Origin: Archaeoglobaceae archaeon
Lineage (GTDB): Archaea; Halobacteriota; Archaeoglobi; Archaeoglobales; Archaeoglobaceae
Direction: 5' to 3'
Length of the DNA: 64,000 bases
Assembly (NCBI GenBank): GCA_027036775.1
Contig: JALWDS010000047.1
Span: forward strand, 1-64,000
In this document: positions 1-64,000 of the stretch, in pieces
Position numbering within the stretch: position 1 is the first letter of the stretch
How the letters are laid out: each line of letters opens with the position of its first letter
Made by a program: the position numbers and the translations under genes
The notes under the pieces: generated by a model
The model's database searches: none
Told to the model about the DNA's origin: nothing
Seen by the model: the letters and a program-made list of their open reading frames with translations, nothing else

Positions 1-1631
1 CTACCGTTTATGACAGCTATATACGGATCGGAATCGAACTTCAGGTAAGGGGCTATCGTTTTTACCCTATCCACCACGTTCCTGTGAATCATAATTCTGC
101 TGTTCTCCGTTACGTATCTGCTCAGTATCAGATTGATGTCCCCGAACCTTAAAGCGAACAGAAACCTCCTAAATCCGTCGAGCTTAACCCCTCCCGTTCC
201 GTTGTATTTCGTAAATACGTTTCTCTCCCCCAACGGATAGTCGAACTCCTTAAGCTTCGTATCTACGACGACGTAACCGTTCGTTAGTTCTCCGTAGTAA
301 ATCCTCGGCTCCTTTATCTCTATCTTCCCCTTCGGAGGTATGTCCTTAACTATGAAGTCTGGCAAACCCTCCCTCGAGACTGCGTTGACTGGGGAAACGA
401 CAACTCCGTAACCGTGCGTGTAAACGAGGTGTTCGTTGACCCAAGTTTTCGCCCTTAAGGGTAAAAGATCGGTTGAGAGTTCCCTCGCGGATATCATGAC
501 CTCGGTGTAGTTTCCGTCTATGTTGTATCTATCGACGTCAACGTCGTTTATGAAGTAGTAAGTTCTGATCTGCTGTAACTGTCTGTAAACGTCTAAAAGC
601 GGTCTGTGATCCCAAATCCTAACGTTTTTAATCGTTGCACTGTGTTTTTTCAACTTCTCGTAGCTCAGATCGTATTTGACCTCGTAGGGATACTCCCTAA
701 CTTTGTCTATTCCGAACGCAAACCTCGTGTATCTTATGCTGTAATTTATGTAGTTCCACTCCATCTGAAGCTCGTTCGGCTCGACCTTGAGCTTTTGAAC
801 TGTGAATGGGATGAGACCGAGAACCAAGGTCAGAAATACCAGATACACGCCGAACAGAATAAGGAACTTCTCGAAACTCCTAAACCTAATGCAAGCGAAA
901 CCGAAACCGAACGAAACTATCGAAGTTAGCAACAGGGCTGGCATCAGGACGTTCACCTCAACCCAGCTCGCACCGCTCACTACCCCGTGTTGGGAAAATA
1001 GGAGCTCGAACCTCGACAGATAAAAGTAAATCCCCGCCAAGAAGAAGATCAGGGCAAAGAGAATCGAGATGTGAAGGTAACCGAGCTCTGGAAACAGCTC
1101 CTTAAACTCCTCCCAAGTCCTAACCCACCTGAAGTGGTAGAGGTAGTATATTATGGATATCAAGAAGCAGAAAAGTATAGAGACTGCAAACATTTGGAGT
1201 AGAGTTTCGTAGAACGGTAGTTTAAAAACGAAAAAGGAAACGTCGTAACCGAATATCGGATCGGTAACGTTGAAGTTCGTGGAGTTAACGAAGTAAACCA
1301 GCTTCAACCAGCCCTGAGAGAATGCGTAGGCTATTATGAGAGATATAAGGACATCTATCTCGTGAAAGTATCTAATCTCGTCTCCCAAAAACTCCGCCAC
1401 CGCCTTCTTTATTGCAAATGCGTTTAGAGTTAGAATTGAGAGGGAAACTGCGAAAGCTATCATGAAGGTTGCAATCTGATACTTCAGCATCTCCAAGTAT
1501 GCGAAACCGTAGTTGATGGATGAGAACCAGAGATACTCGGTGTAAACGTTTACGAGAACATCCGTCAGTATCAAATCGACCAACGTGAACGTGAGGAGCA
1601 TTATTACCCTCTTCGGTGTGAGCATAGGCAT
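1..1631 (-). CDS. UPF0182 family membrane protein (C-terminus cut by window edge)
   Basis: This is a partial gene that starts at ATG 1631 and runs off the left edge with at least 543 codons. I translated it by hand. The first ~280 residues hold several hydrophobic segments, and the rest is a soluble domain. The soluble part carries runs I recognise from UPF0182 (COG1615), including IWDHRPLLDVYRQLQQIRTY, DVDVDRYNIDG, WVNEHLVYTHGYGVV and GLPDFIVKDIPP. The molecular function of the family is unknown. Its stop codon lies outside the window. The upstream permease gene ends 15 bp before this start on the same strand, so the two are probably co-transcribed. Family assignment is confident; any functional link to the neighbouring ABC exporter is only context. 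Confidence 0.85.
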   Translation of the reverse strand, partial: MPMLTPKRVIMLLTFTLVDLILTDVLVNVYTEYLWFSSINYGFAYLEMLKYQIATFMIAFAVSLSILTLNAFAIKKAVAEFLGDEIRYFHEIDVLISLIIAYAFSQGWLKLVYFVNSTNFNVTDPIFGYDVSFFVFKLPFYETLLQMFAVSILFCFLISIIYYLYHFRWVRTWEEFKELFPELGYLHISILFALIFFLAGIYFYLSRFELLFSQHGVVSGASWVEVNVLMPALLLTSIVSFGFGFACIRFRSFEKFLILFGVYLVFLTLVLGLIPFTVQKLKVEPNELQMEWNYINYSIRYTRFAFGIDKVREYPYEVKYDLSYEKLKKHSATIKNVRIWDHRPLLDVYRQLQQIRTYYFINDVDVDRYNIDGNYTEVMISARELSTDLLPLRAKTWVNEHLVYTHGYGVVVSPVNAVSREGLPDFIVKDIPPKGKIEIKEPRIYYGELTNGYVVVDTKLKEFDYPLGERNVFTKYNGTGGVKLDGFRRFLFALRFGDINLILSRYVTENSRIMIHRNVVDRVKTIAPYLKFDSDPYIAVING

Positions 1632-1646
1632 CGTTCCTTCGGGAGA

Positions 1647-2666
1647 CTATAAACTTTTGGTTATCCTACCCTTCACGATCAAACAGGACGTTGTGAGCAT
1701 AATGAGATCGACGACACCGAATGCGATTGCAAACGTTAAACAGTCGTCTAAGATTCCAAGAGATAACCTTACGGAGAGACTGAGGGGAGACGGTGTGAAT
1801 GTTAGAAAGGAGAGTATTAAAGGAATGAATAAAAGAGAATAGATGAGATGTGCCTGCTCCCTGCTTTCGGAAAATCCGAACACCATCATCGCAATCGATG
1901 ACGAGAGGATGCAGAACGTGAGTGAGGGAAAAACGCTTGCAATCGATACATTTACACCGTTCGCAACGAAACCCAATATCCAAACGAGTGTAAGCATCAG
2001 AGATACCGTAAAGACCGCGACGATCTTACCGATCACGACATCCTTCACACCTACGCTCGTCAGCAAAACTTCCGAAGTCTTCAGTTCCTCGTAGAGGACG
2101 TCTATCGTGTATATCCCCACTATTATCCCGCAAAGAACGACTACTGTCGGAATTAGAACGACGTAGATGAATCTGAACTTAAGCGAAATTCCCTCTGGAA
2201 CGCTTATGGGTCTTCCTTCCGTATCGTATGACCTAACGTTTAAAACGGGTATCCCGTTCAACTCCCTCAAAACGGTTTGATACTCCTCGAAAACCCTTTT
2301 GAGGTAGGGTATAACCCTTATGGACTTCACCTCCTCCTTCGGCACGTAAACCTCGACGTAGTTGACGCCCTTAGGATTCTCGTTCAAAACTACGACCGCA
2401 TCGACGTATCCCTTTCTCAAACCGTTTAAAGCGGAACTAAGATTCTCGAACCTCATGGGATTTGCAACTCTTTCAAAAATCGGTGCGTTTCCAACCAAAC
2501 CTATCCTCGCTTTGAATTCGAAGCTGGGATTGTATAGGAATACGAGTCCGGTTGCGACTATTTGGGAGAGGGAAGATAAAGCTACGAGCAGTAGTAACGT
2601 CAAGACAACAGTCTTCTCCCTAAACAAGGACTTCAAATCCTTTTTTGCTATAACGAGAGAAGCCAC
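1647..2666 (-). CDS. ABC-2 type transporter permease
   Basis: This is a membrane permease of about 339 residues with one N-terminal transmembrane segment, a ~120-residue extracytoplasmic domain and about five to six C-terminal hydrophobic helices, which is the NatB-like ABC-2 layout. I placed the start at GTG 2666 (VASLVIAKKDL) because a GGGGTGAT ribosome-binding sequence precedes it. A longer in-frame start at 2732 would overlap the upstream gene by 85 bp. With the chosen start the overlap is 19 bp, which suggests translational coupling. It probably works with the divergently encoded ATPase at 4249 and the larger permease upstream. The substrate cannot be inferred. Confidence 0.8.
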   Translation of the reverse strand: MASLVIAKKDLKSLFREKTVVLTLLLLVALSSLSQIVATGLVFLYNPSFEFKARIGLVGNAPIFERVANPMRFENLSSALNGLRKGYVDAVVVLNENPKGVNYVEVYVPKEEVKSIRVIPYLKRVFEEYQTVLRELNGIPVLNVRSYDTEGRPISVPEGISLKFRFIYVVLIPTVVVLCGIIVGIYTIDVLYEELKTSEVLLTSVGVKDVVIGKIVAVFTVSLMLTLVWILGFVANGVNVSIASVFPSLTFCILSSSIAMMVFGFSESREQAHLIYSLLFIPLILSFLTFTPSPLSLSVRLSLGILDDCLTFAIAFGVVDLIMLTTSCLIVKGRITKSL

Positions 2667-4210
2667 AGCATCACCCCGTTGTAAATCGCGTGAAATGTTG
2701 AAGATGTTAACACGCCTAACTTGAATCCCCATCTCATCGTGAGAACGAATACCGTCGTAGCGGTGACGTGTGCGAGTAGAGGTAGAACGAAAAGAACAGT
2801 AAGTCTAAGGGGTATAAGCGGGATTAAAATCAACTTCTCCCCCAAAAAGAACGCGAAGGCGGATAGGAAGGCGGAGATGTAGGGGTTCAACCTATCTCTG
2901 GAGGAGTAAACGAAAAGACCTTTGAAGAACTCCTCGACGATTGCTAGAGACATCAGGACGGGGAAGACGTATGATCGTATCGGATACAAAACGGCAAGTG
3001 CAAAGATCTCGAAGAGCAGGACGAAGGGTATGGATGCAATCGTAAAGACGAAAACCTTGTAGTATCTGTCCGTGAGCTTCGAGGTCAACTGTATGAGCTT
3101 GTCCGTTAATCCACGATGGTGCATGAACTCGAAAGAATTCGACGTTAGGTATAGGAGGGTAAGGGATATTAGGGAAACGTGAATTATGGATAGGGGCAAA
3201 TATATCCCTACCTTCTCCCCCTCCATGATGTTGATTAGAACGGTTACGGGCGAAAGTCCGCTCATAGGGACGAAGCTGAAAACTGCGGGTATGAACAGAT
3301 AGGCTGTGATCAGTAGAGTTACCACTATCGAAATGAACGACATCTCCTTGTAACTTCTGCTGAGAAAGACTACGAAGGCATCTAACGACAACATCAGAAG
3401 TAGGATGGACAAGAGCAAACAGACCATTACGATGCTGTGAAATAGGATGGATATAGCGAAGGAAACGAAGAATCCCAAGATCAAGTAAGGAGTCATCTTT
3501 CCAAGAATTAAGTCTCTGTTGGATAAAACGGTGAGTAACACCTCAAACCTCCCGCGGACCTTATCCTCCATGAATGATGATGAGAACGTCTGAGCTATGA
3601 AGTAGAGAGGCATTACGAATATGAAGGCGTAGAAAAACTTTTCAAAGAGAATAGGGGGCTTCAAGGCATCTGGAGTTATGTATTCACTTCTTTTAACCTC
3701 AACCACTTTTTCTAAAGGTTTCCCCACCGTCACATTAACATTTTCCTTCACGGTCCTTACGACCTCTTTCCCCTCTCTTTCAACAGGTTTCGTCACGCTT
3801 GTAGGCTTTACAACCCTCTCTGATCCAATTTCAACTTTTACGGGTTTAGTTGGAACTTTTATCAACTTTACCAAAACGGGAAATGCTCTCTCACCGAACT
3901 TCTCGTAAATCCATCTGTTATACTCCATCTTCAAGTAGCTTCTAAACTCGTCAAATGCGGAGTATCCTTTCAAATCGCCTCTTACGTAAACCGCATTACG
4001 ATAGATGATTATGTCGGGATTTTCGGAGATTTTGAAGGGTCTGTAATCGACCGGGACGTTTGTTGAGTATATGCCTTTGTCTATCGCTATACCGTTTGTG
4101 ACCAATTTATAAAAGAGGAGGACTGAAAGAATTAGAGAAATCAGGGCTATCAATCCAACCCTTTTCGATCCCCTTTTGATCCTGATTTCCCTTCTCGCAA
4201 TCTCAATCAT
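2648..4210 (-). CDS. ABC-2 permease fused to a PrsW-like intramembrane protease domain
   Basis: This 520-residue membrane protein has two parts. Residues ~1-370 look like an ABC-2/NatB permease: one N-terminal helix, a lysine/valine-rich extracytoplasmic region to about residue 175, then a helix cluster containing FSSSFMEDKVRGRFEVLL, typical of these permeases. Residues ~385-520 carry motifs of the PrsW glutamic-type membrane protease family: EEFFKG (E426, E427), FFLGE (E458), AHVTAT (H481) and FHAIYN (H507, N511), all within hydrophobic helices. The gene starts at ATG 4210, and the divergent ATPase begins only ~40 bp away. Related permease-CPBP protease fusions are known; the EExxK form here points to PrsW rather than CPBP. 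Protease activity is inferred from motifs only. Confidence 0.75.
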   Translation of the reverse strand: MIEIARREIRIKRGSKRVGLIALISLILSVLLFYKLVTNGIAIDKGIYSTNVPVDYRPFKISENPDIIIYRNAVYVRGDLKGYSAFDEFRSYLKMEYNRWIYEKFGERAFPVLVKLIKVPTKPVKVEIGSERVVKPTSVTKPVEREGKEVVRTVKENVNVTVGKPLEKVVEVKRSEYITPDALKPPILFEKFFYAFIFVMPLYFIAQTFSSSFMEDKVRGRFEVLLTVLSNRDLILGKMTPYLILGFFVSFAISILFHSIVMVCLLLSILLLMLSLDAFVVFLSRSYKEMSFISIVVTLLITAYLFIPAVFSFVPMSGLSPVTVLINIMEGEKVGIYLPLSIIHVSLISLTLLYLTSNSFEFMHHRGLTDKLIQLTSKLTDRYYKVFVFTIASIPFVLLFEIFALAVLYPIRSYVFPVLMSLAIVEEFFKGLFVYSSRDRLNPYISAFLSAFAFFLGEKLILIPLIPLRLTVLFVLPLLAHVTATTVFVLTMRWGFKLGVLTSSTFHAIYNGVMLWLLSL

Positions 4211-4220
4211 CTACCGAAGG

Positions 4221-4236
4221 TTAAATAACTCCGATA
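4221..4236. promoter_or_regulatory. Divergent promoter between permease and ATPase genes
   Basis: The 38-bp gap between the two divergent starts is A+T rich and contains TTAAATA at 4221-4227 and ATATAAA at 4234-4240, either of which could be an archaeal TATA box. TTAAATA lies about 24 bp before GTG 4249, the spacing expected for a leaderless transcript. Inference from spacing only. Confidence 0.45.
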
Positions 4237-4248
4237 TAAAGATTGTTC

Positions 4249-5031
4249 GTGCTCGTGGTTAGAGACCTCACGAAGAGATACGGTGATTTCGTTGCACTGA
4301 AGGGGGTGAGCTTCGAAGTCAGAAGGGGTGAGGTGGTTGGACTTATAGGTGAGAATGGAGCGGGAAAGAGCACGACCATAAAGATTGTTGTCGGACTTCT
4401 TACGCCGACATCTGGAAGCGTGGAGTTCGATGGTATGGATTTCTTTAGGAACAGAGAAAAGCTGAAGAGAAAGATAGGTTACGTTCCAGAGACGGATTCC
4501 CTTTACGAGGACATGAAAGCGGAAGAGTTCTTGAAGTTCTTCGCAAGCCTATACAAGGTCAAGTTCGACAGAAGACTGATGGACGTTCTCAAAATTCCGA
4601 ACAAGACGATAGCGGAGATGTCAAAGGGTATGAAGAGAAAGCTCTCCATTGCGAGGTCTCTTATTCACGATCCAGACTATCTGATCTACGACGAACCTTT
4701 CAGTGGACTCGACCCTACAATTTCCATAGCTTTAGCGGACTTTCTTAAAGGGTTGAGGGATAAGGCAATACTCTTCTCCGCCCACAACCTCTACTACGTT
4801 GAATACCTTTGCGATAGGGTTGTGATAATGAAGTCTGGAAGAGTTATCTACGAGGGAAGCGTTGAGGAGGTAAGGGGGCTTAAAACCTACATCGTTAAAA
4901 CGGAAAACGGTGTTGTAAGGACTAACGATGTGGATAAACTGATTGAGATTTTGAAGAGCGAGAGGGTTTTAGGATTGGACGTTGAGGTTAGAAGGTTGGA
5001 GGATCTATACTTCGAACTGATTAGAAGGTGA
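4249..5031 (+). CDS. ABC transporter ATP-binding protein (NatA-like)
   Basis: This is a ~260-residue cytoplasmic ATPase that would power the adjacent ABC-2 permeases. Visible motifs are Walker A GENGAGKST, a signature-like MSKGMKRKLSIARSL, Walker B YLIYDEPFSGLDP and the H-loop FSAHN. The signature is degenerate (MSKGM rather than LSGGQ), which is common in this subfamily. Possible starts are TTG 4243, GTG 4249 and GTG 4255. I prefer 4249 because it begins right where a transcript from the TTAAATA box would start. The stop codon abuts the convergent rpl40e stop. The C-terminal ~60 residues form a short regulatory extension. Substrate unknown. Confidence 0.88.
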   Translation: MLVVRDLTKRYGDFVALKGVSFEVRRGEVVGLIGENGAGKSTTIKIVVGLLTPTSGSVEFDGMDFFRNREKLKRKIGYVPETDSLYEDMKAEEFLKFFASLYKVKFDRRLMDVLKIPNKTIAEMSKGMKRKLSIARSLIHDPDYLIYDEPFSGLDPTISIALADFLKGLRDKAILFSAHNLYYVEYLCDRVVIMKSGRVIYEGSVEEVRGLKTYIVKTENGVVRTNDVDKLIEILKSERVLGLDVEVRRLEDLYFELIRR

Positions 5032-5187
5032 TCACTTCCTCTTACCCTTCCTCTCTTTGGATTTTGGCCTTAAACCCTTGTATCCGCACTTCCTACATCT
5101 CGTAGCTCTGATCGGATTCCTCGCGTTGCACCGCATGCATATCTTGACGTTGAATAACCTTGCTTCCGCTTCAGGAAACCTTGCCAT
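5032..5187 (-). CDS. rpl40e: Large ribosomal subunit protein L40e
   Basis: This 51-residue protein beginning [12 protein letters not shown] is a standard archaeal L40e, with a zinc ribbon of two CxxC pairs (CMRC and CRKC) and a basic tail ending [10 protein letters not shown]. An in-frame extension to 5256 exists but is not part of the family, so ATG 5187 is the start. It is the last gene of a minus-strand ribosome-biogenesis operon, 85 bp after nep1. Its stop codon abuts the convergent ATPase stop. Confidence 0.95.
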
Positions 5188-5272
5188 GTCCCTCGATTTG
5201 AAACAGTGTATATAATCGTTACGTTTTCTCCTAAATTTCTCGATTAAATAAGTCAACGTGAACGGAAGAGCG

Positions 5273-5896
5273 TTAAATTCTGCTCAACACCCAGCAGGTC
5301 GTGTATAAAGCGGTTAGGGGTCTATCGGAGATAGAAACGAATTCCGCACCGACTTCCTCGAAAATCTTCAAAGTTTCATCCTCAAAATCTCCGTGGGGAA
5401 AGGCACCTATGCACACCGCACAATCCTCAAATTTAACCTCCCTCTTCTCTCCCCCTTCTCTCATCACGTAAACGTCCAAACCTCTCAAAACTTCTTTCAA
5501 GCTTAGGTCAGTCACCTCTATTAGTTTTGTCTCTCCAGACTTCACGACCCTCTTTTTGAACAGATCCTCCATCAAACCTATAAATCTGTTGTAGTTTCTC
5601 GGAAGCCTCGTAATCCTGTTTATCCATATCACAACGTCGTTTATCGTGTGAACGTAAACTTCGAAGTCGAATGGGGAATCCAAGGCCAAAAGGAGGCACT
5701 GGTGAATTATGTCAGGTCTTCCCCTCTTCTCCCTCCTATCCAATTTCTTCATTGCGGAATGGTGTTTCGCATCGTCGAGTATCATCTCCGTCGGTTTCTT
5801 TTTCCTCCTCCTCGCATCGTTCAGAACCGCTGGATGGTTTGCTATGCTCTTTGGAACCGTTTCAAGTGAACTCTCGACGAAAACCAACCTCAGCAA
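5273..5896 (-). CDS. nep1: rRNA small-subunit pseudouridine N1-methyltransferase Nep1
   Basis: This 207-residue SPOUT-class methyltransferase modifies a 16S rRNA pseudouridine and assists small-subunit assembly. Family hallmarks are the ALFVESSLE-like start ([12 protein letters not shown]), [32 protein letters not shown], and the C-terminal IGAFPHGDF and the SISDRPLTA run that form the SAM pocket. The start codon is TTG 5896, preceded by GGTGAT at good spacing. It overlaps the yjbQ stop by 7 bp, so translation is likely coupled. The setting with pno1/dim2, rio1 and rpl40e fits ribosome biogenesis. Confidence 0.95.
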
Positions 5897-6282
5897 GGTA
5901 TCACCTTAACGACTACCCTCCTAACCCTCGGCCCGTCGAGTTCGACGAAGAGGATTCTCTGCCAAGTTCCGAGATCGAGTTTACCGTTCGTAATCGGAAT
6001 TACGACTGAATTGCCCATAAGTATTGCCCTCAAATGAGAATCGGCGTTGTTATCGATTCTATCGTGCATGTAACCCGCTCTGCTCGGAATAAGCTTTTCC
6101 AAAACTTTCAGTATGTCCTCCTTCAATCCAGATTCGTTTTCGTTCACAACTACAGCTGTTGTGGTGTGTTTTGTGTAAACTAAGGCTATACCATCCACTA
6201 CATCCTGACTCTCAACGATCTCTCTAACCCTCTCCGTTATATCAACTATCTCAATCCTTTTGCTCGTCTTAATTTCGATCAT
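5890..6282 (-). CDS. YjbQ / UPF0047 family protein
   Basis: This is a 130-residue single-domain protein of the YjbQ family. The conserved signatures are present: YTKHTTTAVVVNENESGL, the HLRA segment and the C-terminal ELDGPRVRRV. Bacterial homologues have a weak thiamine-phosphate synthase activity, but the physiological role is unsettled. I chose ATG 6282 (MIEIKTSKRIEI) because this is where the family begins; the frame stays open to 6366 but adds an unrelated extension. It lies between pno1 and nep1 in one operon, an arrangement that hints at RNA-linked function without proving it. Confidence 0.88.
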   Translation of the reverse strand: MIEIKTSKRIEIVDITERVREIVESQDVVDGIALVYTKHTTTAVVVNENESGLKEDILKVLEKLIPSRAGYMHDRIDNNADSHLRAILMGNSVVIPITNGKLDLGTWQRILFVELDGPRVRRVVVKVIPC

Positions 6283-6379
6283 AAAGACCTTCGGAATGAA
6301 GAAGAGATAACGTTTACCGTAGTTTTCCAAGATGTTTTGGTTATCTTTGAACTTCATCGCATACAAGTAACGGTTGAAA

Positions 6380-6913
6380 TCAATACCACTCCATGCCCCT
6401 CATCTTTAGCTCTCTCCTCTTCCTCTCCAAAAACCTTACAACGGTTGAGTGCTGTGCCCCTTCAACCAGCATCTCTATGGCCTCTCTCGCCACCGCAACG
6501 CTCTCTACATCTCCCAATATAGCAACGGTTTTACCGTATATCGAAACGTGGACGTTTAGAAGGTCCTCTATCGTCTTCCTCATACTCCCCTCCTTGCCTA
6601 TAATCCTCCCCTTGATCCTCTGCAGATGCCTGTCAGGAACGTATGAGGTCAGGTCTATCACCTCCAAAGTCGTCATGTCGTCCTCCAAGAGCTTCATGGC
6701 TATCTCTGGATTGAATCCGTGAGATATCGCTTTGACGACATCCTGAACCCTCATGAACTTGTATGGATCTTCGCACTCTATTCTCACGACTCCAGTTTTG
6801 CTGTTTATATGAATTCTGCAACCGCTCAGCTCCTCAATCCTCTTTTTAATCTCACCCTCCTTCCCGATGAGAACGCCGATCCTATCTTCAGGGACGTTCA
6901 GCTCTATCTCCAT
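6380..6913 (-). CDS. KH-domain ribosome assembly factor Dim2/Pno1
   Basis: This 177-residue protein has two KH domains. The first contains the GxxG loop in GVLIGKEGEIKKRIEE (about residues 13-28) and the second has GRIIGKEGSMRKTIEDLL (about residues 102-119). This is the archaeal Dim2/Pno1 protein that binds the 3' end of 16S rRNA and in eukaryotes partners with Nob1 and Dim1. The helix with FNPEIAMKLL between the domains is typical. It starts 4 bp after the rio1 stop, and the pairing of rio1 with the KH protein is conserved in archaea. In many genomes eIF1A precedes rio1; that gene is not here. Confidence 0.93.
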   Translation of the reverse strand: MEIELNVPEDRIGVLIGKEGEIKKRIEELSGCRIHINSKTGVVRIECEDPYKFMRVQDVVKAISHGFNPEIAMKLLEDDMTTLEVIDLTSYVPDRHLQRIKGRIIGKEGSMRKTIEDLLNVHVSIYGKTVAILGDVESVAVAREAIEMLVEGAQHSTVVRFLERKRRELKMRGMEWY

Positions 6914-6917
6914 ACGA

Positions 6918-7748
<831 letters not shown>

Positions 7749-7777
7749 TTAAATTCAAATCGATTAAACTTGAAGGA

Positions 7778-8320
7778 ATGCTGAAAGAGGGTATAATTCT
7801 CTGCTTAGGTGGGCAAGGTGGAGTTACCGCTGGGAGAATCCTCGCTTTGGCGTGCGTTAAAGATGGTCTTTACGCTCAGGCCATACCTCACTTCGGTGCC
7901 GAAAGGAGGGGAGCCTTGGTCAAAAACTACTTCAGGCTTTCGGACAAACCCATAAGGAGGCATTCCCCCGCAAAAAGGGGGGATTTCGTCGTCGTTTTTG
8001 CCGAGAAAATTTTAAACTTGATCGACGTTAAAGAGATTTTGAAGGAGGATGGCTTAGTCATACTGAACTCGAAGAGGGGTTTGAACGGCTTGAAGTGCTA
8101 CTACGTTAACGCGTCGGAGATAGCTCTAAGATTGAACTTGGTTTCCGCTGGATGGCCGATAGTGAATACGGCCATGGTTGGGGCGATTGCGAGAGTTTTG
8201 AACTTGTCTCTCGATTCCGTGCTGAGTGCGGTTGAAGACACCTTCGGTGGGAGGTTGGAGGATATCAATAAGAAGGCAGTCGAAATCGCTTACGGGGAGG
8301 TGAAATCTTGGAGTGGTTAA
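7778..8320 (+). CDS. 2-oxoacid:ferredoxin oxidoreductase, gamma subunit
   Basis: This 180-residue subunit has the GGQGGVTAGRILALA nucleotide/CoA-associated motif near its start and the PHFGAERRGA and VNTAMVGA segments characteristic of PorG/VorG. It is the first gene of a four-gene set in the order gamma, delta, alpha, beta, typical of archaeal pyruvate- or branched-chain 2-oxoacid:ferredoxin oxidoreductases. The complex oxidatively decarboxylates an oxoacid to acyl-CoA and reduces ferredoxin, or runs in reverse for carbon fixation. The ATG follows a GAAGGA sequence. It overlaps the delta gene by 13 bp. Confidence 0.92.
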   Translation: MLKEGIILCLGGQGGVTAGRILALACVKDGLYAQAIPHFGAERRGALVKNYFRLSDKPIRRHSPAKRGDFVVVFAEKILNLIDVKEILKEDGLVILNSKRGLNGLKCYYVNASEIALRLNLVSAGWPIVNTAMVGAIARVLNLSLDSVLSAVEDTFGGRLEDINKKAVEIAYGEVKSWSG

Positions 8321-8562
8321 AAACGCTGATATCGAGACCCTCAAAGGGCGTTTCTGGAAAAACTGGATACTGGAGGACCTTCAAGCCTATTTACGATCGG
8401 GATAAGTGCGTTTTGTGCTACGAATGTTACGTTTACTGTCCCGAGAACTGCGTAGAGATAGTTGAGAAAGTCGTTAAGATAGACTACGATTTCTGCAAGG
8501 GTTGCGGAATTTGTAGTGAGGTTTGTCCCGCAAACGCGATAGAGATGGTTAAGGAGGACTGA
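8308..8562 (+). CDS. 2-oxoacid:ferredoxin oxidoreductase, delta subunit (2[4Fe-4S])
   Basis: This 84-residue ferredoxin-like subunit carries two classical [4Fe-4S] motifs, CVLCYECYVYCPEN and CKGCGICSEVCPAN. It would relay electrons from the TPP site to soluble ferredoxin. Translation most likely starts at TTG 8308, positioned just after GGAGGTG at 8297-8303, inside the end of the gamma gene. The N-terminal segment SGKTGYWRTFKPIYD is typical of Por/Vor delta subunits. The alpha gene follows after 2 bp. Confidence 0.93.
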   Translation: MEWLKTLISRPSKGVSGKTGYWRTFKPIYDRDKCVLCYECYVYCPENCVEIVEKVVKIDYDFCKGCGICSEVCPANAIEMVKED

Positions 8563-8564
8563 TC

Positions 8565-9677
8565 ATGAAGACCATACTGACCGGAAACCATGCGGTTGCT
8601 TATGCGGTGAAGCTCTCAAGGGTGAAGGTCGTTTCCGCTTATCCCATAACCCCCCAAACTACGATCGTTGAGAAGATTGCGGAGATGATCGCCAAGGGGG
8701 AGATGGATGCGGAATTCGTAAACGTCGAGTCCGAACATTCCGCTTTGTCTGTGGTTTACGGGAGCGCTTTGGCGGGTTTGAGGAGTTTTACCGCCACATC
8801 GAGTCACGGACTGCTTTACATGTATGAGATGTGCTGGTGGGTTTCTAATTCGAGATTGCCTTTGGTAATGGCAGTAGTGACGAGAACAATAGGACCGCCT
8901 TGGAACATCCACACGGATCACACCGATTTAATGACCTTGAGGGATTCCGGTTGGATAATTGCGATGGCTGAAAACGCTCAGGAAGCTTTGGACTTGACCA
9001 TTCAAAGCTTTAAAATTAGCGAAAGCCTGAATTTACCCTTCGCGGTGGGGTTGGATGCTTTCGTGGTTAGTCACACCGCAGAGGTCGTTGACGTTCCCGA
9101 TCAGGAAACTGTCGATGAGTTCTTGCCTGAGAGAAAGCAGGCATACAGAGTTGATCCGAACGACGTCTTTGCAGTTGGAAACATTGCGGACAACTTGGAG
9201 ACCATGAGAATGAGGAGGGAGATGGCTCTGGATATGGAAAAAGCCAAAGGAGTTATAGACGAAGTTGGAAGGGAGTTCGGTGAAATTTTTGGTAGGAGAT
9301 ACGGTTTGGTTGAGGAGTATATGGTTGATGATGCGGAATACATCGTTGTAATGACAGGAGCTTGGAGTGGAGATGCCAAAGAGGCTGTGGACATCTTGAG
9401 GAAGAGGGGGATTCAGATAGGATTGCTCAAGTTGAGATACATCAGACCCTTTCCAAGGGAGGTCATTGAAAGGTTCGATGACAGGAAGATATTGGTCGTC
9501 GATAGGAGCTTTTCGATGGGGCATAGGGGAACACTCGGAATTGAAGTTGGGAATGTGGTCGATTGCAAGAACGTCGTAGCTGGACTTTGCGGAGTCGACG
9601 TGGGATTTGAAGACTTCAAGGAGATGTTCGAAAGGTTCGTTAGGGGTGAGTTGGGGGAGGTGGAATGGTGGATTTGA
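8565..9677 (+). CDS. 2-oxoacid:ferredoxin oxidoreductase, alpha subunit
   Basis: This 370-residue subunit starts with GNHAVAYAVKLSRVKVVSAY and YPITPQTTIVEKIAE, the pyrimidine-binding domain of the POR superfamily. It continues with ESEHSALS, TSSHGLLYMYE and the DHTDLMTLRDSGW run. The C-terminal third is the transketolase-C-like domain (DILRKRGIQIGLLKLRYIRP). Length and sequence fit PorA or VorA; I cannot separate pyruvate from 2-oxoisovalerate specificity with confidence. Its end overlaps the beta start by 13 bp. Confidence 0.92.
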   Translation: MKTILTGNHAVAYAVKLSRVKVVSAYPITPQTTIVEKIAEMIAKGEMDAEFVNVESEHSALSVVYGSALAGLRSFTATSSHGLLYMYEMCWWVSNSRLPLVMAVVTRTIGPPWNIHTDHTDLMTLRDSGWIIAMAENAQEALDLTIQSFKISESLNLPFAVGLDAFVVSHTAEVVDVPDQETVDEFLPERKQAYRVDPNDVFAVGNIADNLETMRMRREMALDMEKAKGVIDEVGREFGEIFGRRYGLVEEYMVDDAEYIVVMTGAWSGDAKEAVDILRKRGIQIGLLKLRYIRPFPREVIERFDDRKILVVDRSFSMGHRGTLGIEVGNVVDCKNVVAGLCGVDVGFEDFKEMFERFVRGELGEVEWWI

Positions 9678-10522
9678 GGTGCGTTTTGCTTCCCGGAAAC
9701 CCTTCGTGTCAGGGATGTCCCCACGCCATAGGTTTGAAAGCCTTAAGCGTTTTGGAAAATCCCATCGTAGTCGTTCCTGCGGGTTGCACGACCATAATAG
9801 CGGGTTTCAATCCGAAGCAGTCGATAGACTTGCCCGTGGTTCACGTTCCGTTCGCGTCCGCTCCAGCTGTTGCGTGTGGTTTGTCCAAAGCCTACGACAA
9901 CGTGGTGGTCTGGATGGGAGACGGAGCTACTGACATAGGTTTTTCAACTCTGAGCGGTTCCGCAATTAGAAACGACAACATACTCGTCGTAGTCAGCGAC
10001 AACGAGGCTTACATGAACACGGGAATTCAGATGAGCGGAACGACTTTTTGGAAGGCAAAAACGACGACCACTCCAGCTGGTAAGAGGGAGGAGAAGAAGG
10101 ACTTGGCTCTGATAATGCTGATGCACAGGATTCCATACGTCGCTACCGCAAGCGTGGGTTACATGCGCGACTTCGTCAGAAAGGTTAAAAAAGCGAGCAA
10201 AATAAAGGGTTTCAAGTTCATACACCTACACAGCCCCTGCCCACCGGGATGGAGGTTCGACTCATCGAAAACGGTAGAAGTTGCAAGGATGGCCGTAAAG
10301 AGTGGGGCTTGGATACTCTGGGAATACGACGGAAGCTTTAGGATTACGGGTATGAGCAGGATGTTTAGGGATAAGAGCAAAAGGATACCCCTTACAGAAT
10401 ACCTCAGAGTTCAGGGTAGGTTCAAAGGCTTGACAGAAGAGGACGTCAGAACTATAGAGGAGAGGATAGACGAGGTTTGGAAGCTTTTAGACGTTCTCGA
10501 GAACACCATTAATAAAGCTTAA
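9665..10522 (+). CDS. 2-oxoacid:ferredoxin oxidoreductase, beta subunit (TPP-binding)
   Basis: This 285-residue catalytic subunit binds thiamine diphosphate through GDGATDIGFSTLSGSAIRND, followed by DNEAYMNTGIQMSG. That last motif is common in pyruvate oxidoreductase beta chains. The N-terminal CQGCPHAIG supplies cysteines for a [4Fe-4S] cluster, and the downstream HSPCPPGW is also conserved. The ATG has GGAGGTGG immediately upstream. It completes the gamma-delta-alpha-beta operon. A possible T-run terminator lies in the 37-bp gap before rpo7. Confidence 0.93.
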   Translation: MVDLRCVLLPGNPSCQGCPHAIGLKALSVLENPIVVVPAGCTTIIAGFNPKQSIDLPVVHVPFASAPAVACGLSKAYDNVVVWMGDGATDIGFSTLSGSAIRNDNILVVVSDNEAYMNTGIQMSGTTFWKAKTTTTPAGKREEKKDLALIMLMHRIPYVATASVGYMRDFVRKVKKASKIKGFKFIHLHSPCPPGWRFDSSKTVEVARMAVKSGAWILWEYDGSFRITGMSRMFRDKSKRIPLTEYLRVQGRFKGLTEEDVRTIEERIDEVWKLLDVLENTINKA

Positions 10523-10550
10523 AATACGTGCGTAACAAATCTCCTTACAA

Positions 10551-10556
10551 TTTTTT
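10551..10556 (+). terminator. Possible oligo-T terminator after oxidoreductase operon
   Basis: Six consecutive T residues follow the beta-subunit gene and precede rpo7. Archaeal termination commonly uses such U-runs without a hairpin. Weak evidence because the run is short. Confidence 0.3.
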
Positions 10557-10568
10557 GCGGTGATGGTT

Positions 10569-11132
10569 ATGTATGCGAGGGTGAAGGTGAAAGACGTGGT
10601 TAGAGTTCCTCCGAACAGGTTGGACGAAGATTTGGAGGAGGTAATTCACGATCTACTCTGGGAGCAGTTTGAGGGTAAGTTGGATAGCGAGTATGGGATG
10701 GTCATAGGTATAGAGAGCGTTGACAGCATAGGAGAGGGGAGGATAGTGGAGGGAGACGGAGGCGTTTACTTCGACGTTGAGTTTACCGCCCTAACGTTCA
10801 AGCCACTCCTCCAAGAGGTCGTCGAGGGAGAGGTTGTTGAAGTCGTCGAATTCGGAGCCTTCGTTTCCATAGGGCCCTTAGATGCACTACTGCACAGAAG
10901 CCAAATCATGGACGACTACATAGTTTACGACGAGAAGAACGATAGGTTGATAGGTAAGGAGACAAAGAGAACCATTGAGAGGGGAGATTTGGTTAGAGCG
11001 AGGATTGTAGCTTTGAGCTTGAAGGAGAGGGATCCAACCAAGAGCAAGATCGGTTTGACCATGAGGCAACCTTGGCTCGGCAAACTTGAGTGGATAGAGG
11101 AGGAGATCAAGAAGAGGGGTGAGTATGGCTGA
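10569..11132 (+). CDS. rpo7: DNA-directed RNA polymerase subunit Rpo7 (RpoE')
   Basis: This 187-residue stalk subunit has an N-terminal tip domain and a C-terminal S1/OB domain (GEVVEVVEFGAFVSIGPLDAL, split here by my reading). It pairs with Rpo4 to form the polymerase stalk, which binds nascent RNA and aids open-complex formation. Upstream in-frame GTG 10560 and ATG 10563 exist, but the family begins MYARVKVKDVVRVPP, and GGTGA is well spaced before ATG 10569. It is the first gene of the conserved string rpo7-spt4-DPCK-rps24e-rps27ae-kae1, with 8-16 bp overlaps between the first members. Confidence 0.94.
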   Translation: MYARVKVKDVVRVPPNRLDEDLEEVIHDLLWEQFEGKLDSEYGMVIGIESVDSIGEGRIVEGDGGVYFDVEFTALTFKPLLQEVVEGEVVEVVEFGAFVSIGPLDALLHRSQIMDDYIVYDEKNDRLIGKETKRTIERGDLVRARIVALSLKERDPTKSKIGLTMRQPWLGKLEWIEEEIKKRGEYG

Positions 11133-11313
11133 GTTGGCGTGTAAGCGTTGCAAGTTCATAAACGTCGATACGGAAGTTTGCGTAAACTGCGGAAGCACGG
11201 AGTTGACAAAGGAGTGGTATGGATATCTAATAATCATCGATCCTGAGAGGAGCGAGATAGCCAAGAGGTTGGGTATAACCAAACCCGGGAAGTATGCGTT
11301 GCAAGTGGAATGA
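11125..11313 (+). CDS. spt4: Transcription elongation factor Spt4 (RpoE'')
   Basis: This 62-residue zinc-ribbon protein has CKRC and CVNC pairs followed by LTKEWYGYLIIIDPERSEIAKRL (in parts), matching archaeal Spt4. It partners with Spt5 to close the polymerase clamp and promote processivity. ATG 11125 (MAELACKRC) is the family start; a GTG two codons earlier is also in frame. It overlaps rpo7 by 8 bp and the next gene by 4 bp, so the operon is tightly coupled. Confidence 0.95.
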   Translation: MAELACKRCKFINVDTEVCVNCGSTELTKEWYGYLIIIDPERSEIAKRLGITKPGKYALQVE

Positions 11314-11885
11314 CGCTTAAGATAACCGAAGAGGTCAGAGCCTTTGCAAAGAAACCCTTCGGAAAGCTTTTCAGAGGAGAGGGAAAAGATGTCGTGAGGA
11401 GGGCTTTGAAGGGAGACGAATTTTTAACGTGCGTCGGTGACGTAGTGTCCCTGACGACACTCGAAGCGGGTTTCAGTCCGAACATAATAGTGTTTGACGG
11501 AAAGAGCGTTAGGAGAGAGTTGAAATCGGTTGTCGGTAGGATAAGGGAGTTTTCAAAGGAATACTCTGAGATAACCGCTGAAAATCCAGCGGGTTGCATA
11601 ACCGAAGATTTGGCGGAGAAACTTCGTTATGCGGTAAATACCGCTTTGGGGGGAGAGAAGGTTAGAGTTTTCGTTAGAGGTGAGGAGGACTTGGCGGTAA
11701 TGCCCCTCGTCGTGCTTTTACCCGAGGGTTCCGTCATACTCTACGGACAGCCGAACGAAGGTGTCGTTAGAGTTGATGTCAACGAGGAGAGAAAGGTTAT
11801 AATATTGAACATACTCGAAAAGACGGAGAAGTTCGGAAGGACTTTGGATAAGTTGAGGAGGTGGTTCAATGGAGGTAGTGGTTGA
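11310..11885 (+). CDS. GTP-dependent dephospho-CoA kinase (DUF359)
   Basis: This 191-residue protein belongs to the archaeal DUF359/COG1909 family, now known as GTP-dependent dephospho-CoA kinase, the last step of coenzyme A synthesis. Diagnostic stretches are KKPFGKLFRGEG, CVGDVVSLTTLEAGFSPNI, ENPAGCITEDL and VRGEEDLAVMPLVVLLPEGS. It has no P-loop, as expected. It is embedded between spt4 and rps24e, its usual archaeal position, and overlaps rps24e by 17 bp. Confidence 0.92.
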   Translation: MTLKITEEVRAFAKKPFGKLFRGEGKDVVRRALKGDEFLTCVGDVVSLTTLEAGFSPNIIVFDGKSVRRELKSVVGRIREFSKEYSEITAENPAGCITEDLAEKLRYAVNTALGGEKVRVFVRGEEDLAVMPLVVLLPEGSVILYGQPNEGVVRVDVNEERKVIILNILEKTEKFGRTLDKLRRWFNGGSG

Positions 11886-12177
11886 GAGGGAGAGATACAA
11901 TCCCCTGCTGAAGAGAAGGGAGATACACGCAAGGATAGTTTACTGGGGTGAAGGTGCAACCCCAACAAGAAACGCTGTAAGGGAGAAGTTTGCGGGGCTT
12001 TTTAACGCGGAACTCGATAGGGTGGTCGTGGATTACATAAAACCGGAGTTCGGAAAGCAGGAGGCCAGATGTTACGTTAAGATATACGACACACCCGAAG
12101 ATTTAAGGGCGATAGAGGACGAGCACATAATAAGGAGGAATTTTGGTGAAGAGGAAAAGGCTGAACAAGCGGAGTGA
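11869..12177 (+). CDS. rps24e: Small ribosomal subunit protein S24e
   Basis: This 102-residue protein matches archaeal S24e: an N-terminal strand pair (ERYNPLLKRREIHARIVY), the PTRNAVREKFAGLFN helix and FGKQEARCYVKIYD. The acidic tail EEEKAEQAE is typical. The start lies within the end of the DPCK gene behind GGAGGTGG. S27ae follows 10 bp later. Confidence 0.95.
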   Translation: MEVVVERERYNPLLKRREIHARIVYWGEGATPTRNAVREKFAGLFNAELDRVVVDYIKPEFGKQEARCYVKIYDTPEDLRAIEDEHIIRRNFGEEEKAEQAE

Positions 12178-12187
12178 GGTGGTTTGA

Positions 12188-12352
12188 ATGGCCAAAGGTG
12201 CGGAGTGCGTTTCGAGGTATTACGAGATAAAGGGTGATAAGGTCATAAGGAAGAGGAAGTTCTGTCCGAGGTGCGGAGAGGGAGTCTTTTTAGCTGAACA
12301 CAAGGACAGGAGGACCTGCGGGAAGTGCGGATACACGGAATTTAAGAAGTGA
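12188..12352 (+). CDS. rps27ae: Small ribosomal subunit protein S27ae
   Basis: This 54-residue zinc protein is easily missed because of its size. The translation runs [18 protein letters not shown] to [11 protein letters not shown], with zinc pairs CPRC and CGKC. It matches archaeal S27ae, the ribosomal part of the eukaryotic ubiquitin-S27a fusion. ATG 12188 follows GAGGTGG. It sits in the standard position between rps24e and kae1. Confidence 0.95.
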
Positions 12353-12367
12353 TCGAAGCCAGATTGA

Positions 12368-13342
<975 letters not shown>

Positions 13343-13373
13343 CTCTTTAAGTCTTTGGTGTAAATTAACCTTG

Positions 13374-13445
13374 GCCCCCGTGGGGTAGGAGGATATCCTG
13401 AGGGTCTCCGGAACCCTCGACCCGGGTTCGAATCCCGGCGGGGGC
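13374..13445 (+). tRNA. tRNA-Arg (anticodon CCG)
   Basis: The acceptor stem GCCCCCG pairs with CGGGGGC. The anticodon stem AGGGT/ACCCT encloses loop CTCCGGA, giving anticodon CCG with the conserved U33. The T arm CCGGG-TTCGAAT-CCCGG is perfect. The D arm closes by GGG/TCC with a G10-U25 pair, common in archaea. CCA is not encoded. Length is 72 nt and no intron is apparent. It decodes CGG. Confidence 0.93.
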
Positions 13446-13486
13446 GTCAAGGGTAAACGTTTATTTAATCGTGTCCAAGGATTGTC

Positions 13487-13678
13487 ATGGACGCGGAGGA
13501 AATTCTCGAGAAGGCTTTGAAGATGGAAAAGGCAAACGTAAACTTCTACAGGTCCATGCTTGAGAAGGCGAGCGAAGACATAAAAGATTTGATAGAGATT
13601 CTGATAGACGAGGAGATCGAGCACGTTAGGAAGATAGAAGAGAGGCTAAAAGTTCTAAAAATTTTGAAAAAGAAGTGA
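13487..13678 (+). CDS. Two-helix ferritin-like small protein (half four-helix bundle)
   Basis: This 63-residue, all-helical, highly charged protein contains half of a ferritin/rubrerythrin-type diiron site: E14, aromatic pair F20-Y21, then DEEIEH (E42, E43, H46). Two copies would be needed to form a four-helix bundle with bridging iron. The pattern E-x5-F/W-Y followed by DEExEH resembles encapsulated ferritin-like proteins, but no encapsulin gene is nearby and there is no long C-terminal targeting tail. A TTTATTTAA promoter-like sequence lies about 25 bp before the ATG. Its 3' end overlaps the convergent membrane-protein gene by 53 bp. Function inferred from motif only. Confidence 0.7.
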   Translation: MDAEEILEKALKMEKANVNFYRSMLEKASEDIKDLIEILIDEEIEHVRKIEERLKVLKILKKK

Positions 13679-14657
13679 CGTTGACCATCAGGGCGAAAGT
13701 TACGGATATCAGGACGGACAGAAAAACGACCTTCTTGGTTACCTTCCTCTTTATCATGACCTCGCTGAGCCCTTCGGTCAACCAAACGACCGATACGGTA
13801 AACAGCGTTAGAAGTGTGAAGATCAAAACCTTAGGAACATCCTCGAGGTTGACGAAGTATTCCCAAGACTTCAACGTGTAGTAGAATACAGCCAAGAACT
13901 CTATAACTCCCGCAGCGACCTGCAAGGCTGAAGTTTTCTTCTGCATCTCCATATACTCCTTGTTTCTTACCGCGTCGAGTTTCAGAGATATCATCTGAAA
14001 TAGCTCGGACAACCTGTTGAGGGTCTTCTCGAAGCTCTCCCTTATCGTTTTGTAGTATCTCAGCTGAAACTCGAAGTTACCGTATATCTCGTTGAAAACA
14101 TCATCCCTTGCTATCATTTTAAAGTTCGTCAGAGACTTCGAAACCTCTATCTCCAACCTCTTCAACGTGCACATCCAACTCAAAAGCTCGTAGTGCCTTC
14201 TTGAAATTCCCTTCAAGGCGTTCTCGAACGACTCTATGTCCTCGGATAGGGCAACGTTGGTCATCATCTTTATCTCCTGAGAAACCTCGTCCTCGTATTT
14301 CGAGAGTTTTTCCGTGTAGGAATGTATCTCGCTGAACAGAGCCTTTATCTTGAAGTATTCCGAAAAGAGGGACGGAATGTAGTCGAAGAGAGTTTTCTCG
14401 TCCCTCCTGTCTATCTTCAAAGTTCCGTTTTCGAGAGAAACCCTCTCGTCGAACTCAACCTTCAAGACACCTATCGGACTTTTGCTCAAACTCAAGGGCT
14501 CTTCTGAGATTACGAAAACGACATCGTTGTATTTCCCAACCGTAATTCCCTCCGTGTATATCTCCGTTCTCTCGAACCTCTTGAATCTTGGCTTAACTCC
14601 CTTCAACTCCTTCAGTATGCTTTCGAAGTCTTCCCCGTGGTAAAACTGGTAGTGCAC
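13626..14657 (-). CDS. Membrane protein with coiled-coil domain, unknown function
   Basis: I do not recognise this 343-residue protein. The first ~110 residues look globular. Residues ~110-240 are predicted long helices rich in charged heptads. The C-terminal ~100 residues contain three hydrophobic segments (AGVIEFLAVFYYTLKSW, the VPKVLIFTLLTLFTVSVVWL run, and VVFLSVLISVTFALMV). The overall layout recalls CorA-type proteins, but the GMN signature is absent. The gene overlaps the convergent ferritin-like gene by 53 bp. Its start is 46 bp from the divergent HEAT-protein gene, with an inverted repeat between them. Confidence 0.7.
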   Translation of the reverse strand: MHYQFYHGEDFESILKELKGVKPRFKRFERTEIYTEGITVGKYNDVVFVISEEPLSLSKSPIGVLKVEFDERVSLENGTLKIDRRDEKTLFDYIPSLFSEYFKIKALFSEIHSYTEKLSKYEDEVSQEIKMMTNVALSEDIESFENALKGISRRHYELLSWMCTLKRLEIEVSKSLTNFKMIARDDVFNEIYGNFEFQLRYYKTIRESFEKTLNRLSELFQMISLKLDAVRNKEYMEMQKKTSALQVAAGVIEFLAVFYYTLKSWEYFVNLEDVPKVLIFTLLTLFTVSVVWLTEGLSEVMIKRKVTKKVVFLSVLISVTFALMVNVTSFSKFLELLASLLSS

Positions 14658-14661
14658 GAAG

Positions 14662-14674
14662 TTTGTCGAACAAA
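14662..14674. promoter_or_regulatory. Inverted repeat TTTGT-CGA-ACAAA in divergent promoter
   Basis: A 5-3-5 inverted repeat sits between the divergent starts at 14657 and 14704, just before the A+T-rich AAATTAATATTTTT promoter-like run. It is a plausible operator. Its CGAAC core resembles the repeats near the peroxiredoxin and rubrerythrin promoters. Confidence 0.4.
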
Positions 14675-14703
14675 TTAATATTTTTCTTTTTCCAACCTTC
14701 GCT

Positions 14704-15255
14704 ATGGAGAGGGAGCTTTTGAAGATGAGGAGGTTCGAAATGTTAACTCCAAGGATTGCGATGAAGTTTTTATACGACGGTGATGAGTTTTACAGGTTCA
14801 GAGGTGCGGAGGCTTTGGGATTCCTTTGCAAGGGAGAGAAGGCGAGGAATTACATACTAAGGCTATTTTGGCATCTGAGCGATGAGAGCGGTGCTTACTG
14901 TATAGGAGCCCCTTTGGGAATTGCGGAGATAGGTAGGAACAATCCCGAAGTTTTCGAGGGGTTCAAAAACAAGTTCGTCTCCCTTTTGGACGACTGGGAG
15001 GTTGAGAGGAAGTATGTGGCCTACGGAATAATGAGAACGTCGGAAATCGTTAGAGACGCCTATCCCAATCCGATAGAAAAGATATACGAGGTCTTGGAGG
15101 AGTTGAAGGAAAATCCCGAGTTCGTGGCTTACGCAATCTTAGCCTTGAAGAGCTTGAACGCAAAAATTCCCAAGGAGTTCAAGGAGGACAGAAGGATGGC
15201 GAGAATATACGACGGAAACGAGATGGTGATCGTTAGGATTTGCGACCTACTTTAA
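14704..15255 (+). CDS. DVU0298-family HEAT-like repeat protein
   Basis: This 183-residue helical protein matches the DVU0298 family known from sulfate reducers. Distinctive segments are FLYDGDEFYRFRGAEALGF, ILRLFWHLSDESGAYCIG, APLGIAEIGRNNP and VAYGIMRTSE. The family is built of HEAT-like helical pairs and has no assigned reaction. Its presence fits an Archaeoglobales-type anaerobe. It ends 9 bp inside the convergent ogg gene and is divergent from the preceding membrane-protein gene. Confidence 0.78.
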   Translation: MERELLKMRRFEMLTPRIAMKFLYDGDEFYRFRGAEALGFLCKGEKARNYILRLFWHLSDESGAYCIGAPLGIAEIGRNNPEVFEGFKNKFVSLLDDWEVERKYVAYGIMRTSEIVRDAYPNPIEKIYEVLEELKENPEFVAYAILALKSLNAKIPKEFKEDRRMARIYDGNEMVIVRICDLL

Positions 15256-15849
15256 AACCTTTCCCGTCATTTCGAACCAAATAAGTAGGTCGAGTTCCGC
15301 CAGAGTTAAACCCATTTCTTCGGCTATTACGCTCAAGGCCAATTCTGCCTTCACGTAATCCCTCGGAAGTTTGAAGTAGTATCCCTTTTCACTCAACCAC
15401 CTCAAGACGTGTCTGTCAACTATTGCGACGTTCTTCCTCCCCAAGTTCCTCAGGAAGTGACTGCTCTCCTTCATCCCAAAACCCTTAATTTTTAAGAGGG
15501 TCTTCCTCGCCTCGAAGTCGTTCATACTTAGAGCCCTTTCAATTATCTCGAACCTTTCGAGGGCCTCTTTGACGTAATAGGCCTTTCTCCTCGCAAACCT
15601 GACACCTGCACTTCTCATCAAACCTTCAATTTCATCGACACTCAAGTTATCCAAGTTCAAATCTTCGAGAGATTTTTGGAATTTTAAACCTGATAGGGCC
15701 GAAGAGTTTGCTGTGGATATGCAAAATGCAAGCTCGGTCTTAACGTTCGCCTTCAACTTCAAATCCAAAAACGGTCGGAAGTTAAAAACCGTCCGTCCTT
15801 CCTTTCCGAGCCTTTCGAACTCCTTAACTCTCTTTTTCACGTATTCCAT
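15247..15849 (-). CDS. ogg: 8-oxoguanine DNA glycosylase/AP lyase (Ogg2 type)
   Basis: This 200-residue base-excision repair enzyme removes 8-oxoguanine and cleaves the abasic site. The helix-hairpin-helix with the catalytic lysine, IKGFGMKESSHFLRNLG, and the catalytic aspartate in VAIVDRHVLRWL are diagnostic for Ogg2. The start ATG 15849 overlaps the lrp stop in a TGATG junction, so the two are coupled. The frame is open further upstream (to 15882), but this would intrude on lrp. Its link to the redox regulator and the peroxide-defence genes makes sense for oxidative damage repair. Confidence 0.92.
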   Translation of the reverse strand: MEYVKKRVKEFERLGKEGRTVFNFRPFLDLKLKANVKTELAFCISTANSSALSGLKFQKSLEDLNLDNLSVDEIEGLMRSAGVRFARRKAYYVKEALERFEIIERALSMNDFEARKTLLKIKGFGMKESSHFLRNLGRKNVAIVDRHVLRWLSEKGYYFKLPRDYVKAELALSVIAEEMGLTLAELDLLIWFEMTGKVLK

Positions 15850-16265
15850 CACTTCAGAACGTCCAATATTATCGAGGGACATACTCTAACAACCCCTTCA
15901 ATACTTTCTATTCTCTTGTGAATTTTGGAGAGTTCGTCTATGTTTTCCGCAATTATCTCAAGCATCAGAGAGTGATCTCCAGACGTCATCCACATCGAAA
16001 CTATCTCGTCTATCTTTTTCAGCTCCTCTATGACGTTCCATATCCTTTCGGGTTTAACGTCCAAACCCGTCAGGGAGCACGCGAGGTTTGCAACCTTGCA
16101 GTTTACAACCGCCTTGTATCCCACTATGACACCTCTGCACTCCAACTTCGATATCCTCTTTCTTACAGCTGTTTCCGTCACCTTAAGCTCTCTTGCTATC
16201 TTCGTTTTGGGTATCCTCGCGTTCTTCATAAGCATCTCCACTATCTTCATGTCCTTTTCGTCCAT
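15849..16265 (-). CDS. Lrp/AsnC family transcriptional regulator
   Basis: This 138-residue regulator has an N-terminal helix-turn-helix (NARIPKTKIARELKVTETAV, ends about residue 33) and a C-terminal RAM ligand-binding domain. ATG 16265 is preceded by a TTTATACT box about 25 nt upstream on the minus strand, consistent with a leaderless mRNA; GTG 16271 is an alternative. It is divergent from the peroxiredoxin, with a 6-3-6 inverted repeat in between, and co-transcribed with ogg. It contains cysteines C45, C59 and C66-region residues that could be redox-sensitive, but that is speculative. A role in controlling the oxidative-stress island is inferred from position. Confidence 0.88.
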   Translation of the reverse strand: MDEKDMKIVEMLMKNARIPKTKIARELKVTETAVRKRISKLECRGVIVGYKAVVNCKVANLACSLTGLDVKPERIWNVIEELKKIDEIVSMWMTSGDHSLMLEIIAENIDELSKIHKRIESIEGVVRVCPSIILDVLK

Positions 16266-16300
16266 TAACACGAGTGGGAATGGCAGTATAAATATCGAGT

Positions 16301-16315
16301 GTTCGAAAATCGAAC
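16301..16315. promoter_or_regulatory. Inverted repeat GTTCGA-AAA-TCGAAC (candidate operator)
   Basis: A perfect 6-3-6 inverted repeat lies between the divergent lrp and peroxiredoxin promoters, directly upstream of the TTTATAT box of the peroxiredoxin gene. This is a typical place for an Lrp-family or redox regulator to act on both genes. The binding protein is inferred from proximity. Confidence 0.6.
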
Positions 16316-16321
16316 AAAAGT

Positions 16322-16328
16322 TTTATAT
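16322..16328 (+). promoter_or_regulatory. TATA box of the peroxiredoxin gene
   Basis: TTTATAT is centred about 26 nt upstream of ATG 16351, so the transcript is probably leaderless. AAAAG just upstream could serve as BRE. Confidence 0.55.
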
Positions 16329-16350
16329 GATGCTACGCTAAATTTACGAT

Positions 16351-17004
16351 ATGAGCGGAATTCCTACGATAGGTGAGAGGGCACCTGAGTTCAAGGCTTT
16401 GACCACCAAGGGTGTGATAGAGTTTCCAAAGGATTTCGAGGGCAAGTGGGTAGTTCTCTTCTCCCATCCGGCGGATTTCACACCAGTGTGCACGACCGAA
16501 TTCGTTGCTTTTGCAAAGAGATACGAGGACTTCAAAAGGCTGAACTGCGAGCTGATAGGTTTGAGCATAGATCAGGTTTTCAGCCACATAAAGTGGGTCG
16601 AGTGGATAAAGGAGAAGTTGGGTGTAGAGATTCAGTTTCCCATAATAGCGGACGATAGGGGACAGATCGCTGAGAAGTTCGGAATGATCCATCCTAACAA
16701 GGGTTCGAACACGGTAAGGGCGGTTTTCATAATAGACCCCAAAGGAGTTATAAGGGCTATAGTTTACTACCCGCAGGAGTTGGGTAGAAACATCGACGAG
16801 ATACTGAGGATGGTCAAGGGATTGCAGGTAAGCGACGAGAAGGGAGTCGCTCTACCAGCCAACTGGCCGAACAACGAGTTGATAGGTGACAAGGTAATAA
16901 TTCCACCAGCAACCGATGAGAAAACTGCAAAGGAGAGGCTTGAAAAGGCCAAGGCTGGAGAGATAGAGTGCTTCGACTGGTGGTTCTGCTACAAGGGGGT
17001 TTGA
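16351..17004 (+). CDS. Peroxiredoxin (AhpC/TSA, Prx6-like)
   Basis: This 217-residue thiol peroxidase has the peroxidatic cysteine in [15 protein letters not shown] (C47-region) and the long C-terminal domain of archaeal Prx6-type enzymes. C-terminal cysteines occur in [11 protein letters not shown] and may act as resolving residues, as in the decameric archaeal peroxiredoxins. It reduces H2O2 and organic peroxides in the cytoplasm. It is the first gene of a run of oxidative-stress genes. Promoter and operator lie immediately upstream. Confidence 0.95.
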
Positions 17005-17005
17005 A

Positions 17006-17017
17006 TTTCGAACGAAA
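17006..17017. promoter_or_regulatory. Inverted repeat TTTCG-AA-CGAAA upstream of rubrerythrin
   Basis: A 5-2-5 inverted repeat lies right after the peroxiredoxin stop and 12-30 bp before A+T-rich promoter-like sequence (TTTTAAATTTTATATAT). It shares the TTCGAAC core with the repeat at 16301, suggesting a common regulator. Inference. Confidence 0.45.
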
Positions 17018-17056
17018 AGTTTAAGTTGTTTTAAATTTTATATATCTGTGATCGAT

Positions 17057-17623
17057 ATGGAGACGCCCAAAAACCTTTTGAAGGGTTACATCGGCGAAAG
17101 CATCGCGATAAGCAGATACCTTATCTACGCGGACATAGCGGAGAAGGAGAAGTTCATCTACATTTCTAAATACTTTAAAGAGGTTGCTGAAAACGAGAAG
17201 AAGCATGCTGAAATCTATGCAAACTTCATAAAGGAGTTGGGAGTCGAACCTACGGATGTAGATGTAAAGGCTCCGATAAGGTTTGGAAGCACCGCGGAAA
17301 ACCTGAGGAGTGCTGTTGAGGGAGAAAGGTTGGAGGCTGAAAAATTTTATCCGGAGATGGCCGAGGTTGCGGAAAGGGAGGGTTTCAGACAGGTCGCTGA
17401 AAAGGTTAAAACACTTGCGGAGGTCGAAAAACAGCACCACAGAAAGTTCTCAAAGCTCTTGGAACTGATAGAGACTGGCAAGATGTTCAAGAGGGATGAA
17501 GAGGTTGAGTGGATGTGTCTGGTTTGCGGTTACGTTCACAGGGGTAGGGAACCTCCGAAAGTCTGCCCCAACTGCGGTGCGGAATACTACTACTTCGTTT
17601 CGAAGGACGTTCTCGCCTTGTGA
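17057..17623 (+). CDS. Rubrerythrin (first copy)
   Basis: This 188-residue non-heme diiron peroxidase has an N-terminal ferritin-like domain with ENEKKHAE and EVEKQHHRKF iron-ligand motifs and a C-terminal rubredoxin domain (CLVCGYVH and CPNCGAEYYYF). It reduces H2O2 with electrons from rubredoxin. ATG 17057 fits a leaderless transcript from TTTTAAAT; GTG 17048 is an alternative start. It is followed after 9 bp by a paralogue, so this is a tandem duplication. Confidence 0.95.
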   Translation: METPKNLLKGYIGESIAISRYLIYADIAEKEKFIYISKYFKEVAENEKKHAEIYANFIKELGVEPTDVDVKAPIRFGSTAENLRSAVEGERLEAEKFYPEMAEVAEREGFRQVAEKVKTLAEVEKQHHRKFSKLLELIETGKMFKRDEEVEWMCLVCGYVHRGREPPKVCPNCGAEYYYFVSKDVLAL

Positions 17624-17632
17624 GGTGGTTGT

Positions 17633-18205
17633 ATGAAAACTCTTGAGAATTTGGTTAAGGCGTTTATGGGAGAGAGCATGGCGAGGAACAGATACACATT
17701 CTACGCTAAAGTTGCGAAGGAGGAGGGATACGTCTTTATATCCAAAGTCTTCCTCGAAACCGCGGAAAACGAGAAGGAGCATGCGGAAACGCTTTTCGAG
17801 TTCATACAGAAGCTTAGGGGAGATTTGAACTCGATAAAGGTTGAGGCGGAAGCACCGCTCGTATTGGGTAGCACGATGGACAATCTCAAATCCGCAATCG
17901 AAGGAGAACACTACGAAAACACTCAGATGTATCCCGAGTTTGCAAAGATAGCTGAGGAAGAGGGTTTGAAGGAAATTTCAGAAAGGTTGAGGGCAATTGC
18001 AAGGGCGGAAGAACACCATGAGAAGAGGTATAGGGTCTTGCTCGAGGCTTTGGAGAACGGAACTTACTTCAAGAGGGACGAAGAGGTAGAGTGGGTCTGC
18101 TTGGAATGCGGTTACGTTCACAGGGGTAGGGAGCCTCCAGAGAGGTGCCCGTCATGCGGTCATCCCAAAGCCTACTACGTTGCGAGGGATTTGTTGATGC
18201 TGTGA
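17633..18205 (+). CDS. Rubrerythrin (second copy)
   Basis: This 190-residue paralogue of the previous gene has the same domain order: diiron helices with ENEKEHAE and RAEEHHEKRY, then a rubredoxin domain (CLECGYVH, CPSCGHPKAYYV). The two copies share domain plan but differ throughout the ferritin-like domain, so the duplication is not recent. The ATG follows GAGGTGG. It is in one operon with rubredoxins and superoxide reductase, its likely electron partners. Confidence 0.95.
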   Translation: MKTLENLVKAFMGESMARNRYTFYAKVAKEEGYVFISKVFLETAENEKEHAETLFEFIQKLRGDLNSIKVEAEAPLVLGSTMDNLKSAIEGEHYENTQMYPEFAKIAEEEGLKEISERLRAIARAEEHHEKRYRVLLEALENGTYFKRDEEVEWVCLECGYVHRGREPPERCPSCGHPKAYYVARDLLML

Positions 18206-18211
18206 TCTGAT

Positions 18212-18460
18212 ATGAAGTGGAAGTGCAGTTACTGCGGATACGTTTACGATGAAGACGAGGGCGATCCGTTAAGCGACATTCCACCGGGAACGAAGTTTGA
18301 GGACTTACCAGACGACTGGAAGTGTCCGATATGCGGTGCTCCTAAGGATATGTTCTACCCCCTCTTGGACATGAGCAGGAAAGAGCTTAAGGAGTTTTTG
18401 AAGAAGTGGAGGAAGATGAGTCAAGAGGAGAGAAAGAAGTTTGTAGAGGGGTTGAGATGA
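18212..18460 (+). CDS. Rubredoxin with C-terminal extension
   Basis: This 82-residue protein begins with a standard rubredoxin domain ([15 protein letters not shown], then [11 protein letters not shown]) that binds one Fe through four cysteines. About 30 extra basic, helical residues follow ([16 protein letters not shown] and on), which typical rubredoxins of ~53 residues lack. It is probably the electron donor to the rubrerythrins, superoxide reductase or FprA. Its stop overlaps the next rubredoxin start in an ATGA junction. The role of the extension is unknown. Confidence 0.94.
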
Positions 18461-18618
18461 AGTGGAAGTGCACGTGTTGCGGATACGTTTACGACGAGGA
18501 TGTCGGTGACCCGCTAAACGACATTCCACCGGGGACGAAGTTTGAGGACCTACCAGACGACTGGGTCTGTCCCGTTTGCGGTTGCCCCAAATCGAAGTTC
18601 GTTCCTTTGGGTTTGTGA
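18457..18618 (+). CDS. Rubredoxin (second copy)
   Basis: This 53-residue rubredoxin has iron-binding pairs within [15 protein letters not shown] and [11 protein letters not shown]. It carries two extra cysteines next to the iron ligands (C7 and the C in CGCPK), which is unusual and could allow a disulfide or altered redox behaviour. It overlaps the previous rubredoxin by 4 bp; the domains are near-identical around [15 protein letters not shown], so a tandem duplication is evident. Superoxide reductase follows 10 bp later. Confidence 0.94.
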
Positions 18619-18628
18619 GGTGGTAGTT

Positions 18629-18997
18629 ATGTTGGAGAAGTTTATATACAGTAGGGAGAGAGCAGAGGGAGAGGCTGTCAGCAAGGTTGAGACCCACACA
18701 CCGGTTATAGAGTGTCCAGACGTCGTAAAGGCTGGAGAGCCTTTTGAGGTGAAGATTTCCGTAACAAAACATCCGAACAAGGTCGAGCATTCCATAAGGT
18801 ATGTGGACGTGTTTTTCGTCGAAGAGGGGAGGGCTTTCAACCCCGTGAAGGTCGCTAAGGTAAAGTTCACGCCCGAATACGCCGAGGCTGAAGCGGTCAT
18901 TAAGCTAAAACTGCAGAAGAGCGGAACCATAGTGGCTTTGGCTTACTGCAACCTCCACGGCCTTTGGGAGAACTATAAAGAGGTGAAGGTGGAATGA
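18629..18997 (+). CDS. sor: Superoxide reductase (neelaredoxin type)
   Basis: This 122-residue enzyme reduces superoxide to H2O2 without making O2. The Fe(His)4Cys centre ligands are recognisable: H in VETHTPVIEC, H in SVTKHP, H in VEHSIRYVD, and C and H in YCNLHGLWE. It lacks the N-terminal desulforedoxin domain, so it is the one-iron neelaredoxin form. ATG 18629 follows GAGGTGG; the frame is open upstream but that part is shadow. It is followed at a 4-bp overlap by a DsrE-like gene. Confidence 0.94.
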   Translation: MLEKFIYSRERAEGEAVSKVETHTPVIECPDVVKAGEPFEVKISVTKHPNKVEHSIRYVDVFFVEEGRAFNPVKVAKVKFTPEYAEAEAVIKLKLQKSGTIVALAYCNLHGLWENYKEVKVE

Positions 18998-19326
18998 AAA
19001 CCGCTATATTCCTCTTTAAAAACGATCCGATGACCGCACTTCACGTGTTCCTCTACCTGAAGGAGCTGAACGAGAATGGAACGGCAAAACTGATACTCGA
19101 AGGTGCGGGGACGGCGTTGCCCAAGAGTGCGGAAGGTAAGGTTAGGGAGCTCTACGAGATGGCGAAAGAGAAGGGATGGATCGACTGCGTTTGCAGGGCC
19201 TGTTCTATGGCAACGAACTCCTTGGAATACAACGAGAAGGAGGGGTTACCTCTTTGTTCCGAGTTGGAGGGACATCCGAGCATCGACAAGTATTTGAGGG
19301 AGGAATACACCGTTTTGGTGTTTTGA
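18994..19326 (+). CDS. DsrE-like small protein
   Basis: This 110-residue single-domain protein resembles the DsrE/DsrF-like fold: a start of KTAIFLFKNDPMTALHVFLY, a middle LILEGAGTAL, and a Cys-bearing CVCRACS segment followed by LPLCSELEGHPSIDKYL. Several DsrE-like proteins carry persulfide on such cysteines. Exact function unknown. It overlaps sor by 4 bp and is followed by fprA, so it is part of the oxygen-defence operon. Family assignment is moderate. Confidence 0.65.
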   Translation: MKTAIFLFKNDPMTALHVFLYLKELNENGTAKLILEGAGTALPKSAEGKVRELYEMAKEKGWIDCVCRACSMATNSLEYNEKEGLPLCSELEGHPSIDKYLREEYTVLVF

Positions 19327-19336
19327 GGTGGTTTTT

Positions 19337-20509
19337 ATGGAGGTAGGTGAGAAGGTTTATTGGGTCGGGATTTTGGACTTCCCGGAGAGGGACTTCCACA
19401 ACTTCACTACTCACAGAGGTTTGACGTACAACTCCTACCTTATAGTTGACGAGCACGTAACACTCATAGACGGAGTCAAGCACAAGTTCGTCAAGGATCA
19501 GATAAGGAAGATAAAGAAATACGTCGATCCAAAGAAGATAGAATACGTCGTCGTAAATCACATAGAGCCAGATCACTCAAGCGGTTTGCCCGATTTAGCA
19601 AAGATTGCGAATCCAACCTTCGTCTGCACCAAGAAGGCTAAGGAGGGTTTGGAGAAGTACTACGACGCGGATTGGAACTTTAAGGTCGTTAGAAGTGGAG
19701 AAGAATTGAGCATCGGTAAAAACACCCTGAGGTTTTTGGAAACGCCCATGCTCCACTGGCCCGACAGCATGATGACATACATGGTCGAACAGCGGATACT
19801 ATTTTCAATGGACGCCTTCGGTCAACACATAGCGAGCGAGGAGAGGTTCGACGAGGACTTGGGAATTGAAAACGCCATCTACTGGGCCAAGGTTTACTAC
19901 GCGAACATAATAGCACCGTACGCGAACATAGTTATGAGGGTTCCCAAGCTCTTCGAGAAGTTCGACATAAAGCCCAAGATAATAGCCCCATCTCACGGAG
20001 TCATCTGGAAGAATCCTGAAAGGATAATGGACGCATACATGAAGTGGGCCAAGTTCGAAGCTGAGAAGAAGGCGGTTGTGATATACGACACGATGTGGCA
20101 TTCAACGGAGAAGATTGCCTTTGCGATAGCGGACGGAATAGCGTCAACGGGAGTGAAAACGCTCGTCTTCAACATCAGAAAGGATGCATGGGCGGACATA
20201 GTGACCGAGATCTTAGATGCGAAAGCGGTATGCATAGGTGCTCCTACAATGCACAACCACGTTTTCCCGCCGATGGCAGGATTTCTGACGTATATCAAGG
20301 GATTGAGGTTCAAGAACAAAATTGGAATGGCTTTCTGCAGTTACGGATGGGGAAGTGGGGCTTACGAGGAGATATCGGAGGTCATGGAAGAGATGGGATG
20401 GGAGGTCGTGGAGGGTTTGCAGGTTCAATTCAGACCCACGGAGGAAGAACTTAAAAAGGCTTACGACTTAGGTGTTAGTGTGGGTAAGAGGGTTCTGGAG
20501 GTGGTTTGA
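19337..20509 (+). CDS. fprA: F420H2 oxidase / A-type flavoprotein FprA
   Basis: This 390-residue flavodiiron protein reduces O2 to water; in F420-containing archaea the electrons come from reduced F420. The metallo-beta-lactamase domain has diiron ligands HIEPDHSSG, MLHWPDSM, SMDAFGQH and SHGVIW. The flavodoxin domain follows from residue ~250 (VVIYDTMWHSTEKIA, GAPTMHN, SYGWGSGA). ATG 19337 comes after GAGGTGG; GTG 19328 is less likely. It lies downstream of sor and the rubredoxins, completing superoxide, peroxide and O2 removal in one locus. Confidence 0.93.
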   Translation: MEVGEKVYWVGILDFPERDFHNFTTHRGLTYNSYLIVDEHVTLIDGVKHKFVKDQIRKIKKYVDPKKIEYVVVNHIEPDHSSGLPDLAKIANPTFVCTKKAKEGLEKYYDADWNFKVVRSGEELSIGKNTLRFLETPMLHWPDSMMTYMVEQRILFSMDAFGQHIASEERFDEDLGIENAIYWAKVYYANIIAPYANIVMRVPKLFEKFDIKPKIIAPSHGVIWKNPERIMDAYMKWAKFEAEKKAVVIYDTMWHSTEKIAFAIADGIASTGVKTLVFNIRKDAWADIVTEILDAKAVCIGAPTMHNHVFPPMAGFLTYIKGLRFKNKIGMAFCSYGWGSGAYEEISEVMEEMGWEVVEGLQVQFRPTEEELKKAYDLGVSVGKRVLEVV

Positions 20510-20773
20510 ATGAGAGAGAAAATAGAGTATGGCGAGTTCGAGAAGGAGATGGAGTTGAACAGAGAGGAGTTGAAGCAATTCTTGCAGAAGATGCTTGAAA
20601 AATTGGATCAGGGAAGGATAACCTGCCAGTTCAAGGAGAGAGAGGTTTACGTAGATTTCGAGGAGCCTGTCAAGGTTGAAGTCGAATACGAGGGTAGCAG
20701 TGAGAGGGAGGAGCTTGAAATCAAGTTCAAGTTCAAGGGTAAGGTTCTGCCAGAGGTTCCACCCTTCCAGTGA
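20510..20773 (+). CDS. Amphi-Trp domain-like small protein
   Basis: This 87-residue acidic protein resembles the amphi-Trp domain family: a start with KIEYGEFEKEMELNREEL, a helix (LKQFLQKMLEKLDQG), then alternating strands rich in E, V and K. The family has no clear function. It directly follows fprA after the stop codon and is likely the last gene of the oxygen-defence operon. Recognition is based on pattern, so confidence is moderate. Confidence 0.6.
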   Translation: MREKIEYGEFEKEMELNREELKQFLQKMLEKLDQGRITCQFKEREVYVDFEEPVKVEVEYEGSSEREELEIKFKFKGKVLPEVPPFQ

Positions 20774-20778
20774 TTAAA

Positions 20779-20789
20779 TTTTTATAATT
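20779..20789 (+). promoter_or_regulatory. TATA box for the Zn-ribbon gene
   Basis: TTTTTATAATT lies about 27 nt before ATG 20811, matching a leaderless archaeal promoter. Confidence 0.4.
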
Positions 20790-20810
20790 TTAAGTTTCGT
20801 CCCTTTTTCT

Positions 20811-21050
20811 ATGAACTTTGAGAGGGAGGTTGAAAGTAGGTTTAAATGCCCCAAATGCGGTGGAAATTCTTGCAGAGTTGAAAAGATAGCGGTAACCGGT
20901 GCCGGAATAACGAGGTTGCTCGACCTTCAGACCAACGTTTTTTACGCCGTTGTGTGCGAAAACTGCGGATACACGGAACTTTACTCGAAGAACGTGATAG
21001 ACGGGAAGGGAGACAGAATTATGGACATCCTCGACGTCATATTCGGTTAA
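20811..21050 (+). CDS. Zinc-ribbon nucleic-acid-binding protein (COG3478-like)
   Basis: This 79-residue protein has CPKCGG near the N-terminus and CENCGYTELY near the C-terminus, separated by RLLDLQTNVFYAVV, matching the COG3478 zinc-ribbon family. The family is annotated as predicted nucleic-acid-binding without experimental function. It has its own promoter-like sequence and overlaps the convergent regulator gene by 4 bp. Confidence 0.75.
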   Translation: MNFEREVESRFKCPKCGGNSCRVEKIAVTGAGITRLLDLQTNVFYAVVCENCGYTELYSKNVIDGKGDRIMDILDVIFG

Positions 21051-21376
21051 ACCTTCGAGGTTAGAAATTTCAACTCCCTCAATATCTCTTCGACCTTCCT
21101 GTGAATTAAACCCTCCAAATCCTTTACGGGTATGGGTTTGTAGAAGTATTTGTATCCACCGCTCTTCAAAATCCTGTATTCCCTCCTAACCAATCCCTTC
21201 TCCGACAGACTCTGCAAAGCCCTGTAAACAGTCGTCTTATCCTTTCCTATCGTCTTTGCTATCTCGTCAACGTCAGCGAATCCTTTGTTAAGCAGTGAGT
21301 AGTAAACTTCAGCTTCTCCGCAGTTTAAACCCAATACGCAAGCCAACAAACAGCTTATCGGACTGCACCTTTGCAT
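21047..21376 (-). CDS. TrmB-type helix-turn-helix regulator with N-terminal cysteine motif
   Basis: This 109-residue regulator has a winged helix (DVDEIAKTIGKDKTTVYRAL followed by LSEKGLVRRE) of the TrmB/MarR type. Before the DNA-binding domain there are four cysteines at positions 4, 9, 13 and 19 (C-x4-C-x3-C-x5-C). Such spacing could bind an Fe-S cluster or zinc or form disulfides, which would make it redox-responsive. It is divergent from ccmF across 50 bp, so it is the obvious candidate regulator of the ccm operon. The redox idea is inference. Confidence 0.78.
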   Translation of the reverse strand: MQRCSPISCLLACVLGLNCGEAEVYYSLLNKGFADVDEIAKTIGKDKTTVYRALQSLSEKGLVRREYRILKSGGYKYFYKPIPVKDLEGLIHRKVEEILRELKFLTSKV

Positions 21377-21426
21377 GTTTTTAACACTTCAGATAGCCAT
21401 AAAAACCCTACCGATTCCAAGGGGGC

Positions 21427-23226
21427 ATGCATAACGTCGTCATACCCTTCGCAATCGCAACCGCGATACTGCTGTGCGATTACTACAAAAAGACGAAGCT
21501 TTGGATTTTGGGTTACGCTCTGATAATCTTCGGATTTCTTCTATACGTTTCCGCCTTTCTGACTGACGATTTTACGCTGAAAGAGGTTTTCCTCCATTCC
21601 TCGAGAAGTTTGGATTTGATGTTCAAGCTCTCCGCATCTTGGGCGGGAAGCGGAGGGTTTTTGGTCTGGTGGCTCTTCGTTTTCACATCCCTTTCAATCT
21701 CACGAAGGATCAAAGGCTACACTCACTACAACCCAATGATAGTCGCACTCTTCCTCGTTGCCTTAATCAACGGTGCCTTCGACAGCTTGAGCTTCGTTCC
21801 AAAGGACGGGATGGGACTGAATCCATCTTTAAAAACGATATGGATGCTCTTCCACCCACCAGCAACCTTTACCGCTTACGCTTTAGGTTTTCTAATAGCA
21901 ATAGACGTTTTCGCCAAAGTGGAGAGCGAGTTTGCAATAGGTTTGACTTGGCTCTTCGTGACACTTGCGAACGTCTTGGGTGGTGTTTGGTCGTATTTCA
22001 CCCTCGGATGGGGAGGTTACTGGGCGTGGGATCCAGTCGAAACTTCCCTACTTCTACCTTGGTTGTCTTTAACAGCTTACTTCCACCTCAGGAGGAGCTA
22101 CCTAATATCCCTAACGGGTTTCTCGATAGCGTTTGCAGGATTCGTCACGAGGGGTGGAATTTCCACCCTTCACGGATTCGCGATAAATCCGACGAGCTGT
22201 GTCATAGTTTTCTTGGGAATCCCCTTCCTGATAAGGGCGATTAAAGATTTTAAAATTGACAGCTTGAAACCCGTAAACGCTGTAGCCTACTCCCTCCTCG
22301 GAAGCTACCTCGTGTGCCTTTTGGGCGTAGTATATCAGATAGTCAATCGGGTGAGCGTGAGCGTGGACTACTACAACTTCGCAAACATGCCTTTCCTCGT
22401 AGCGTTTCTCTCCCTCTTCCCGATGTGCAAAGGGGATTGGAGGGAATACAGGAATAAACTTTTGGCGGTTTACGCTCTGTCAACTCTTTTGGCTGTTTTG
22501 ACAGTCCTTCTCAACTTCAACTGGTGTGCTTACGCACCGAAAGCGGTAAACGTTGCTGTTTCCTTCGTAATACCTTTGGCGATCTTCAGCCTCGTCCATT
22601 CCCTTAAGGTTGATGGCTTGGGATTGAAACTTATTCACGTATCGATTCCACTTCTGATTATAGCGGTGAGCGTAAGCTGGCCGTACGCATACTACTCGAA
22701 TTACAAATCCGTAATCGTCGGAAAAACAAGATTGGACGGTTTAAACGTTGAACTATCTTCCATCGATTTTAAAGAGAACGGAGCCGTTTACTTTGGCGGT
22801 GTTGTAATTCCGGAGGAGTTCGTTGAGATCGTTAAGGTTAAGGTCGATGGGAGATGTGTTGAAAACGTCGTCAGGTTGAATCTACCCTACCTCCTAAGCG
22901 GGAGGGAATTCATATATTCGGAGCCGAGCGTTTTGAACGTGGGTTTGGATAACTACTACTTGGTTTTGCCGAACGAGATGTTTTTCAACTACGACCTCGT
23001 CATGTTCACCTGCAGATACCTCTACGAGCGTAACGAGACCCACGTTTTGAAGTTCGTTGCCAAAAACTTAAACGTCGATTACGACAAGCTTCTGGAGAAG
23101 GTTAGGGTTTGGAAGCCCAAGGGGGAGGTGCTCATACTGCACAAGAGGATTCCTCTGATAAACCTCGTGTGGATATCGTGCGGTTTGATGGTGATAGGAG
23201 GAGTTTTAACGAGGTGGAGAAGATGA
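21427..23226 (+). CDS. ccmF: Cytochrome c maturation protein CcmF (heme lyase)
   Basis: This 599-residue polytopic membrane protein has the heme-handling tryptophan-rich motif GGYWAWDPVETSLLLPWL and conserved histidines (FHPPATF, TLHGF). It would attach heme from CcmE to apocytochromes on the outer membrane face. It is the first gene of ccmFCDEAB. The C-terminal ~170 residues form a soluble loop followed by a final membrane helix. The ATG lies just after GGGGGC. In this CcmH-less pathway CcmF acts without the usual CcmH thiol partner. Confidence 0.9.
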   Translation: MHNVVIPFAIATAILLCDYYKKTKLWILGYALIIFGFLLYVSAFLTDDFTLKEVFLHSSRSLDLMFKLSASWAGSGGFLVWWLFVFTSLSISRRIKGYTHYNPMIVALFLVALINGAFDSLSFVPKDGMGLNPSLKTIWMLFHPPATFTAYALGFLIAIDVFAKVESEFAIGLTWLFVTLANVLGGVWSYFTLGWGGYWAWDPVETSLLLPWLSLTAYFHLRRSYLISLTGFSIAFAGFVTRGGISTLHGFAINPTSCVIVFLGIPFLIRAIKDFKIDSLKPVNAVAYSLLGSYLVCLLGVVYQIVNRVSVSVDYYNFANMPFLVAFLSLFPMCKGDWREYRNKLLAVYALSTLLAVLTVLLNFNWCAYAPKAVNVAVSFVIPLAIFSLVHSLKVDGLGLKLIHVSIPLLIIAVSVSWPYAYYSNYKSVIVGKTRLDGLNVELSSIDFKENGAVYFGGVVIPEEFVEIVKVKVDGRCVENVVRLNLPYLLSGREFIYSEPSVLNVGLDNYYLVLPNEMFFNYDLVMFTCRYLYERNETHVLKFVAKNLNVDYDKLLEKVRVWKPKGEVLILHKRIPLINLVWISCGLMVIGGVLTRWRR

Positions 23227-23843
23227 TGGAGGTGTTGTTGCTTGTGTTGGATGTGGCAACCGCAGTTTATTCCGCATTGTTCGGTAGCTATCCTAAGATT
23301 TCCCTCTTCGACGCGACGAGTTACAGAATCCTATACATCCACGTCCCCCTCGCTTGGGACATGTATTTCGCCTTCACAGTAACGTTCGTCTTCAGCCTTC
23401 TGTATCTGATCAAGGAGAAGGAGAGGTTCGACACCCTCTCTTTCTGTTCTGCGGTTTTGGGAGTTATTTACGGCTTCGGGGCAATAGTGAGCGGTATGCT
23501 CTGGGCGAACGAGGTTTGGCACTCCTACTGGAGCTGGGATCCAAGGCAAACTTCAACCTTGACTGCTCTACTCGCTTACTTGGGTTACATCGCTCTAAGG
23601 ACTTCCATTCCAGACGTTGAAAAGGCGAGAAACGTTTCCTCGGTCTTCGGAGTTTCCGCCTACGTTACGATTCCACTGAGTTACCTGTCCGCTGTGACTT
23701 TCAGAAGTCTGCACAGGGAACTACCACAGCAACCGATAGGGATGGAAGGATACGCTCTCTTGACTTTGAGGGTTTTAGTGTCTTTCATAGCCTTCCTTAC
23801 GATACTCAGACTATACTATAGAAGGGTGGAGGGGGAGGTTTAA
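23223..23843 (+). CDS. ccmC: Cytochrome c maturation protein CcmC
   Basis: This ~206-residue protein with six hydrophobic segments has a WWD-type motif in VWHSYWSWDPRQTS and flanking histidines (YIHVPLAWD; SLHRELPQQP). It loads heme onto CcmE. The start is ATG 23223 or 23226, overlapping the ccmF stop. The frame is open well upstream, but that part is a ccmF shadow. A ccmD-like gene begins at its stop codon. Confidence 0.9.
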   Translation: MMEVLLLVLDVATAVYSALFGSYPKISLFDATSYRILYIHVPLAWDMYFAFTVTFVFSLLYLIKEKERFDTLSFCSAVLGVIYGFGAIVSGMLWANEVWHSYWSWDPRQTSTLTALLAYLGYIALRTSIPDVEKARNVSSVFGVSAYVTIPLSYLSAVTFRSLHRELPQQPIGMEGYALLTLRVLVSFIAFLTILRLYYRRVEGEV

Positions 23844-23932
23844 TGTATTGGGGGGTTTACGCATCTCTAACGATTTATGTGGCGACCGTGATCATCGCGT
23901 TTTTAATAGCGAGGAGGGGGGTTAGGTTATGA
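23843..23932 (+). CDS. CcmD-like single-helix membrane microprotein
   Basis: This 29-residue open frame reads MYWGVYASLTIYVATVIIAF then LIARRGVRL. It has one transmembrane helix followed by a basic cytoplasmic end, just like CcmD, which bridges CcmC and CcmE. It starts at the ccmC stop behind GGGGGAGG and ends in an ATGA overlap with ccmE. Position between ccmC and ccmE is the conserved position of ccmD. Sequence is too short for homology proof, so this is inferred from context and topology. Confidence 0.75.
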   Translation: MYWGVYASLTIYVATVIIAFLIARRGVRL

Positions 23933-24282
23933 ACAAGTTCGTCCCGGTGGTTACTCTGGCTTTAACGTTTGGAATTCTGGGATTTCTGATGCTGAACTCA
24001 ACGGGTTATTCGAGCGTGTCAGATCTCAAAGGCGTGAAGGATGTGAAAAGTGTAGTTGTGATGGGAAACGTTACGAAGGGTAGCGTTCGTTTTGAGAACG
24101 GAACCATGCACTTCAGGATCAACGACGGTGGTTACGAGGTCAAAGTAGTATTCAACGGCTACGTTAACCTCGACAACGTCAGCGGTTACGGAACGGTGGT
24201 AGTTAAGGGAGTTTACTATCCCAACAACAAAACGATCGTAGCCAAGAGCGTTGAGAGTAGCTGTCCCTCGAAGAGGCAATGA
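23929..24282 (+). CDS. ccmE: Heme chaperone CcmE, Cys-type with CPSKR ending
   Basis: This 117-residue protein has an N-terminal membrane anchor (residues 5-22) and a small beta-barrel domain. In the classical pathway heme is attached to His in HxxxY. Archaeal and some bacterial CcmE proteins instead use CxxxY (usually CPSKY) and lack CcmH. Here the motif is C112-P-S-K-R116 at the very C-terminus, so the cysteine is kept but the tyrosine is replaced by arginine. The protein ends one residue later at an overlap with ccmA. Assignment is firm by context. Confidence 0.88.
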   Translation: MNKFVPVVTLALTFGILGFLMLNSTGYSSVSDLKGVKDVKSVVVMGNVTKGSVRFENGTMHFRINDGGYEVKVVFNGYVNLDNVSGYGTVVVKGVYYPNNKTIVAKSVESSCPSKRQ

Positions 24283-24911
24283 TAGAGCTCTCAGACGTTT
24301 GGAAGAGGTTTGGAGACGAGTGGGTTCTTAGGGGTGTAAACTTAAGGATAGATAGGCCCGATTTGATTGCGGTTGTAGGTGAAAACGGAAGCGGGAAAAC
24401 GACACTGCTTAAAATCATCTGCGGAATAGTAAAACCGAGTAGAGGAACTGTTAAGCTATTCGGAAAGGATTTGAGAAGGGATAAGAGCTACAAGAGAAAG
24501 ATCGGTGTTCTGTTTCACGAGAACGTTCTCTACGAAGAGCTTACGGTTGACGAGAACTTGAATTTCTACTCGAAGGTTTACGGTATTTACAGCGATACAG
24601 CCAAAGATGTTTACGAGAGGTTGGAGCTTGAAAGGTTCGGTAACGTAAGGGTGAAGGACCTTTCTTTCGGTTGGAGGAAGAGGGCAAACTTGGTTAGGGC
24701 TTTGATAAACGATCCGAAGGTCGTCCTTTTAGACGAGCCCCTCTCGGGTTTGGACGAGAGATCGACTGAACTGGTCAGAGATCTGATGTTAGAGCTTTCT
24801 AAGGATAGGATAGTCCTCTTCACATCTCCAAGGGACCCTGGGTTCGAATGCCACACGTTGAGGATTGAGAAGGGTGTGTTGCATGATACCTCTCGTGGTC
24901 AAGGATTTTAA
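24279..24911 (+). CDS. ccmA: CcmA ABC transporter ATP-binding protein
   Basis: This ~210-residue ATPase releases holo-CcmE from CcmC. Walker A is GENGSGKTT, Walker B VVLLDEPLSGLD and the signature is replaced by LSFGWRKRANLVRAL, as is usual for CcmA. It sits between ccmE and ccmB with a 4-bp overlap upstream and ~29 bp downstream. The H-loop position reads FTSPRD rather than a clear histidine, a divergence seen in some family members. Confidence 0.9.
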   Translation: MIELSDVWKRFGDEWVLRGVNLRIDRPDLIAVVGENGSGKTTLLKIICGIVKPSRGTVKLFGKDLRRDKSYKRKIGVLFHENVLYEELTVDENLNFYSKVYGIYSDTAKDVYERLELERFGNVRVKDLSFGWRKRANLVRALINDPKVVLLDEPLSGLDERSTELVRDLMLELSKDRIVLFTSPRDPGFECHTLRIEKGVLHDTSRGQGF

Positions 24912-25476
24912 GGTAGAACTGAGGAGGAAGTTCGAGATACTCTCATCTTTAACTTTCGTAGCGGTTTCCTCACTTATCTCCGCATACGCATCGTTTTTAA
25001 CGACTAAAGATATTCTCGTTCCCTCCTTTTTTATAATCGTAGTTTTTATAGCGGTTTTCACTTCAACTACTTCCTTCATCAGAGAGGTGGACTCAAAAAC
25101 TATATACGGACTGAAGCTCATCCCCACATCACCAGTAATAGTGTTCCTTTCCAAGACCCTTTTTACTTTCTCCCTCGTGATCCTTCAGGGTCTTGTGGAG
25201 TTGTTGCTTTTATCGATATTCTCAAACGACTTCAACCTGATCGCAATTCTACCAATCTTCGTGGTGTTCTCATTTTACGTAGCGGTGGTTTCCGCATTCT
25301 CGTCAGCCTTGGTCATGTTTTCCGAAGGTAGGGGCTTTCTGATACCCATGATAGTGTTCATCTTCACACTTCCAGTCGTTTCGCCCCTCCTGAACATGGA
25401 TTTAACCACACTACTAATCGAAACTGTGGCGATATCTTTATCTATTGTCTCCCTGTCCTCATACATACTCGAATGA
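24883..25476 (+). CDS. ccmB: Heme exporter permease CcmB
   Basis: This ~197-residue membrane protein has about six hydrophobic segments and the N-terminal VVKDFKVELRRKFEILSSL typical of CcmB. It carries FIREVDSKTIYGLKLIPTSP, the conserved cytoplasmic loop. ATG 24883 is the likely start, inside the end of ccmA. With CcmA and CcmC it forms the complex that handles heme-CcmE. Its stop overlaps the following methyltransferase gene by 4 bp. Confidence 0.9.
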   Translation: MIPLVVKDFKVELRRKFEILSSLTFVAVSSLISAYASFLTTKDILVPSFFIIVVFIAVFTSTTSFIREVDSKTIYGLKLIPTSPVIVFLSKTLFTFSLVILQGLVELLLLSIFSNDFNLIAILPIFVVFSFYVAVVSAFSSALVMFSEGRGFLIPMIVFIFTLPVVSPLLNMDLTTLLIETVAISLSIVSLSSYILE

Positions 25477-26102
25477 GGCTCGACAAACTGCTCGTGTTGA
25501 AGGGATACTTTTCGACGAGGCAAAAGGCCAAGGAGGCGATAAGGAGGGGATTGGTTACCGTAAACGGTAGGGTTGTTAAAAAGCCCTCCCTCGACGTTGG
25601 TTTGGATGTAGAGATTGCGGTGCTCGAAGAAGAGAAACCGAGAGGATACTGGAAGTTGAAGGAGTTGGACGAGGAGTGGGAGATAATTAGAGAGGGAGAC
25701 GTCGTTTTGGATTTGGGGAGTAGTGCCGGGGGGTTTCTGCTTTACGCGAGTGAAAGGGCTAAGAGGGTTTACGGAATTGAGTTCAGCAGGGAGTTTGAGG
25801 AGGAGCTGAGGAGAATTGAGCGTTCGAAGGAGAACGTTAAGGTTTTCATAGAAGACGCATTTAGGTTCGATCTAAGCAATTTGGAGCCTCTGGACGTGAT
25901 ATTGAGCGATCTAACCTTACATCCCATTTCCGCTTTAAAAGCTACACTGAGGTTTTTGCCACTTCTAAAAAAGGGTGGAAGAGTTCTGTTCGTCATGAAA
26001 ACCGGAACGTTCGACGAGCGTTTGGAATTCCCCTTGAGGGTTCTCAAGGTTAAGGATTCCAAGGACAGAAGGGAGAGATACTACCTGCTTGGGAACTCGT
26101 AG
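25473..26102 (+). CDS. TlyA-like S4 domain / FtsJ-fold rRNA methyltransferase
   Basis: This 209-residue protein has an N-terminal S4 RNA-binding domain (MRLDKLLVLKGYFSTRQKAK, RGLVTVNGRVVKKPS) and a Rossmann methyltransferase domain with SAM motif VVLDLGSSAGGFLLYA. This is the TlyA domain plan, known for 2'-O-methylation of rRNA. The catalytic K-D-K pattern expected for FtsJ/TlyA is only partly visible (MKTGTFDER). It is translationally coupled to ccmB, but a functional link is unlikely. Confidence 0.82.
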   Translation: MRLDKLLVLKGYFSTRQKAKEAIRRGLVTVNGRVVKKPSLDVGLDVEIAVLEEEKPRGYWKLKELDEEWEIIREGDVVLDLGSSAGGFLLYASERAKRVYGIEFSREFEEELRRIERSKENVKVFIEDAFRFDLSNLEPLDVILSDLTLHPISALKATLRFLPLLKKGGRVLFVMKTGTFDERLEFPLRVLKVKDSKDRRERYYLLGNS

Positions 26103-26117
26103 AGAAGGCCAATTTCG

Positions 26118-27044
26118 TTAAGTATTCTTCAATCTCAACTTCACATCCCTTGCAACCTTCCTCGCCAGAGGAACCGGAACCGCTTCGCCGACCATATCGA
26201 ACTGAACGTTTTTACCACCCAAAAAGACGTGATCGTCTGGAAAACCCATCAACCTCGCCTGCTCTCTAACAGTCAAAAGCCTGTCCTCGAAGGGATGAAC
26301 GAACCTCGAGTGACCCATTACAGTCGGTGCTAACCTGTAGGGATGCAACCTCAACCAGTTTTCAAACCTCCCTCCAAACTTAACCAAACTCTCCCCCCAC
26401 CTAAGTTTAGAAATCTTTTCAAGCTTCGATCTCGAAACCTTGATCTCCTCGTGGTTCGGTAAGGTGTTTAACTCCATCAGGTCTTTCAAAGCGTCCCACA
26501 CCTTCACATACCTCTTGGCCTTCTCCTCGTTTATCGGAACGTTAGATATAAATACTCTCGTCCTCTTCGAAGGGTTTCCGTAATTTTGAGCCTTCAAGAC
26601 GTTGAAAAATACCTTATAAACTCCTATCTTTCTGAACTCCCTTATCAAAGAGTTCTTCAACTCCAAAATCTGCGGAACGTTTTCCATGACGAAAATCTTC
26701 GGCTTCAACTCCTTCACGAGTCTCACGAAGTGCAAAACGAGCTGTCCTCTTCTATCTCTGTAGAGCCTATCCGCCGTTCTTTTGGCTCTCCTCAAGTTTG
26801 CAGAGGTGAAGGGTTCGCACGGCGGTGATCCTATCAAAACGTCAACGTCTCCGCATATCCTCGAAATGTCTTCACCCCTAACCTCCTTAACGTCTCTAAC
26901 GATTACCTCGGCCTCTGGAAAGTTCTCCTCATACGTTTGAGCGACGGGTTTGAAGTTCTCCACGGCCACTACTAACTCGAATCCCTCCTCCCTAAATCCC
27001 CTGCTGAACCCTCCGCATCCGGCAAAGACGTCAACGACGTTCAT
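26118..27044 (-). CDS. DNA (cytosine-5) methyltransferase, solitary
   Basis: This 308-residue C5-methyltransferase has motif I DVFAGCGGFSRGF, the catalytic GSPPCEPFTSAN (cysteine nucleophile in PPC), motif VI MENVP, the arginine-containing NPSKRTRVFIS and motif X-like FDMVGEAVPVPLA. PPCE is a variant of the usual PCQ. At about 100 residues, the target-recognition segment is short. No restriction endonuclease is adjacent, and the next gene is an IS-derived remnant. It may be an orphan epigenetic enzyme or a remnant of a restriction-modification system. The target sequence cannot be read from the protein. Confidence 0.9.
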   Translation of the reverse strand: MNVVDVFAGCGGFSRGFREEGFELVVAVENFKPVAQTYEENFPEAEVIVRDVKEVRGEDISRICGDVDVLIGSPPCEPFTSANLRRAKRTADRLYRDRRGQLVLHFVRLVKELKPKIFVMENVPQILELKNSLIREFRKIGVYKVFFNVLKAQNYGNPSKRTRVFISNVPINEEKAKRYVKVWDALKDLMELNTLPNHEEIKVSRSKLEKISKLRWGESLVKFGGRFENWLRLHPYRLAPTVMGHSRFVHPFEDRLLTVREQARLMGFPDDHVFLGGKNVQFDMVGEAVPVPLARKVARDVKLRLKNT

Positions 27045-27098
27045 CTGCCAAGTTTTAAATTGAATCTCTAAGTATTTAAATTCATCGTCACAGAGTTT
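27045..27098. other. A+T-rich spacer upstream of the C5-methyltransferase
   Basis: This is the start of the only gene-free stretch longer than 300 bp (27045-27366). The part next to the methyltransferase start contains AAATTTAAATACTTAG-like promoter sequence on the minus strand. The remainder (27099-27306) is IS-like; 27307-27366 shows nothing I can identify. Confidence 0.4.
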
Positions 27099-27306
<208 letters not shown>

Positions 27307-27366
27307 GTCAAAACGAAAACCTCAGAAACGGGTGTATTCATCACCTTTCAGGTCGCCCTCGTATCC

Positions 27367-27933
27367 TCATCGGTCAAAGTTACTACCCTTAGAGCTTTTT
27401 AAAGTTATCTTCAGAGCGTAAAGCTCCTCGAAGAACAGTTTCCTCTTTCCAACTATTTCCCAGACAAAATCCCTCCTTTCTATCTCCTCAAAGACCCCCT
27501 CGTTTAAAGATGAAACTATCAAAACTATCCTCCCGTTCTCATCCAAAACTTCTCTCACCAAATCCAAAAACCTACAGATAACCTCTATACCCCCCTTTCC
27601 ACCGTTTATCGATTTCTCAAGCCAATCTCCCCTCTTTTCGTTCTCGTCGAGCTCCAAGTATGGTGGGTTGAAGAGAACCAGCGTAAACTTGCACTTCAAT
27701 CCTTTGACCAAATCCGTTCTAACAACGTTTATCCCCTTGGACTTTGCAATTCTGCAAGCGTAAGGGTTTACGTCCGTGGCTATCAAAAGTTTGCACCTAT
27801 CCTTTATTCTTTCGGACACGAAACCGCTACCAACTCCCACCTCCAAAACGATATCATTTTCTTTAACCTCCTTCAAAGCAACTTCCAAAAGAAGTTCTGA
27901 ATCCTCAGACGGAGGATAGACGGTATCTAACAT
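27367..27933 (-). CDS. HemK/Mtq2-like protein methyltransferase
   Basis: This ~188-residue SAM-dependent enzyme starts VYPPSEDSELLLE, a hallmark of the archaeal/eukaryotic Mtq2 (N6AMT1) group that methylates the Gln of the release-factor GGQ motif. SAM motif EVGVGSGFVSE and catalytic NPPY (FNPPYLEL) are present. ATG 27933 fits the family start; upstream the frame overlaps the neighbour by more. In archaea Mtq2 needs the activator Trm112, which is not encoded here. The neighbouring ksgA is its usual operon partner. Confidence 0.88.
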   Translation of the reverse strand: MLDTVYPPSEDSELLLEVALKEVKENDIVLEVGVGSGFVSERIKDRCKLLIATDVNPYACRIAKSKGINVVRTDLVKGLKCKFTLVLFNPPYLELDENEKRGDWLEKSINGGKGGIEVICRFLDLVREVLDENGRIVLIVSSLNEGVFEEIERRDFVWEIVGKRKLFFEELYALKITLKSSKGSNFDR

Positions 27934-28147
27934 AGAATCCGTCATCTCTCTCTTCAAATCCGACTATCTCCGCATTCAAACCCGATAGCCAGATCAAATC
28001 TTCGAAGTAATCGTAGAGACCGCAGGTGCACCACAGTATTTTGCCCGTGAACTTAACAACGAACTCTCTATCCCCTTTCTCAACAAGCTCCGCCTTAACC
28101 TCTGGACTGTGAAACCTGTTGAACTTCTCTATCGCCATCTCTATCAT
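27905..28147 (-). CDS. Small conserved-looking protein, unknown function
   Basis: I do not recognise this 80-residue protein. It begins MIEMAIEKFNRFHSPEVKAE and contains FTGKILWCTCGLYDYFEDL, a CTC pair that may bind metal, then a beta-rich C-terminus. It overlaps the methyltransferase gene by 29 bp and follows the membrane-protein gene by 2 bp, so it is a true operon member. I considered the Trm112 activator, but the zinc motifs do not match. Confidence 0.6.
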   Translation of the reverse strand: MIEMAIEKFNRFHSPEVKAELVEKGDREFVVKFTGKILWCTCGLYDYFEDLIWLSGLNAEIVGFEERDDGFYVRYRLSSV

Positions 28148-28149
28148 AC

Positions 28150-28587
28150 TTATCCCCCCTTCAAGAACTCCTTAACGACAACCTCAAACTCCCTCGGTAG
28201 CACCAAACTGATGACCTTCCACCTGAGAACCTTCTTGGTTAAATATAAAAATTCGTCGTCGGTGAAGTAGGAGTGGAAGTTTTTCCACCTGTGCAAAGCT
28301 CCGTTTATGAATATCCCTCTGAGATGGGTTTTGTAGGTTTTCGGTTTCAAGTGGGGTGACATGCAGATTAGAATGAGTATAAACGGATAGAGCATCCAAT
28401 AAAACCCCATAATTAACCTGTATTGATCTGTTAATCCGTATTTCAAGTAGTTGAAATATGCTAAGTAGAAGTCCACGATCAAGAATAGTGGAAACAAAAT
28501 GAAGAGGAAAACCTTAAAGTATCCGCTACGCTTCAACATCTTTTTCAAAGCCCTGAGTTCCCAATCCCTATCGCTTTTGAACTCCAT
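28150..28587 (-). CDS. Two-helix membrane protein, unknown function
   Basis: This ~145-residue protein has two hydrophobic helices ([18 protein letters not shown] and [16 protein letters not shown]) followed by a soluble ~75-residue domain ending in [15 protein letters not shown] do not recognise the family. ATG 28587 is preferred because GAGGATATG lies just upstream; an earlier in-frame start is at 28602. It overlaps the ksgA stop by 20 bp and so belongs to the ksgA operon. Confidence 0.6.
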
Positions 28588-29329
28588 CACATATCCTCGC
28601 ATAAACGTCAGCGGGAATCTCTTCTGGCCTCTTGTCCTTATACTTTTCAGGTATGAATGCTTCGTAACCCCTCAACTCACACCACTCCTCAAAAATCTTA
28701 CCGAACTTCTTCCTCCTCCTCGAAAAGGCGAACCTGACAAAGTCCTCGAAGACGTCTTTATTTTTCACATCGATTTCTGGCTCTGGAACTATTTTAACCA
28801 TTGCGGACTCGACCTTGGGTTTGGGTTTGAAAGCCTTTGGTGGTATCCTTTCGAGTATCTCCGCCCTGCAGTAGGCTTTAACTACAACGCTCAGCCTTCC
28901 ATACCTCTTGTCTCCCTCCTTAGCGACGAGTCTTTCGGCAAACTCCCTCTGATAGGTAACAACTGCGAGTTTGAAATCGTGTTTGAGCAGTTTAAACGTT
29001 AAAGGTGTAGAAATGTTGTAGGGGATGTTCGAAACGAACTTGTCGAACTTCGGAAATTCGACCTTTAAAGCGTCTCCCTCTACGAGAACGAACCTTCCGC
29101 TCTCGATTTCATCCCTAAACTTCTCCCTCAGAATCTTGCAGAACCTTCTATCGACCTCTATCCCGTAAACCCTCTTGGAGTATCTGAGCAACAGTTCAGT
29201 TAAGTTTCCGAAACCGCATCCAACCTCTAAAACTACGTCTCTGTAACTCAAATCAGCGTATCTAACCATCTTATAAAGGTATCTCCTATCGACGAGGATG
29301 TGTTGCCCTTTCGACTTCAGCAGTTTCAT
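28568..29329 (-). CDS. ksgA: rRNA adenine dimethyltransferase KsgA/Dim1
   Basis: This 253-residue enzyme dimethylates two adjacent adenines in the 3' hairpin of 16S rRNA. Motifs are [11 protein letters not shown] at the start, [16 protein letters not shown] for SAM and the catalytic NIPYNIS. The C-terminal domain is of archaeal type with [13 protein letters not shown]. It is the first gene of a minus-strand operon with two unknown proteins and the Mtq2-like methylase. It is divergent from the asparagine synthase-like gene across 49 bp with an ATATATAAA-like promoter. Confidence 0.95.
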
Positions 29330-29378
29330 CCATTAACTTGGCACAAGTGATATATAAAGCCGATGAGAGTTTAGGGGG

Positions 29379-30500
29379 ATGTCGATATACGCGTTTGCAG
29401 AGATGGAGAACGGAAGAGCCAAGAGGATATACGCGAGCGCAAAGTATCCGTCCAAGCAAGAGGGAAACGTCTTCATGGACTGCGACTTCAAGGTAAACCT
29501 CAAGTTCGCTGACGAGCTACCACTCAGAATAGAGGGCTGTTACTCTCTGGTTGCATTTAGACCCTCCCACATCCTTCTTTCAAGAGACGTTTTGGCTGGA
29601 AAACCCCTCTACTTCGACAACACCACCCTAACCTTCTCCTCTTTCAAGCACTACTTCGACGAAGAGCCCTTCGAGGTTTTGGCCGGTGAAGTGATAAAGA
29701 TGGACTACGAGGGTAACATAATCGAGAGAAAGAGATTTGGATTCGATGAAGTTTTCAAACCGATCAGGCTGGATTTCGACGAAGCTAAGGAGAGGATTCT
29801 AAGAATCCTCGAAGGTTACGGGAGGAGAATTAAGAACGGTTGCGTAGCCTTTTCGGGTGGTGTGGATTCGTCTTTGCTCGCTGGAATTTACGATCTACCA
29901 CTCGTAACGGTAACCGCATCGAAGGAGGAGAGGGAGTGGGTTAAGGAGTGTGCGAAGAGGCTTGGTAGGGAAATAGAGATATACGAGTTCGATGAGGACA
30001 AGGTTAGAGAGGTTTTGCCGGATGTGATAAAGGCGATAGAAACCGATAACAAGCTCCAGATTTCCATAGCAATTCCCATATACATCTGCATGAGCTTTGC
30101 GAGGTCTCTCGGTTACAGCGAGATAGTTTTCGGTCAGGGTGCGGATGAACTCTTCGGGGGATACAAGAGGTATGAAACCATGAGCTACAAGGAACTCGAA
30201 TACGAGCTTAAGAAGGATTTGATGGAGATAGGCGTCAAAAACCTCGTTAGGGACAACAAGATTTCATACGCAAACTACATCAAGCTACACACCCCCTACC
30301 TTCAGTGGGAGATAATAAGGCTGGCTTTGGGGTTGCCAGTTGAGCTTAAAGTTAAGAGAAACGGTGAGATCGTAAGGAAGTTCTTCTTAAGAGAAATTGC
30401 GAGGGAGGTCATTCCGAAGGAGATTGCATACAGAGATAAGAAGGCAATTCAGTATTCGACGAAAACAGCCAAAATTCTAAGGAGAGTCGTCGAAGGTTAA
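29379..30500 (+). CDS. Asparagine synthase-like protein lacking the glutaminase cysteine
   Basis: This 373-residue protein has the AsnB plan: residues ~1-125 resemble a reduced N-terminal glutaminase fold and ~125-373 form the PP-loop synthetase domain (AFSGGVDSSLLAG, FGQGADELFGGYKRY). The N-terminal Cys nucleophile that follows Met in class II amidotransferases is absent (MSIYAF), and the GATase part is much shortened. It therefore cannot use glutamine by the normal route. It may use ammonia or act on another carboxylate. Such short archaeal homologues exist; substrate unknown. Confidence 0.85.
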   Translation: MSIYAFAEMENGRAKRIYASAKYPSKQEGNVFMDCDFKVNLKFADELPLRIEGCYSLVAFRPSHILLSRDVLAGKPLYFDNTTLTFSSFKHYFDEEPFEVLAGEVIKMDYEGNIIERKRFGFDEVFKPIRLDFDEAKERILRILEGYGRRIKNGCVAFSGGVDSSLLAGIYDLPLVTVTASKEEREWVKECAKRLGREIEIYEFDEDKVREVLPDVIKAIETDNKLQISIAIPIYICMSFARSLGYSEIVFGQGADELFGGYKRYETMSYKELEYELKKDLMEIGVKNLVRDNKISYANYIKLHTPYLQWEIIRLALGLPVELKVKRNGEIVRKFFLREIAREVIPKEIAYRDKKAIQYSTKTAKILRRVVEG

Positions 30501-31198
30501 ACCCTCAAAACTTCCCCCTCCCTTGCAATTCTGTAATCCAAATCCCTCCTCTTCTTCAAATACTCCAAAATCTCCCTCTCGACCTTTCGAGCCATCGGAT
30601 AGAGGTGAACGAAAACGATCCTTTTGGCCTTGCACAAATCCAAGAGATCTGCAAAGCTCTCTGGAGTCGTGTGGTCGAGCGTTTCGTGCTTGAAGGGTAG
30701 GGACATCTCGTGAATCAAAACGTCGCAGTCGTAACCAACAACTTCTTCAATCGGATACGTGTCACCGCTGATAACAATGCAGTTTTCTCCATCTCTTATT
30801 GCGTAAGCTTGGCTCTCTATCGAATGCTTCGTCGGTATGGCTTCAACGTCGAACTCTCCAACTCTAAATCTCCTCAACTCCTTGACCTTGAACTTCACCT
30901 TTCCCCTCAGGTAGGAGTAGGTTTCCAAAACGGAGGAAAGGAAGGCTTTTGTTCCTCTAACACCGTAAACCTCGAGCTCACCGTAACCCAAGAGCCACCT
31001 CGCCTTGAGGAGTGGAATCAGGTCGGAGTTGTGATCCGAATGGTTGTGAGTTATGAAAACCGCATCCAAGTCCTTATCGACTTTGGAAATGCATCCGGCA
31101 CCTAAATCTACCGCAACTTTCGTCTCTACACCTTCCAACACTATGCAACTCTGGGTTCCCTCCACAGCCGTTCCGACGCCCACGAACTTCACGAGCAT
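30497..31198 (-). CDS. Metallo-beta-lactamase fold hydrolase (RNase Z-like)
   Basis: This ~233-residue protein contains the MBL motif HNHSDHNSDL and downstream ligands TKHS, SGDT and VFVHLYP, as in the RNase Z/arylsulfatase-like branch. It lacks the long exosite arm of true tRNase Z, and a small pseudo-motif DHTTPESFADL is present. ATG 31198 is preferred; the frame extends to 31234 but would then run into the divergent hemD start. It may process small-molecule or RNA substrates; the assignment stays at fold level. Confidence 0.8.
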   Translation of the reverse strand: MLVKFVGVGTAVEGTQSCIVLEGVETKVAVDLGAGCISKVDKDLDAVFITHNHSDHNSDLIPLLKARWLLGYGELEVYGVRGTKAFLSSVLETYSYLRGKVKFKVKELRRFRVGEFDVEAIPTKHSIESQAYAIRDGENCIVISGDTYPIEEVVGYDCDVLIHEMSLPFKHETLDHTTPESFADLLDLCKAKRIVFVHLYPMARKVEREILEYLKKRRDLDYRIAREGEVLRV

Positions 31199-31232
31199 GG
31201 TAAAAGGTTTAACCGAGAACTTAAGTTTGTTC

Positions 31233-31958
31233 ATGAGAGTTGCGATACTCAGGCCGAAGGATGTTTCTAAAGAAACGGTTGAGATGTTTAGAAGGGAGGG
31301 CTTTGATGTCGTTGCCGTTCCCTTCGTAAGGATAGTTCCGAGGGAGTTCGATTTCGATCCAAAACGCTACGACTTCGTTATAGTCACGAGCAGAACTTCC
31401 GCAAGGCTACTCTTGGAGAGGGGTTTCCGTCACGAGAACGTTATAGCTATAGGCCCGAAAACAGCTGAAGAGCTCGAAAGGGCTGGAATAAAGGCAAGGA
31501 TACCAAGGAGGTTCGATTCCAGAAGTCTATACGAGGAGTTTAAAGAACTCTTAAGAGACAAGAAGGTGGCGATTCTTAGAAGCAACAGAGGGGATCCGAT
31601 CCTTTTGAATTTGCCAAACGTTGAGGAAGTAGTTCTTTACGACATAGAGTTCGAATGGGGGGAAGAGCAGGAAAGGTTCTTGAGGGATTTGAACTTCGAC
31701 GCGATAGTTTTTTCGAGCAGGATGATAGTTCGCAGTTTCTTCGAACTTGCAAGGGTTAAGGGTATCGATTTGAGAAAGCTGAAGGAGAAGATCGTCGTTG
31801 CCATAGGCCCTCCGACGAGGGGAGAGCTCTCAAAATACGGGATAAACGCTTTGATGCCCGACGAATGGACGTTTGAAGGTGTTTTAAGACTCTTGAAAAC
31901 TATAAAAACAGAGTTGAGTTTCGATCTACATGAGAATAGCGGTTATCGGTGGAGGTAA
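31233..31958 (+). CDS. hemD: Uroporphyrinogen-III synthase
   Basis: This 241-residue protein has the two-domain HemD layout, with VAILRPKDVSKETVEMF at the start, FVIVTSRTSARLLLERG, AIGPKTAEELERAG and the second-domain FDAIVFSSRMIVRSFFE and VVAIGPPTRGELSKYGI. It closes the tetrapyrrole ring for siroheme, cobalamin and heme pathways. ATG 31233 is the start; the ORF runs upstream but that region is MBL antisense. It overlaps the next gene by 29 bp. Its product links to the ccm and chelatase genes in the window. Confidence 0.9.
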   Translation: MRVAILRPKDVSKETVEMFRREGFDVVAVPFVRIVPREFDFDPKRYDFVIVTSRTSARLLLERGFRHENVIAIGPKTAEELERAGIKARIPRRFDSRSLYEEFKELLRDKKVAILRSNRGDPILLNLPNVEEVVLYDIEFEWGEEQERFLRDLNFDAIVFSSRMIVRSFFELARVKGIDLRKLKEKIVVAIGPPTRGELSKYGINALMPDEWTFEGVLRLLKTIKTELSFDLHENSGYRWR

Positions 31959-32670
31959 CTTAGGTTCCGCCCTTGCAAAGGCTCTCGTTAAGAAGTTCGA
32001 CGTAACGGTAACGAGGAGGAATCCAAAGGAGATCGAGTTTTTGAAGGATTTGGGATGTGAAGTGACCAAAGACAACGTTGAAGCCGTCAAAAGGGCAAAC
32101 GTGGTTCTCATAACCGTAAAGAAATCCCAGATAAATGAGATACTTGAGGAGATACCCAAGGACAGGATCACGGTCAGTTTCGTGGCCGGTGTTAAGTTCG
32201 ACCAGCTTGAAAGGACATTAGAAAAACCCGTTAAGGCTATGACCATGATTTCGGCTGAGTTCGGTAAAGGCTTCTCTATATACCACTCGAAGCTTGGGGA
32301 TGAAGACAACGACGTCGTCGAGAGGATTCTGTCTTGCTTTGGAGATGTCATGAGGGGTGACGAGAGAGATGTCGACAACTTAACAGCCTTTGCAAGTTCC
32401 TTGGCATTCATACCCAAGATATACGAGGCCCTCGTTTACTCCGGACTTAGGCTCGGTTACGGTCACGAGGTCGCGAAGAAGATTGCTCTTCATGTCCTTG
32501 AAGGTGGTGTAGAGATGCTGAAATCCTACGAACCGAACGAGATAGTCGAGAAAGTCGTTACACCCGGTGGAACTACCATAGAGGGACTCTACAAGCTCAT
32601 GGAGAACAGGGTTGATTTCGGAATAATGGACGCAATTTCTGCATGTGCTAAAAAGCTTGAGAGGATTTAA
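31930..32670 (+). CDS. Pyrroline-5-carboxylate reductase-like oxidoreductase
   Basis: This 246-residue NAD(P)-dependent protein has the dinucleotide motif AVIGGGNLGSALAKAL and the C-terminal ProC signature TPGGTTIEGLYKL. It would reduce pyrroline-5-carboxylate to proline. Middle and C-terminal domains are helical as in ProC. The typical family length is ~265, so it is slightly short. In archaeal sets this gene is often placed beside tetrapyrrole genes, where a related protein may have another role; true ProC activity is the simplest reading. Confidence 0.8.
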   Translation: MRIAVIGGGNLGSALAKALVKKFDVTVTRRNPKEIEFLKDLGCEVTKDNVEAVKRANVVLITVKKSQINEILEEIPKDRITVSFVAGVKFDQLERTLEKPVKAMTMISAEFGKGFSIYHSKLGDEDNDVVERILSCFGDVMRGDERDVDNLTAFASSLAFIPKIYEALVYSGLRLGYGHEVAKKIALHVLEGGVEMLKSYEPNEIVEKVVTPGGTTIEGLYKLMENRVDFGIMDAISACAKKLERI

Positions 32671-34238
32671 TCCATCTCCTTAACCTTTAGGTTTAGGTGG
32701 ACCATCGACGCGTATCCCAATAGGACTGTTGTCAGGTTTTTCAGCGTGTGATCTATCAGGGCTATCGTAAAGGCGTTGGAGGAGTTCAAACCGAACTTTG
32801 TGAGTATTGCGGTAACGACCACTTCGTATGCCCCAATTCCCCCCGGAGTTAAAGGTATAGCCTTAACGACGTTGGCTATAGCTACTGCGAGCATTACAGC
32901 AAAGAGATTCACATTGAAGGATAGACCGATGGAGTAGCACGTGAGAACGTCCAAAGTCCAGTTGAATATCGAAAGAATGAAGAGAACTAAGAATCCTCTG
33001 TGCATTGCAATCTTAACGTCCTTTGACATCCTACCTATCACGTTTTCCATCCTCGAAAGAAGAAAGATCGCCAATATTACAGCCAGTGCTACGGATACGG
33101 CGTATGTAACTTCTTTGAGGTATCTGAAGCTTCCGAAGAAGGCTATGGGTATTAAGGAGAGGGTTATCACAGCGAAGAGATCGAATATCCTTTCAACAGC
33201 CAAGGCGCTTATGCAGTTTGAAATAGGCACGTCTTTCATTTTAAAGACGTAAGCCCTAACAAGATCTCCAGCCCTTGCGGGAGTTACGACGTTGACCATC
33301 TGACTTATCGCAACACCTTCCGTCGAGAAAGGTGTGGGGACCCGAAATCCCATAACTTTGAGTATGTATGAAAACCTGTAACCCCTTATTAAGAATGTCG
33401 AGACGTATATCGAAAGGGCCAAGGTCAGAAATACGGGATTGAGCATTAAAAGGTTCTCAAGGCTGAAACCCGAATAGAGAGCTAAAACTACGAGAATGAC
33501 TATCGAAAGTATTACGGAGAATGCGAAGAACTTCTTGGACCTCTTGCTCTCCATCCACATCCTCATTATCTGCGAAAACATGTAGATTACGTCCCTCTTG
33601 AACCTGACCTTCGTATCTCTCCCCTGCCTCCACCTGACGGGTATCTCCTTAACCTTCAACCCCTCCCTCTGGGCTAAAACCAAGAGTTCCGTATCCCAAA
33701 ACCAGTGGTTGTCCTTTATCTTATCCAAAAGGGGCAATATTGAAGATTTTTTGAAGGCTTTAAAACCGCACTGGTGATCCCTCAACTTAGAACCTAAAAG
33801 AAGTCTGACGAGGAGGTTGTAAACCCTCGAAGCTATGTCTCTTTTAAAGGGTCTTTCGGTGTCACTCCCCTTCATCAGCCTCGAACCAGTTGCGATGTCG
33901 TATCCGTTCTTTATGGCATCTACGAGCTCTTTGAAGTGAGACATGTCCGTTGACAGATCGACGTCGAGGTAGGCGACTACATCCCCCTTAGAAACCTTTA
34001 TTGCTTTCGTTAGAGCCTTTCCCCTCCCCAACCTTTCGTCGCTGTGGATGTGGATTATCCTGTCATCGCTCTCTGCCAACCTCCTCGCTATCAAGTCCGT
34101 TCCATCTGTAGAACCGTCCTCAGCTATTATTATCTCGTAATCGTAGCCCATCCTTTCCAAACAATCCTTTACTACCTCTACGGCCTTCTCCAACCTCTCC
34201 GCTTCGTTGTAAGCTGGAAGTATGACGCTTACCTTCAT
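32667..34238 (-). CDS. Glycosyltransferase family 2 fused to a flippase-like (UPF0104) domain
   Basis: This 523-residue membrane protein begins with a GT2 domain (VSVILPAYNEAERLEKAV, AEDGSTDGTD, metal-binding YLDVDLSTD, FWDTELLVLAQREG) of the dolichol-phosphate sugar transferase type. From residue ~235 about eight hydrophobic helices follow, with TPARAGDLVRAYVF and PLTPGGIGAYEVV, the UPF0104/lysylphosphatidylglycerol synthase-like domain. This matches AglD-like enzymes that load a lipid carrier in archaeal protein glycosylation or lipid-linked sugar transfer. It stands alone on the minus strand. Confidence 0.88.
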   Translation of the reverse strand: MKVSVILPAYNEAERLEKAVEVVKDCLERMGYDYEIIIAEDGSTDGTDLIARRLAESDDRIIHIHSDERLGRGKALTKAIKVSKGDVVAYLDVDLSTDMSHFKELVDAIKNGYDIATGSRLMKGSDTERPFKRDIASRVYNLLVRLLLGSKLRDHQCGFKAFKKSSILPLLDKIKDNHWFWDTELLVLAQREGLKVKEIPVRWRQGRDTKVRFKRDVIYMFSQIMRMWMESKRSKKFFAFSVILSIVILVVLALYSGFSLENLLMLNPVFLTLALSIYVSTFLIRGYRFSYILKVMGFRVPTPFSTEGVAISQMVNVVTPARAGDLVRAYVFKMKDVPISNCISALAVERIFDLFAVITLSLIPIAFFGSFRYLKEVTYAVSVALAVILAIFLLSRMENVIGRMSKDVKIAMHRGFLVLFILSIFNWTLDVLTCYSIGLSFNVNLFAVMLAVAIANVVKAIPLTPGGIGAYEVVVTAILTKFGLNSSNAFTIALIDHTLKNLTTVLLGYASMVHLNLKVKEMD

Positions 34239-34262
34239 TTTTTCAAGCTCGGAAGTGTCGTT

Positions 34263-34982
34263 TTAAATCTCTTCCTCCTCGAACTCCTCAACCTCCTCTA
34301 CCTCTGGAAGTTCCACGTCCACCTCGTGACCCATCATCCTGAGATACTCCTTTATCATCCTCGGAAACTTTGAGGCCTCGATGAATCTCAGACCCAACCT
34401 CTCGCTCCACTTCCTTATTCCGACGTCGCTACTAACTACTCCGGCGGAAAGCTCCTTGGCTAAAAGGAGAACGTCCAAATCTGGTGGGCTGTCGAGTATC
34501 CCCTGCCTCATCGCGGTCTTATACTTCTCCCTGAACTTTCCTATGAGCGATCCGACCTCCCTCTCTATGTCTTCCTTGCTCTTCTCCTCCATCAGGGCTT
34601 TGAGAGTTATGGCTGAACTCTCCCATATGAACTCCTCAGCGATCTTCCTCCCCTTGTTTATCCTCCCCCTCACTGTGGATATGTATTCGTAGAATATTAT
34701 AGAAGGAATTGTAACTTCATATCTGTTGGGAGTCTTTTTCACGAGCCACGTGTCCAACTTGACGAAAATCTCTGGATCGCACTTGTGCCTCTTTAGGAAA
34801 CTCACGACTTCCGTGTAAACGGTCGGATACGGAATGTAACAGCTCATGTCCAGCTTCAGCCTTGCCAGAGCTATGAGGTCGAGTATCTTGTGTGCACACT
34901 CGCAGAGGCTTTCGCACCCCTCTTTCATCCTCATCCCAGCATCTGTTATTGCCGTAGTATCCAACACGAACCTTTGCCTCAC
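34263..34982 (-). CDS. RNA ligase partner protein (PIN-domain, TIGR03875-like)
   Basis: This 239-residue protein matches the archaeal RNA ligase partner family. Segments include RFVLDTTAITDAG at the start, ILDLIALARLKLDMSCYIP, KLDTWLVKKTPNRYEV, GRKIAEEFIWES and ILDSPPDLDVLLLAKEL, with the acidic residues of a PIN nuclease fold. The start is GTG 34982; the open frame continues upstream to 35138 but crosses the divergent gene. Its usual partner, the Rnl3-type RNA ligase, is not adjacent. The acidic C-terminus (EVEEVEEFEEEEI) is an extra tail. Confidence 0.85.
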   Translation of the reverse strand: MRQRFVLDTTAITDAGMRMKEGCESLCECAHKILDLIALARLKLDMSCYIPYPTVYTEVVSFLKRHKCDPEIFVKLDTWLVKKTPNRYEVTIPSIIFYEYISTVRGRINKGRKIAEEFIWESSAITLKALMEEKSKEDIEREVGSLIGKFREKYKTAMRQGILDSPPDLDVLLLAKELSAGVVSSDVGIRKWSERLGLRFIEASKFPRMIKEYLRMMGHEVDVELPEVEEVEEFEEEEI

Positions 34983-35018
34983 ACAAAGGGTTATTTGTCG
35001 GTATTTGTAACTTTTTTC

Positions 35019-35777
35019 ATGGTGATAACTCTGCTTACGGACTTCGGAGACTTCTATCCGGGTGTGATGAAGGGGGTGATTTTGAAGGTCAATCCTAAAG
35101 CCAAGATCGTGGACGTATCTCACAACATCGAACCTCAAAACGTTTTGCAGGGAGCATTCCTACTCTACAACGCATACAGATTCTTCCCCAACGCAATTCA
35201 CATCGCAGTCGTTGATCCGGGTGTGGGAGGTGGTAGGAAAGCTCTGATATTCGAATGCAGAAATCACATCTTTGTCGCTCCAGACAACGGCATAGCCTAC
35301 CCTTCAGCCGTGGAGGACGGTATAGAGAGGGTTTGGCTTATAGACGAGAGTAAAACTTCGGAAGTAACTGGAGTTCTCTCAAAAACTTTTCACGGAAGAG
35401 ACGTTTTCGCACCAGCTGGAGCCTACGCTTCTATCGGAATGATAAAGGAGATAGCAGAGCCTTACCACGGAGATTTCGTCAAGCTCGACATCTTCGACTA
35501 CAGAGTTGTTGAAAACAGGTTGGTTTGCAGAGTGGTTTTCGTCGATAGGTTTGGAAACGTCGTCACGAACGTTAGGTCGGAGGACGTTAGAGGGAGATAC
35601 GTCGTCTTCGAAGGCGTAAAGATTCCAATAGTTGAGTGCTACGAAGACGTTGAAGTGGGAGAGCCTTTGGCTTTGATAGGTAGCTTCGACACACTCGAAC
35701 TGAGCGTGAGGGAAGGCAGTTTTGCGGAGCAATTTGGAGTTAGGTCGAAGATGGAGTTGGAGCTTGAGATAATTTAA
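35019..35777 (+). CDS. S-adenosylmethionine hydroxide adenosyltransferase (DUF62)
   Basis: This 252-residue protein of the DUF62/fluorinase-like family hydrolyses SAM to adenosine and methionine. Conserved features are LLTDFGDFYPGVMKGVI at the start, VDVSHNIEPQNVLQGAF, VVDPGVGG, APDNG, TFHGRDVFAPAGA and VDRFGNVVTNV. ATG 35019 is the start; the GTG next to it is an alternative. A 36-bp divergent promoter region separates it from the RNA-ligase-partner gene. Confidence 0.92.
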   Translation: MVITLLTDFGDFYPGVMKGVILKVNPKAKIVDVSHNIEPQNVLQGAFLLYNAYRFFPNAIHIAVVDPGVGGGRKALIFECRNHIFVAPDNGIAYPSAVEDGIERVWLIDESKTSEVTGVLSKTFHGRDVFAPAGAYASIGMIKEIAEPYHGDFVKLDIFDYRVVENRLVCRVVFVDRFGNVVTNVRSEDVRGRYVVFEGVKIPIVECYEDVEVGEPLALIGSFDTLELSVREGSFAEQFGVRSKMELELEII

Positions 35778-35801
35778 AAAACTTCGCATCGAAGTGTGGT
35801 T

Positions 35802-36212
35802 ATGGAGGAGATCAGCGAGAGAACCCTCGCAAAGATGGTTGAAACCATAAACGCCCATTTACCGAAGAGGCAGAGAAAACTCAAAGAGCTTTTAAACGAG
35901 AGATATCCGACATACGAGGCGAGAGACGGAAACAGATACCTCATAGAGAGGAGGGAGCTGGAGTTCATAGCAAAGCATTTGAACGAGGAAGAAATCGAAG
36001 ATTTCAAAGTTCCCATAGTGTTCGAGATGTATTCTTTGGGAGGTTCGGTTTTGATTTACGTCAAGGACAGGCTTCATGCGGAGTTCATAAGGAGGGCCTT
36101 CGGATACGACCGATTCCACGAGGGTAAGATGGTTCTTCACATGCATGAAATGGCAAATGTGAGAAAGGTTTTAAGGACCGCAACTCAAGTGGCCTACGGG
36201 GTGATGGTGTGA
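35802..36212 (+). CDS. UPF0216/DUF61 family protein
   Basis: This 136-residue archaeal protein matches UPF0216: an N-terminal helix MVETINAHLPKRQRKLKEL, then RDGNRYLIERREL and the ELEFIAKHL helix, then IVFEMYSLGGSVLIYVKD. No function is established for the family. ATG 35802 is chosen; a GTG lies two codons upstream. It overlaps a small zinc-ribbon gene by 4 bp. Confidence 0.85.
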   Translation: MEEISERTLAKMVETINAHLPKRQRKLKELLNERYPTYEARDGNRYLIERRELEFIAKHLNEEEIEDFKVPIVFEMYSLGGSVLIYVKDRLHAEFIRRAFGYDRFHEGKMVLHMHEMANVRKVLRTATQVAYGVMV

Positions 36213-36373
36213 TAGAGCTTAAAAACCTGCACTGTGCGAGGTGCGGTAGCGAGTTCGATATAGTGGTTAAGAGGACTACGGGATATTCGGGAGTTCTGCA
36301 CATTCCAAACCTCTACTGCCCCTTCTGCGGAAGTAGGAGGCTGATGAAGAAACAGGGGCTGTTTTTCGATTGA
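36209..36373 (+). CDS. Small zinc-ribbon protein, unknown function
   Basis: This 54-residue frame begins GTG 36209 inside the UPF0216 stop (GTGTGA overlap) and reads MIELKNLHCARCGSEFDIVV to QGLFFD. It has two CxxC pairs, CARC and CPFC, forming a likely zinc ribbon. It is too short for homology calls but the CxxC spacing, coupling and compact operon setting support a real gene. Confidence 0.7.
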   Translation: MIELKNLHCARCGSEFDIVVKRTTGYSGVLHIPNLYCPFCGSRRLMKKQGLFFD

Positions 36374-36383
36374 CATACCAAAA

Positions 36384-36391
36384 GTTTATAT
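36384..36391 (+). promoter_or_regulatory. TATA box of the KaiC-like gene
   Basis: TTTATATT preceded by AAAAG lies about 27 nt before ATG 36415, the pattern of a strong archaeal promoter with a very short or absent leader. Confidence 0.5.
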
Positions 36392-36414
36392 TTTAGTTTA
36401 CCTTAATATATTAC

Positions 36415-37272
36415 ATGGCGAGGTATTACGAGTTAAGGGAACTTGAGACTAAGGCTCCTAAGCTCTTCGGAATTCCCACCGGAACTAAGTTGGACGAGAT
36501 GTTTTACAAGGTGGAGCTTGAAGGTGATAGATACGTCAAAAAACCCTTGGGAGGTATTCCATACCTTTCGGTCTTAAACGTCACGGGAATTCCAGATACT
36601 GGTAAGAGCGTTTTGGCCGAACAGTTTGCTGTAACTCAAGCGAATTTGGGATACAGGGTTCTATACGTTACGGTTGAAAGTCCTGCCAACTTCCTATACA
36701 CCGCCTTAAAGAACAAGGCTCAGGCTTTAAACGCCGATTTCAGCAAAGTTGAGGAAAACGTTGTGGTCATAGACGCATCTGAGAGCGAAGAGCTTAGGGA
36801 GAATCCGAAAGCTTTGATAGACACGATGGCCCACGCGATAAGGGAGAGGAAGGTCACTAACACTATAATAGACAGCATAACGGGTCTATACGAACACAAG
36901 GAGGTTATGGCGAGACAGATAGTCAGGCAGTTCTTCAACTTCTTGAAGAAGTTCAAGCAAACCGCAATACTCGTTTCACAAAAGAGATCAGCTCAAGCGA
37001 GTGAAAGTGCCGAAGCTGCTGGTGGTTTGGCGGTTGCACACATAGTCGATGGAACGATAGTTTTAGACAAGAAGCTGATAGAGACGAGGTGGGACGTGAA
37101 TCTATACGGCCTACCTATAGGTAGCGTTTTGAGAACTATTAGGATAGACGGATGCAGGCTCTGCGGTCACGATTCGAGAACTTGGGTTTTTGAGATAACG
37201 GAGTTGGGAACGATAAACATAATCTGTCCCCTAAGCGAATTTATAAAGAGGAGGGGAAGGGTTGAGGAGTGA
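36415..37272 (+). CDS. KaiC-like RecA-superfamily ATPase (AF_0351-type)
   Basis: This 285-residue protein has a single RecA/KaiC domain with Walker A TGIPDTGKSV and a Walker B-like NTIIDSITGLYE. It contains KRSAQASESAEAAGG, and a late CRLCGHDSRTW segment with a CxxC pair. It fits the KaiC_arch_3 family, which regularly occurs beside a TIGR03879-type partner, present here as the next gene. A signalling or DNA-related role is inferred from family only. No circadian genes are here. Confidence 0.85.
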   Translation: MARYYELRELETKAPKLFGIPTGTKLDEMFYKVELEGDRYVKKPLGGIPYLSVLNVTGIPDTGKSVLAEQFAVTQANLGYRVLYVTVESPANFLYTALKNKAQALNADFSKVEENVVVIDASESEELRENPKALIDTMAHAIRERKVTNTIIDSITGLYEHKEVMARQIVRQFFNFLKKFKQTAILVSQKRSAQASESAEAAGGLAVAHIVDGTIVLDKKLIETRWDVNLYGLPIGSVLRTIRIDGCRLCGHDSRTWVFEITELGTINIICPLSEFIKRRGRVEE

Positions 37273-37283
37273 GGTGATGTGGT

Positions 37284-37895
37284 ATGGGGTTTGAGGTCAT
37301 AACGAAACCGAAGGGTGGGGATATAGACAAGATGGCCGAAAAGGTCTTTTGGGAGGCCATTAAGATGTTGGGAGGTTTGAAGAAGCTTGTGGAATACAGA
37401 AATCTGACTTGGTTACCGAGCTTGGCCGAAGCGAGTTACGTGGTTGTTTTGAAGAACGAGGCAATGAAAACTTACAGCGAGATAGCTAACATACTCGGCA
37501 TAACGGAACAAACGGTCAAGAACATAGCGACTGCGGATGAGGAGGAGGTCAAGAAATACATCGAGGGAGAGCTTGAGGAGAGGCCCAAGGAGCACATAGC
37601 CGGTGGAATAGCAAAGCTTGCTTACAAGAAGCTCAAAGAGGAGGGAAGACTTGATACAGAGGAGATAGAGTTGAAGAGGGAAGAAATGGAGGTCTTGGAC
37701 GTCGATTGGGCTGTTCACGTCTTGGCCAAGATAAGGGGGCTGGACTTCCCAGTTGAGAAGGAGCAGTTGATGGAGAGGTTGAAGGGAATGGTTATTAAGG
37801 GCAAGAAGATTGAAGAAATACTGGACAAACTTGAGTATCCCATAAGGTCACCTGCACAGCTGTTACATCAAATCAAAACCCACCTCCAGAGCTGA
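37284..37895 (+). CDS. KaiC-associated regulatory protein (TIGR03879-like)
   Basis: This 203-residue protein has a helix-turn-helix-like region (AMKTYSEIANILGITEQTV, followed by KNIATADEEEV) near residues 60-90. The rest is helical and charged. It matches the probable regulatory-domain family that always sits next to an AF_0351-type KaiC protein. It begins 11 bp after the KaiC stop. Its end overlaps the convergent restriction enzyme by 23 bp. Confidence 0.78.
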   Translation: MGFEVITKPKGGDIDKMAEKVFWEAIKMLGGLKKLVEYRNLTWLPSLAEASYVVVLKNEAMKTYSEIANILGITEQTVKNIATADEEEVKKYIEGELEERPKEHIAGGIAKLAYKKLKEEGRLDTEEIELKREEMEVLDVDWAVHVLAKIRGLDFPVEKEQLMERLKGMVIKGKKIEEILDKLEYPIRSPAQLLHQIKTHLQS

Positions 37896-38475
37896 TCAAA
37901 CTCTCTGGAATTATTCCCAGAACCAAAACGGGTATATCTATATCCGCGACACCCCTATTTTTTAAATCCCAAACGAGCTGTTCGAAATACGATACACCGG
38001 TGGACATTAAAGTTTGCATCTCTTTGACGGGAACGATTTCAACACCGACATCTATGTATCCCAAGTTGTGGAATATCGTCATCTTCGCGGATATGTTGTA
38101 AACCATAAATGCATACTTACCGAACTGAACTTCAACCCCCACCCTATTTTTGACGAAGTCCATCTCTCTATACGCATCTTTTCCAACCCTTAATTTCGGT
38201 CTGTAATCGTTTACGTAACAATCTTCTGGATACTTGACGGACACTCTCACGGGTTTCCAACCTCTTTTTGTGAATTCTATTTTGAACAACTTGTTTAAGC
38301 ATTTAGGATTGTATAGTATGCTTCCGTTCTTTGTTTTCTCCTTACTGACCTTGTTCTTGCAGACTTCCGCATTTACAGATTCTATTACATCGACTATCTC
38401 CTTGTATTCGTTGGTGTATTTGTTTTTCAAAATTTTCTCTCCGTTCTTTACCGAATAAATTCCGACTATCTTCAT
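37873..38475 (-). CDS. Type II restriction endonuclease, BglII/BstYI family
   Basis: This 200-residue enzyme shows the BglII-type active site: D106 in YREMDFVKNR and E115-V-Q117 in VGVEVQFGKYAFMVYN. The spacing of nine residues between the aspartate and glutamate, and the E-x-Q in place of E-x-K, match BglII. The downstream KMTIFHNLGYIDVGVEIVP fits the same family. Related enzymes cut GATC-centred hexamers (AGATCT, RGATCY), so a similar target is likely but not proven. It starts directly after its cognate methyltransferase stop. Confidence 0.82.
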   Translation of the reverse strand: MKIVGIYSVKNGEKILKNKYTNEYKEIVDVIESVNAEVCKNKVSKEKTKNGSILYNPKCLNKLFKIEFTKRGWKPVRVSVKYPEDCYVNDYRPKLRVGKDAYREMDFVKNRVGVEVQFGKYAFMVYNISAKMTIFHNLGYIDVGVEIVPVKEMQTLMSTGVSYFEQLVWDLKNRGVADIDIPVLVLGIIPESLISSGGGF

Positions 38476-38476
38476 G

Positions 38477-39481
38477 CTAATCCATCCAGTTTAGTAGAGT
38501 TTTCCATTCCTCTGGAGGTTTTGCAACCTTTTCCCTACCGCTTGGCTGGTATATTGGCCTTCCGAGTGGTCTTCTCTTCAACTTACCCTCCAAAGCATCG
38601 AGAACTCTTTGGAACGCTATGTCGCAATAATTTTTGACTATATCAACTCCGGCACTCCTTCTGTTGTTTAAAAGGGATGCCAATACTGAAGAACCGACGC
38701 CCATAAAGGGATCGATAACCCAATCCCCCTCGTTAGTTAGGGCTAAAACCAGTCTCTCTACGAGTTCTATTGGAAATTGGGCAGGATGCGGTGTCTTTTC
38801 TGGATGATTTGCTTTGACGTTTGGAATTTCCCAAATCTCCTTCTCCCAATCTTCTAAAACTACTTTCCAGACGTCCGAGGGATTTTTACCCAGAGGATGG
38901 CAACTCGGCTTGCCTTTGTTTGGACCCTTGTAGGCCCTCTTACCAGGATACTTTTGAGGAACCCTAACAGCGTCTAAATTAAATACGTATTTGTCTGACT
39001 TCGTAAACCAAAGTATCACTTCATACCTCCCAGAAAATCTCGTTTTGGCATGCAATCCATGTTCAAAATGCCAAATTATTCTATTTCTGAGTTTCAATCC
39101 GAGTTTCTTAAATATTGGATAGAAGTATATATCCAACGGAAAAACTTCACGATTCTCAACGTAGTTTCCAACTTCCCAGCATATGCTACCGTCGTTCCTC
39201 AGTATCCTAACGCACTCCTTTACGACCTCTTCCTGCCACTGCAGATACTCTCTAAACTCTTTTTTGTTCTCGTATGGTTTTCCTATATTGTAGGGTGGCG
39301 ATGTGACGATTAAGGTCGCAAAGTTGTTGGGAACCTCTCTCAAAAAATCGAGAACGTCACCGTGAACCAAACACACGTCGTAGTTCGGATTAAACCTTCT
39401 ACCGTAATAAACCCTTTTACCTTTGATCTCGATCTCTTGAGGCAACTCGAAATCTCTGACGTTCGTGTAGTTTATGGCCAT
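38477..39481 (-). CDS. DNA methyltransferase (beta-class, likely N4-cytosine) of the BglII-type system
   Basis: This 334-residue enzyme has the catalytic motif TSPPYNIGK near residues 60-70 and the SAM motif DPFMGVGSSVLASLLNN near 260, the beta-class order (catalytic motif first). The SPPY form is more typical of N4-cytosine than of N6-adenine enzymes. Its neighbour is a BglII-type endonuclease, and M.BglII is an N4-cytosine enzyme. The gene is separated from the endonuclease start by 1 bp. The base composition is visibly lower in G+C than surrounding genes. Confidence 0.88.
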   Translation of the reverse strand: MAINYTNVRDFELPQEIEIKGKRVYYGRRFNPNYDVCLVHGDVLDFLREVPNNFATLIVTSPPYNIGKPYENKKEFREYLQWQEEVVKECVRILRNDGSICWEVGNYVENREVFPLDIYFYPIFKKLGLKLRNRIIWHFEHGLHAKTRFSGRYEVILWFTKSDKYVFNLDAVRVPQKYPGKRAYKGPNKGKPSCHPLGKNPSDVWKVVLEDWEKEIWEIPNVKANHPEKTPHPAQFPIELVERLVLALTNEGDWVIDPFMGVGSSVLASLLNNRRSAGVDIVKNYCDIAFQRVLDALEGKLKRRPLGRPIYQPSGREKVAKPPEEWKTLLNWMD

Positions 39482-39565
39482 GTTTTAAATAACCCGATGC
39501 GGAGATATAAAATTATCTTCATCGAATTTCAAAAAACCTTAATATTACCTTGAGTTGTTTCCAAC

Positions 39566-39913
39566 ATGATTCTCTACAAACAGTTCGGGTTGAGTGCGAG
39601 GGATGCAGCTGAAATTACTGCAGACGTTGTTGAAATCATACAGAAGAGGTTGGATGACGAGAAGGCAGTTGAGTTTTTGAAGAGAAAGTATAGCGGAGAC
39701 AAGCTGTTGTTTGCGGTTCTAATGGTAGGTAGGGTTACTGGAATGACTTTGGCTATACAAGACTTCGAAAAGGCCAAGATGATACTCGCAGACTTCTCAA
39801 GGTTGATAAAGATTTTAAACGAAAGGGGAAAGGAGGAGCTCGTTAAAACTCTCGAAAGGGAGATACTCGAAGAGGCCTACGCTGAGGAGGAGCTTAGGAA
39901 AGGATACGCATGA
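39566..39913 (+). CDS. Small helical protein, unknown function
   Basis: This 115-residue protein is helical and charged (RDAAEITADVVEIIQKRL, the GMTLAIQDFEKAKMIL segment, EEELRKGYA). I do not recognise it. It overlaps the next gene at an ATGATG/TGA junction (4 bp), so the two are coupled. A TTAATATTA promoter-like sequence lies ~25 bp upstream of its ATG. Confidence 0.6.
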   Translation: MILYKQFGLSARDAAEITADVVEIIQKRLDDEKAVEFLKRKYSGDKLLFAVLMVGRVTGMTLAIQDFEKAKMILADFSRLIKILNERGKEELVKTLEREILEEAYAEEELRKGYA

Positions 39914-40407
39914 TGTTTGCGGAGTTAACCGTGGGAAATAAAAAGGTCAGGATTCCGTTCGTTTGTAGGATGTGCGGTGAATGTTGTAGAAAACTCGGCA
40001 AAGTCGTTTTCGATCCGAGGACTGGAAGGATTTACATCGAAGATTTGGAAGTGGAATGGATCGAAGGATTGGAGAGATACAAGTATTTTCCTCACCCGAT
40101 AAAGATCCCCTGCCCATTTCTTAAGGGAAACAGATGCGAAATACACGACATAAGACCGAGAAGCTGTAGGGAGTTCCCGCTTTTAACGGGTGACTTGGGC
40201 GTGGATTGCCCAGCTCTAAAGTCTTTTGAGAGAATTTTGAAGGCTTTTAAACCGGATAAGGTGGATATCAAGATCGTTGAAGGTGAAGTGGAGCGGATAA
40301 AGATTCCGAGAAGCTTCTTAAGGATTTTTCAGAGTGCGAATCCGACGAAGGAGGAAGAGAAGACGTTTCTCAAACTGAACACCTTAGAGAAAAATTTAAA
40401 TTCTTGA
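39910..40407 (+). CDS. YkgJ-type zinc/iron-chelating cysteine-cluster protein
   Basis: This 165-residue protein has the cluster CRMCGECCRKLGKVVF near the N-terminus, then PCPFLKGNRCEIHDIRPRSC and REFPL, which define the YkgJ/UPF0153 family. The cysteines likely bind zinc or an Fe-S cluster. No reaction is known. It is coupled to the preceding helical protein and lies just upstream of a tRNA gene. Confidence 0.85.
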   Translation: MMFAELTVGNKKVRIPFVCRMCGECCRKLGKVVFDPRTGRIYIEDLEVEWIEGLERYKYFPHPIKIPCPFLKGNRCEIHDIRPRSCREFPLLTGDLGVDCPALKSFERILKAFKPDKVDIKIVEGEVERIKIPRSFLRIFQSANPTKEEEKTFLKLNTLEKNLNS

Positions 40408-40425
40408 GAGGGATACGATAATCAA

Positions 40426-40503
40426 GGGCCCGTAGCTTAGCCAGGTCAGAGCGCCCGGCTCATAACCGGGCGGTCGAGGGTTCAAATCCCTCCGGGCCCA
40501 CCA
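40426..40503 (+). tRNA. tRNA with CAT anticodon (probably Ile2, or elongator Met)
   Basis: The acceptor stem GGGCCCG pairs with CGGGCCC, the anticodon stem CCCGG/CCGGG encloses CTCATAA, and the T arm is GAGGG-TTCAAAT-CCCTC. Discriminator A and a genomic CCA follow. Anticodon CAT could be Met or, when C34 is modified to agmatidine, Ile. The GGGCCCG acceptor is typical of archaeal tRNA-Ile, so I favour Ile2; initiator features (A1-U72, three GC pairs GGG/CCC) are absent. Confidence 0.85.
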
Positions 40504-40575
40504 TTTCTACAATCCATCACCGTGTGAGTAAAGCTTATATATTGCTATAATTATCATCATTGGAGGTGGTGGTTT

Positions 40576-40770
40576 TTGACGAAGATAGTCCACGCCCAAA
40601 CCGTGTTGCCAGAGGACGTTTTGGAGCAGTTGAAGAAGAAGACGGGTGAAAGCACGACCAAAGACGCTTTAGCTAAGGCAGTGGAGCATTACCTGAAGTG
40701 TCCTTACGTGCACGAAGACACCTTCGAGAAGAAGTTGGAGGAGATCATCAAGAAGAAAAAGAGGGCTTAA
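40576..40770 (+). CDS. DUF5371 family small protein
   Basis: This 64-residue protein starts TTG 40576 behind GGAGGTGG and matches the archaeal DUF5371 family: KIVHAQTVLPEDVLEQLK, GESTTKDALAKAVEHYL, then a basic tail EEIIKKKKRA. The layout is similar to a ribbon-helix-helix domain but no DNA-binding is proven. It follows the tRNA gene, with a CTTATATA promoter about 40 bp upstream of the start. Confidence 0.8.
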   Translation: MTKIVHAQTVLPEDVLEQLKKKTGESTTKDALAKAVEHYLKCPYVHEDTFEKKLEEIIKKKKRA

Positions 40771-41342
40771 CACCTTCTAACGACTATTTTTTTTGCTATG
40801 TCCTTAGAGAGATCGAAAACATCGTTCCCCCTTTTAACCCTTACGATATCGTCGTTTTCAACGACCTCTATGCACTCGTTAACCTTAATTGGAATTGAAG
40901 GCGGTGCCATCAAAACGATGTATCTCCCCTCCTTTGCATTCGACAGAACTACCTCCTCAACCCTACAGTTCTCACACAGGTTGCAGAAGCCGGAGATTAT
41001 CGGGCAAATCTTCTTTATCACGTCCTCATCGGCGTGATGCTCTATCTCGCAACTCAAAAGCTTTGCCTTCTCCTCGTCAACACCTATAAACCTGAAAAAG
41101 CTCTCGAAGACTTTGTAGCACTTTTTTATTTTCTCCGCAATCCTCCTTCCCTCTTCGGTTAAAACTACGCCCTTGTAGGGGATGTAGTCAACGTATCCCA
41201 TCTCCTTAAGCTTGGAGAACATCTCCGTGACGCTTGAGGGTTTAACGTTTAACCTCTTGGCTATATCGCTCGTCCTCGCTACTCTCTTCTCCTTCTCCTG
41301 AACGTCGAGGATTGCTTCGAGATACTCCTCTATCCTTTCCAC
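40767..41342 (-). CDS. DtxR/IdeR-type metal-dependent regulator with C-terminal cysteine cluster
   Basis: This 191-residue regulator has a DtxR winged helix (TSDIAKRLNVKPSSVTEMFS) and a metal-binding dimerisation domain, with the ligand pattern CEIEHHADEDV. The Cys at the DtxR C102 position (MntR has Glu there) favours Fe2+ over Mn2+. C-terminal to it is CPIISGFCNLCENC, four cysteines spaced 7, 3 and 3, which is not part of the basic family and could bind an Fe-S cluster or zinc. A FeoA-like SH3 domain may form the end. GTG 41342 is the start. It is divergent from larE. Confidence 0.85.
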   Translation of the reverse strand: MERIEEYLEAILDVQEKEKRVARTSDIAKRLNVKPSSVTEMFSKLKEMGYVDYIPYKGVVLTEEGRRIAEKIKKCYKVFESFFRFIGVDEEKAKLLSCEIEHHADEDVIKKICPIISGFCNLCENCRVEEVVLSNAKEGRYIVLMAPPSIPIKVNECIEVVENDDIVRVKRGNDVFDLSKDIAKKIVVRRC

Positions 41343-41376
41343 TTAGGGATTTGGCTGTCAAAATTTTAAACTTTTT

Positions 41377-41388
41377 CTTGACGTCAAG
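41377..41388. promoter_or_regulatory. Palindrome CTTGACGTCAAG before larE
   Basis: A perfect 12-bp palindrome lies directly before the larE ATG (41391) and 35 bp from the divergent DtxR-type gene start. The DtxR-type protein is a candidate binder, by position only. Confidence 0.4.
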
Positions 41389-41390
41389 AC

Positions 41391-42164
41391 ATGGACAAGC
41401 TGGAAAGACTCAAGGCATTCGTTAGGGATAAAGGGAAGGAAGGTGTAATAGTTTCCTTTTCGGGAGGTGTGGACAGCACTACGCTCGCCCTCGTTTGCAG
41501 GGAAGTTGTGGATGTTGTTGCGGTAACTGTGGATTCCGAGGTCCTTCCGAGGAGAGACCTGAAAGACGCGATAGAGATTGCAAAGAGGTTCAAGCTGGAA
41601 CATCACGTCTTAAATATCAGCCTACTCTCAGACGAGAACTTCGTTAAGAACAACGAGGATAGGTGCTACTTTTGCAAAAAGAGGATGATCAAAGCTTTAA
41701 AGGAATTTGGAAGGAAAATCGGCGTGGAAACTATTTTCGAAGGGACGAACGCAAGCGATCTGAAGGGGCACAGACCGGGTTACAGGGCGGTGATTGAGGA
41801 GAACGTTTACAGTCCTTGGGTTGAATTTGGATTCACGAAAGAGGAGATAGTTGCAATAGCTAAGAGGTTGGGTGTTCCTATCAAGCCATCTACAACCTGC
41901 CTCGCAACGAGGATACCCTTTGGAGAGAGTATAACTCTGAAAAGACTTAGGAGAATCGAGAAATCCGAAGAAGTTTTGAGGGATGTTTTAGGGGTCGAAG
42001 TCGTTAGGGTTAGGGATCACGGAGATACAGCGAGGATAGAGGTTGAAAAGAATGATATGACCAAGTTTTTCGATTTGGATGTTATGGAGAGGGTTGCAAA
42101 GATTTTGAAGTCTTTGGGCTACAGATACGTGACTTTGGACCTCGAAGGTTACAGAGCAACTTAA
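41391..42164 (+). CDS. larE: LarE-type ATP-dependent sulfur transferase
   Basis: This 257-residue PP-loop enzyme starts the sulfur-insertion step in the nickel-pincer cofactor pathway. The PP-loop is SFSGGVDSTTLAL, with DRCYFCKKRM, GTNASDLKGHRPGYRAV and KPSTTCLATRIPFGE. The last motif contains the cysteine that donates sulfur in sacrificial LarE enzymes. LarB and LarC are not in the window. LarE homologues also occur without a known racemase, so the sulfur acceptor is not certain. Confidence 0.88.
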   Translation: MDKLERLKAFVRDKGKEGVIVSFSGGVDSTTLALVCREVVDVVAVTVDSEVLPRRDLKDAIEIAKRFKLEHHVLNISLLSDENFVKNNEDRCYFCKKRMIKALKEFGRKIGVETIFEGTNASDLKGHRPGYRAVIEENVYSPWVEFGFTKEEIVAIAKRLGVPIKPSTTCLATRIPFGESITLKRLRRIEKSEEVLRDVLGVEVVRVRDHGDTARIEVEKNDMTKFFDLDVMERVAKILKSLGYRYVTLDLEGYRAT

Positions 42165-42204
42165 CCGCAATCAAAATATATGTGAGGAGAACAGTGTAAG
42201 GGTA

Positions 42205-44016
42205 ATGCAAAAGCGTGAATGTATTACGATAACCATTTCCGCAATACTATTCGTCTTCGGACTTGTTTTTAAAGGATCGACGGGTTACGCCCTACTCCTT
42301 TTGGCATACCTTTTGGTCGGTTGGAATGTAATTTTTAGTGCTTTAAAGAACCTGAAGGAGGGGAAGATCTTCGATGAGAACACCCTAATGACGGTTGCAA
42401 CCTTGGGAGCTATTGCCATACACGAAATTCCTGAAGCGGTGGCGGTAATGCTTTTTTACAGGATTGGCGAGTTCCTTCAGACTTTGGCTGTTAAAAGGTC
42501 GAGGAGGTCTGTAAGGTCTTTGCTCGAATTGAAACCAACTTTTGCAAACCTCAAGGTTAACGGGGAGGTTAAAAGGGTAAAGCCTGAGGATGTGAAGGTT
42601 GGAGATTCGATTGTCGTTAAACCGGGGGAGAGGATACCTTTGGACGGTGTAGTCGTCGATGGTTCGTCAATCGTTGACACTTCCGCCCTAACTGGGGAGT
42701 CCAAACCAAAGAGGGTGGAGGTTGGAGACGAGGTCCTGTCTGGAATGATCAACCTGAGTGGAACCCTCACGATAAAGGTGACGAAACCGTTTTCGGAATC
42801 CACCGTGTCCAGAATACTGGAACTCGTTGAGAGGGCGAGAAGTAGGAAGGCGAAGGTTGAGAGGTTCATAACGAGATTCGCTCGTTACTACACACCTGCG
42901 GTAATTTTTTTGGCCGTATGTGTAGCGTTTTTACCGCCTCTGATTTTGAAGGAGCCTTTTTCACGTTGGATCTACAGGGCTTTGGTTTTGCTCGTTATAT
43001 CGTGTCCTTGCGCTCTCGTCCTTTCAATTCCCTTAAGCTACTTTGCAAGCGTTGGGAGGTTTGCGAAGGACGGAATTCTCGTCAAGGGTTCGAACTTCAT
43101 AGACCTTACGAGTAGGGCGAGGGTTGTGGCTTTCGACAAGACTGGAACTCTCACGAAGGGAACCTTTAAAGTTGTAGATGTCGTTACAAGGAACGGTTTC
43201 AGTAGGGAGGAGGTTTTGAAGCTCACAGCCTTGGCGGAGTTGAACTCCAATCACCCCATAGCTAAGGCTGTAGTTGAAGCCTACGACGTAAGAGGGCTGG
43301 AAAACCTGATTGAGAGTCACGAAGAGATTGCCGGAATGGGTGTGAGGGCGAGGATCGACGGAAAAACTGTGATAGCCGGAAACGACGCCATGATGCACTT
43401 CGAGGGAATAGAGCACGATACCTGCGATGTCGAAGGGACGGTTGTTCACGTAGCGGTAAACGGCATTTACGCGGGATACTTGAAAGTTTCGGATGAGATA
43501 AAGGAAGAAGCCCCTTACGCAATTTCTGAGCTTAGAAAACTCGGATGCAGGACAGTTATGCTTACAGGTGACGGCGAGGACGTTGCGAGGGAAGTTGCGA
43601 GGAGGTTGGGTATAGAGGAATTTTACGCTGAGCTTTTGCCGATGGACAAGGTTAGGATAGTTCGATCTTTAAAGGAGAACGGTGTAACTCTGTTCGTCGG
43701 AGACGGAATAAACGATGCACCCGTCATAGCTGAGGCGGACGTTGGAGTTGCCATGGGGGCACTCGGAAGTGACGTTGCAATAGAGACTGCGGATGTCGTA
43801 ATAATGGACGACAAGGTATCGAAGATTCCCAAGGCGATCAGACTTTCGAGAAGAACCCGAAACGTCGTGTGGCAGAACGTGGCTTTCATACTGAGTGTAA
43901 AAGGTCTCTTCTTGGCTTTGGGTATCTTGGGCATAGCTACGATGTGGGAGGCGGTCTTTGCGGATGTGGGCGTCTCTTTGATCTCGACCCTCAACTCAAT
44001 CAGACTCTTAAAGTGA
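42205..44016 (+). CDS. P1B-2 type heavy-metal-exporting ATPase (Zn/Cd/Pb)
   Basis: This 603-residue transporter has the CPC metal site in ISCPCALVLSIPL, phosphorylation site DKTGTLTKG, NSNHPIAKA (HP locus) and GDGINDAPVIA. In the last membrane helices are KGLFLALGI and DVGVSLISTLNSIRL; this Lys/Asp pair marks the P1B-2 zinc/cadmium/lead class. There is no N-terminal heavy-metal domain, so it is a minimal version. It is 40 bp downstream of larE and near a DtxR-type regulator, suggesting metal homeostasis. Confidence 0.9.
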   Translation: MQKRECITITISAILFVFGLVFKGSTGYALLLLAYLLVGWNVIFSALKNLKEGKIFDENTLMTVATLGAIAIHEIPEAVAVMLFYRIGEFLQTLAVKRSRRSVRSLLELKPTFANLKVNGEVKRVKPEDVKVGDSIVVKPGERIPLDGVVVDGSSIVDTSALTGESKPKRVEVGDEVLSGMINLSGTLTIKVTKPFSESTVSRILELVERARSRKAKVERFITRFARYYTPAVIFLAVCVAFLPPLILKEPFSRWIYRALVLLVISCPCALVLSIPLSYFASVGRFAKDGILVKGSNFIDLTSRARVVAFDKTGTLTKGTFKVVDVVTRNGFSREEVLKLTALAELNSNHPIAKAVVEAYDVRGLENLIESHEEIAGMGVRARIDGKTVIAGNDAMMHFEGIEHDTCDVEGTVVHVAVNGIYAGYLKVSDEIKEEAPYAISELRKLGCRTVMLTGDGEDVAREVARRLGIEEFYAELLPMDKVRIVRSLKENGVTLFVGDGINDAPVIAEADVGVAMGALGSDVAIETADVVIMDDKVSKIPKAIRLSRRTRNVVWQNVAFILSVKGLFLALGILGIATMWEAVFADVGVSLISTLNSIRLLK

Positions 44017-44086
44017 CCGAAATTTTTATATATCATTTTTGACAGACAAATAAATTGGCTTTCGCAAAACTTAAATAAGATCGACT
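44017..44086 (+). promoter_or_regulatory. Promoter region of gar1-tfb
   Basis: The gap contains TTTTTATATATC at 44024-44035 and a second A+T-rich box CTTAAATAAG at 44070-44079. Either could drive gar1 and tfb. A TTTTTGACAG sequence sits in between. No further structure seen. Confidence 0.4.
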
Positions 44087-44419
44087 ATGAGGCTGAGGAA
44101 GATAGGTAAGGTCAGTCACGTGTCGAAGTCGGGATTCGTAGTCGTGAAAGCTCAAGATTTGCCGAAAATTGGTTCTGAAGTCTGTAACAGAAAACTCGAG
44201 AAGATAGGTTACGTTTACGACATAATCGGTCCCGTAAAGTCACCGTTCATTCTGATCCGTCCGAAGGATAGGAGGTTGCTGAAGAGAATAGATGGTGAGT
44301 TGTTTGTGATTGAGGGGGGTGAGGATTATGGTGGAAAAGGAGAAGGTAAAGGAGGTAGAAAAGGAAAAGGAGAAAGAAAAGGAGGTAGTAAAAGAGGTAG
44401 AAAGGGAAGAGGTAATTGA
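44087..44419 (+). CDS. gar1: H/ACA RNP protein Gar1 with Gly/Lys/Arg-rich tail
   Basis: This 110-residue protein has the Gar1 beta-barrel core ([39 protein letters not shown]) which helps Cbf5 release pseudouridylated RNA. From residue ~77 it has a Gly/Lys/Arg/Glu-rich tail ([14 protein letters not shown] and on), similar to the GAR domains of eukaryotic Gar1 but with lysines. Residues 81-110 are encoded by the same 92 bp that encode the first ~30 residues of TFB in another frame. Gar1-TFB adjacency is common in archaea; the long overlap is not. Confidence 0.88.
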
Positions 44420-46757
44420 AGTCTGTCCCGAGTGCGGAAGTCCGAGAATAGTTAGAGATTACAAGAGGGGTGAGTTGGTCTGTCAGGATTGCGGTTACGT
44501 CATCGAAGAGAGGTATATCGACTCCGGACCAGAATGGAGAGCTTTTGATAGCGAGCAGAGGGAAAAGAGGAGTAGAGTTGGTGCCCCCATAACCTTCAGC
44601 GTTGATGCGGACGAACCCATCGTGGTGAGATTGAACGGGGAGGTGAAGGTTGTTAAAATCGGGGAACTCGTAGATTCACTGATAGAGAAGAAGTCCAAGG
44701 AGGGTAAGGTTAGAAGGGAGGGAATACTCGAAATTGCGGACGTATCAGATGAAAACTTGGAGGTTGTCGCTTTCGACGAGAATTACAAGTTCTCCTTTAG
44801 GAAAGTTTCCGAGGTTTCAAGGCATCCAGTGGACGAGATGTTTGAAGTTGTCGTTGAGGGGAACAAGAGAGTGAGGGTTACGGGTAGTCACAGCGTTTTC
44901 ACGGTCATAGATAACGAAGTAGTTCCAATAAGGGTTGATCAGTTAAGGAAAGGAGATTTCGTAGTTCTCGCAAGGAGGTTGCCAAGCTTAAATAACGGCG
45001 TTGATAGAATAGACCTTTCGAAGATTGTCAAAAATGCCTACATTCAATTCGAATACGATTTCGAAAATAAAGATTGGAAGAGGAGAGGTAGTGCTCCAGT
45101 AAGTTACGTCCTCGAAAACGGAATAAAGATACCTGAAAACGCAACGATAAGGGTCGGTAGCGGATACAGAGTTCCAGTTTTCTTTAATGTAGATGAGAGG
45201 TTTGCGAGAATACTTGGATACTACCTTGCGGAGGGACACATGAACGACAATAAGATAGTTTTCTCCTTTGGAAAGCACGAAACCGACTACATCAGCGAAG
45301 TTACGAACTACTTTGAGGAACTTGGATTGAATCCTAAGGTTTACGATAAGGGTAGTGCGGTTCAAATCGAGGTAAACAGCAAGCCGTTGGTTGAACTGTT
45401 TAAAGCACTTGGAATCGGAGGTAGGGCGAGAGAGAAGAGAGTCCCTACAATAGTTTACGAAATGCCAGACGAACTCAAGTTGGAGTTCCTCAAAGGATAC
45501 TTCAACGGAGACGGAAACCTCTACGTGAATGAAGGTTACAGCACTTACCAACTCACCGCAGTTTCGTGCAACAAAGAACTCATCAACGACTTGATCTTTT
45601 TGCTTTTACAGCTCGGCATAAACTCGAACTACAACACCGAAAGGATCAAAGGTCACGAAATCGCGGGTCAGTTCGTTGGTGACAGCGTAGCCCACATGCT
45701 TAAGATAACGAATCCAGACTCGATTGCAAAGCTGAAGTATATGGCGAAGGTTATCAGGCAAAAGAAGAAGCCACCGATTGAAGAACTGATACCAGCGCCT
45801 CAAAGATATGCGAAGGAATGGAAATGCAGAAGGAGATTGAGAATTAGCAGAAGCCTTGCATTGAGAATAGCCGAAAAGCACAAGGACGAGAAACTGAGAA
45901 AGATCGCAGAGTCGGACTTTGTCTTCTTGAGGGTTAAAGAGATCAAAAGGGTGAAACCTACGAACGGTTACGCCTACGATCTGTCCGTTCCTAATGCTGA
46001 AAACTTCGTCGCTGGAATGGGATTCGTTTTGCACAACACCATCCACGACAAAGGTTTAACCACGATAATCGACTGGAACAACAAAGACTACTACGGTAAG
46101 GCTATATCCGTCAGGACGAGGGCTCAGTTGTTCAGGCTTAGGAAGTGGCAGAGGAGAATTAGGATTAGCAATGCAACCGAAAGGAATCTCGCGTTCGCTT
46201 TGAGCGAATTGGACAGGATGGCTTCCGCTTTGGGATTGCCCAAGAGCGTTAGGGAAACCGCTGCGGTAATTTACAGAAAGGCCATAGAGAAGAACTTGAT
46301 CAGGGGTAGGAGCATCGAAGGTGTTGTCGCTGCAGCCCTATACGCAGCGTGCAGACAGGCAGGTGTTCCGAGAACTTTGGACGAGATAGCCCAGTATTCG
46401 AGGGTGGACAGGAAGGAGATAGGCAGGACCTACAGGTTCATCGCGAGAGAACTCGGATTGAAGTTGATGCCCACGTCACCAGCGGACTATGTTCCGAGGT
46501 TCTGTGCAGCTTTGGGTTTGAGCGGAGAGGTTCAGAGAAAGGCTATAGAGATAATAAAGAAGGCCGAAGAGAGAGAACTGACGAGCGGTAGAGGTCCTAC
46601 TGGAGTTGCTGCAGCGGCGATATACATAGCTTCGATTCTGTGCGGTGAAAGGAGAACTCAGAGGGAGGTTGCGGAAGTTGCTGGAGTTACCGAAGTGACC
46701 ATAAGAAACAGATACAAGGAGTTGGCCGAAAAGCTTGGAATAGACATAATCCTCTAA
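44328..46757 (+). CDS. tfb: Transcription initiation factor TFB with intein
   Basis: The open frame encodes 809 residues: an N-terminal extein with a K/E-rich leader (~30 residues), zinc ribbon CPECGS and CQDCGY, and B-finger region to RVGAPITF; an intein of 480 residues; then the C-terminal extein [13 protein letters not shown] with two cyclin repeats and a terminal helix-turn-helix. The spliced protein would be 329 residues, as expected for TFB. ATG 44328 is preceded by GGGGGGTGAGG and there is no other usable start before the zinc ribbon, so the 92-bp overlap with gar1 is real. It recruits RNA polymerase to TBP-bound promoters. Confidence 0.93.
44598..46037 (+). mobile_element. TFB intein with LAGLIDADG homing endonuclease
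   Basis: The intein starts at Ser1 ([19 protein letters not shown]) after RVGAPITF and ends with FVLHN before Thr+1 of TIHDKG. Splicing blocks are present: block [12 protein letters not shown]-terminal blocks [17 protein letters not shown] and GFVLHN. Two LAGLIDADG helices, [12 protein letters not shown] and [13 protein letters not shown], mark an embedded dodecapeptide endonuclease. Length 480 residues. The insertion point lies in the conserved VGAP-T/TIHDKG linker of TFB. The Ser1 start instead of Cys and Thr+1 are both acceptable splice residues. Confidence 0.93.
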
Positions 46758-46800
46758 TTTCTCTTAATTTTATTAAATTTAAATAATTTTTATTAATCAT
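46758..46800 (+). terminator. T-rich termination region after tfb
   Basis: The 93-bp gap between tfb and the chelatase gene is strongly A+T rich. The first part has several T-runs (TTTCTC, AATTTTATT, AATTTTTATT) on the plus strand, which is typical of archaeal terminators. The second half may hold the chelatase promoter (GTATAAATT at 46801-46809). Confidence 0.4.
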
Positions 46801-46850
46801 GTATAAATTCTTCAGCAAATGTTTTAAGCATAGCATACACTTTCATCAAT

Positions 46851-49800
46851 ATGACACAACAAGAAGTTTCGATTTCTCTGTTCACGACTAAAACTTCGCT
46901 CAAAACCTTTGCAAAGGCTTTAGATGACCTTTCAAATGAGATCGGCGTGAGAATAAACTTAGAGATACACTACCACGGAGATTGGAACGCCCGCGATGTC
47001 GATGCGAAGAGGTTACGTAGATCAATTTTGAATTCGGACATAATTCTACTCGACATTAGAAGTGGAGTCCCAGAGTTCGTTGCGGACATCGTTGAAAAGT
47101 CAAAGGCCAAGGTGGTAGTTCCTCTCGTTCCCGCGACTCCTGGAGTTGTATCGCTATTGAGACTGGGAAATTTCAGTGGAAAAGTAATCGCTAAAAGAAT
47201 GGAGGGTAATGAACAAAAGGATCTCAGAAAAACGTTCAAGATCGTAGGTGCCATCGAGAAGGTGGGGTCAATCCTGCCGATAGGATCGTTGAGACATTAT
47301 AAGAACTGGATATTGCTAACGAAATACTGGGCTTATTGGGGTGAGGAAAACTTAAAGAATATGTTGAAGCTGATTTTATCGGAGTATTTTGGATTTCGCA
47401 TTAAATACGATAAGCCAGTTGAGTGGGGTAGTCTAACCTTCTGGGACAGCGAGGTCGGGTTTTACGAGGATCCGAAAATGAGAAGGCCAGCTGTGGCGAT
47501 ATTTATGTATTCTGGAATGCACTTCGAGCAAAATGTTCCCGTAGCCTTAGAACTCAAAAGGTATCTGGAAGAGAACGGGATAAACGTAATCTGTGTCGTT
47601 GGTGGTGTTACGGAAAGTTTGCTCGAGCAAGTGAAGATGTTTGAAAAGATCGATGTTGATGCGGTTGTTAACCTTCAGTGGTTTCTGATAAACGGCGGGC
47701 CTTACGGAGGTCCGTTAGAGCCGACGAGGGAAATCTTCCTGAAAAAGGGATTCCTGCTATTCAACGGGCTGATCATGTATATGAACAGGGTTTCGAGGTG
47801 GCTTAAGGATGACAGGGGATTGCTTCCAATCGAAACAGTTGCAGGAGTAATGCTTCCTGAAATGGATGGTGCCATAGAACCTATCCCCTCCGCTGGACTT
47901 GACGACAGCGATTTGAGCGAGATAGTCGTTATTGAAGACAGAATCGAGAGAAAAGCTAAGAGAATAGCGAACTGGATAAGGCTGAGATACAAGAAACCCG
48001 AAGAAAGGAGAGTTGCCTTAATCATTTACAACTACCCGCCGGGCGAGCACAACGTGGGAAGCGCTTCCTACTTAGACACGCTCAAGAGCGTGGAAGTTCT
48101 GCTCAAGGCTATGAAAGATAGGGGATACGATGTTGATGTCTTGTCTAAGGACGAGTTGAAGAAGAGGATACCGTTCCTCACGAATTCACCGATGTGGTCG
48201 GAACATGAGGGCTTAACGTTAGATTTGAAGGAATATATAAAGTATTTCAATAAAATAGGCGGTAAGGAGAAGGTCATCAAAGCGTGGGGAGAACCGCCAG
48301 GAAACGTGAACGTTTCGGACGGGAAGTTTGCGATTCCGGGAATCGTCCTTGGAAAAGTTTTCGTCGGAGTTCAACCGCCAAGAGGAGGGCACGAAAAGAT
48401 TTACGAGGAGGATAAAGTCTATCACTCCAAAGATCTGCCACCCCACCACCAATACGTAGCCTTCTATTACTGGCTGAGAAACGTGTTCAAAGCTGATGTG
48501 ATCGTCCATTTGGGAACCCACGGAACACTTGAGTTCATGCCCGGCAAAGAAATAGGGTTAACTAAGGATTGCTGGCCCGACGTTTTGATTGGCGATGTTC
48601 CGCACGTTTACGTTTACCACGTAACAAATCCCTCGGAAATGGCGATAGCGAAAAGAAGAGGTTACGCTTACGTAATAACCCACGGCACACCTCCCTTCGC
48701 AAATGCGGAACTCTATGGTGAATATGCAGAAATTGAGAGGTTGCTTAAGGAATACGAAGAAACCGAAGATGAGAGCAGGGAAGTGATTAAAAAGATGATA
48801 GAAGAGAAGTGCAAGTCTTTAAACTTGGATGTGAAGTTTGAGGAGCTCAAGGACTACATATACGAGATGAAGATGGCTGTTATACCGAAAGGTTTGCACG
48901 TTCTCGGCGATAGGTGGAGCGATGATGAAATAATCGACTACCTGCTTTTCGTTCTAAGGAAGGATGGAGAAGTTAAGTCCCTTCACAGGCTGATAGCCGA
49001 AGAGAGGGGGTTGGATTACGAAAGTATAGATGAGGCAACCTTCTACGAAATCGAGAGTGAGGCAAGGGAGCTCTTAGCTAAAGCTATGCGTGGGGAATTC
49101 CCGAGGAAGAGGGAGTTAAAGAAGACTCTTGAATACGCGTTGGATTTAGCTGAGAGGATAAGAAGGAGCAACGAGATCGGCGGAATCTTGAGAGCTTTGG
49201 ATGGATTGTATGTGGAACCAAGGGTAGCAGGAGATCCCGTAAGAACCCCTGAAGTCTTTCCGACGGGAAGTCACGGCTACACATTCGATGCCCGACTGAT
49301 TCCGTCCGAAGGAGCCATTATTAGAGGGGCTAAGATTGCGGAGGAGACGATAAAGAAATACTACGAGAAGCACGGAAGGTATCCTGAGAGCGTGGCATTG
49401 GTTCTCTGGGGTTTTGAGACCGCTCAGACGAGGGGAGAGACTATCGGGCAGATACTCCATTACTTGGGAGTAAGATTGGTTAGAAGGCAGGGACCGTGGG
49501 CTCCAGAGCTTGAGCTTATCCCGATAGATAAGCTTGGAAGACCGAGAATTGATGTCGTTGTTACGATATGCGGAATATTCAGGGACATATTCCCGAACCT
49601 AATTGAATTGATAGACAGGGCTGTGAGGATGGTTGCTGATGCGGATGAGGATCCGAAAGTAAACTACGTTAGGAAGCACTACTTGGAGGACGGAACTACG
49701 TTTAGAATATTCGGTCCAAAGCCGGGAGCTTACAACACGAGATTGACGGATGTTATAGAGAGTTCGAAGTGGGAGAGCGAGAAGGAGCTCGTTGAGATTT

Positions 49801-50408
49801 ATCTTGGTGACATGATGTATGCTTACGGCGAAGATGTCCACGGAAGAGAGGCATCAAGGGAGTTGCTTAACGGTTTAAAGAGGGTTGAGATGGTTTGTCA
49901 GATAAGAAGCTCGACTGAATACGAGATAACGGATTTGGATCACTATTACGAGTTCTTCGGAGGCCTGAAGAAGACTGTGGAGTCAATTAGAGGACGGAAG
50001 ATAGAATCTTACTGGATTGACACTCTTAGCCATAGAATAAGGATGAGGTCGAGCGATGAAGCTATAGGATTTGCGGTAAGAACGAGAATATTAAATCCGA
50101 AGTGGGTTGAAGAGATGCTTAAACATGGCTACGATGGGGCGAGGGAGATAGCGAAGAGGGTGGAGTATCTTTTGGGACATTCAGCTCTAACGGGGGTAGA
50201 GAGCTGGGTTTGGGACAAAGTGTGGGAGACCTATATACTTAACGATGACGTCAGAGAAAAGATCGCGAGGGAGAATCCATGGGCCTTGTATGAGATTACG
50301 AAGAGGTTGTATGAAGCACACAAGAGGAATTACTGGAAGGCGGATAGTGAGAAGTTAGAGAAACTTAGGGAGGTAGCTGGAGAAATTGAAGCCTTACTGG
50401 AGGTGTAG
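46851..50408 (+). CDS. CobN/BchH-type metal chelatase large subunit
   Basis: This 1185-residue protein is the tetrapyrrole-binding subunit of an ATP-dependent metal chelatase. Typical stretches are [41 protein letters not shown]-region replaced by [63 protein letters not shown] and the late FFGGL. Length is close to CobN. The metal could be cobalt for cobalamin; related subunits act in nickel or magnesium insertion, so specificity is not settled. No cobS or cobT is present; the ATPase is the fused ChlI-ChlD next door. Codon use looks slightly more A+T rich than neighbours. Confidence 0.88.
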
Positions 50409-50412
50409 CGGT

Positions 50413-52254
50413 ATGATCTTCCCGTTCACCGCAATAGTAGGTCAGGAAAAAGCCAAACTCGCTTTGCTCTGTAACGCTGTAAATCCAGCCATAGGTGGTG
50501 TTTTGCTCAGCGGTGATAAGGGAACAGGTAAATCGACGATGGTCAGAGCATTAGCTGATGTCCTGCCGGAGATAGAGGTGGTGAAGGGTTGTCCGTTCAA
50601 CTGTAACCCACACAACGAACTCGAGATGTGCGAAGCTTGCAGAGAGAAAGCGAAGAAGGGAGAAATCGATGTGGAGAAGAGGAGGATGAGAGTCGTCGAC
50701 TTACCGCTCAGCGTTACCGTCGATAGACTTGTAGGAACCATAGATATAGAAAAAGCACTTAAAGAAGGTATAAGGGCGTTACAGCCCGGAATACTGGCTG
50801 AAGCGAACAGAAACATACTCTACATCGATGAGGTAAACCTGCTCGACGACTACATAGCGGACATTTTACTCGATGTTGCTGCGATGGGTCGAAATATTAT
50901 AGAAAGAGAGGGAATAAGCCTATCGCACCCGTCGAGGTTTATACTTGTCGGTAGCATGAATCCCGAAGAAGGTGAGCTGAGACCGCAGATACTCGACAGA
51001 TTTGGATTGTTCGTAAAAATAGAGGTATCAAACAACGTGGAAGACAGAGTTGAAATTGTTAAAAGGGTTGAGGAGTTTCAATCTGATCCCGTAGGATTCA
51101 GAAAGAAGTTCGAGAAAAAGCAGAAAGAGTTGAGAGAAAAGATAATAAAAGCCAGAGAGATCGTTAATAAGGTTACGATCGACGAAGACCTACTCAGGAC
51201 TCTTGCGAAAATACTGATAGAGAATAACGTGAGAACGCACAGAGCCGAAATTGTAACTGTCAGAACCGCGAAGGCTATTGCTGCATTAGATGGGAGGAAG
51301 AAGGTCTCTCTTGAAGATTTGAATAGAGCCATGGAGTTAACGCTACCGCACAGAATGAAACTGAGACCTTTCGAGCAACAGACATTGCCTAAGTTGCGGA
51401 GTGAGGAGCTTAAAGATGAATATGCAAACGGTGGAAAGGGAAAAAGCGAATGTTTAAGCACGGAAAAGAGCTTCGATCCTGTAGATGTGGGTATAGATTT
51501 TGATCCAATATCGAAGAATTCAAATGGATTAAAGACGTTTAGAGGGTCGAGGAGAGAAAGAGCTACCGTGATAGGTTTTCCGCACGGGTATCCGATATCT
51601 TACGTTCCATTTAACGGACCATTTAACGGAAGCTCGGATATAGATTTGGTGGCAACGATAAGGGCTTCGATCTTGAATGGAAAAAATATCGGCGAAAGTC
51701 TAATGGTGAGGGTCAGGAAGGTCAGAGTTCCAAGGCTTACTGTCATAATGCTCGATTCCAGTGGGAGTATGGTTGCCAAGAAGAGAATACGCATAGCGAA
51801 GGGCGTTGCAAAGGAAATAGTAGAGAACAGCTACGTTAGGCGAGATTCAGTGGCTCTCATAGTTTTCAGGGGCGATGAAGCGCAGGTGCTGGTTCCTCCA
51901 ACCAGAAAGTATTCAGCCATACTCGATGCGCTCATTAACGTTAAAACGGGAGGGAAAACACCTCTTCCGTCGGCACTTCAGAAACTTCTGATTTTATCGA
52001 GAAGTTTTAGAATGAAGAACAAGAACGCCGTCGTTAACTGTGTCTTGATCTCCGACGGAAAGGCGAACGTGCCGATTTTTAAGTCTGTAAAGGATGAGAT
52101 AGTTACACTGGCAGAAGCTATTAAAAGGAGCAAAGTTAGGTTCGAAATATACGATACGAGAGAACCTTTCGATCCAACTCCAAGTTACATATCCACCCTG
52201 TCAGAGATCATTCAGGCTCGTATCATAAAACCGAACTCCCGCGTAGTTTTTTAA
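50413..52254 (+). CDS. Fused ChlI-ChlD type AAA+ ATPase/VWA chelatase subunit
   Basis: This 613-residue protein joins an N-terminal AAA+ ATPase ([17 protein letters not shown], Walker [11 protein letters not shown], Walker [12 protein letters not shown], sensor [14 protein letters not shown]) and a C-terminal von Willebrand A domain with MIDAS motif [13 protein letters not shown] and the RGD-like [14 protein letters not shown]. In most chelatases these are two proteins or are joined, as here, in archaea. It provides ATP-driven remodelling for the CobN-like subunit. ATG 50413 is 4 bp after the CobN stop. The proline/acid-rich linker usual in ChlD is short. Confidence 0.9.
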
Positions 52255-52291
52255 AGCAAACGTTTAAATTCAAAATAGACCATTTCCCTCA

Positions 52292-53104
52292 ATGAGCGAA
52301 GATAGGCTGATAATTAAGAGAGAGGGTTACCCTTCTCCGGGTGAAATTGTAATAGGGACGGTTACGAGGGTGATGGACTTTGGAGCTTTCGTATCTCTTG
52401 ACGAATACGAGGGAAAGGAGGGAATGGTGCACATAAGCGAAGTCGCACCGGGATGGATAAAGGACATAAGGGATCACGTGAAGAAGGGACAGAAGGTCGT
52501 TTGCAAGGTTTTGAGCGTTAATCCCAAGAGAGGTCACATAGACCTGTCAATAAAAGACGTTACCGAAAGGCAGAAGAGGGAGAAGTGGCAGGAGTGGAAG
52601 AACGAACTCAAGGCTTTTAAGTGGCTCGAAATAATAGGTGAAAAGCTTGGTTTGAGTAGAGAAAAGCTTGTAGAAATTGGGAAAAAGCTTTTGAAGGAAT
52701 ACGACAGCGTTTACGAGGCTTTCGTTGAGTGTGCATACGAGGGTTACGAGGTTCTGGCCAAGGTAGTTGGGGAGGATTTCGCGAAGGAGATGGCCGAAAT
52801 TGCGAGGGAGAACATCAAACCGCCGAGGGTCAAGGTTAGGGGATACTTCGAACTGAAAAGCTACGCCGGTGACGGAGTTGAAAGGATAAAGAAGGCTTTG
52901 ATGAAGGCCTACGACATCATAAAGAAGTTCCCAAACGTTAAAGCGGAGATAGAGTATGTAGGAGCGCCGAGATACAGGATAATCCTCGAAGCGGACGACT
53001 ACAAAGTTGCAGAAAAGGCTCTAAAAAGCGTTGTTGACGGCGTTTTAAAAACGATAAAGAGGTTGGGAGGAGAGGGGGAGTTCGTTAGGGAACACATAGG
53101 GTGA
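52292..53104 (+). CDS. eif2a: Translation initiation factor aIF2 alpha subunit
   Basis: This 270-residue factor has an S1 domain (GEIVIGTVTRVMDFGAFVSL, EGMVHISEVAPGWIKDIRDH, RGHIDLSIKDV), a helical domain and a C-terminal alpha-beta domain (RIILEADDYKVAEKAL). It is part of the trimeric aIF2 that brings Met-tRNA to the small subunit. An A+T-rich promoter-like sequence AAATTC lies before its ATG. It is followed at 4 bp by a MetE-like gene; the usual Nop10 neighbour is absent. Confidence 0.95.
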   Translation: MSEDRLIIKREGYPSPGEIVIGTVTRVMDFGAFVSLDEYEGKEGMVHISEVAPGWIKDIRDHVKKGQKVVCKVLSVNPKRGHIDLSIKDVTERQKREKWQEWKNELKAFKWLEIIGEKLGLSREKLVEIGKKLLKEYDSVYEAFVECAYEGYEVLAKVVGEDFAKEMAEIARENIKPPRVKVRGYFELKSYAGDGVERIKKALMKAYDIIKKFPNVKAEIEYVGAPRYRIILEADDYKVAEKALKSVVDGVLKTIKRLGGEGEFVREHIG

Positions 53105-53108
53105 TGCC

Positions 53109-54056
53109 ATGAGGGTGATATCTACGGTTGTAGGAAACTATCCGAGGCCTGAATGGTTTAGAGATTATCTGAGAAAAATAGAGGGATTGCAAAAGGACTT
53201 GGACGTCGAAGTCGATAGGGACGTCTTGAAAAAGGCTGTATCCGAAGTCGTGAATGAGCAAAAAAGGGCTGGAATTGAGCTTTTAACTGACGGCCAATTG
53301 ATATGGCACGATTTCCTTCTAACGATAGCCTCAAGGCTCGAAGGATTTGAGATGAACGGTTTGGTCAGATACTTCGACAACAACCTCTACTACAGAATTC
53401 CAATAGTAAAGGGCAAAATAAAGCGAACTAAAAGAATACTTTACGACTTCGAAATAGCCTTCGAAATTGAAAAGAATGTAAAACCCGTTCTAAGTTGTTA
53501 CACGATCGCCAAGCTTTCGAAAAACGAGTTTTACTCAAAGTTTGACGAATTCCTTTGGGATCTCTGTGATGCGATCAGAGAAGAGATAGAGGAGCTCGAA
53601 GGTATGGGTGTGGAATTCATTCAGATAGACGAACCTTCCCTACTCTATGCGGAAAAGGATGAACTGAAGAACTTGGAAGACGTTTTCAAAGAACTGACCT
53701 CAACCAAGGCAAAAACTGTTTTGATGACATACTTCGATTCCGCCGAAAGAATATTTCCGGAGGTTTTGGACTTCGGATTCGACGTTATAGGTTTGGACTT
53801 CGTAGAGGGTTACGAAGAGAATACGAGAGTTTTGGAGGAATACAGTTTCGAAAGGATAAACGTGGGTCTGATAGATGGAAGGAATACGAAGATGGAGGAC
53901 TTGAACGATCTCAAGAGAAAGTTCGAAGAGATAGTTTCGAGGGGCGAATTCAAAGAGGTTTTCATATCACCAAATACGGGTTTGGAGTTCCTGCCGAGGG
54001 TAAAGGCCTTCGAGAAGATGAGAATTGTCTCCAAGCTTAAGGAGGTGGTTTCGTGA
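53109..54056 (+). CDS. MetE-like protein lacking the zinc ligands
   Basis: This 315-residue TIM-barrel protein belongs to the UroD/MetE superfamily: start STVVGNYPRPEWF, LLTDGQLIWHDF, IQIDEPSLLY, and FISPNTGLEFLPR. In active MetE a His-x-Cys and a downstream Cys bind zinc for homocysteine. Here those positions read MTYFDS and SPNTGLE, so all zinc ligands are lost. It may be a non-catalytic partner, like the N-terminal half of MetE, or act on another methyl transfer. It is coupled to the next gene by a 4-bp overlap. Confidence 0.8.
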   Translation: MRVISTVVGNYPRPEWFRDYLRKIEGLQKDLDVEVDRDVLKKAVSEVVNEQKRAGIELLTDGQLIWHDFLLTIASRLEGFEMNGLVRYFDNNLYYRIPIVKGKIKRTKRILYDFEIAFEIEKNVKPVLSCYTIAKLSKNEFYSKFDEFLWDLCDAIREEIEELEGMGVEFIQIDEPSLLYAEKDELKNLEDVFKELTSTKAKTVLMTYFDSAERIFPEVLDFGFDVIGLDFVEGYEENTRVLEEYSFERINVGLIDGRNTKMEDLNDLKRKFEEIVSRGEFKEVFISPNTGLEFLPRVKAFEKMRIVSKLKEVVS

Positions 54057-55015
54057 AAACGACCGTTGTGGGTAGTTACCCTAAGCCGAAGTGGCTTTTA
54101 AAGATGATAAAACTTCACAGGGATGATAGGATCGACGATAGGGTTATGGACGAAGCTTACAAGGATGCCGTAAAGGCGGTTGTTAAGGATCACGAGATTG
54201 CTGGAGTTGACATAATATGGGACGGGGAGATGAGAAGGGAGGAGATGACATCCTACTTCGCTGAGAGAATTGAGGGATTCGTGATATACGGTGAGGTTAG
54301 GGTTTGGGGAAACGCCTACTACCCGAAACCGTCCATAGTCGGGGAGCTTAGGTATAGGGACGAGTTGGCCGTAAGAGACTTTCTGTTTTTGAAGAGCGTA
54401 ACCGAAAAGGAAATAAAGGTCCCCATAACGGGAGCATACACCATAGTTGACTGGAGCTTCAACGAATACTACCCTACGAAGGAAGAGGCGGTTTACGCTC
54501 TGGCGGAGGTCTTGAACAGGGAGTTTAAGGAGCTCGTTAAGGTCGGTGCGAACTACATTCAGATAGACGAGCCTGCAATACCCACACACCCAGAGGAGAT
54601 CGAAATAGCTAAAAATGCGGTTGAGATAATGGTTAAGGGAGTCAAAGCATACATAGGTATGCACATGTGCTACGGGAATTACAGAGCCATATTTCCCGAC
54701 ATACTCGACTTCAAGGTAGATCAGTTCGACTTCGAGTTTGCCAACAGAAACTTCGAGGATTTGGAGATACTTAGGGAATACGACTACGATAAGGACTTGG
54801 GATTCGGATGCATAGACGTTCACAGCAAAAGGGTTGAAACGGTTGAAGAGGTAAAGAGGGCAATACACATGGCTCTTGAGGTGGTTGAACCAGATCAACT
54901 CTACGTCGATCCAGACTGCGGTTTGAAACTACTGCCGAGAGACGTCGCCTTTGAAAAGCTTAGGGTCATGGTTAAAGCTACGAACGAGGTTAGGAGTGAG
55001 TTGGGCTTGGAATGA
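54053..55015 (+). CDS. Core methionine synthase (MetE-like, MesC candidate)
   Basis: This 320-residue protein has the catalytic half of cobalamin-independent methionine synthase: TTVVGSYPKPKWL, GVDIIWDGEMRREEM, IQIDEPAIPTH, zinc ligands in IGMHMCYGNYRAIFP (H-x-C) and in VDPDCGLKLL. It lacks the folate-binding N-terminal domain of full MetE. Core enzymes take the methyl group from a corrinoid; the MesC family is proposed for anaerobic archaea with the Wood-Ljungdahl pathway, which would fit this lineage. Assignment to MesC is from context. It is coupled to the zinc-less paralogue. Confidence 0.85.
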   Translation: MKTTVVGSYPKPKWLLKMIKLHRDDRIDDRVMDEAYKDAVKAVVKDHEIAGVDIIWDGEMRREEMTSYFAERIEGFVIYGEVRVWGNAYYPKPSIVGELRYRDELAVRDFLFLKSVTEKEIKVPITGAYTIVDWSFNEYYPTKEEAVYALAEVLNREFKELVKVGANYIQIDEPAIPTHPEEIEIAKNAVEIMVKGVKAYIGMHMCYGNYRAIFPDILDFKVDQFDFEFANRNFEDLEILREYDYDKDLGFGCIDVHSKRVETVEEVKRAIHMALEVVEPDQLYVDPDCGLKLLPRDVAFEKLRVMVKATNEVRSELGLE

Positions 55016-55587
55016 ACGTCTTCGACGTTTACTGGGAGAGATACGACAGATGGTATGAAAAGCATAGGGATTTGTTCGAAAGGGAGTTGGAATTCATAAG
55101 GAGAAACGTTGGGAGATTTAAGGTCGGTTTGGAGGTTGGAGTTGGAACTGGAAGGTTTGCTAAGGAGCTTGGGATAAGATACGGAATCGATATATCCAAA
55201 CCCATGCTGAAGCTTGCAAAGGAGAGGGGGGTTGAGGTGGTTTTGGGAAACGCATACAGATTGCCTTTCAAGAGGGTTTTCGACGCTGTTTTCTTCATAT
55301 TCACACTCTGCTTCTTGGATAAACCCCTGAATGCTCTGATTTCCGCGAGAGAAGTCACCGTAAAGGGAGGGAAGGTTGTTGCATGCGTAATTCCTAAGGA
55401 GTCCAAGCTTGCGGAGGAGTATTTGAGAAAGGACAGCCCGTTTTACAGGTCCGCAAGGTTTTACGAGTCTAAGGAGGTCGTCGATATGTTGGAAAGGGCG
55501 GGATTTGATGTCGTTAAAACCGATTTTGAAAACCTGAGATACGAAAGGGACCTCTTTATCGCGGTAGGTGTCAATGAAAAAGTATAA
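55012..55587 (+). CDS. Class I SAM-dependent methyltransferase
   Basis: This 191-residue enzyme has the SAM motif GLEVGVGTGRFAKELGI and a UbiE-like fold (YGIDISKPMLKLAKERGVEVV, GNAYRLPFK, FFIFTLCFLDKP). Its substrate cannot be inferred. It overlaps the core-MetE gene by 4 bp (ATGA) and so is in the same operon, possibly linked to SAM or methyl-group metabolism. Confidence 0.8.
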   Translation: MNVFDVYWERYDRWYEKHRDLFERELEFIRRNVGRFKVGLEVGVGTGRFAKELGIRYGIDISKPMLKLAKERGVEVVLGNAYRLPFKRVFDAVFFIFTLCFLDKPLNALISAREVTVKGGKVVACVIPKESKLAEEYLRKDSPFYRSARFYESKEVVDMLERAGFDVVKTDFENLRYERDLFIAVGVNEKV

Positions 55588-55613
55588 GAACTACCTTTAA
55601 AAGTTTTTGTCAA

Positions 55614-55961
55614 ATGGAGAGGGACATCCTTCTCGAAAGGCTTGAAAGAAAGCTGGCCGAAAAGGAGAAGGAGGTTGAGGAGTTGAGAAAGATGTTGTCC
55701 TCGAAAACCCTTGAGGAGTTGAAGGAGGAGCTTAGGGAGGAGTTCAAAAAGGAGATTAAGGCTATAGAGGCCAAGATTGCTGAAATCTCCAAGAGCGTCG
55801 ATACTCTGATGAACGAGATACTCTACATAAAGTCCGAGTTGAAATCTCAGGAAAAGAGTAAGGAGATTGTCGAAATTGCGACGGATGATGAGGTAGAAGA
55901 AAAGGAAGAGGAAAAGTCAGAATCCGCAGATTACGACGATGAGATAATAATCGTGGATTGA
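55614..55961 (+). CDS. Coiled-coil protein preceding smc, unknown function
   Basis: This 115-residue protein is a strongly charged coiled coil (LLERLERKLAEKEKEVEELR, KEIKAIEAKIAEISK) ending in an acidic tail (EKEEEKSESADYDDEIIIVD). It is not a member of a family I can name. It begins a run with smc 1 bp downstream, then scpA and scpB, so it may act with condensin. The T-rich promoter ACCTTTAAAAGTTT lies upstream. Confidence 0.65.
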   Translation: MERDILLERLERKLAEKEKEVEELRKMLSSKTLEELKEELREEFKKEIKAIEAKIAEISKSVDTLMNEILYIKSELKSQEKSKEIVEIATDDEVEEKEEEKSESADYDDEIIIVD

Positions 55962-55962
55962 A

Positions 55963-58900
55963 ATGTTCGTAAGGAGGATCGAGCTTAGAAACTTCAAATC
56001 TTTCAAGAGAGCGGAGATCGTATTCAAAGACAACTTTACGGTTATAACCGGGCCGAACGGTAGCGGGAAGTCGAACGTAATAGACTCCATACTCTTCTGC
56101 TTCGGCCTAACGTCCTCAAAAACTCTGAGGGCCGAGAAACTCACGGATTTGATAAGGCACGGGCAGAAGGAGGGAGAGGTCGAGATTGAGCTCGAAGGTT
56201 ACACGATAAGGAGAAAGGTTAAAGAGACAGATAGAGGATACTACAGCTACTACTATATCAACGGAAGGAGCGTAGGCTATTCTGATGTCGAGAGGTTGGT
56301 GGAGAGATTGGGATTGAATACGGAATACAGCGTGGTTATGCAGGGGGACGTGACGAGGATTGCAGAAATGACGCCGATTCAAAGGAGGAAAATAATGGAG
56401 GACGTGGCCGGTATATCGGAATTCGAGGAGAAGAAGGAGAGAGCTTTGGAGGAGCTTGAGGACGTTAAGAACAACATAGAGAAGGTTGAAATAACGCTTA
56501 GAGAAGTGGAGGATAGGTTGTCAAAACTCAAGGTCGAGAGGGAGGAGGCTTTAAGGTATAAGGGTTTGCTTAGGGAGAGGGAAGAGCTCGAAGGTTTCAC
56601 GAAGGCTCACGATTACATCAAACTTTCCAAGGAGTTGGAAAAACTTAGGGAGAAGCTTGAGAGGTTAAACTTCGAAAGGGATGAGATTTTAAAGGGTATC
56701 TCAAGGATAAACTCCGAGATTGCTAAACTGAACGAGGAGATGGAGGAGATCGTCAGTAGAATTGGTTCTTTCGAGGATAGGGAGCTGAAGAAAATTAACG
56801 AAGAGATAAACCGAACGATGGGGGAGATAAACGGTTGCAGGAAGTTGATAGATCTCTACACTTCCGAAATCGAGGAACTCAGAGAGGAAAGGGGTAAACT
56901 CATTTTGTCGATCGAAAAGGCCAGAGGTGAGGTTGAGGGAATAGAAAGAGAGCTGAATGAGATGAATTTGAAAATCGAAAGCTTGGAAAAGATCGCTGAA
57001 GAAAAAAACGACATTCTGAACTCTCTCAAGTTGAGATACGAGGAGATATACTCAAAATACGGAATAGAAAGGAGGAAACTTGAGAGCAAGCTGGAAGTCC
57101 TTGACGAGTTGAAGGAAAAAAGGACAGCTCTTTTAAAGGAGAGGGAGAAGGTTCTTGAAGGTCTCAGAAGAGTTGAAATGGAGATAGAGGAGATAGAGGT
57201 CGGAAAGGATAGCATCGATTTGAAAGGTATAATCGATGAGATTGTAGAAGATGAGAAGAGGCTTGCAATACTCAGGAACGAAGTTGAGAAGTTGAAAATG
57301 AGGTTGTTTGAGATCGACGGAGATGTATTCAAAATTAGGGACGAAATTTCTAAGATCGATAGGGTTTTGAGGGAGAAGGAGATAGAACTCGCCAAGTCGT
57401 CCGCGGTAAGGCCCAAGGCAGTTGATATCGTTTTGAAGGCGAGGGACGAGGGAAGGCTTCGGGGTATTTACGGCACGGTATCTCAGCTCTGCAGAGTGGA
57501 CGAGATGTATTCTCTCGCCTTGGAAGTTGCAGGAGGTAACGCCCTAAACTTTCTGGTAGTCGAGAACGAGGATTGCGCGATAGAGGCTGTAAAGTATTTG
57601 AAGGAGGTTGGAGGGGGAAGGGCGAGTTTCATACCCCTCAACAGGATAAACGTTCACGTTAACTACGATCCGTCGGTTCTGAGGTTTGAGGGCGTTGTCG
57701 ATTATGCGGTCAACTTGATAGAGTGCGATGAAAAGTTTAGAAAGGTCTTCGAGCTCGTTTACAGAGACACACTCGTCGTTGAAGACATAGACACCGCTAA
57801 GAGGTTCATAAACAGGTTAAGAGTTGTGACGCTCGAGGGTGATTTGATAGAGAAGAGCGGAGTTATTACGGGAGGACAAGTTAGAAGAAGGTCTATGGGC
57901 CTTTTCAGCGAAGGATTGAGGGAAGAGATAGAAGGTTTAAAGAGAAAGAGGGGCGAACTCGAACTTGAGTTATCTAAAGCGGAGGAGGAGAGAAAGGCTT
58001 TGCAGATTAAGCTTGAAAGGCTCAATGCGGAGATGACCGAAATTAAGGTTAGGATTTCCACGAACAGGGGAAGGTTGGAGGAGTTCAAGAGGATTTTAGG
58101 AGATGCGGAGAGGAGGTTGAAGGAGAAAAGGGAAGAGGCAGAAAAGCTCAATTTGAGGGCAACGGAATTGGAGAGCGAGCTTTCTAAAGTTGAAGGGGAG
58201 ATAAGGGTCTTAGAAGACGATTTAAAGAGAGTTGAATCTAAACTCAGAGACTACGAACTTTCGAAGCTGAACGAGGAGATTGAGAAGGTCAGGAGGGAGT
58301 TAGAGCGCATAAAGGATTTGAAATCCGTAATAAACTCTAAGATCAGCGGTTTGAAAGCGAAGAGAGACGAGCTTTTGAAGTCTCTTGAGGAATACGAATC
58401 AAATCTAAGGGTTTTGGAGGGGAAGATATCGGAAAGATCTGAGAAGGTTGAGGAGACGAGAAGGAAAGTGAAAGAGCTTGAAAGGAATTTAAAAGACTTG
58501 AAGGAGAGAGAAAGGGAGATTAGCGGTGAGGTAGGGGATTTGAGAAGGAGGAGGGATGAAATCCTGAGTAAGATAAACGAGCTTGAGAGAGAGAAGGCGG
58601 ACAAGGTTCTAATGGAGAGAATTTTGAGGGAGAAGATCGAAGGTTTGAAGGAAAAGATTGATGAATTTTCGAGTAAGCTTGAGGGCTACGACGTAGAAAT
58701 ACCAGAGGATCTACCGCCCCTCGAATACGTTAAAAGGAGGTTGGAGTATGTCGAGAGGGAGCTGAAGGGATTCGGAGACGTTAACATGAAGGCTATTCAA
58801 GAGTTTGAAGAGGTGAAGGAGAGATACGAAAGCTTAAAAGAGAAAAAAGAAGTTCTCGAAAGGGAGAGATCGAAGATAGTTGAAAAGATAAGGGAAATCG

Positions 58901-59358
58901 AAAGGTTGAAGAGAGAGGCGTTCATGAACACCTTCAAGGCTGTAAACGAGAAGTTCAAGGAGATAGTTAGGGAGCTGGCGGACGGAGAGGGGGAGATATA
59001 CTTGGATAAAGAAGACCCCTTCCAAAGCGGACTGCACATAAGGTTCAAACCGTTCGGCAAACCTATTCAGAGGCTTGAGGCCATGAGCGGTGGAGAGAAG
59101 AGCTTGCTGACCTTGGCGTTCATATTCGCAATTCAGAGGTTTAAACCCGCACCTTTTTACGCTTTCGACGAGGTTGACATGTTTCTGGACGGGGTCAACG
59201 TGGGTAGGCTGGCTAAGATGATAAAGAGACTTTCAAAAAACGCTCAGTTCATAGTGGTTTCTTTGAGAAAGCCCATGATTGAAAATGCGGATCACGTCGT
59301 TGGGATTACGAGGGGAGGTGACGGCGAATCGATAGTGACCGCGATCCAATTGAAATGA
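55963..59358 (+). CDS. smc: Chromosome segregation ATPase SMC
   Basis: This 1131-residue protein has the standard SMC plan: Walker A TGPNGSGKSNVIDSILF at residues ~26-42, two long coiled coils, a hinge at about 500-640 (ARDEGRLRGIYGTVSQL, GGNALNFLVVENEDCA), and the C-terminal signature MSGGEKSLLTLAF with Walker B YAFDEVDMFLD. It forms the archaeal condensin with ScpA and ScpB, both encoded next. Length is typical (~1150). The stop overlaps scpA by 4 bp. Confidence 0.95.
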   Translation: MFVRRIELRNFKSFKRAEIVFKDNFTVITGPNGSGKSNVIDSILFCFGLTSSKTLRAEKLTDLIRHGQKEGEVEIELEGYTIRRKVKETDRGYYSYYYINGRSVGYSDVERLVERLGLNTEYSVVMQGDVTRIAEMTPIQRRKIMEDVAGISEFEEKKERALEELEDVKNNIEKVEITLREVEDRLSKLKVEREEALRYKGLLREREELEGFTKAHDYIKLSKELEKLREKLERLNFERDEILKGISRINSEIAKLNEEMEEIVSRIGSFEDRELKKINEEINRTMGEINGCRKLIDLYTSEIEELREERGKLILSIEKARGEVEGIERELNEMNLKIESLEKIAEEKNDILNSLKLRYEEIYSKYGIERRKLESKLEVLDELKEKRTALLKEREKVLEGLRRVEMEIEEIEVGKDSIDLKGIIDEIVEDEKRLAILRNEVEKLKMRLFEIDGDVFKIRDEISKIDRVLREKEIELAKSSAVRPKAVDIVLKARDEGRLRGIYGTVSQLCRVDEMYSLALEVAGGNALNFLVVENEDCAIEAVKYLKEVGGGRASFIPLNRINVHVNYDPSVLRFEGVVDYAVNLIECDEKFRKVFELVYRDTLVVEDIDTAKRFINRLRVVTLEGDLIEKSGVITGGQVRRRSMGLFSEGLREEIEGLKRKRGELELELSKAEEERKALQIKLERLNAEMTEIKVRISTNRGRLEEFKRILGDAERRLKEKREEAEKLNLRATELESELSKVEGEIRVLEDDLKRVESKLRDYELSKLNEEIEKVRRELERIKDLKSVINSKISGLKAKRDELLKSLEEYESNLRVLEGKISERSEKVEETRRKVKELERNLKDLKEREREISGEVGDLRRRRDEILSKINELEREKADKVLMERILREKIEGLKEKIDEFSSKLEGYDVEIPEDLPPLEYVKRRLEYVERELKGFGDVNMKAIQEFEEVKERYESLKEKKEVLERERSKIVEKIREIERLKREAFMNTFKAVNEKFKEIVRELADGEGEIYLDKEDPFQSGLHIRFKPFGKPIQRLEAMSGGEKSLLTLAFIFAIQRFKPAPFYAFDEVDMFLDGVNVGRLAKMIKRLSKNAQFIVVSLRKPMIENADHVVGITRGGDGESIVTAIQLK

Positions 59359-59954
59359 TATACGACATGGCGAAGAATGGTGAAGTAGATCCTTGGAAGA
59401 TAGACATAGTGGACTTGACGGACAGGTTTCTGAAGAAAATCGATGACTTGAGGGTTTCAGGTAGGGCCATACTGTATGCGTCGCTCCTCCTGAAGATGAA
59501 GTCCGAGGTCCTTCTCAACGAGATTTACGGAGAGGAGGATGATTTGAACGTTATCGAAGTTGAAGTTCCAGACAATATCAACGAGGTCGATCTGATCGAT
59601 CTGAAACCAGTTAGGAGAAGGGTAAAGAGATACACGACTTTGGACGAGCTCGTGAAGGAGTTGAGGCGTTTGGAGAATTTGAGGGATAAGAGGAGGGGCA
59701 GAAAGAGGAGTGCCAAAGTTTTAGAGAGATTAGACGAAGTTCCTCATGAAGAGGACGTTGAGGAAAAGATGATGGAGGTTTACGAATCGATAAGGAGGCT
59801 TGGAATGAAGGAGGTGTCTTTTACCAAGTTGGTGGAAGGCTTTGATAGGTCTCTAAAGGTTACATACTACGTTTCCATCCTGCATCTGGCTTACAGAAAG
59901 ATGCTCAAAGTTGAGCAGAGTTCTCCATACGGCGATATAAGGGTGATACTTTGA
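59355..59954 (+). CDS. scpA: Condensin kleisin subunit ScpA
   Basis: This 199-residue kleisin bridges SMC heads. It begins IYDMAKNGEVDPWKIDIVDL, a ScpA N-terminal hallmark, and ends with a winged-helix (FTKLVEGFDRSLKVTYYVSI). ATG 59355 overlaps the smc stop. Upstream in the same frame the codons read Asp-Pro-Ile-Glu, which is also typical of ScpA N-termini, but no ATG/GTG/TTG precedes them before a stop at 59319, so the protein starts four residues late. The linker is short, as in other archaeal ScpA. Confidence 0.88.
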   Translation: MIYDMAKNGEVDPWKIDIVDLTDRFLKKIDDLRVSGRAILYASLLLKMKSEVLLNEIYGEEDDLNVIEVEVPDNINEVDLIDLKPVRRRVKRYTTLDELVKELRRLENLRDKRRGRKRSAKVLERLDEVPHEEDVEEKMMEVYESIRRLGMKEVSFTKLVEGFDRSLKVTYYVSILHLAYRKMLKVEQSSPYGDIRVIL

Positions 59955-60436
59955 AGGAGGAGGTTGAAGCCATCCTCTTCTCCTCACCCGATCCCGTAAG
60001 CTTGAGGTTCATCGCGAGAAGGTTGGGAGTTAAGGTTGAGGAAGTTGAAAGGGTCGTCGATGAGCTCGTTAAGGATTACGAAGGGAGGGAAACCGCTTTG
60101 GAGATAGTAAAACTCGGCGACAAGGTCTTGATGAGGGTAAAGCCAAGATATCAGCACCTCGTTTCTGGTGAGAAGGATCTGGATAAATCCACTTTGAGGA
60201 CTCTGGCGGTAATAGCTTTGAATCAGCCCGTAGAACTTTCCAAGCTCGCAAGGATCAGGGGAAACAGGTGTTACGAGCACGTGAAGAGGTTGGAAGGCTT
60301 GGGATTGATCAAGTCTGAAAAGAAGGGAAGAACAAAGGTTCTAACTACAACCGACGCTTTTCTCAAGTATTTCGGTTTGAACGTTGGAAGCGTTGAAGAG
60401 CTGAAGGAGGTGTTGAAGAGACGCTTAAGTTTATAA
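59951..60436 (+). CDS. scpB: Condensin subunit ScpB
   Basis: This 161-residue protein has two winged-helix domains ([40 protein letters not shown]), as in ScpB. It binds the kleisin middle and stabilises the SMC-ScpA complex. The start is TTG 59951 overlapping the scpA stop (TTGA), with GGGTGATAC just before. Last gene of the smc-scpA-scpB operon. Confidence 0.88.
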
Positions 60437-60459
60437 GCTCTAAAAGTCCCATTCCTAAG

Positions 60460-61974
60460 ATGTTCGAGAAGGTTCTGATCGCAAACAGGGGTGAGATTGC
60501 AATAAGAGTTATGAGGGCCTGCAAGGAGTTGGGTATTAAGACAGTCGCCATATACAGTTCTGCCGACAGAAAGGCCTTGCACAGACTTTACGCTGACGAG
60601 AGCTACTACGTCGGTAGGGCCGAACCGAGGGAAAGCTATCTTAACGTAGATAGGATAGTGGAGGTCGCTAAAAAGGCCGACGTCGATGCCATACACCCGG
60701 GTTACGGTTTCTTGGCCGAAAATCCGGAATTTGCAAAGAGGTGCGAGGAGGAGGGAATAACGTTCATAGGTCCGAAGTCGGATGTGATTGCGAAGATGGG
60801 TTCCAAAGTCACGGCGAGGAAGTTGATGAGCGAGGCAGGTTTGCCAGTAGTCCCCGGATCTCCTGCCTTGGATGATTTGGACGATGCTATCAAGTGGGCT
60901 GAAAGGATAGGCTATCCTGTTGCCATAAAGGCGTCAGGTGGAGGAGGTGGAATAGGTATAACCATAGTTAGGGATGAGAGCGAACTCGAAAGTGCCTTTT
61001 ACAAGTCCAAGAAGTTGGGGGAGAAGTATTTCGGCGATTCGACCGTTTACATTGAAAAGTATCTACCGAAACCGAGGCACATAGAGTTTCAGGTTTTGGC
61101 AGATGAGCACGGGAACGTCATTCACTTGGGCGAGAGGGAGTGTAGCATTCAGAGGAGGCATCAGAAGCTGATCGAGGAGTGTCCTTCCCCTGCGGTTGAC
61201 GAAGAAACGAGGGAGAAGATGGGGAGGTTGGTCGTTAAAGGAGCCAAATACATAGGGTATACCAACGCGGGAACCATGGAATTCCTCTATCAAGACGGAA
61301 ACTTCTACTTCTTGGAGATGAACACCCGTTTGCAGGTTGAACACACTATAACGGAGTTGGTCACGGGAATAGACATAGTCAAGTATCAGATAAGGATAGC
61401 TTACGGTGAGGAGTTGTATCACGATCAGGACGAAGTTGTAATGAGGGGACATGCGATAGAGTGCAGAATAAATGCGGAAGACCCGATAGACTTCCTTCCG
61501 AGAAGCGGTAAGATAGTTCACTACAGAAGTCCGGGTGGGATGGGGGTTAGAGTCGATAGCGGTGTTCACATGGGTTACGTGATTCCTAAGGAATACGATC
61601 CGATGATATCAAAGCTCTGCGTTTGGGGTGAGAGCAGAATCGAGGCAATACACAGAATGAGAAGGGCACTGTGGGAATACGTTATTGTGGGCGTCGATAC
61701 TAACATACCCTTCCACTTGGCGGTTATGCACAACGAAGCCTTCGTTAAAGGTGAAACTCACACAAAGTTCGTGGAAGAGCAGAACCTGAGGGAGGAGGTA
61801 AGGAGATACGTTGTCAGGTATCATCCGATAGTCAAGAGGTTGGACGAGGTGTTTAAGGAGGAGATTAAAGAGGAAGACATTGCCATATCCACGGCGGTAG
61901 CTGAATACGATAGATTTGAAAACAGAAAGGTAAGCACTTGGAAGATGCACGCAAGGCTGGAAAACTTGAGGTGA
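60460..61974 (+). CDS. pycA: Biotin carboxylase / pyruvate carboxylase subunit A
   Basis: This 504-residue ATP-grasp enzyme carboxylates biotin on a carrier protein. It has [36 protein letters not shown], the glycine loop [47 protein letters not shown] and [10 protein letters not shown]. In archaea of this group it works as the A subunit of a two-subunit pyruvate carboxylase, with the B subunit elsewhere; acetyl-CoA carboxylase use is possible. It has its own gene start 23 bp after scpB. Confidence 0.92.
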
Positions 61975-61977
61975 TCG

Positions 61978-62229
61978 TCAGCGGTTTTCGGCAGACAAAA
62001 CACCTATATCCAAACCTATCTCAAGCCAAGCCCAAGCCCAAACTACGCATTCAAAAGCCCTAACCAAATCACCCCTTTCGAAGAAGTATTCCGAATCGCT
62101 GACGTAGGCCTCTATGTTCCTTAAAAACTCTTTTCCCTTCTCGTTTAACGCTTTAACGTCCTTCAACCTCGACTTTATCCTCTTCAACCACTTCTCCGTT
62201 TCCCTCATCAACTCCTCCTTTTCACCCAT
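61978..62229 (-). CDS. DUF357 family helical protein
   Basis: This 83-residue protein is a helical hairpin of the DUF357 type, with AYVSDSEYFFERGDLVRAFE and WAWAWLEIGLDIG, the two most conserved stretches. Function unknown. It overlaps the NfeD gene by 22 bp and lies downstream of it, so the two are co-transcribed. It converges on the carboxylase gene. Confidence 0.85.
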   Translation of the reverse strand: MGEKEELMRETEKWLKRIKSRLKDVKALNEKGKEFLRNIEAYVSDSEYFFERGDLVRAFECVVWAWAWLEIGLDIGVLSAENR

Positions 62230-63461
62230 AGGGTTAAACCCTCCCTTTTAACAACTGTAACCTCATCCCCCTTCTTTAAATCCTCATTGCTCTTGCAAAT
62301 CCAAATCTCCCCCCTAACCTTAACGAACCCCTTCCCGTCTTTGAACTCAACTATTTCCCCTGTTTCTCCAACGACTTCCCCAACCTTCACCCTAATTCTT
62401 CTGCTCTGAAATATCTTTACGATTACGAACGTCATGAAAGAAGCGAAACCCAAGCTGACACCCGTTAGGAGGTATAGGAACTTGGTGTAGAACTCCTTCG
62501 GCATTAAAGGCTCCTTTACGAACATCAGAGAACCTATGACAATTAGTATTATCGACATTACGGCCAACACTCCGTGAGTTGGCGCGAACAACTCCAGAAT
62601 CAAAAGGATCGCGCCAATCAAAACGAGGACTATTCCCAAGTAGTCGAATTCTACGACTTGAAGACCAAAAAGGGCTAAAATTAAGCATAAAACACCAATA
62701 ACTTCCAATCCAATCCCGGGAGTTGAGAAGCCGATTATGAGGGCGTAAATCCCTATTAAAAGCAGTAGGAAAACAACGAGAGGATTGCTTAAAAGCCCAA
62801 TCAATTCCGATTTAATTGAACTTTTGACCATCACAACCCTCTCCCCTTCAACCTTCAAAAAGACGTTCCTTCCGTTAACGTTAACGACTCTGCCGTCTAT
62901 CTTTTTAAAAAGCTCGTCCTTGCCGTCGGCCAAGACGTCTATAACCCCCCTTTCGTAAGCCTCCTTGGCCGTCAAACTCAGCCCTTCGGTGACAAATTTT
63001 CTAACGATGTCCTTCGGCTTACCCCTCATCTCCGCAATGCTCTCCAAGTAGCTTGCAACGTAGTTTACCGTCTTTTTCCTCTCCTCCTCACTGATGAAAC
63101 CTACAGGTGTCGCCGAACCTAAGGAGGTGCCGTTCGCCATTGCGGATATGTGACCTGCAAGCAGTATTATCGTTCCTGCGGAAGCTGAAAATGCACCCTT
63201 TGGAACGTAGGTAATAACCGGAACGTTGCTGTTCAGAATCGTGGAAACTATCTCCTTCGTAGAAGATAGAAGACCTCCCGGCGTGTCCAAGACGATTAAA
63301 ATTGCGTTCGCTCTCTCCCTTTCAGCTAAATTGAAACCCTGCTTTACAAGCTCAACAGTTCCCTGATTTATCTCACCCTTAACGTCTATTTCAACGATCA
63401 AACCGCTTACCTGAGGGGTTAGAAGGACGATCAAAAGTATTGCGGGTATTGCAAATCGCAT
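62208..63461 (-). CDS. NfeD / ClpP-class membrane-bound serine protease
   Basis: This 417-residue protein has a signal peptide (~20 residues), a ClpP/SppA-like protease domain with nucleophile in FSASAGTIILLAG (S in SAG) and lysine in EEERKKTVNYV, four to five membrane helices (residues ~225-345), and a C-terminal OB-fold NfeD domain (GEVVGETGEIVEFKDGKGFV). It matches the archaeal 1510-N type stomatin-degrading protease. Its usual partner stomatin is not adjacent. The DUF357 gene overlaps its end. Confidence 0.92.
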   Translation of the reverse strand: MRFAIPAILLIVLLTPQVSGLIVEIDVKGEINQGTVELVKQGFNLAERERANAILIVLDTPGGLLSSTKEIVSTILNSNVPVITYVPKGAFSASAGTIILLAGHISAMANGTSLGSATPVGFISEEERKKTVNYVASYLESIAEMRGKPKDIVRKFVTEGLSLTAKEAYERGVIDVLADGKDELFKKIDGRVVNVNGRNVFLKVEGERVVMVKSSIKSELIGLLSNPLVVFLLLLIGIYALIIGFSTPGIGLEVIGVLCLILALFGLQVVEFDYLGIVLVLIGAILLILELFAPTHGVLAVMSIILIVIGSLMFVKEPLMPKEFYTKFLYLLTGVSLGFASFMTFVIVKIFQSRRIRVKVGEVVGETGEIVEFKDGKGFVKVRGEIWICKSNEDLKKGDEVTVVKREGLTLWVKRRS

Positions 63462-63508
63462 GTGGCAAATACGCTTTTAAGTTTTAAACTTTTGGTGGAT
63501 TTGCCTCG

Positions 63509-63766
63509 CTAAATGCGGTCGTAAATTCTTTCCCGTTTATCGATTTTGAAAACGACTACAACTTTCTTTTCATCATCAATTGTATATAGAACTCTGTAAT
63601 TTCCAACTCTGATTCGATAGGCATCTCTATTAGTAAGTTTGATTGCTTTAACAGAGTGCGGATCGACAAGTTCGTGAAGCTTAGCTTTAATCCTACGAAG
63701 ATCATCCTTAGGCAATTTTTTGAGGAATTTAATGACTTGTGGATGGAGAAAAACTCTGTAACTCAT
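63509..63766 (-). CDS. RelE-type toxin
   Basis: This 85-residue protein has the RelE/ParE fold pattern: YRVFLHPQVIKFLKKLPKDD, then LTNRDAYRIRVGNYRVLYTI and VVFKIDKRERIYDR. The basic residues of the core strands are typical of ribosome-dependent mRNA interferases. It overlaps its antitoxin by 4 bp. No other genes follow before the NfeD start. Confidence 0.85.
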   Translation of the reverse strand: MSYRVFLHPQVIKFLKKLPKDDLRRIKAKLHELVDPHSVKAIKLTNRDAYRIRVGNYRVLYTIDDEKKVVVVFKIDKRERIYDRI

Positions 63767-63978
63767 TCATCTAAAACCTCATCGAGTTTTTCAAGCGGTA
63801 CGAATTCCGAAAAGTCTCCCTTTTTGATTTTCTCTCGAACTTCTTTAAGTAATTCCTCTTCCTCTGGAGTTAACGTCGAATCAATTAGCTTTTCTATTGA
63901 TTCTTCAATTTTTTCTATCCTTAGCTTAATTTGTCTTAGCTCTTTAAGAATTTCCATAAGCGAAATTGTTTCTTGCAT
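63763..63978 (-). CDS. Antitoxin of the RelE-type module
   Basis: This ~71-residue protein is a helical coiled-coil N-terminus (LMEILKELRQIKLRIEKIEE) followed by an acidic region (TPEEEELLKEVREKIKKGDF, LEKLDEVLDE) that would wrap the toxin. ATG 63978 (MQETISLME) is preferred; the frame also reads on to 63999. It precedes the toxin with an overlap, the normal order for type II modules. Confidence 0.75.
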   Translation of the reverse strand: MQETISLMEILKELRQIKLRIEKIEESIEKLIDSTLTPEEEELLKEVREKIKKGDFSEFVPLEKLDEVLDE

Positions 63979-64000
63979 AATTAATAGTCTAACTAACATT

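Follow-up and report, generated by a model that had tools for sequence, protein, structure and literature searches.

What is the role of a membrane protein in which an ABC-2 permease is continued, within the same chain, by a PrsW-like and thus putatively proteolytic domain? The question is raised by an open reading frame on the minus strand (2648..4210) of the 64,000-nucleotide stretch of archaeal DNA analysed here as a whole and referred to as the window, which belongs to a genome of 1.53 Mb in 48 contigs. The frame starts with ATG, contains no internal stop and encodes 520 residues, as stated in the sequence-only reading that had first drawn attention to it. Our analysis establishes the fusion itself, the invariance of its predicted active-site residues and the conserved three-gene module to which it belongs.

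Anatomy and motifs of the fusion protein

Based on 53 aligned homologues and an AlphaFold2 model, the protein very probably consists of an ABC-2 half-permease (residues ~1-370) followed by a C-terminal PrsW-like domain (residues ~373-520). The permease part (residues 1-372; 3095..4210, minus strand) was delimited by PF12698 matches in homologues, by a profile match to the neighbouring permease and by the helices of the model. In the latter, it is composed of an N-terminal helix, TM1 (16-39), an exterior region (40-187) and TM2 to TM6 (188-357), with a coupling helix predicted at residues 221-225. The corresponding profile, PF12698 or ABC2_membrane_3, matched 26 of 38 fusion homologues at E-values up to 1, the best being 1.6e-16. 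The PrsW-like domain (residues 373-520; 2651..3094, minus strand) is placed after the sixth permease helix and comprises five predicted membrane helices. It was recognized from PF13367 matches in homologues, from hhalign alignments to stand-alone PrsW proteins and from a model of the isolated domain. The full-length model has a mean pLDDT of 75.7 and is poorly predicted over residues 108-185 of the exterior region; the isolated domain was modelled with a pLDDT of 94.0 and a pTM of 0.87, its core helices spanning residues 415-436, 443-465, 468-494 and 496-519.

The four motifs noticed in the sequence-only reading lie exactly at the residues it had given, i.e. E426-E427-F-F-K430, F454-F-L-G-E458, H481 and H507-A-I-Y510-N511. 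Among 53 aligned homologues spanning many archaeal families, E426, E427, K430, F454, E458, K459, P477, H481, H507 and Y510 are 100% conserved (53/53), position 511 being occupied by N (40 sequences) or D (13 sequences). The EExxK motif, situated within the model helix 415-436, and the FxxxE motif (F454xxxE458), which hhalign puts in register with FATVEN of stand-alone PrsW, are present in all 53. The predicted catalytic residues are also invariant in a separate set of 26 sequences. Given the number of homologues and the many archaeal families from which they come, this invariance goes beyond chance. H481, the extra histidine, and H507xxxN/D511 in the last helix are both traits of PrsW. The CPBP motifs EExxxR and FxxxH are not found; EExxK and FxxxE stand there instead.

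Whether these residues face each other inside the membrane had been suggested as a check, and was assessed by helix register rather than by distance. Counted from one and the same membrane face, E426, E427, H481 and H507 lie at a depth of 11-13 residues and E458 at about 7. The register of all five is compatible, as far as the models go, with a single active-site layer.

The same residues bear on the idea that the domain is a pseudo-protease, which would support the permease structurally or regulate it within the membrane. It would agree with the fact that no activity is recorded for the family and that the window protein has no library match. However, the intramembrane acidic, lysine and histidine residues are invariant in 53/53 homologues over deep divergence, whereas pseudo-enzymes usually lose some of their catalytic residues. 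Motifs kept invariant over such divergence favour function rather than decay; a pseudo-protease seems quite unlikely.

Assignment to the PrsW branch

PrsW proteins can be told apart from CAAX proteases by EExxK and the additional histidine (PMC4602095), and the EExxK/FxxxE form had already led to the PrsW branch being proposed for this domain. The PrsW profile PF13367 exceeded its curated cut-off at 18 of the 19 fused loci with coordinates matched to the homologue search, the best score being 38.6 bits (locus L054 of genome G143). With hhalign, the fused domains aligned to stand-alone archaeal PrsW with a probability of 94.9 and an E-value of 4.6e-8, the four motifs being in register, versus a probability of 11 and an E-value of 2.7e-3 for CPBP. 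The E-value to PrsW was 3.9e-6 for the Archaeoglobi subset alone and 2.3e-3 for the genus subset, which is too thin at three sequences. Controls performed with the reversed domains, the permease half and the second permease gave E-values of 0.12 to 0.43, the reversed one being at 0.12. The CPBP profile PF02517 was searched in 60 genomes and none of its matches was a fusion locus. A CPBP identity was rejected on the basis of motifs, PF02517 search and hhalign, and the profile evidence supports membership of the PrsW branch. The proposal of an ABC-2 permease and a PrsW-branch domain joined in one chain is thus corroborated by PF13367 on the homologues, by hhalign and by motif conservation.

A profile search, suggested as a check for the window protein, gave a divided answer. 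A number of its homologues match PF13367, but the window protein itself retrieved neither PrsW nor CPBP, nor any other family, from Pfam or NCBIfam even at an E-value of 10. As its own sequence falls below threshold in every library, its assignment to PrsW rests on its family. The full-length L054 protein returned no family with hmmscan, and its isolated C-terminal piece (L054:7099-7614) matched PF13367 with 37.2 bits and an E-value of 2.8e-9. Full-length scans can miss the protease domain in this way, probably, as we infer, owing to a composition filter that is triggered by the long hydrophobic protein. Databases present the fusion as a transporter only; in RefSeq, the Haladaptatus homologue WP_227356692.1 is named 'ABC transporter permease subunit'.

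Structural comparisons were performed with both models. In a viral structure library, the top three matches of the isolated domain were CAAX proteases (probability 0.85-0.90, E-values 0.2-0.8); the same domain retrieved no solved CAAX protease and nothing useful from the PDB. The full-length fold search returned weak ABC-2 matches only, e.g. NosY, and a search by sequence for solved relatives produced no credible one. These fold matches below significance (E >0.1), together with the missing PF13367 match in full-length hmmscan, could be taken to mean that the likeness to PrsW is accidental, the domain being a stretch of hydrophobic helices in which some residues happen to resemble the motifs. 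This is largely refuted by the curated PF13367 matches over cut-off and by a profile-profile match in which all four motifs line up while the controls stay flat, and is highly improbable.

Compared to the PrsW family (PF13367; MEROPS M82 as cited in PMC9263693), the fused domains present EExxK, FxxxE, the next-helix histidine and the last-helix HxxxN/D in the same order and register (motifs as described in PMC4602095). They differ in sitting behind an ABC-2 permease and in having five predicted helices instead of the eight of most PrsW proteins (PMC3482391). Stand-alone archaeal PrsW proteins, e.g. HVO_0408 from Haloferax volcanii, belong to the same protease family and the same phylum. They are devoid of a permease part, their consensus reads EN in the second motif where the fusion has GEK, and they reach up to 160 bits with PF13367 versus about 19-39 bits for the fused domains. 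Fusions of permeases with CPBP proteases were already known, as the sequence-only reading noted: the curated family NF041647 (ABC_perm_CPBP, ABC transporter permease subunit/CPBP intramembrane protease) likewise unites an ABC-2 permease and a C-terminal CAAX-superfamily protease in one chain. Its protease half is nevertheless CPBP and does not match the PrsW-like domain of the fusion, and what its permease half matches in these loci is not the fusion but the separately encoded second permease. Its 435-bit cut-off was reached by no fusion locus in 19 genomes (0/19).

The three-gene module and its proposed mechanism

The gene on the 3' side of the fusion encodes a second ABC-2 half-permease (1647..2666, minus strand; PF12698, E-value 1.1e-10), whose profile matches that of the permease half of the fusion at an E-value of 1.1e-12, indicating homology. 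The listed frame (1647-2732) begins at ATG 2732, but the gene probably starts at GTG 2666 and would then encode 339 residues; this start is preferred because the two genes would then overlap by 19 bases, as they do in locus L032. A DrrA/NatA-like ATPase of 262 residues (4243..5031, plus strand; PF00005, E-value 5.3e-32) is encoded divergently in this genome. Convergent with the ATPase gene, a short frame (5035-5187, minus strand) codes for a 51-residue four-cysteine zinc-ribbon-like protein that by eye resembles ribosomal protein L40e.

The second permease adjoins the fusion in 65/66 loci and the ATPase is linked to it in most. In haloarchaea, ATPase, fusion and permease follow one another in this order on one strand; the ATPase is divergent in Archaeoglobi and several other families. 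In the lineages of loci L037, L038, L046 and L056 it is non-adjacent and a clear orthologue is found elsewhere in the genome: in the five genomes tested, the unlinked ATPase is a distinct best orthologue with 47-54% identity, the next paralogue having at most 41%. The DrrA/NatA-like ATPase, the fusion and the second ABC-2 permease are therefore a conserved trio which, with its ABC-2 domain, partner permease and ATPase either linked or elsewhere in the genome, has the composition of an ABC-2 (type V) exporter.

The fusion gene had been described as lying in an operon with the second permease and a UPF0182 gene, divergent from the ATPase. All three genes are arranged in this way: the UPF0182 gene (1..1631, minus strand, clipped by the window edge; PF03699, E-value 4.8e-169) is co-directional and starts 15 bases past the permeases. 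It was found next to the module only in the three genus members covered, however, and was not retained as a partner of the system. In one methanogen-like locus, a gene for an MscS-type mechanosensitive channel (L051:8429-9238) is inserted between the divergent ATPase and the fusion; it was not considered a general member of the module. No fourth gene or substrate gene was found to be conserved beside the module across families.

The best explanation overall, to which we give a probability of about 0.5, is a heterodimeric ABC-2 (type V) exporter with intramembrane cutting and extrusion of the product. The ATPase would power a permease pair formed by the fusion protein and the second permease. 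A peptide or protein bound to the membrane would be cut by the PrsW-like domain about halfway through the bilayer, after which the permease pair would take up and expel the cleavage product in an ATP-driven manner. What we infer here is that the domain is catalytic, that cutting precedes transport, and what kind of substrate is handled. That proteolysis and export would be coupled in one complex stands, in our estimate, slightly below even odds. Export coupled to intramembrane cutting is favoured by the likeness to SagE and SagGHI of the streptolysin S cluster, in which a CAAX-type protease works with a dedicated ABC exporter (PMC4513790). SagE and SagGHI are separate proteins acting with a dedicated peptide precursor, in contrast with the single chain of the fusion, which has no precursor gene near.

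A signalling role could also be envisaged for a domain of the PrsW branch, as PrsW of Bacillus carries out the site-1 cleavage of the anti-sigma factor RsiW (PMC9263693, PMC4602095). The fused domain would then be a site-1 protease whose target is a regulator anchored in the membrane; on sensing a cue, e.g. a peptide, the ABC transporter would turn the protease on. Such a regulator is not conserved beside the module. Moreover, sigma factor/anti-sigma pairs of the RsiW type are, to our knowledge, absent from archaea, so that a different target would be needed there. We regard transport-gated signalling as rather unlikely.

Distribution, descent and significance

The putative cutting exporter is not the feature of one genome as which the fusion had been treated. 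In a sample of 394 genomes from one archaeal phylum, fusion homologues were found in 203 genomes, including 191 of the 322 near-complete ones; an initial contig search with the window protein as single query had given no matches. They range from Archaeoglobi to Halorussus, Halorubrum and Halobiforma, and are found in many further families in the phylum. Open frames of >500 residues hold nearly all listed matches, which means that the C-terminal domain is generally there; none of the matches listed showed the fusion split in two. A tree built from 38 members agrees with the taxonomy in its main clades, and families cluster; Archaeoglobi, with one f7 member beside them, are separated from the rest with support 100/100. 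Judging by this tree, the fusion is an ancient family of the phylum with apparently largely vertical descent. Archaeosortase A (TIGR04125) was considered as a linked function and rejected. It is present in 322/322 near-complete genomes and, being universal, makes its co-occurrence with the fusion uninformative; an obligate role of the fusion in archaeosortase processing is unlikely.

Descent also bears on a possible role in self-protection. ABC-2 pumps are tied to peptide and drug export, and antimicrobial peptides entering the membrane might be destroyed or pumped out by the complex, with the protease as its peptide-degrading immunity part. CAAX-type proteases are indeed tied to bacteriocin immunity or processing (PMC9298176). 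Yet the module tracks taxonomy, unlike patchy immunity genes, and its surroundings contain no conserved gene for a toxin or halocin, which makes this role unlikely.

A literature search found no paper on a permease-PrsW fusion, and a survey of archaeal fusions reports many ABC-2 composites and no protease among them (PMC11237513). The permease-CPBP fusion was already known; the literature search gave no account of the PrsW-type fusion, of its largely vertical spread across the phylum or of the constant three-gene context.

If the exporter with intramembrane cutting is retained as the preferred reading, we tentatively suggest that the fusion may be an ancient archaeal machine joining ATP-driven extrusion and intramembrane proteolysis in one polypeptide, e.g. 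for cutting and then clearing or exporting membrane-embedded peptides, and that it has escaped notice because its protease domain is not picked up when profiles are run on the full-length protein. Should the domain be active, fused membrane protease domains would constitute a blind spot of standard annotation, and about half of the phylum's sampled genomes would carry an exporter with a protease wired in. As haloarchaea are genetically amenable, they would then provide a tractable system for the coupling of transport and intramembrane cutting.
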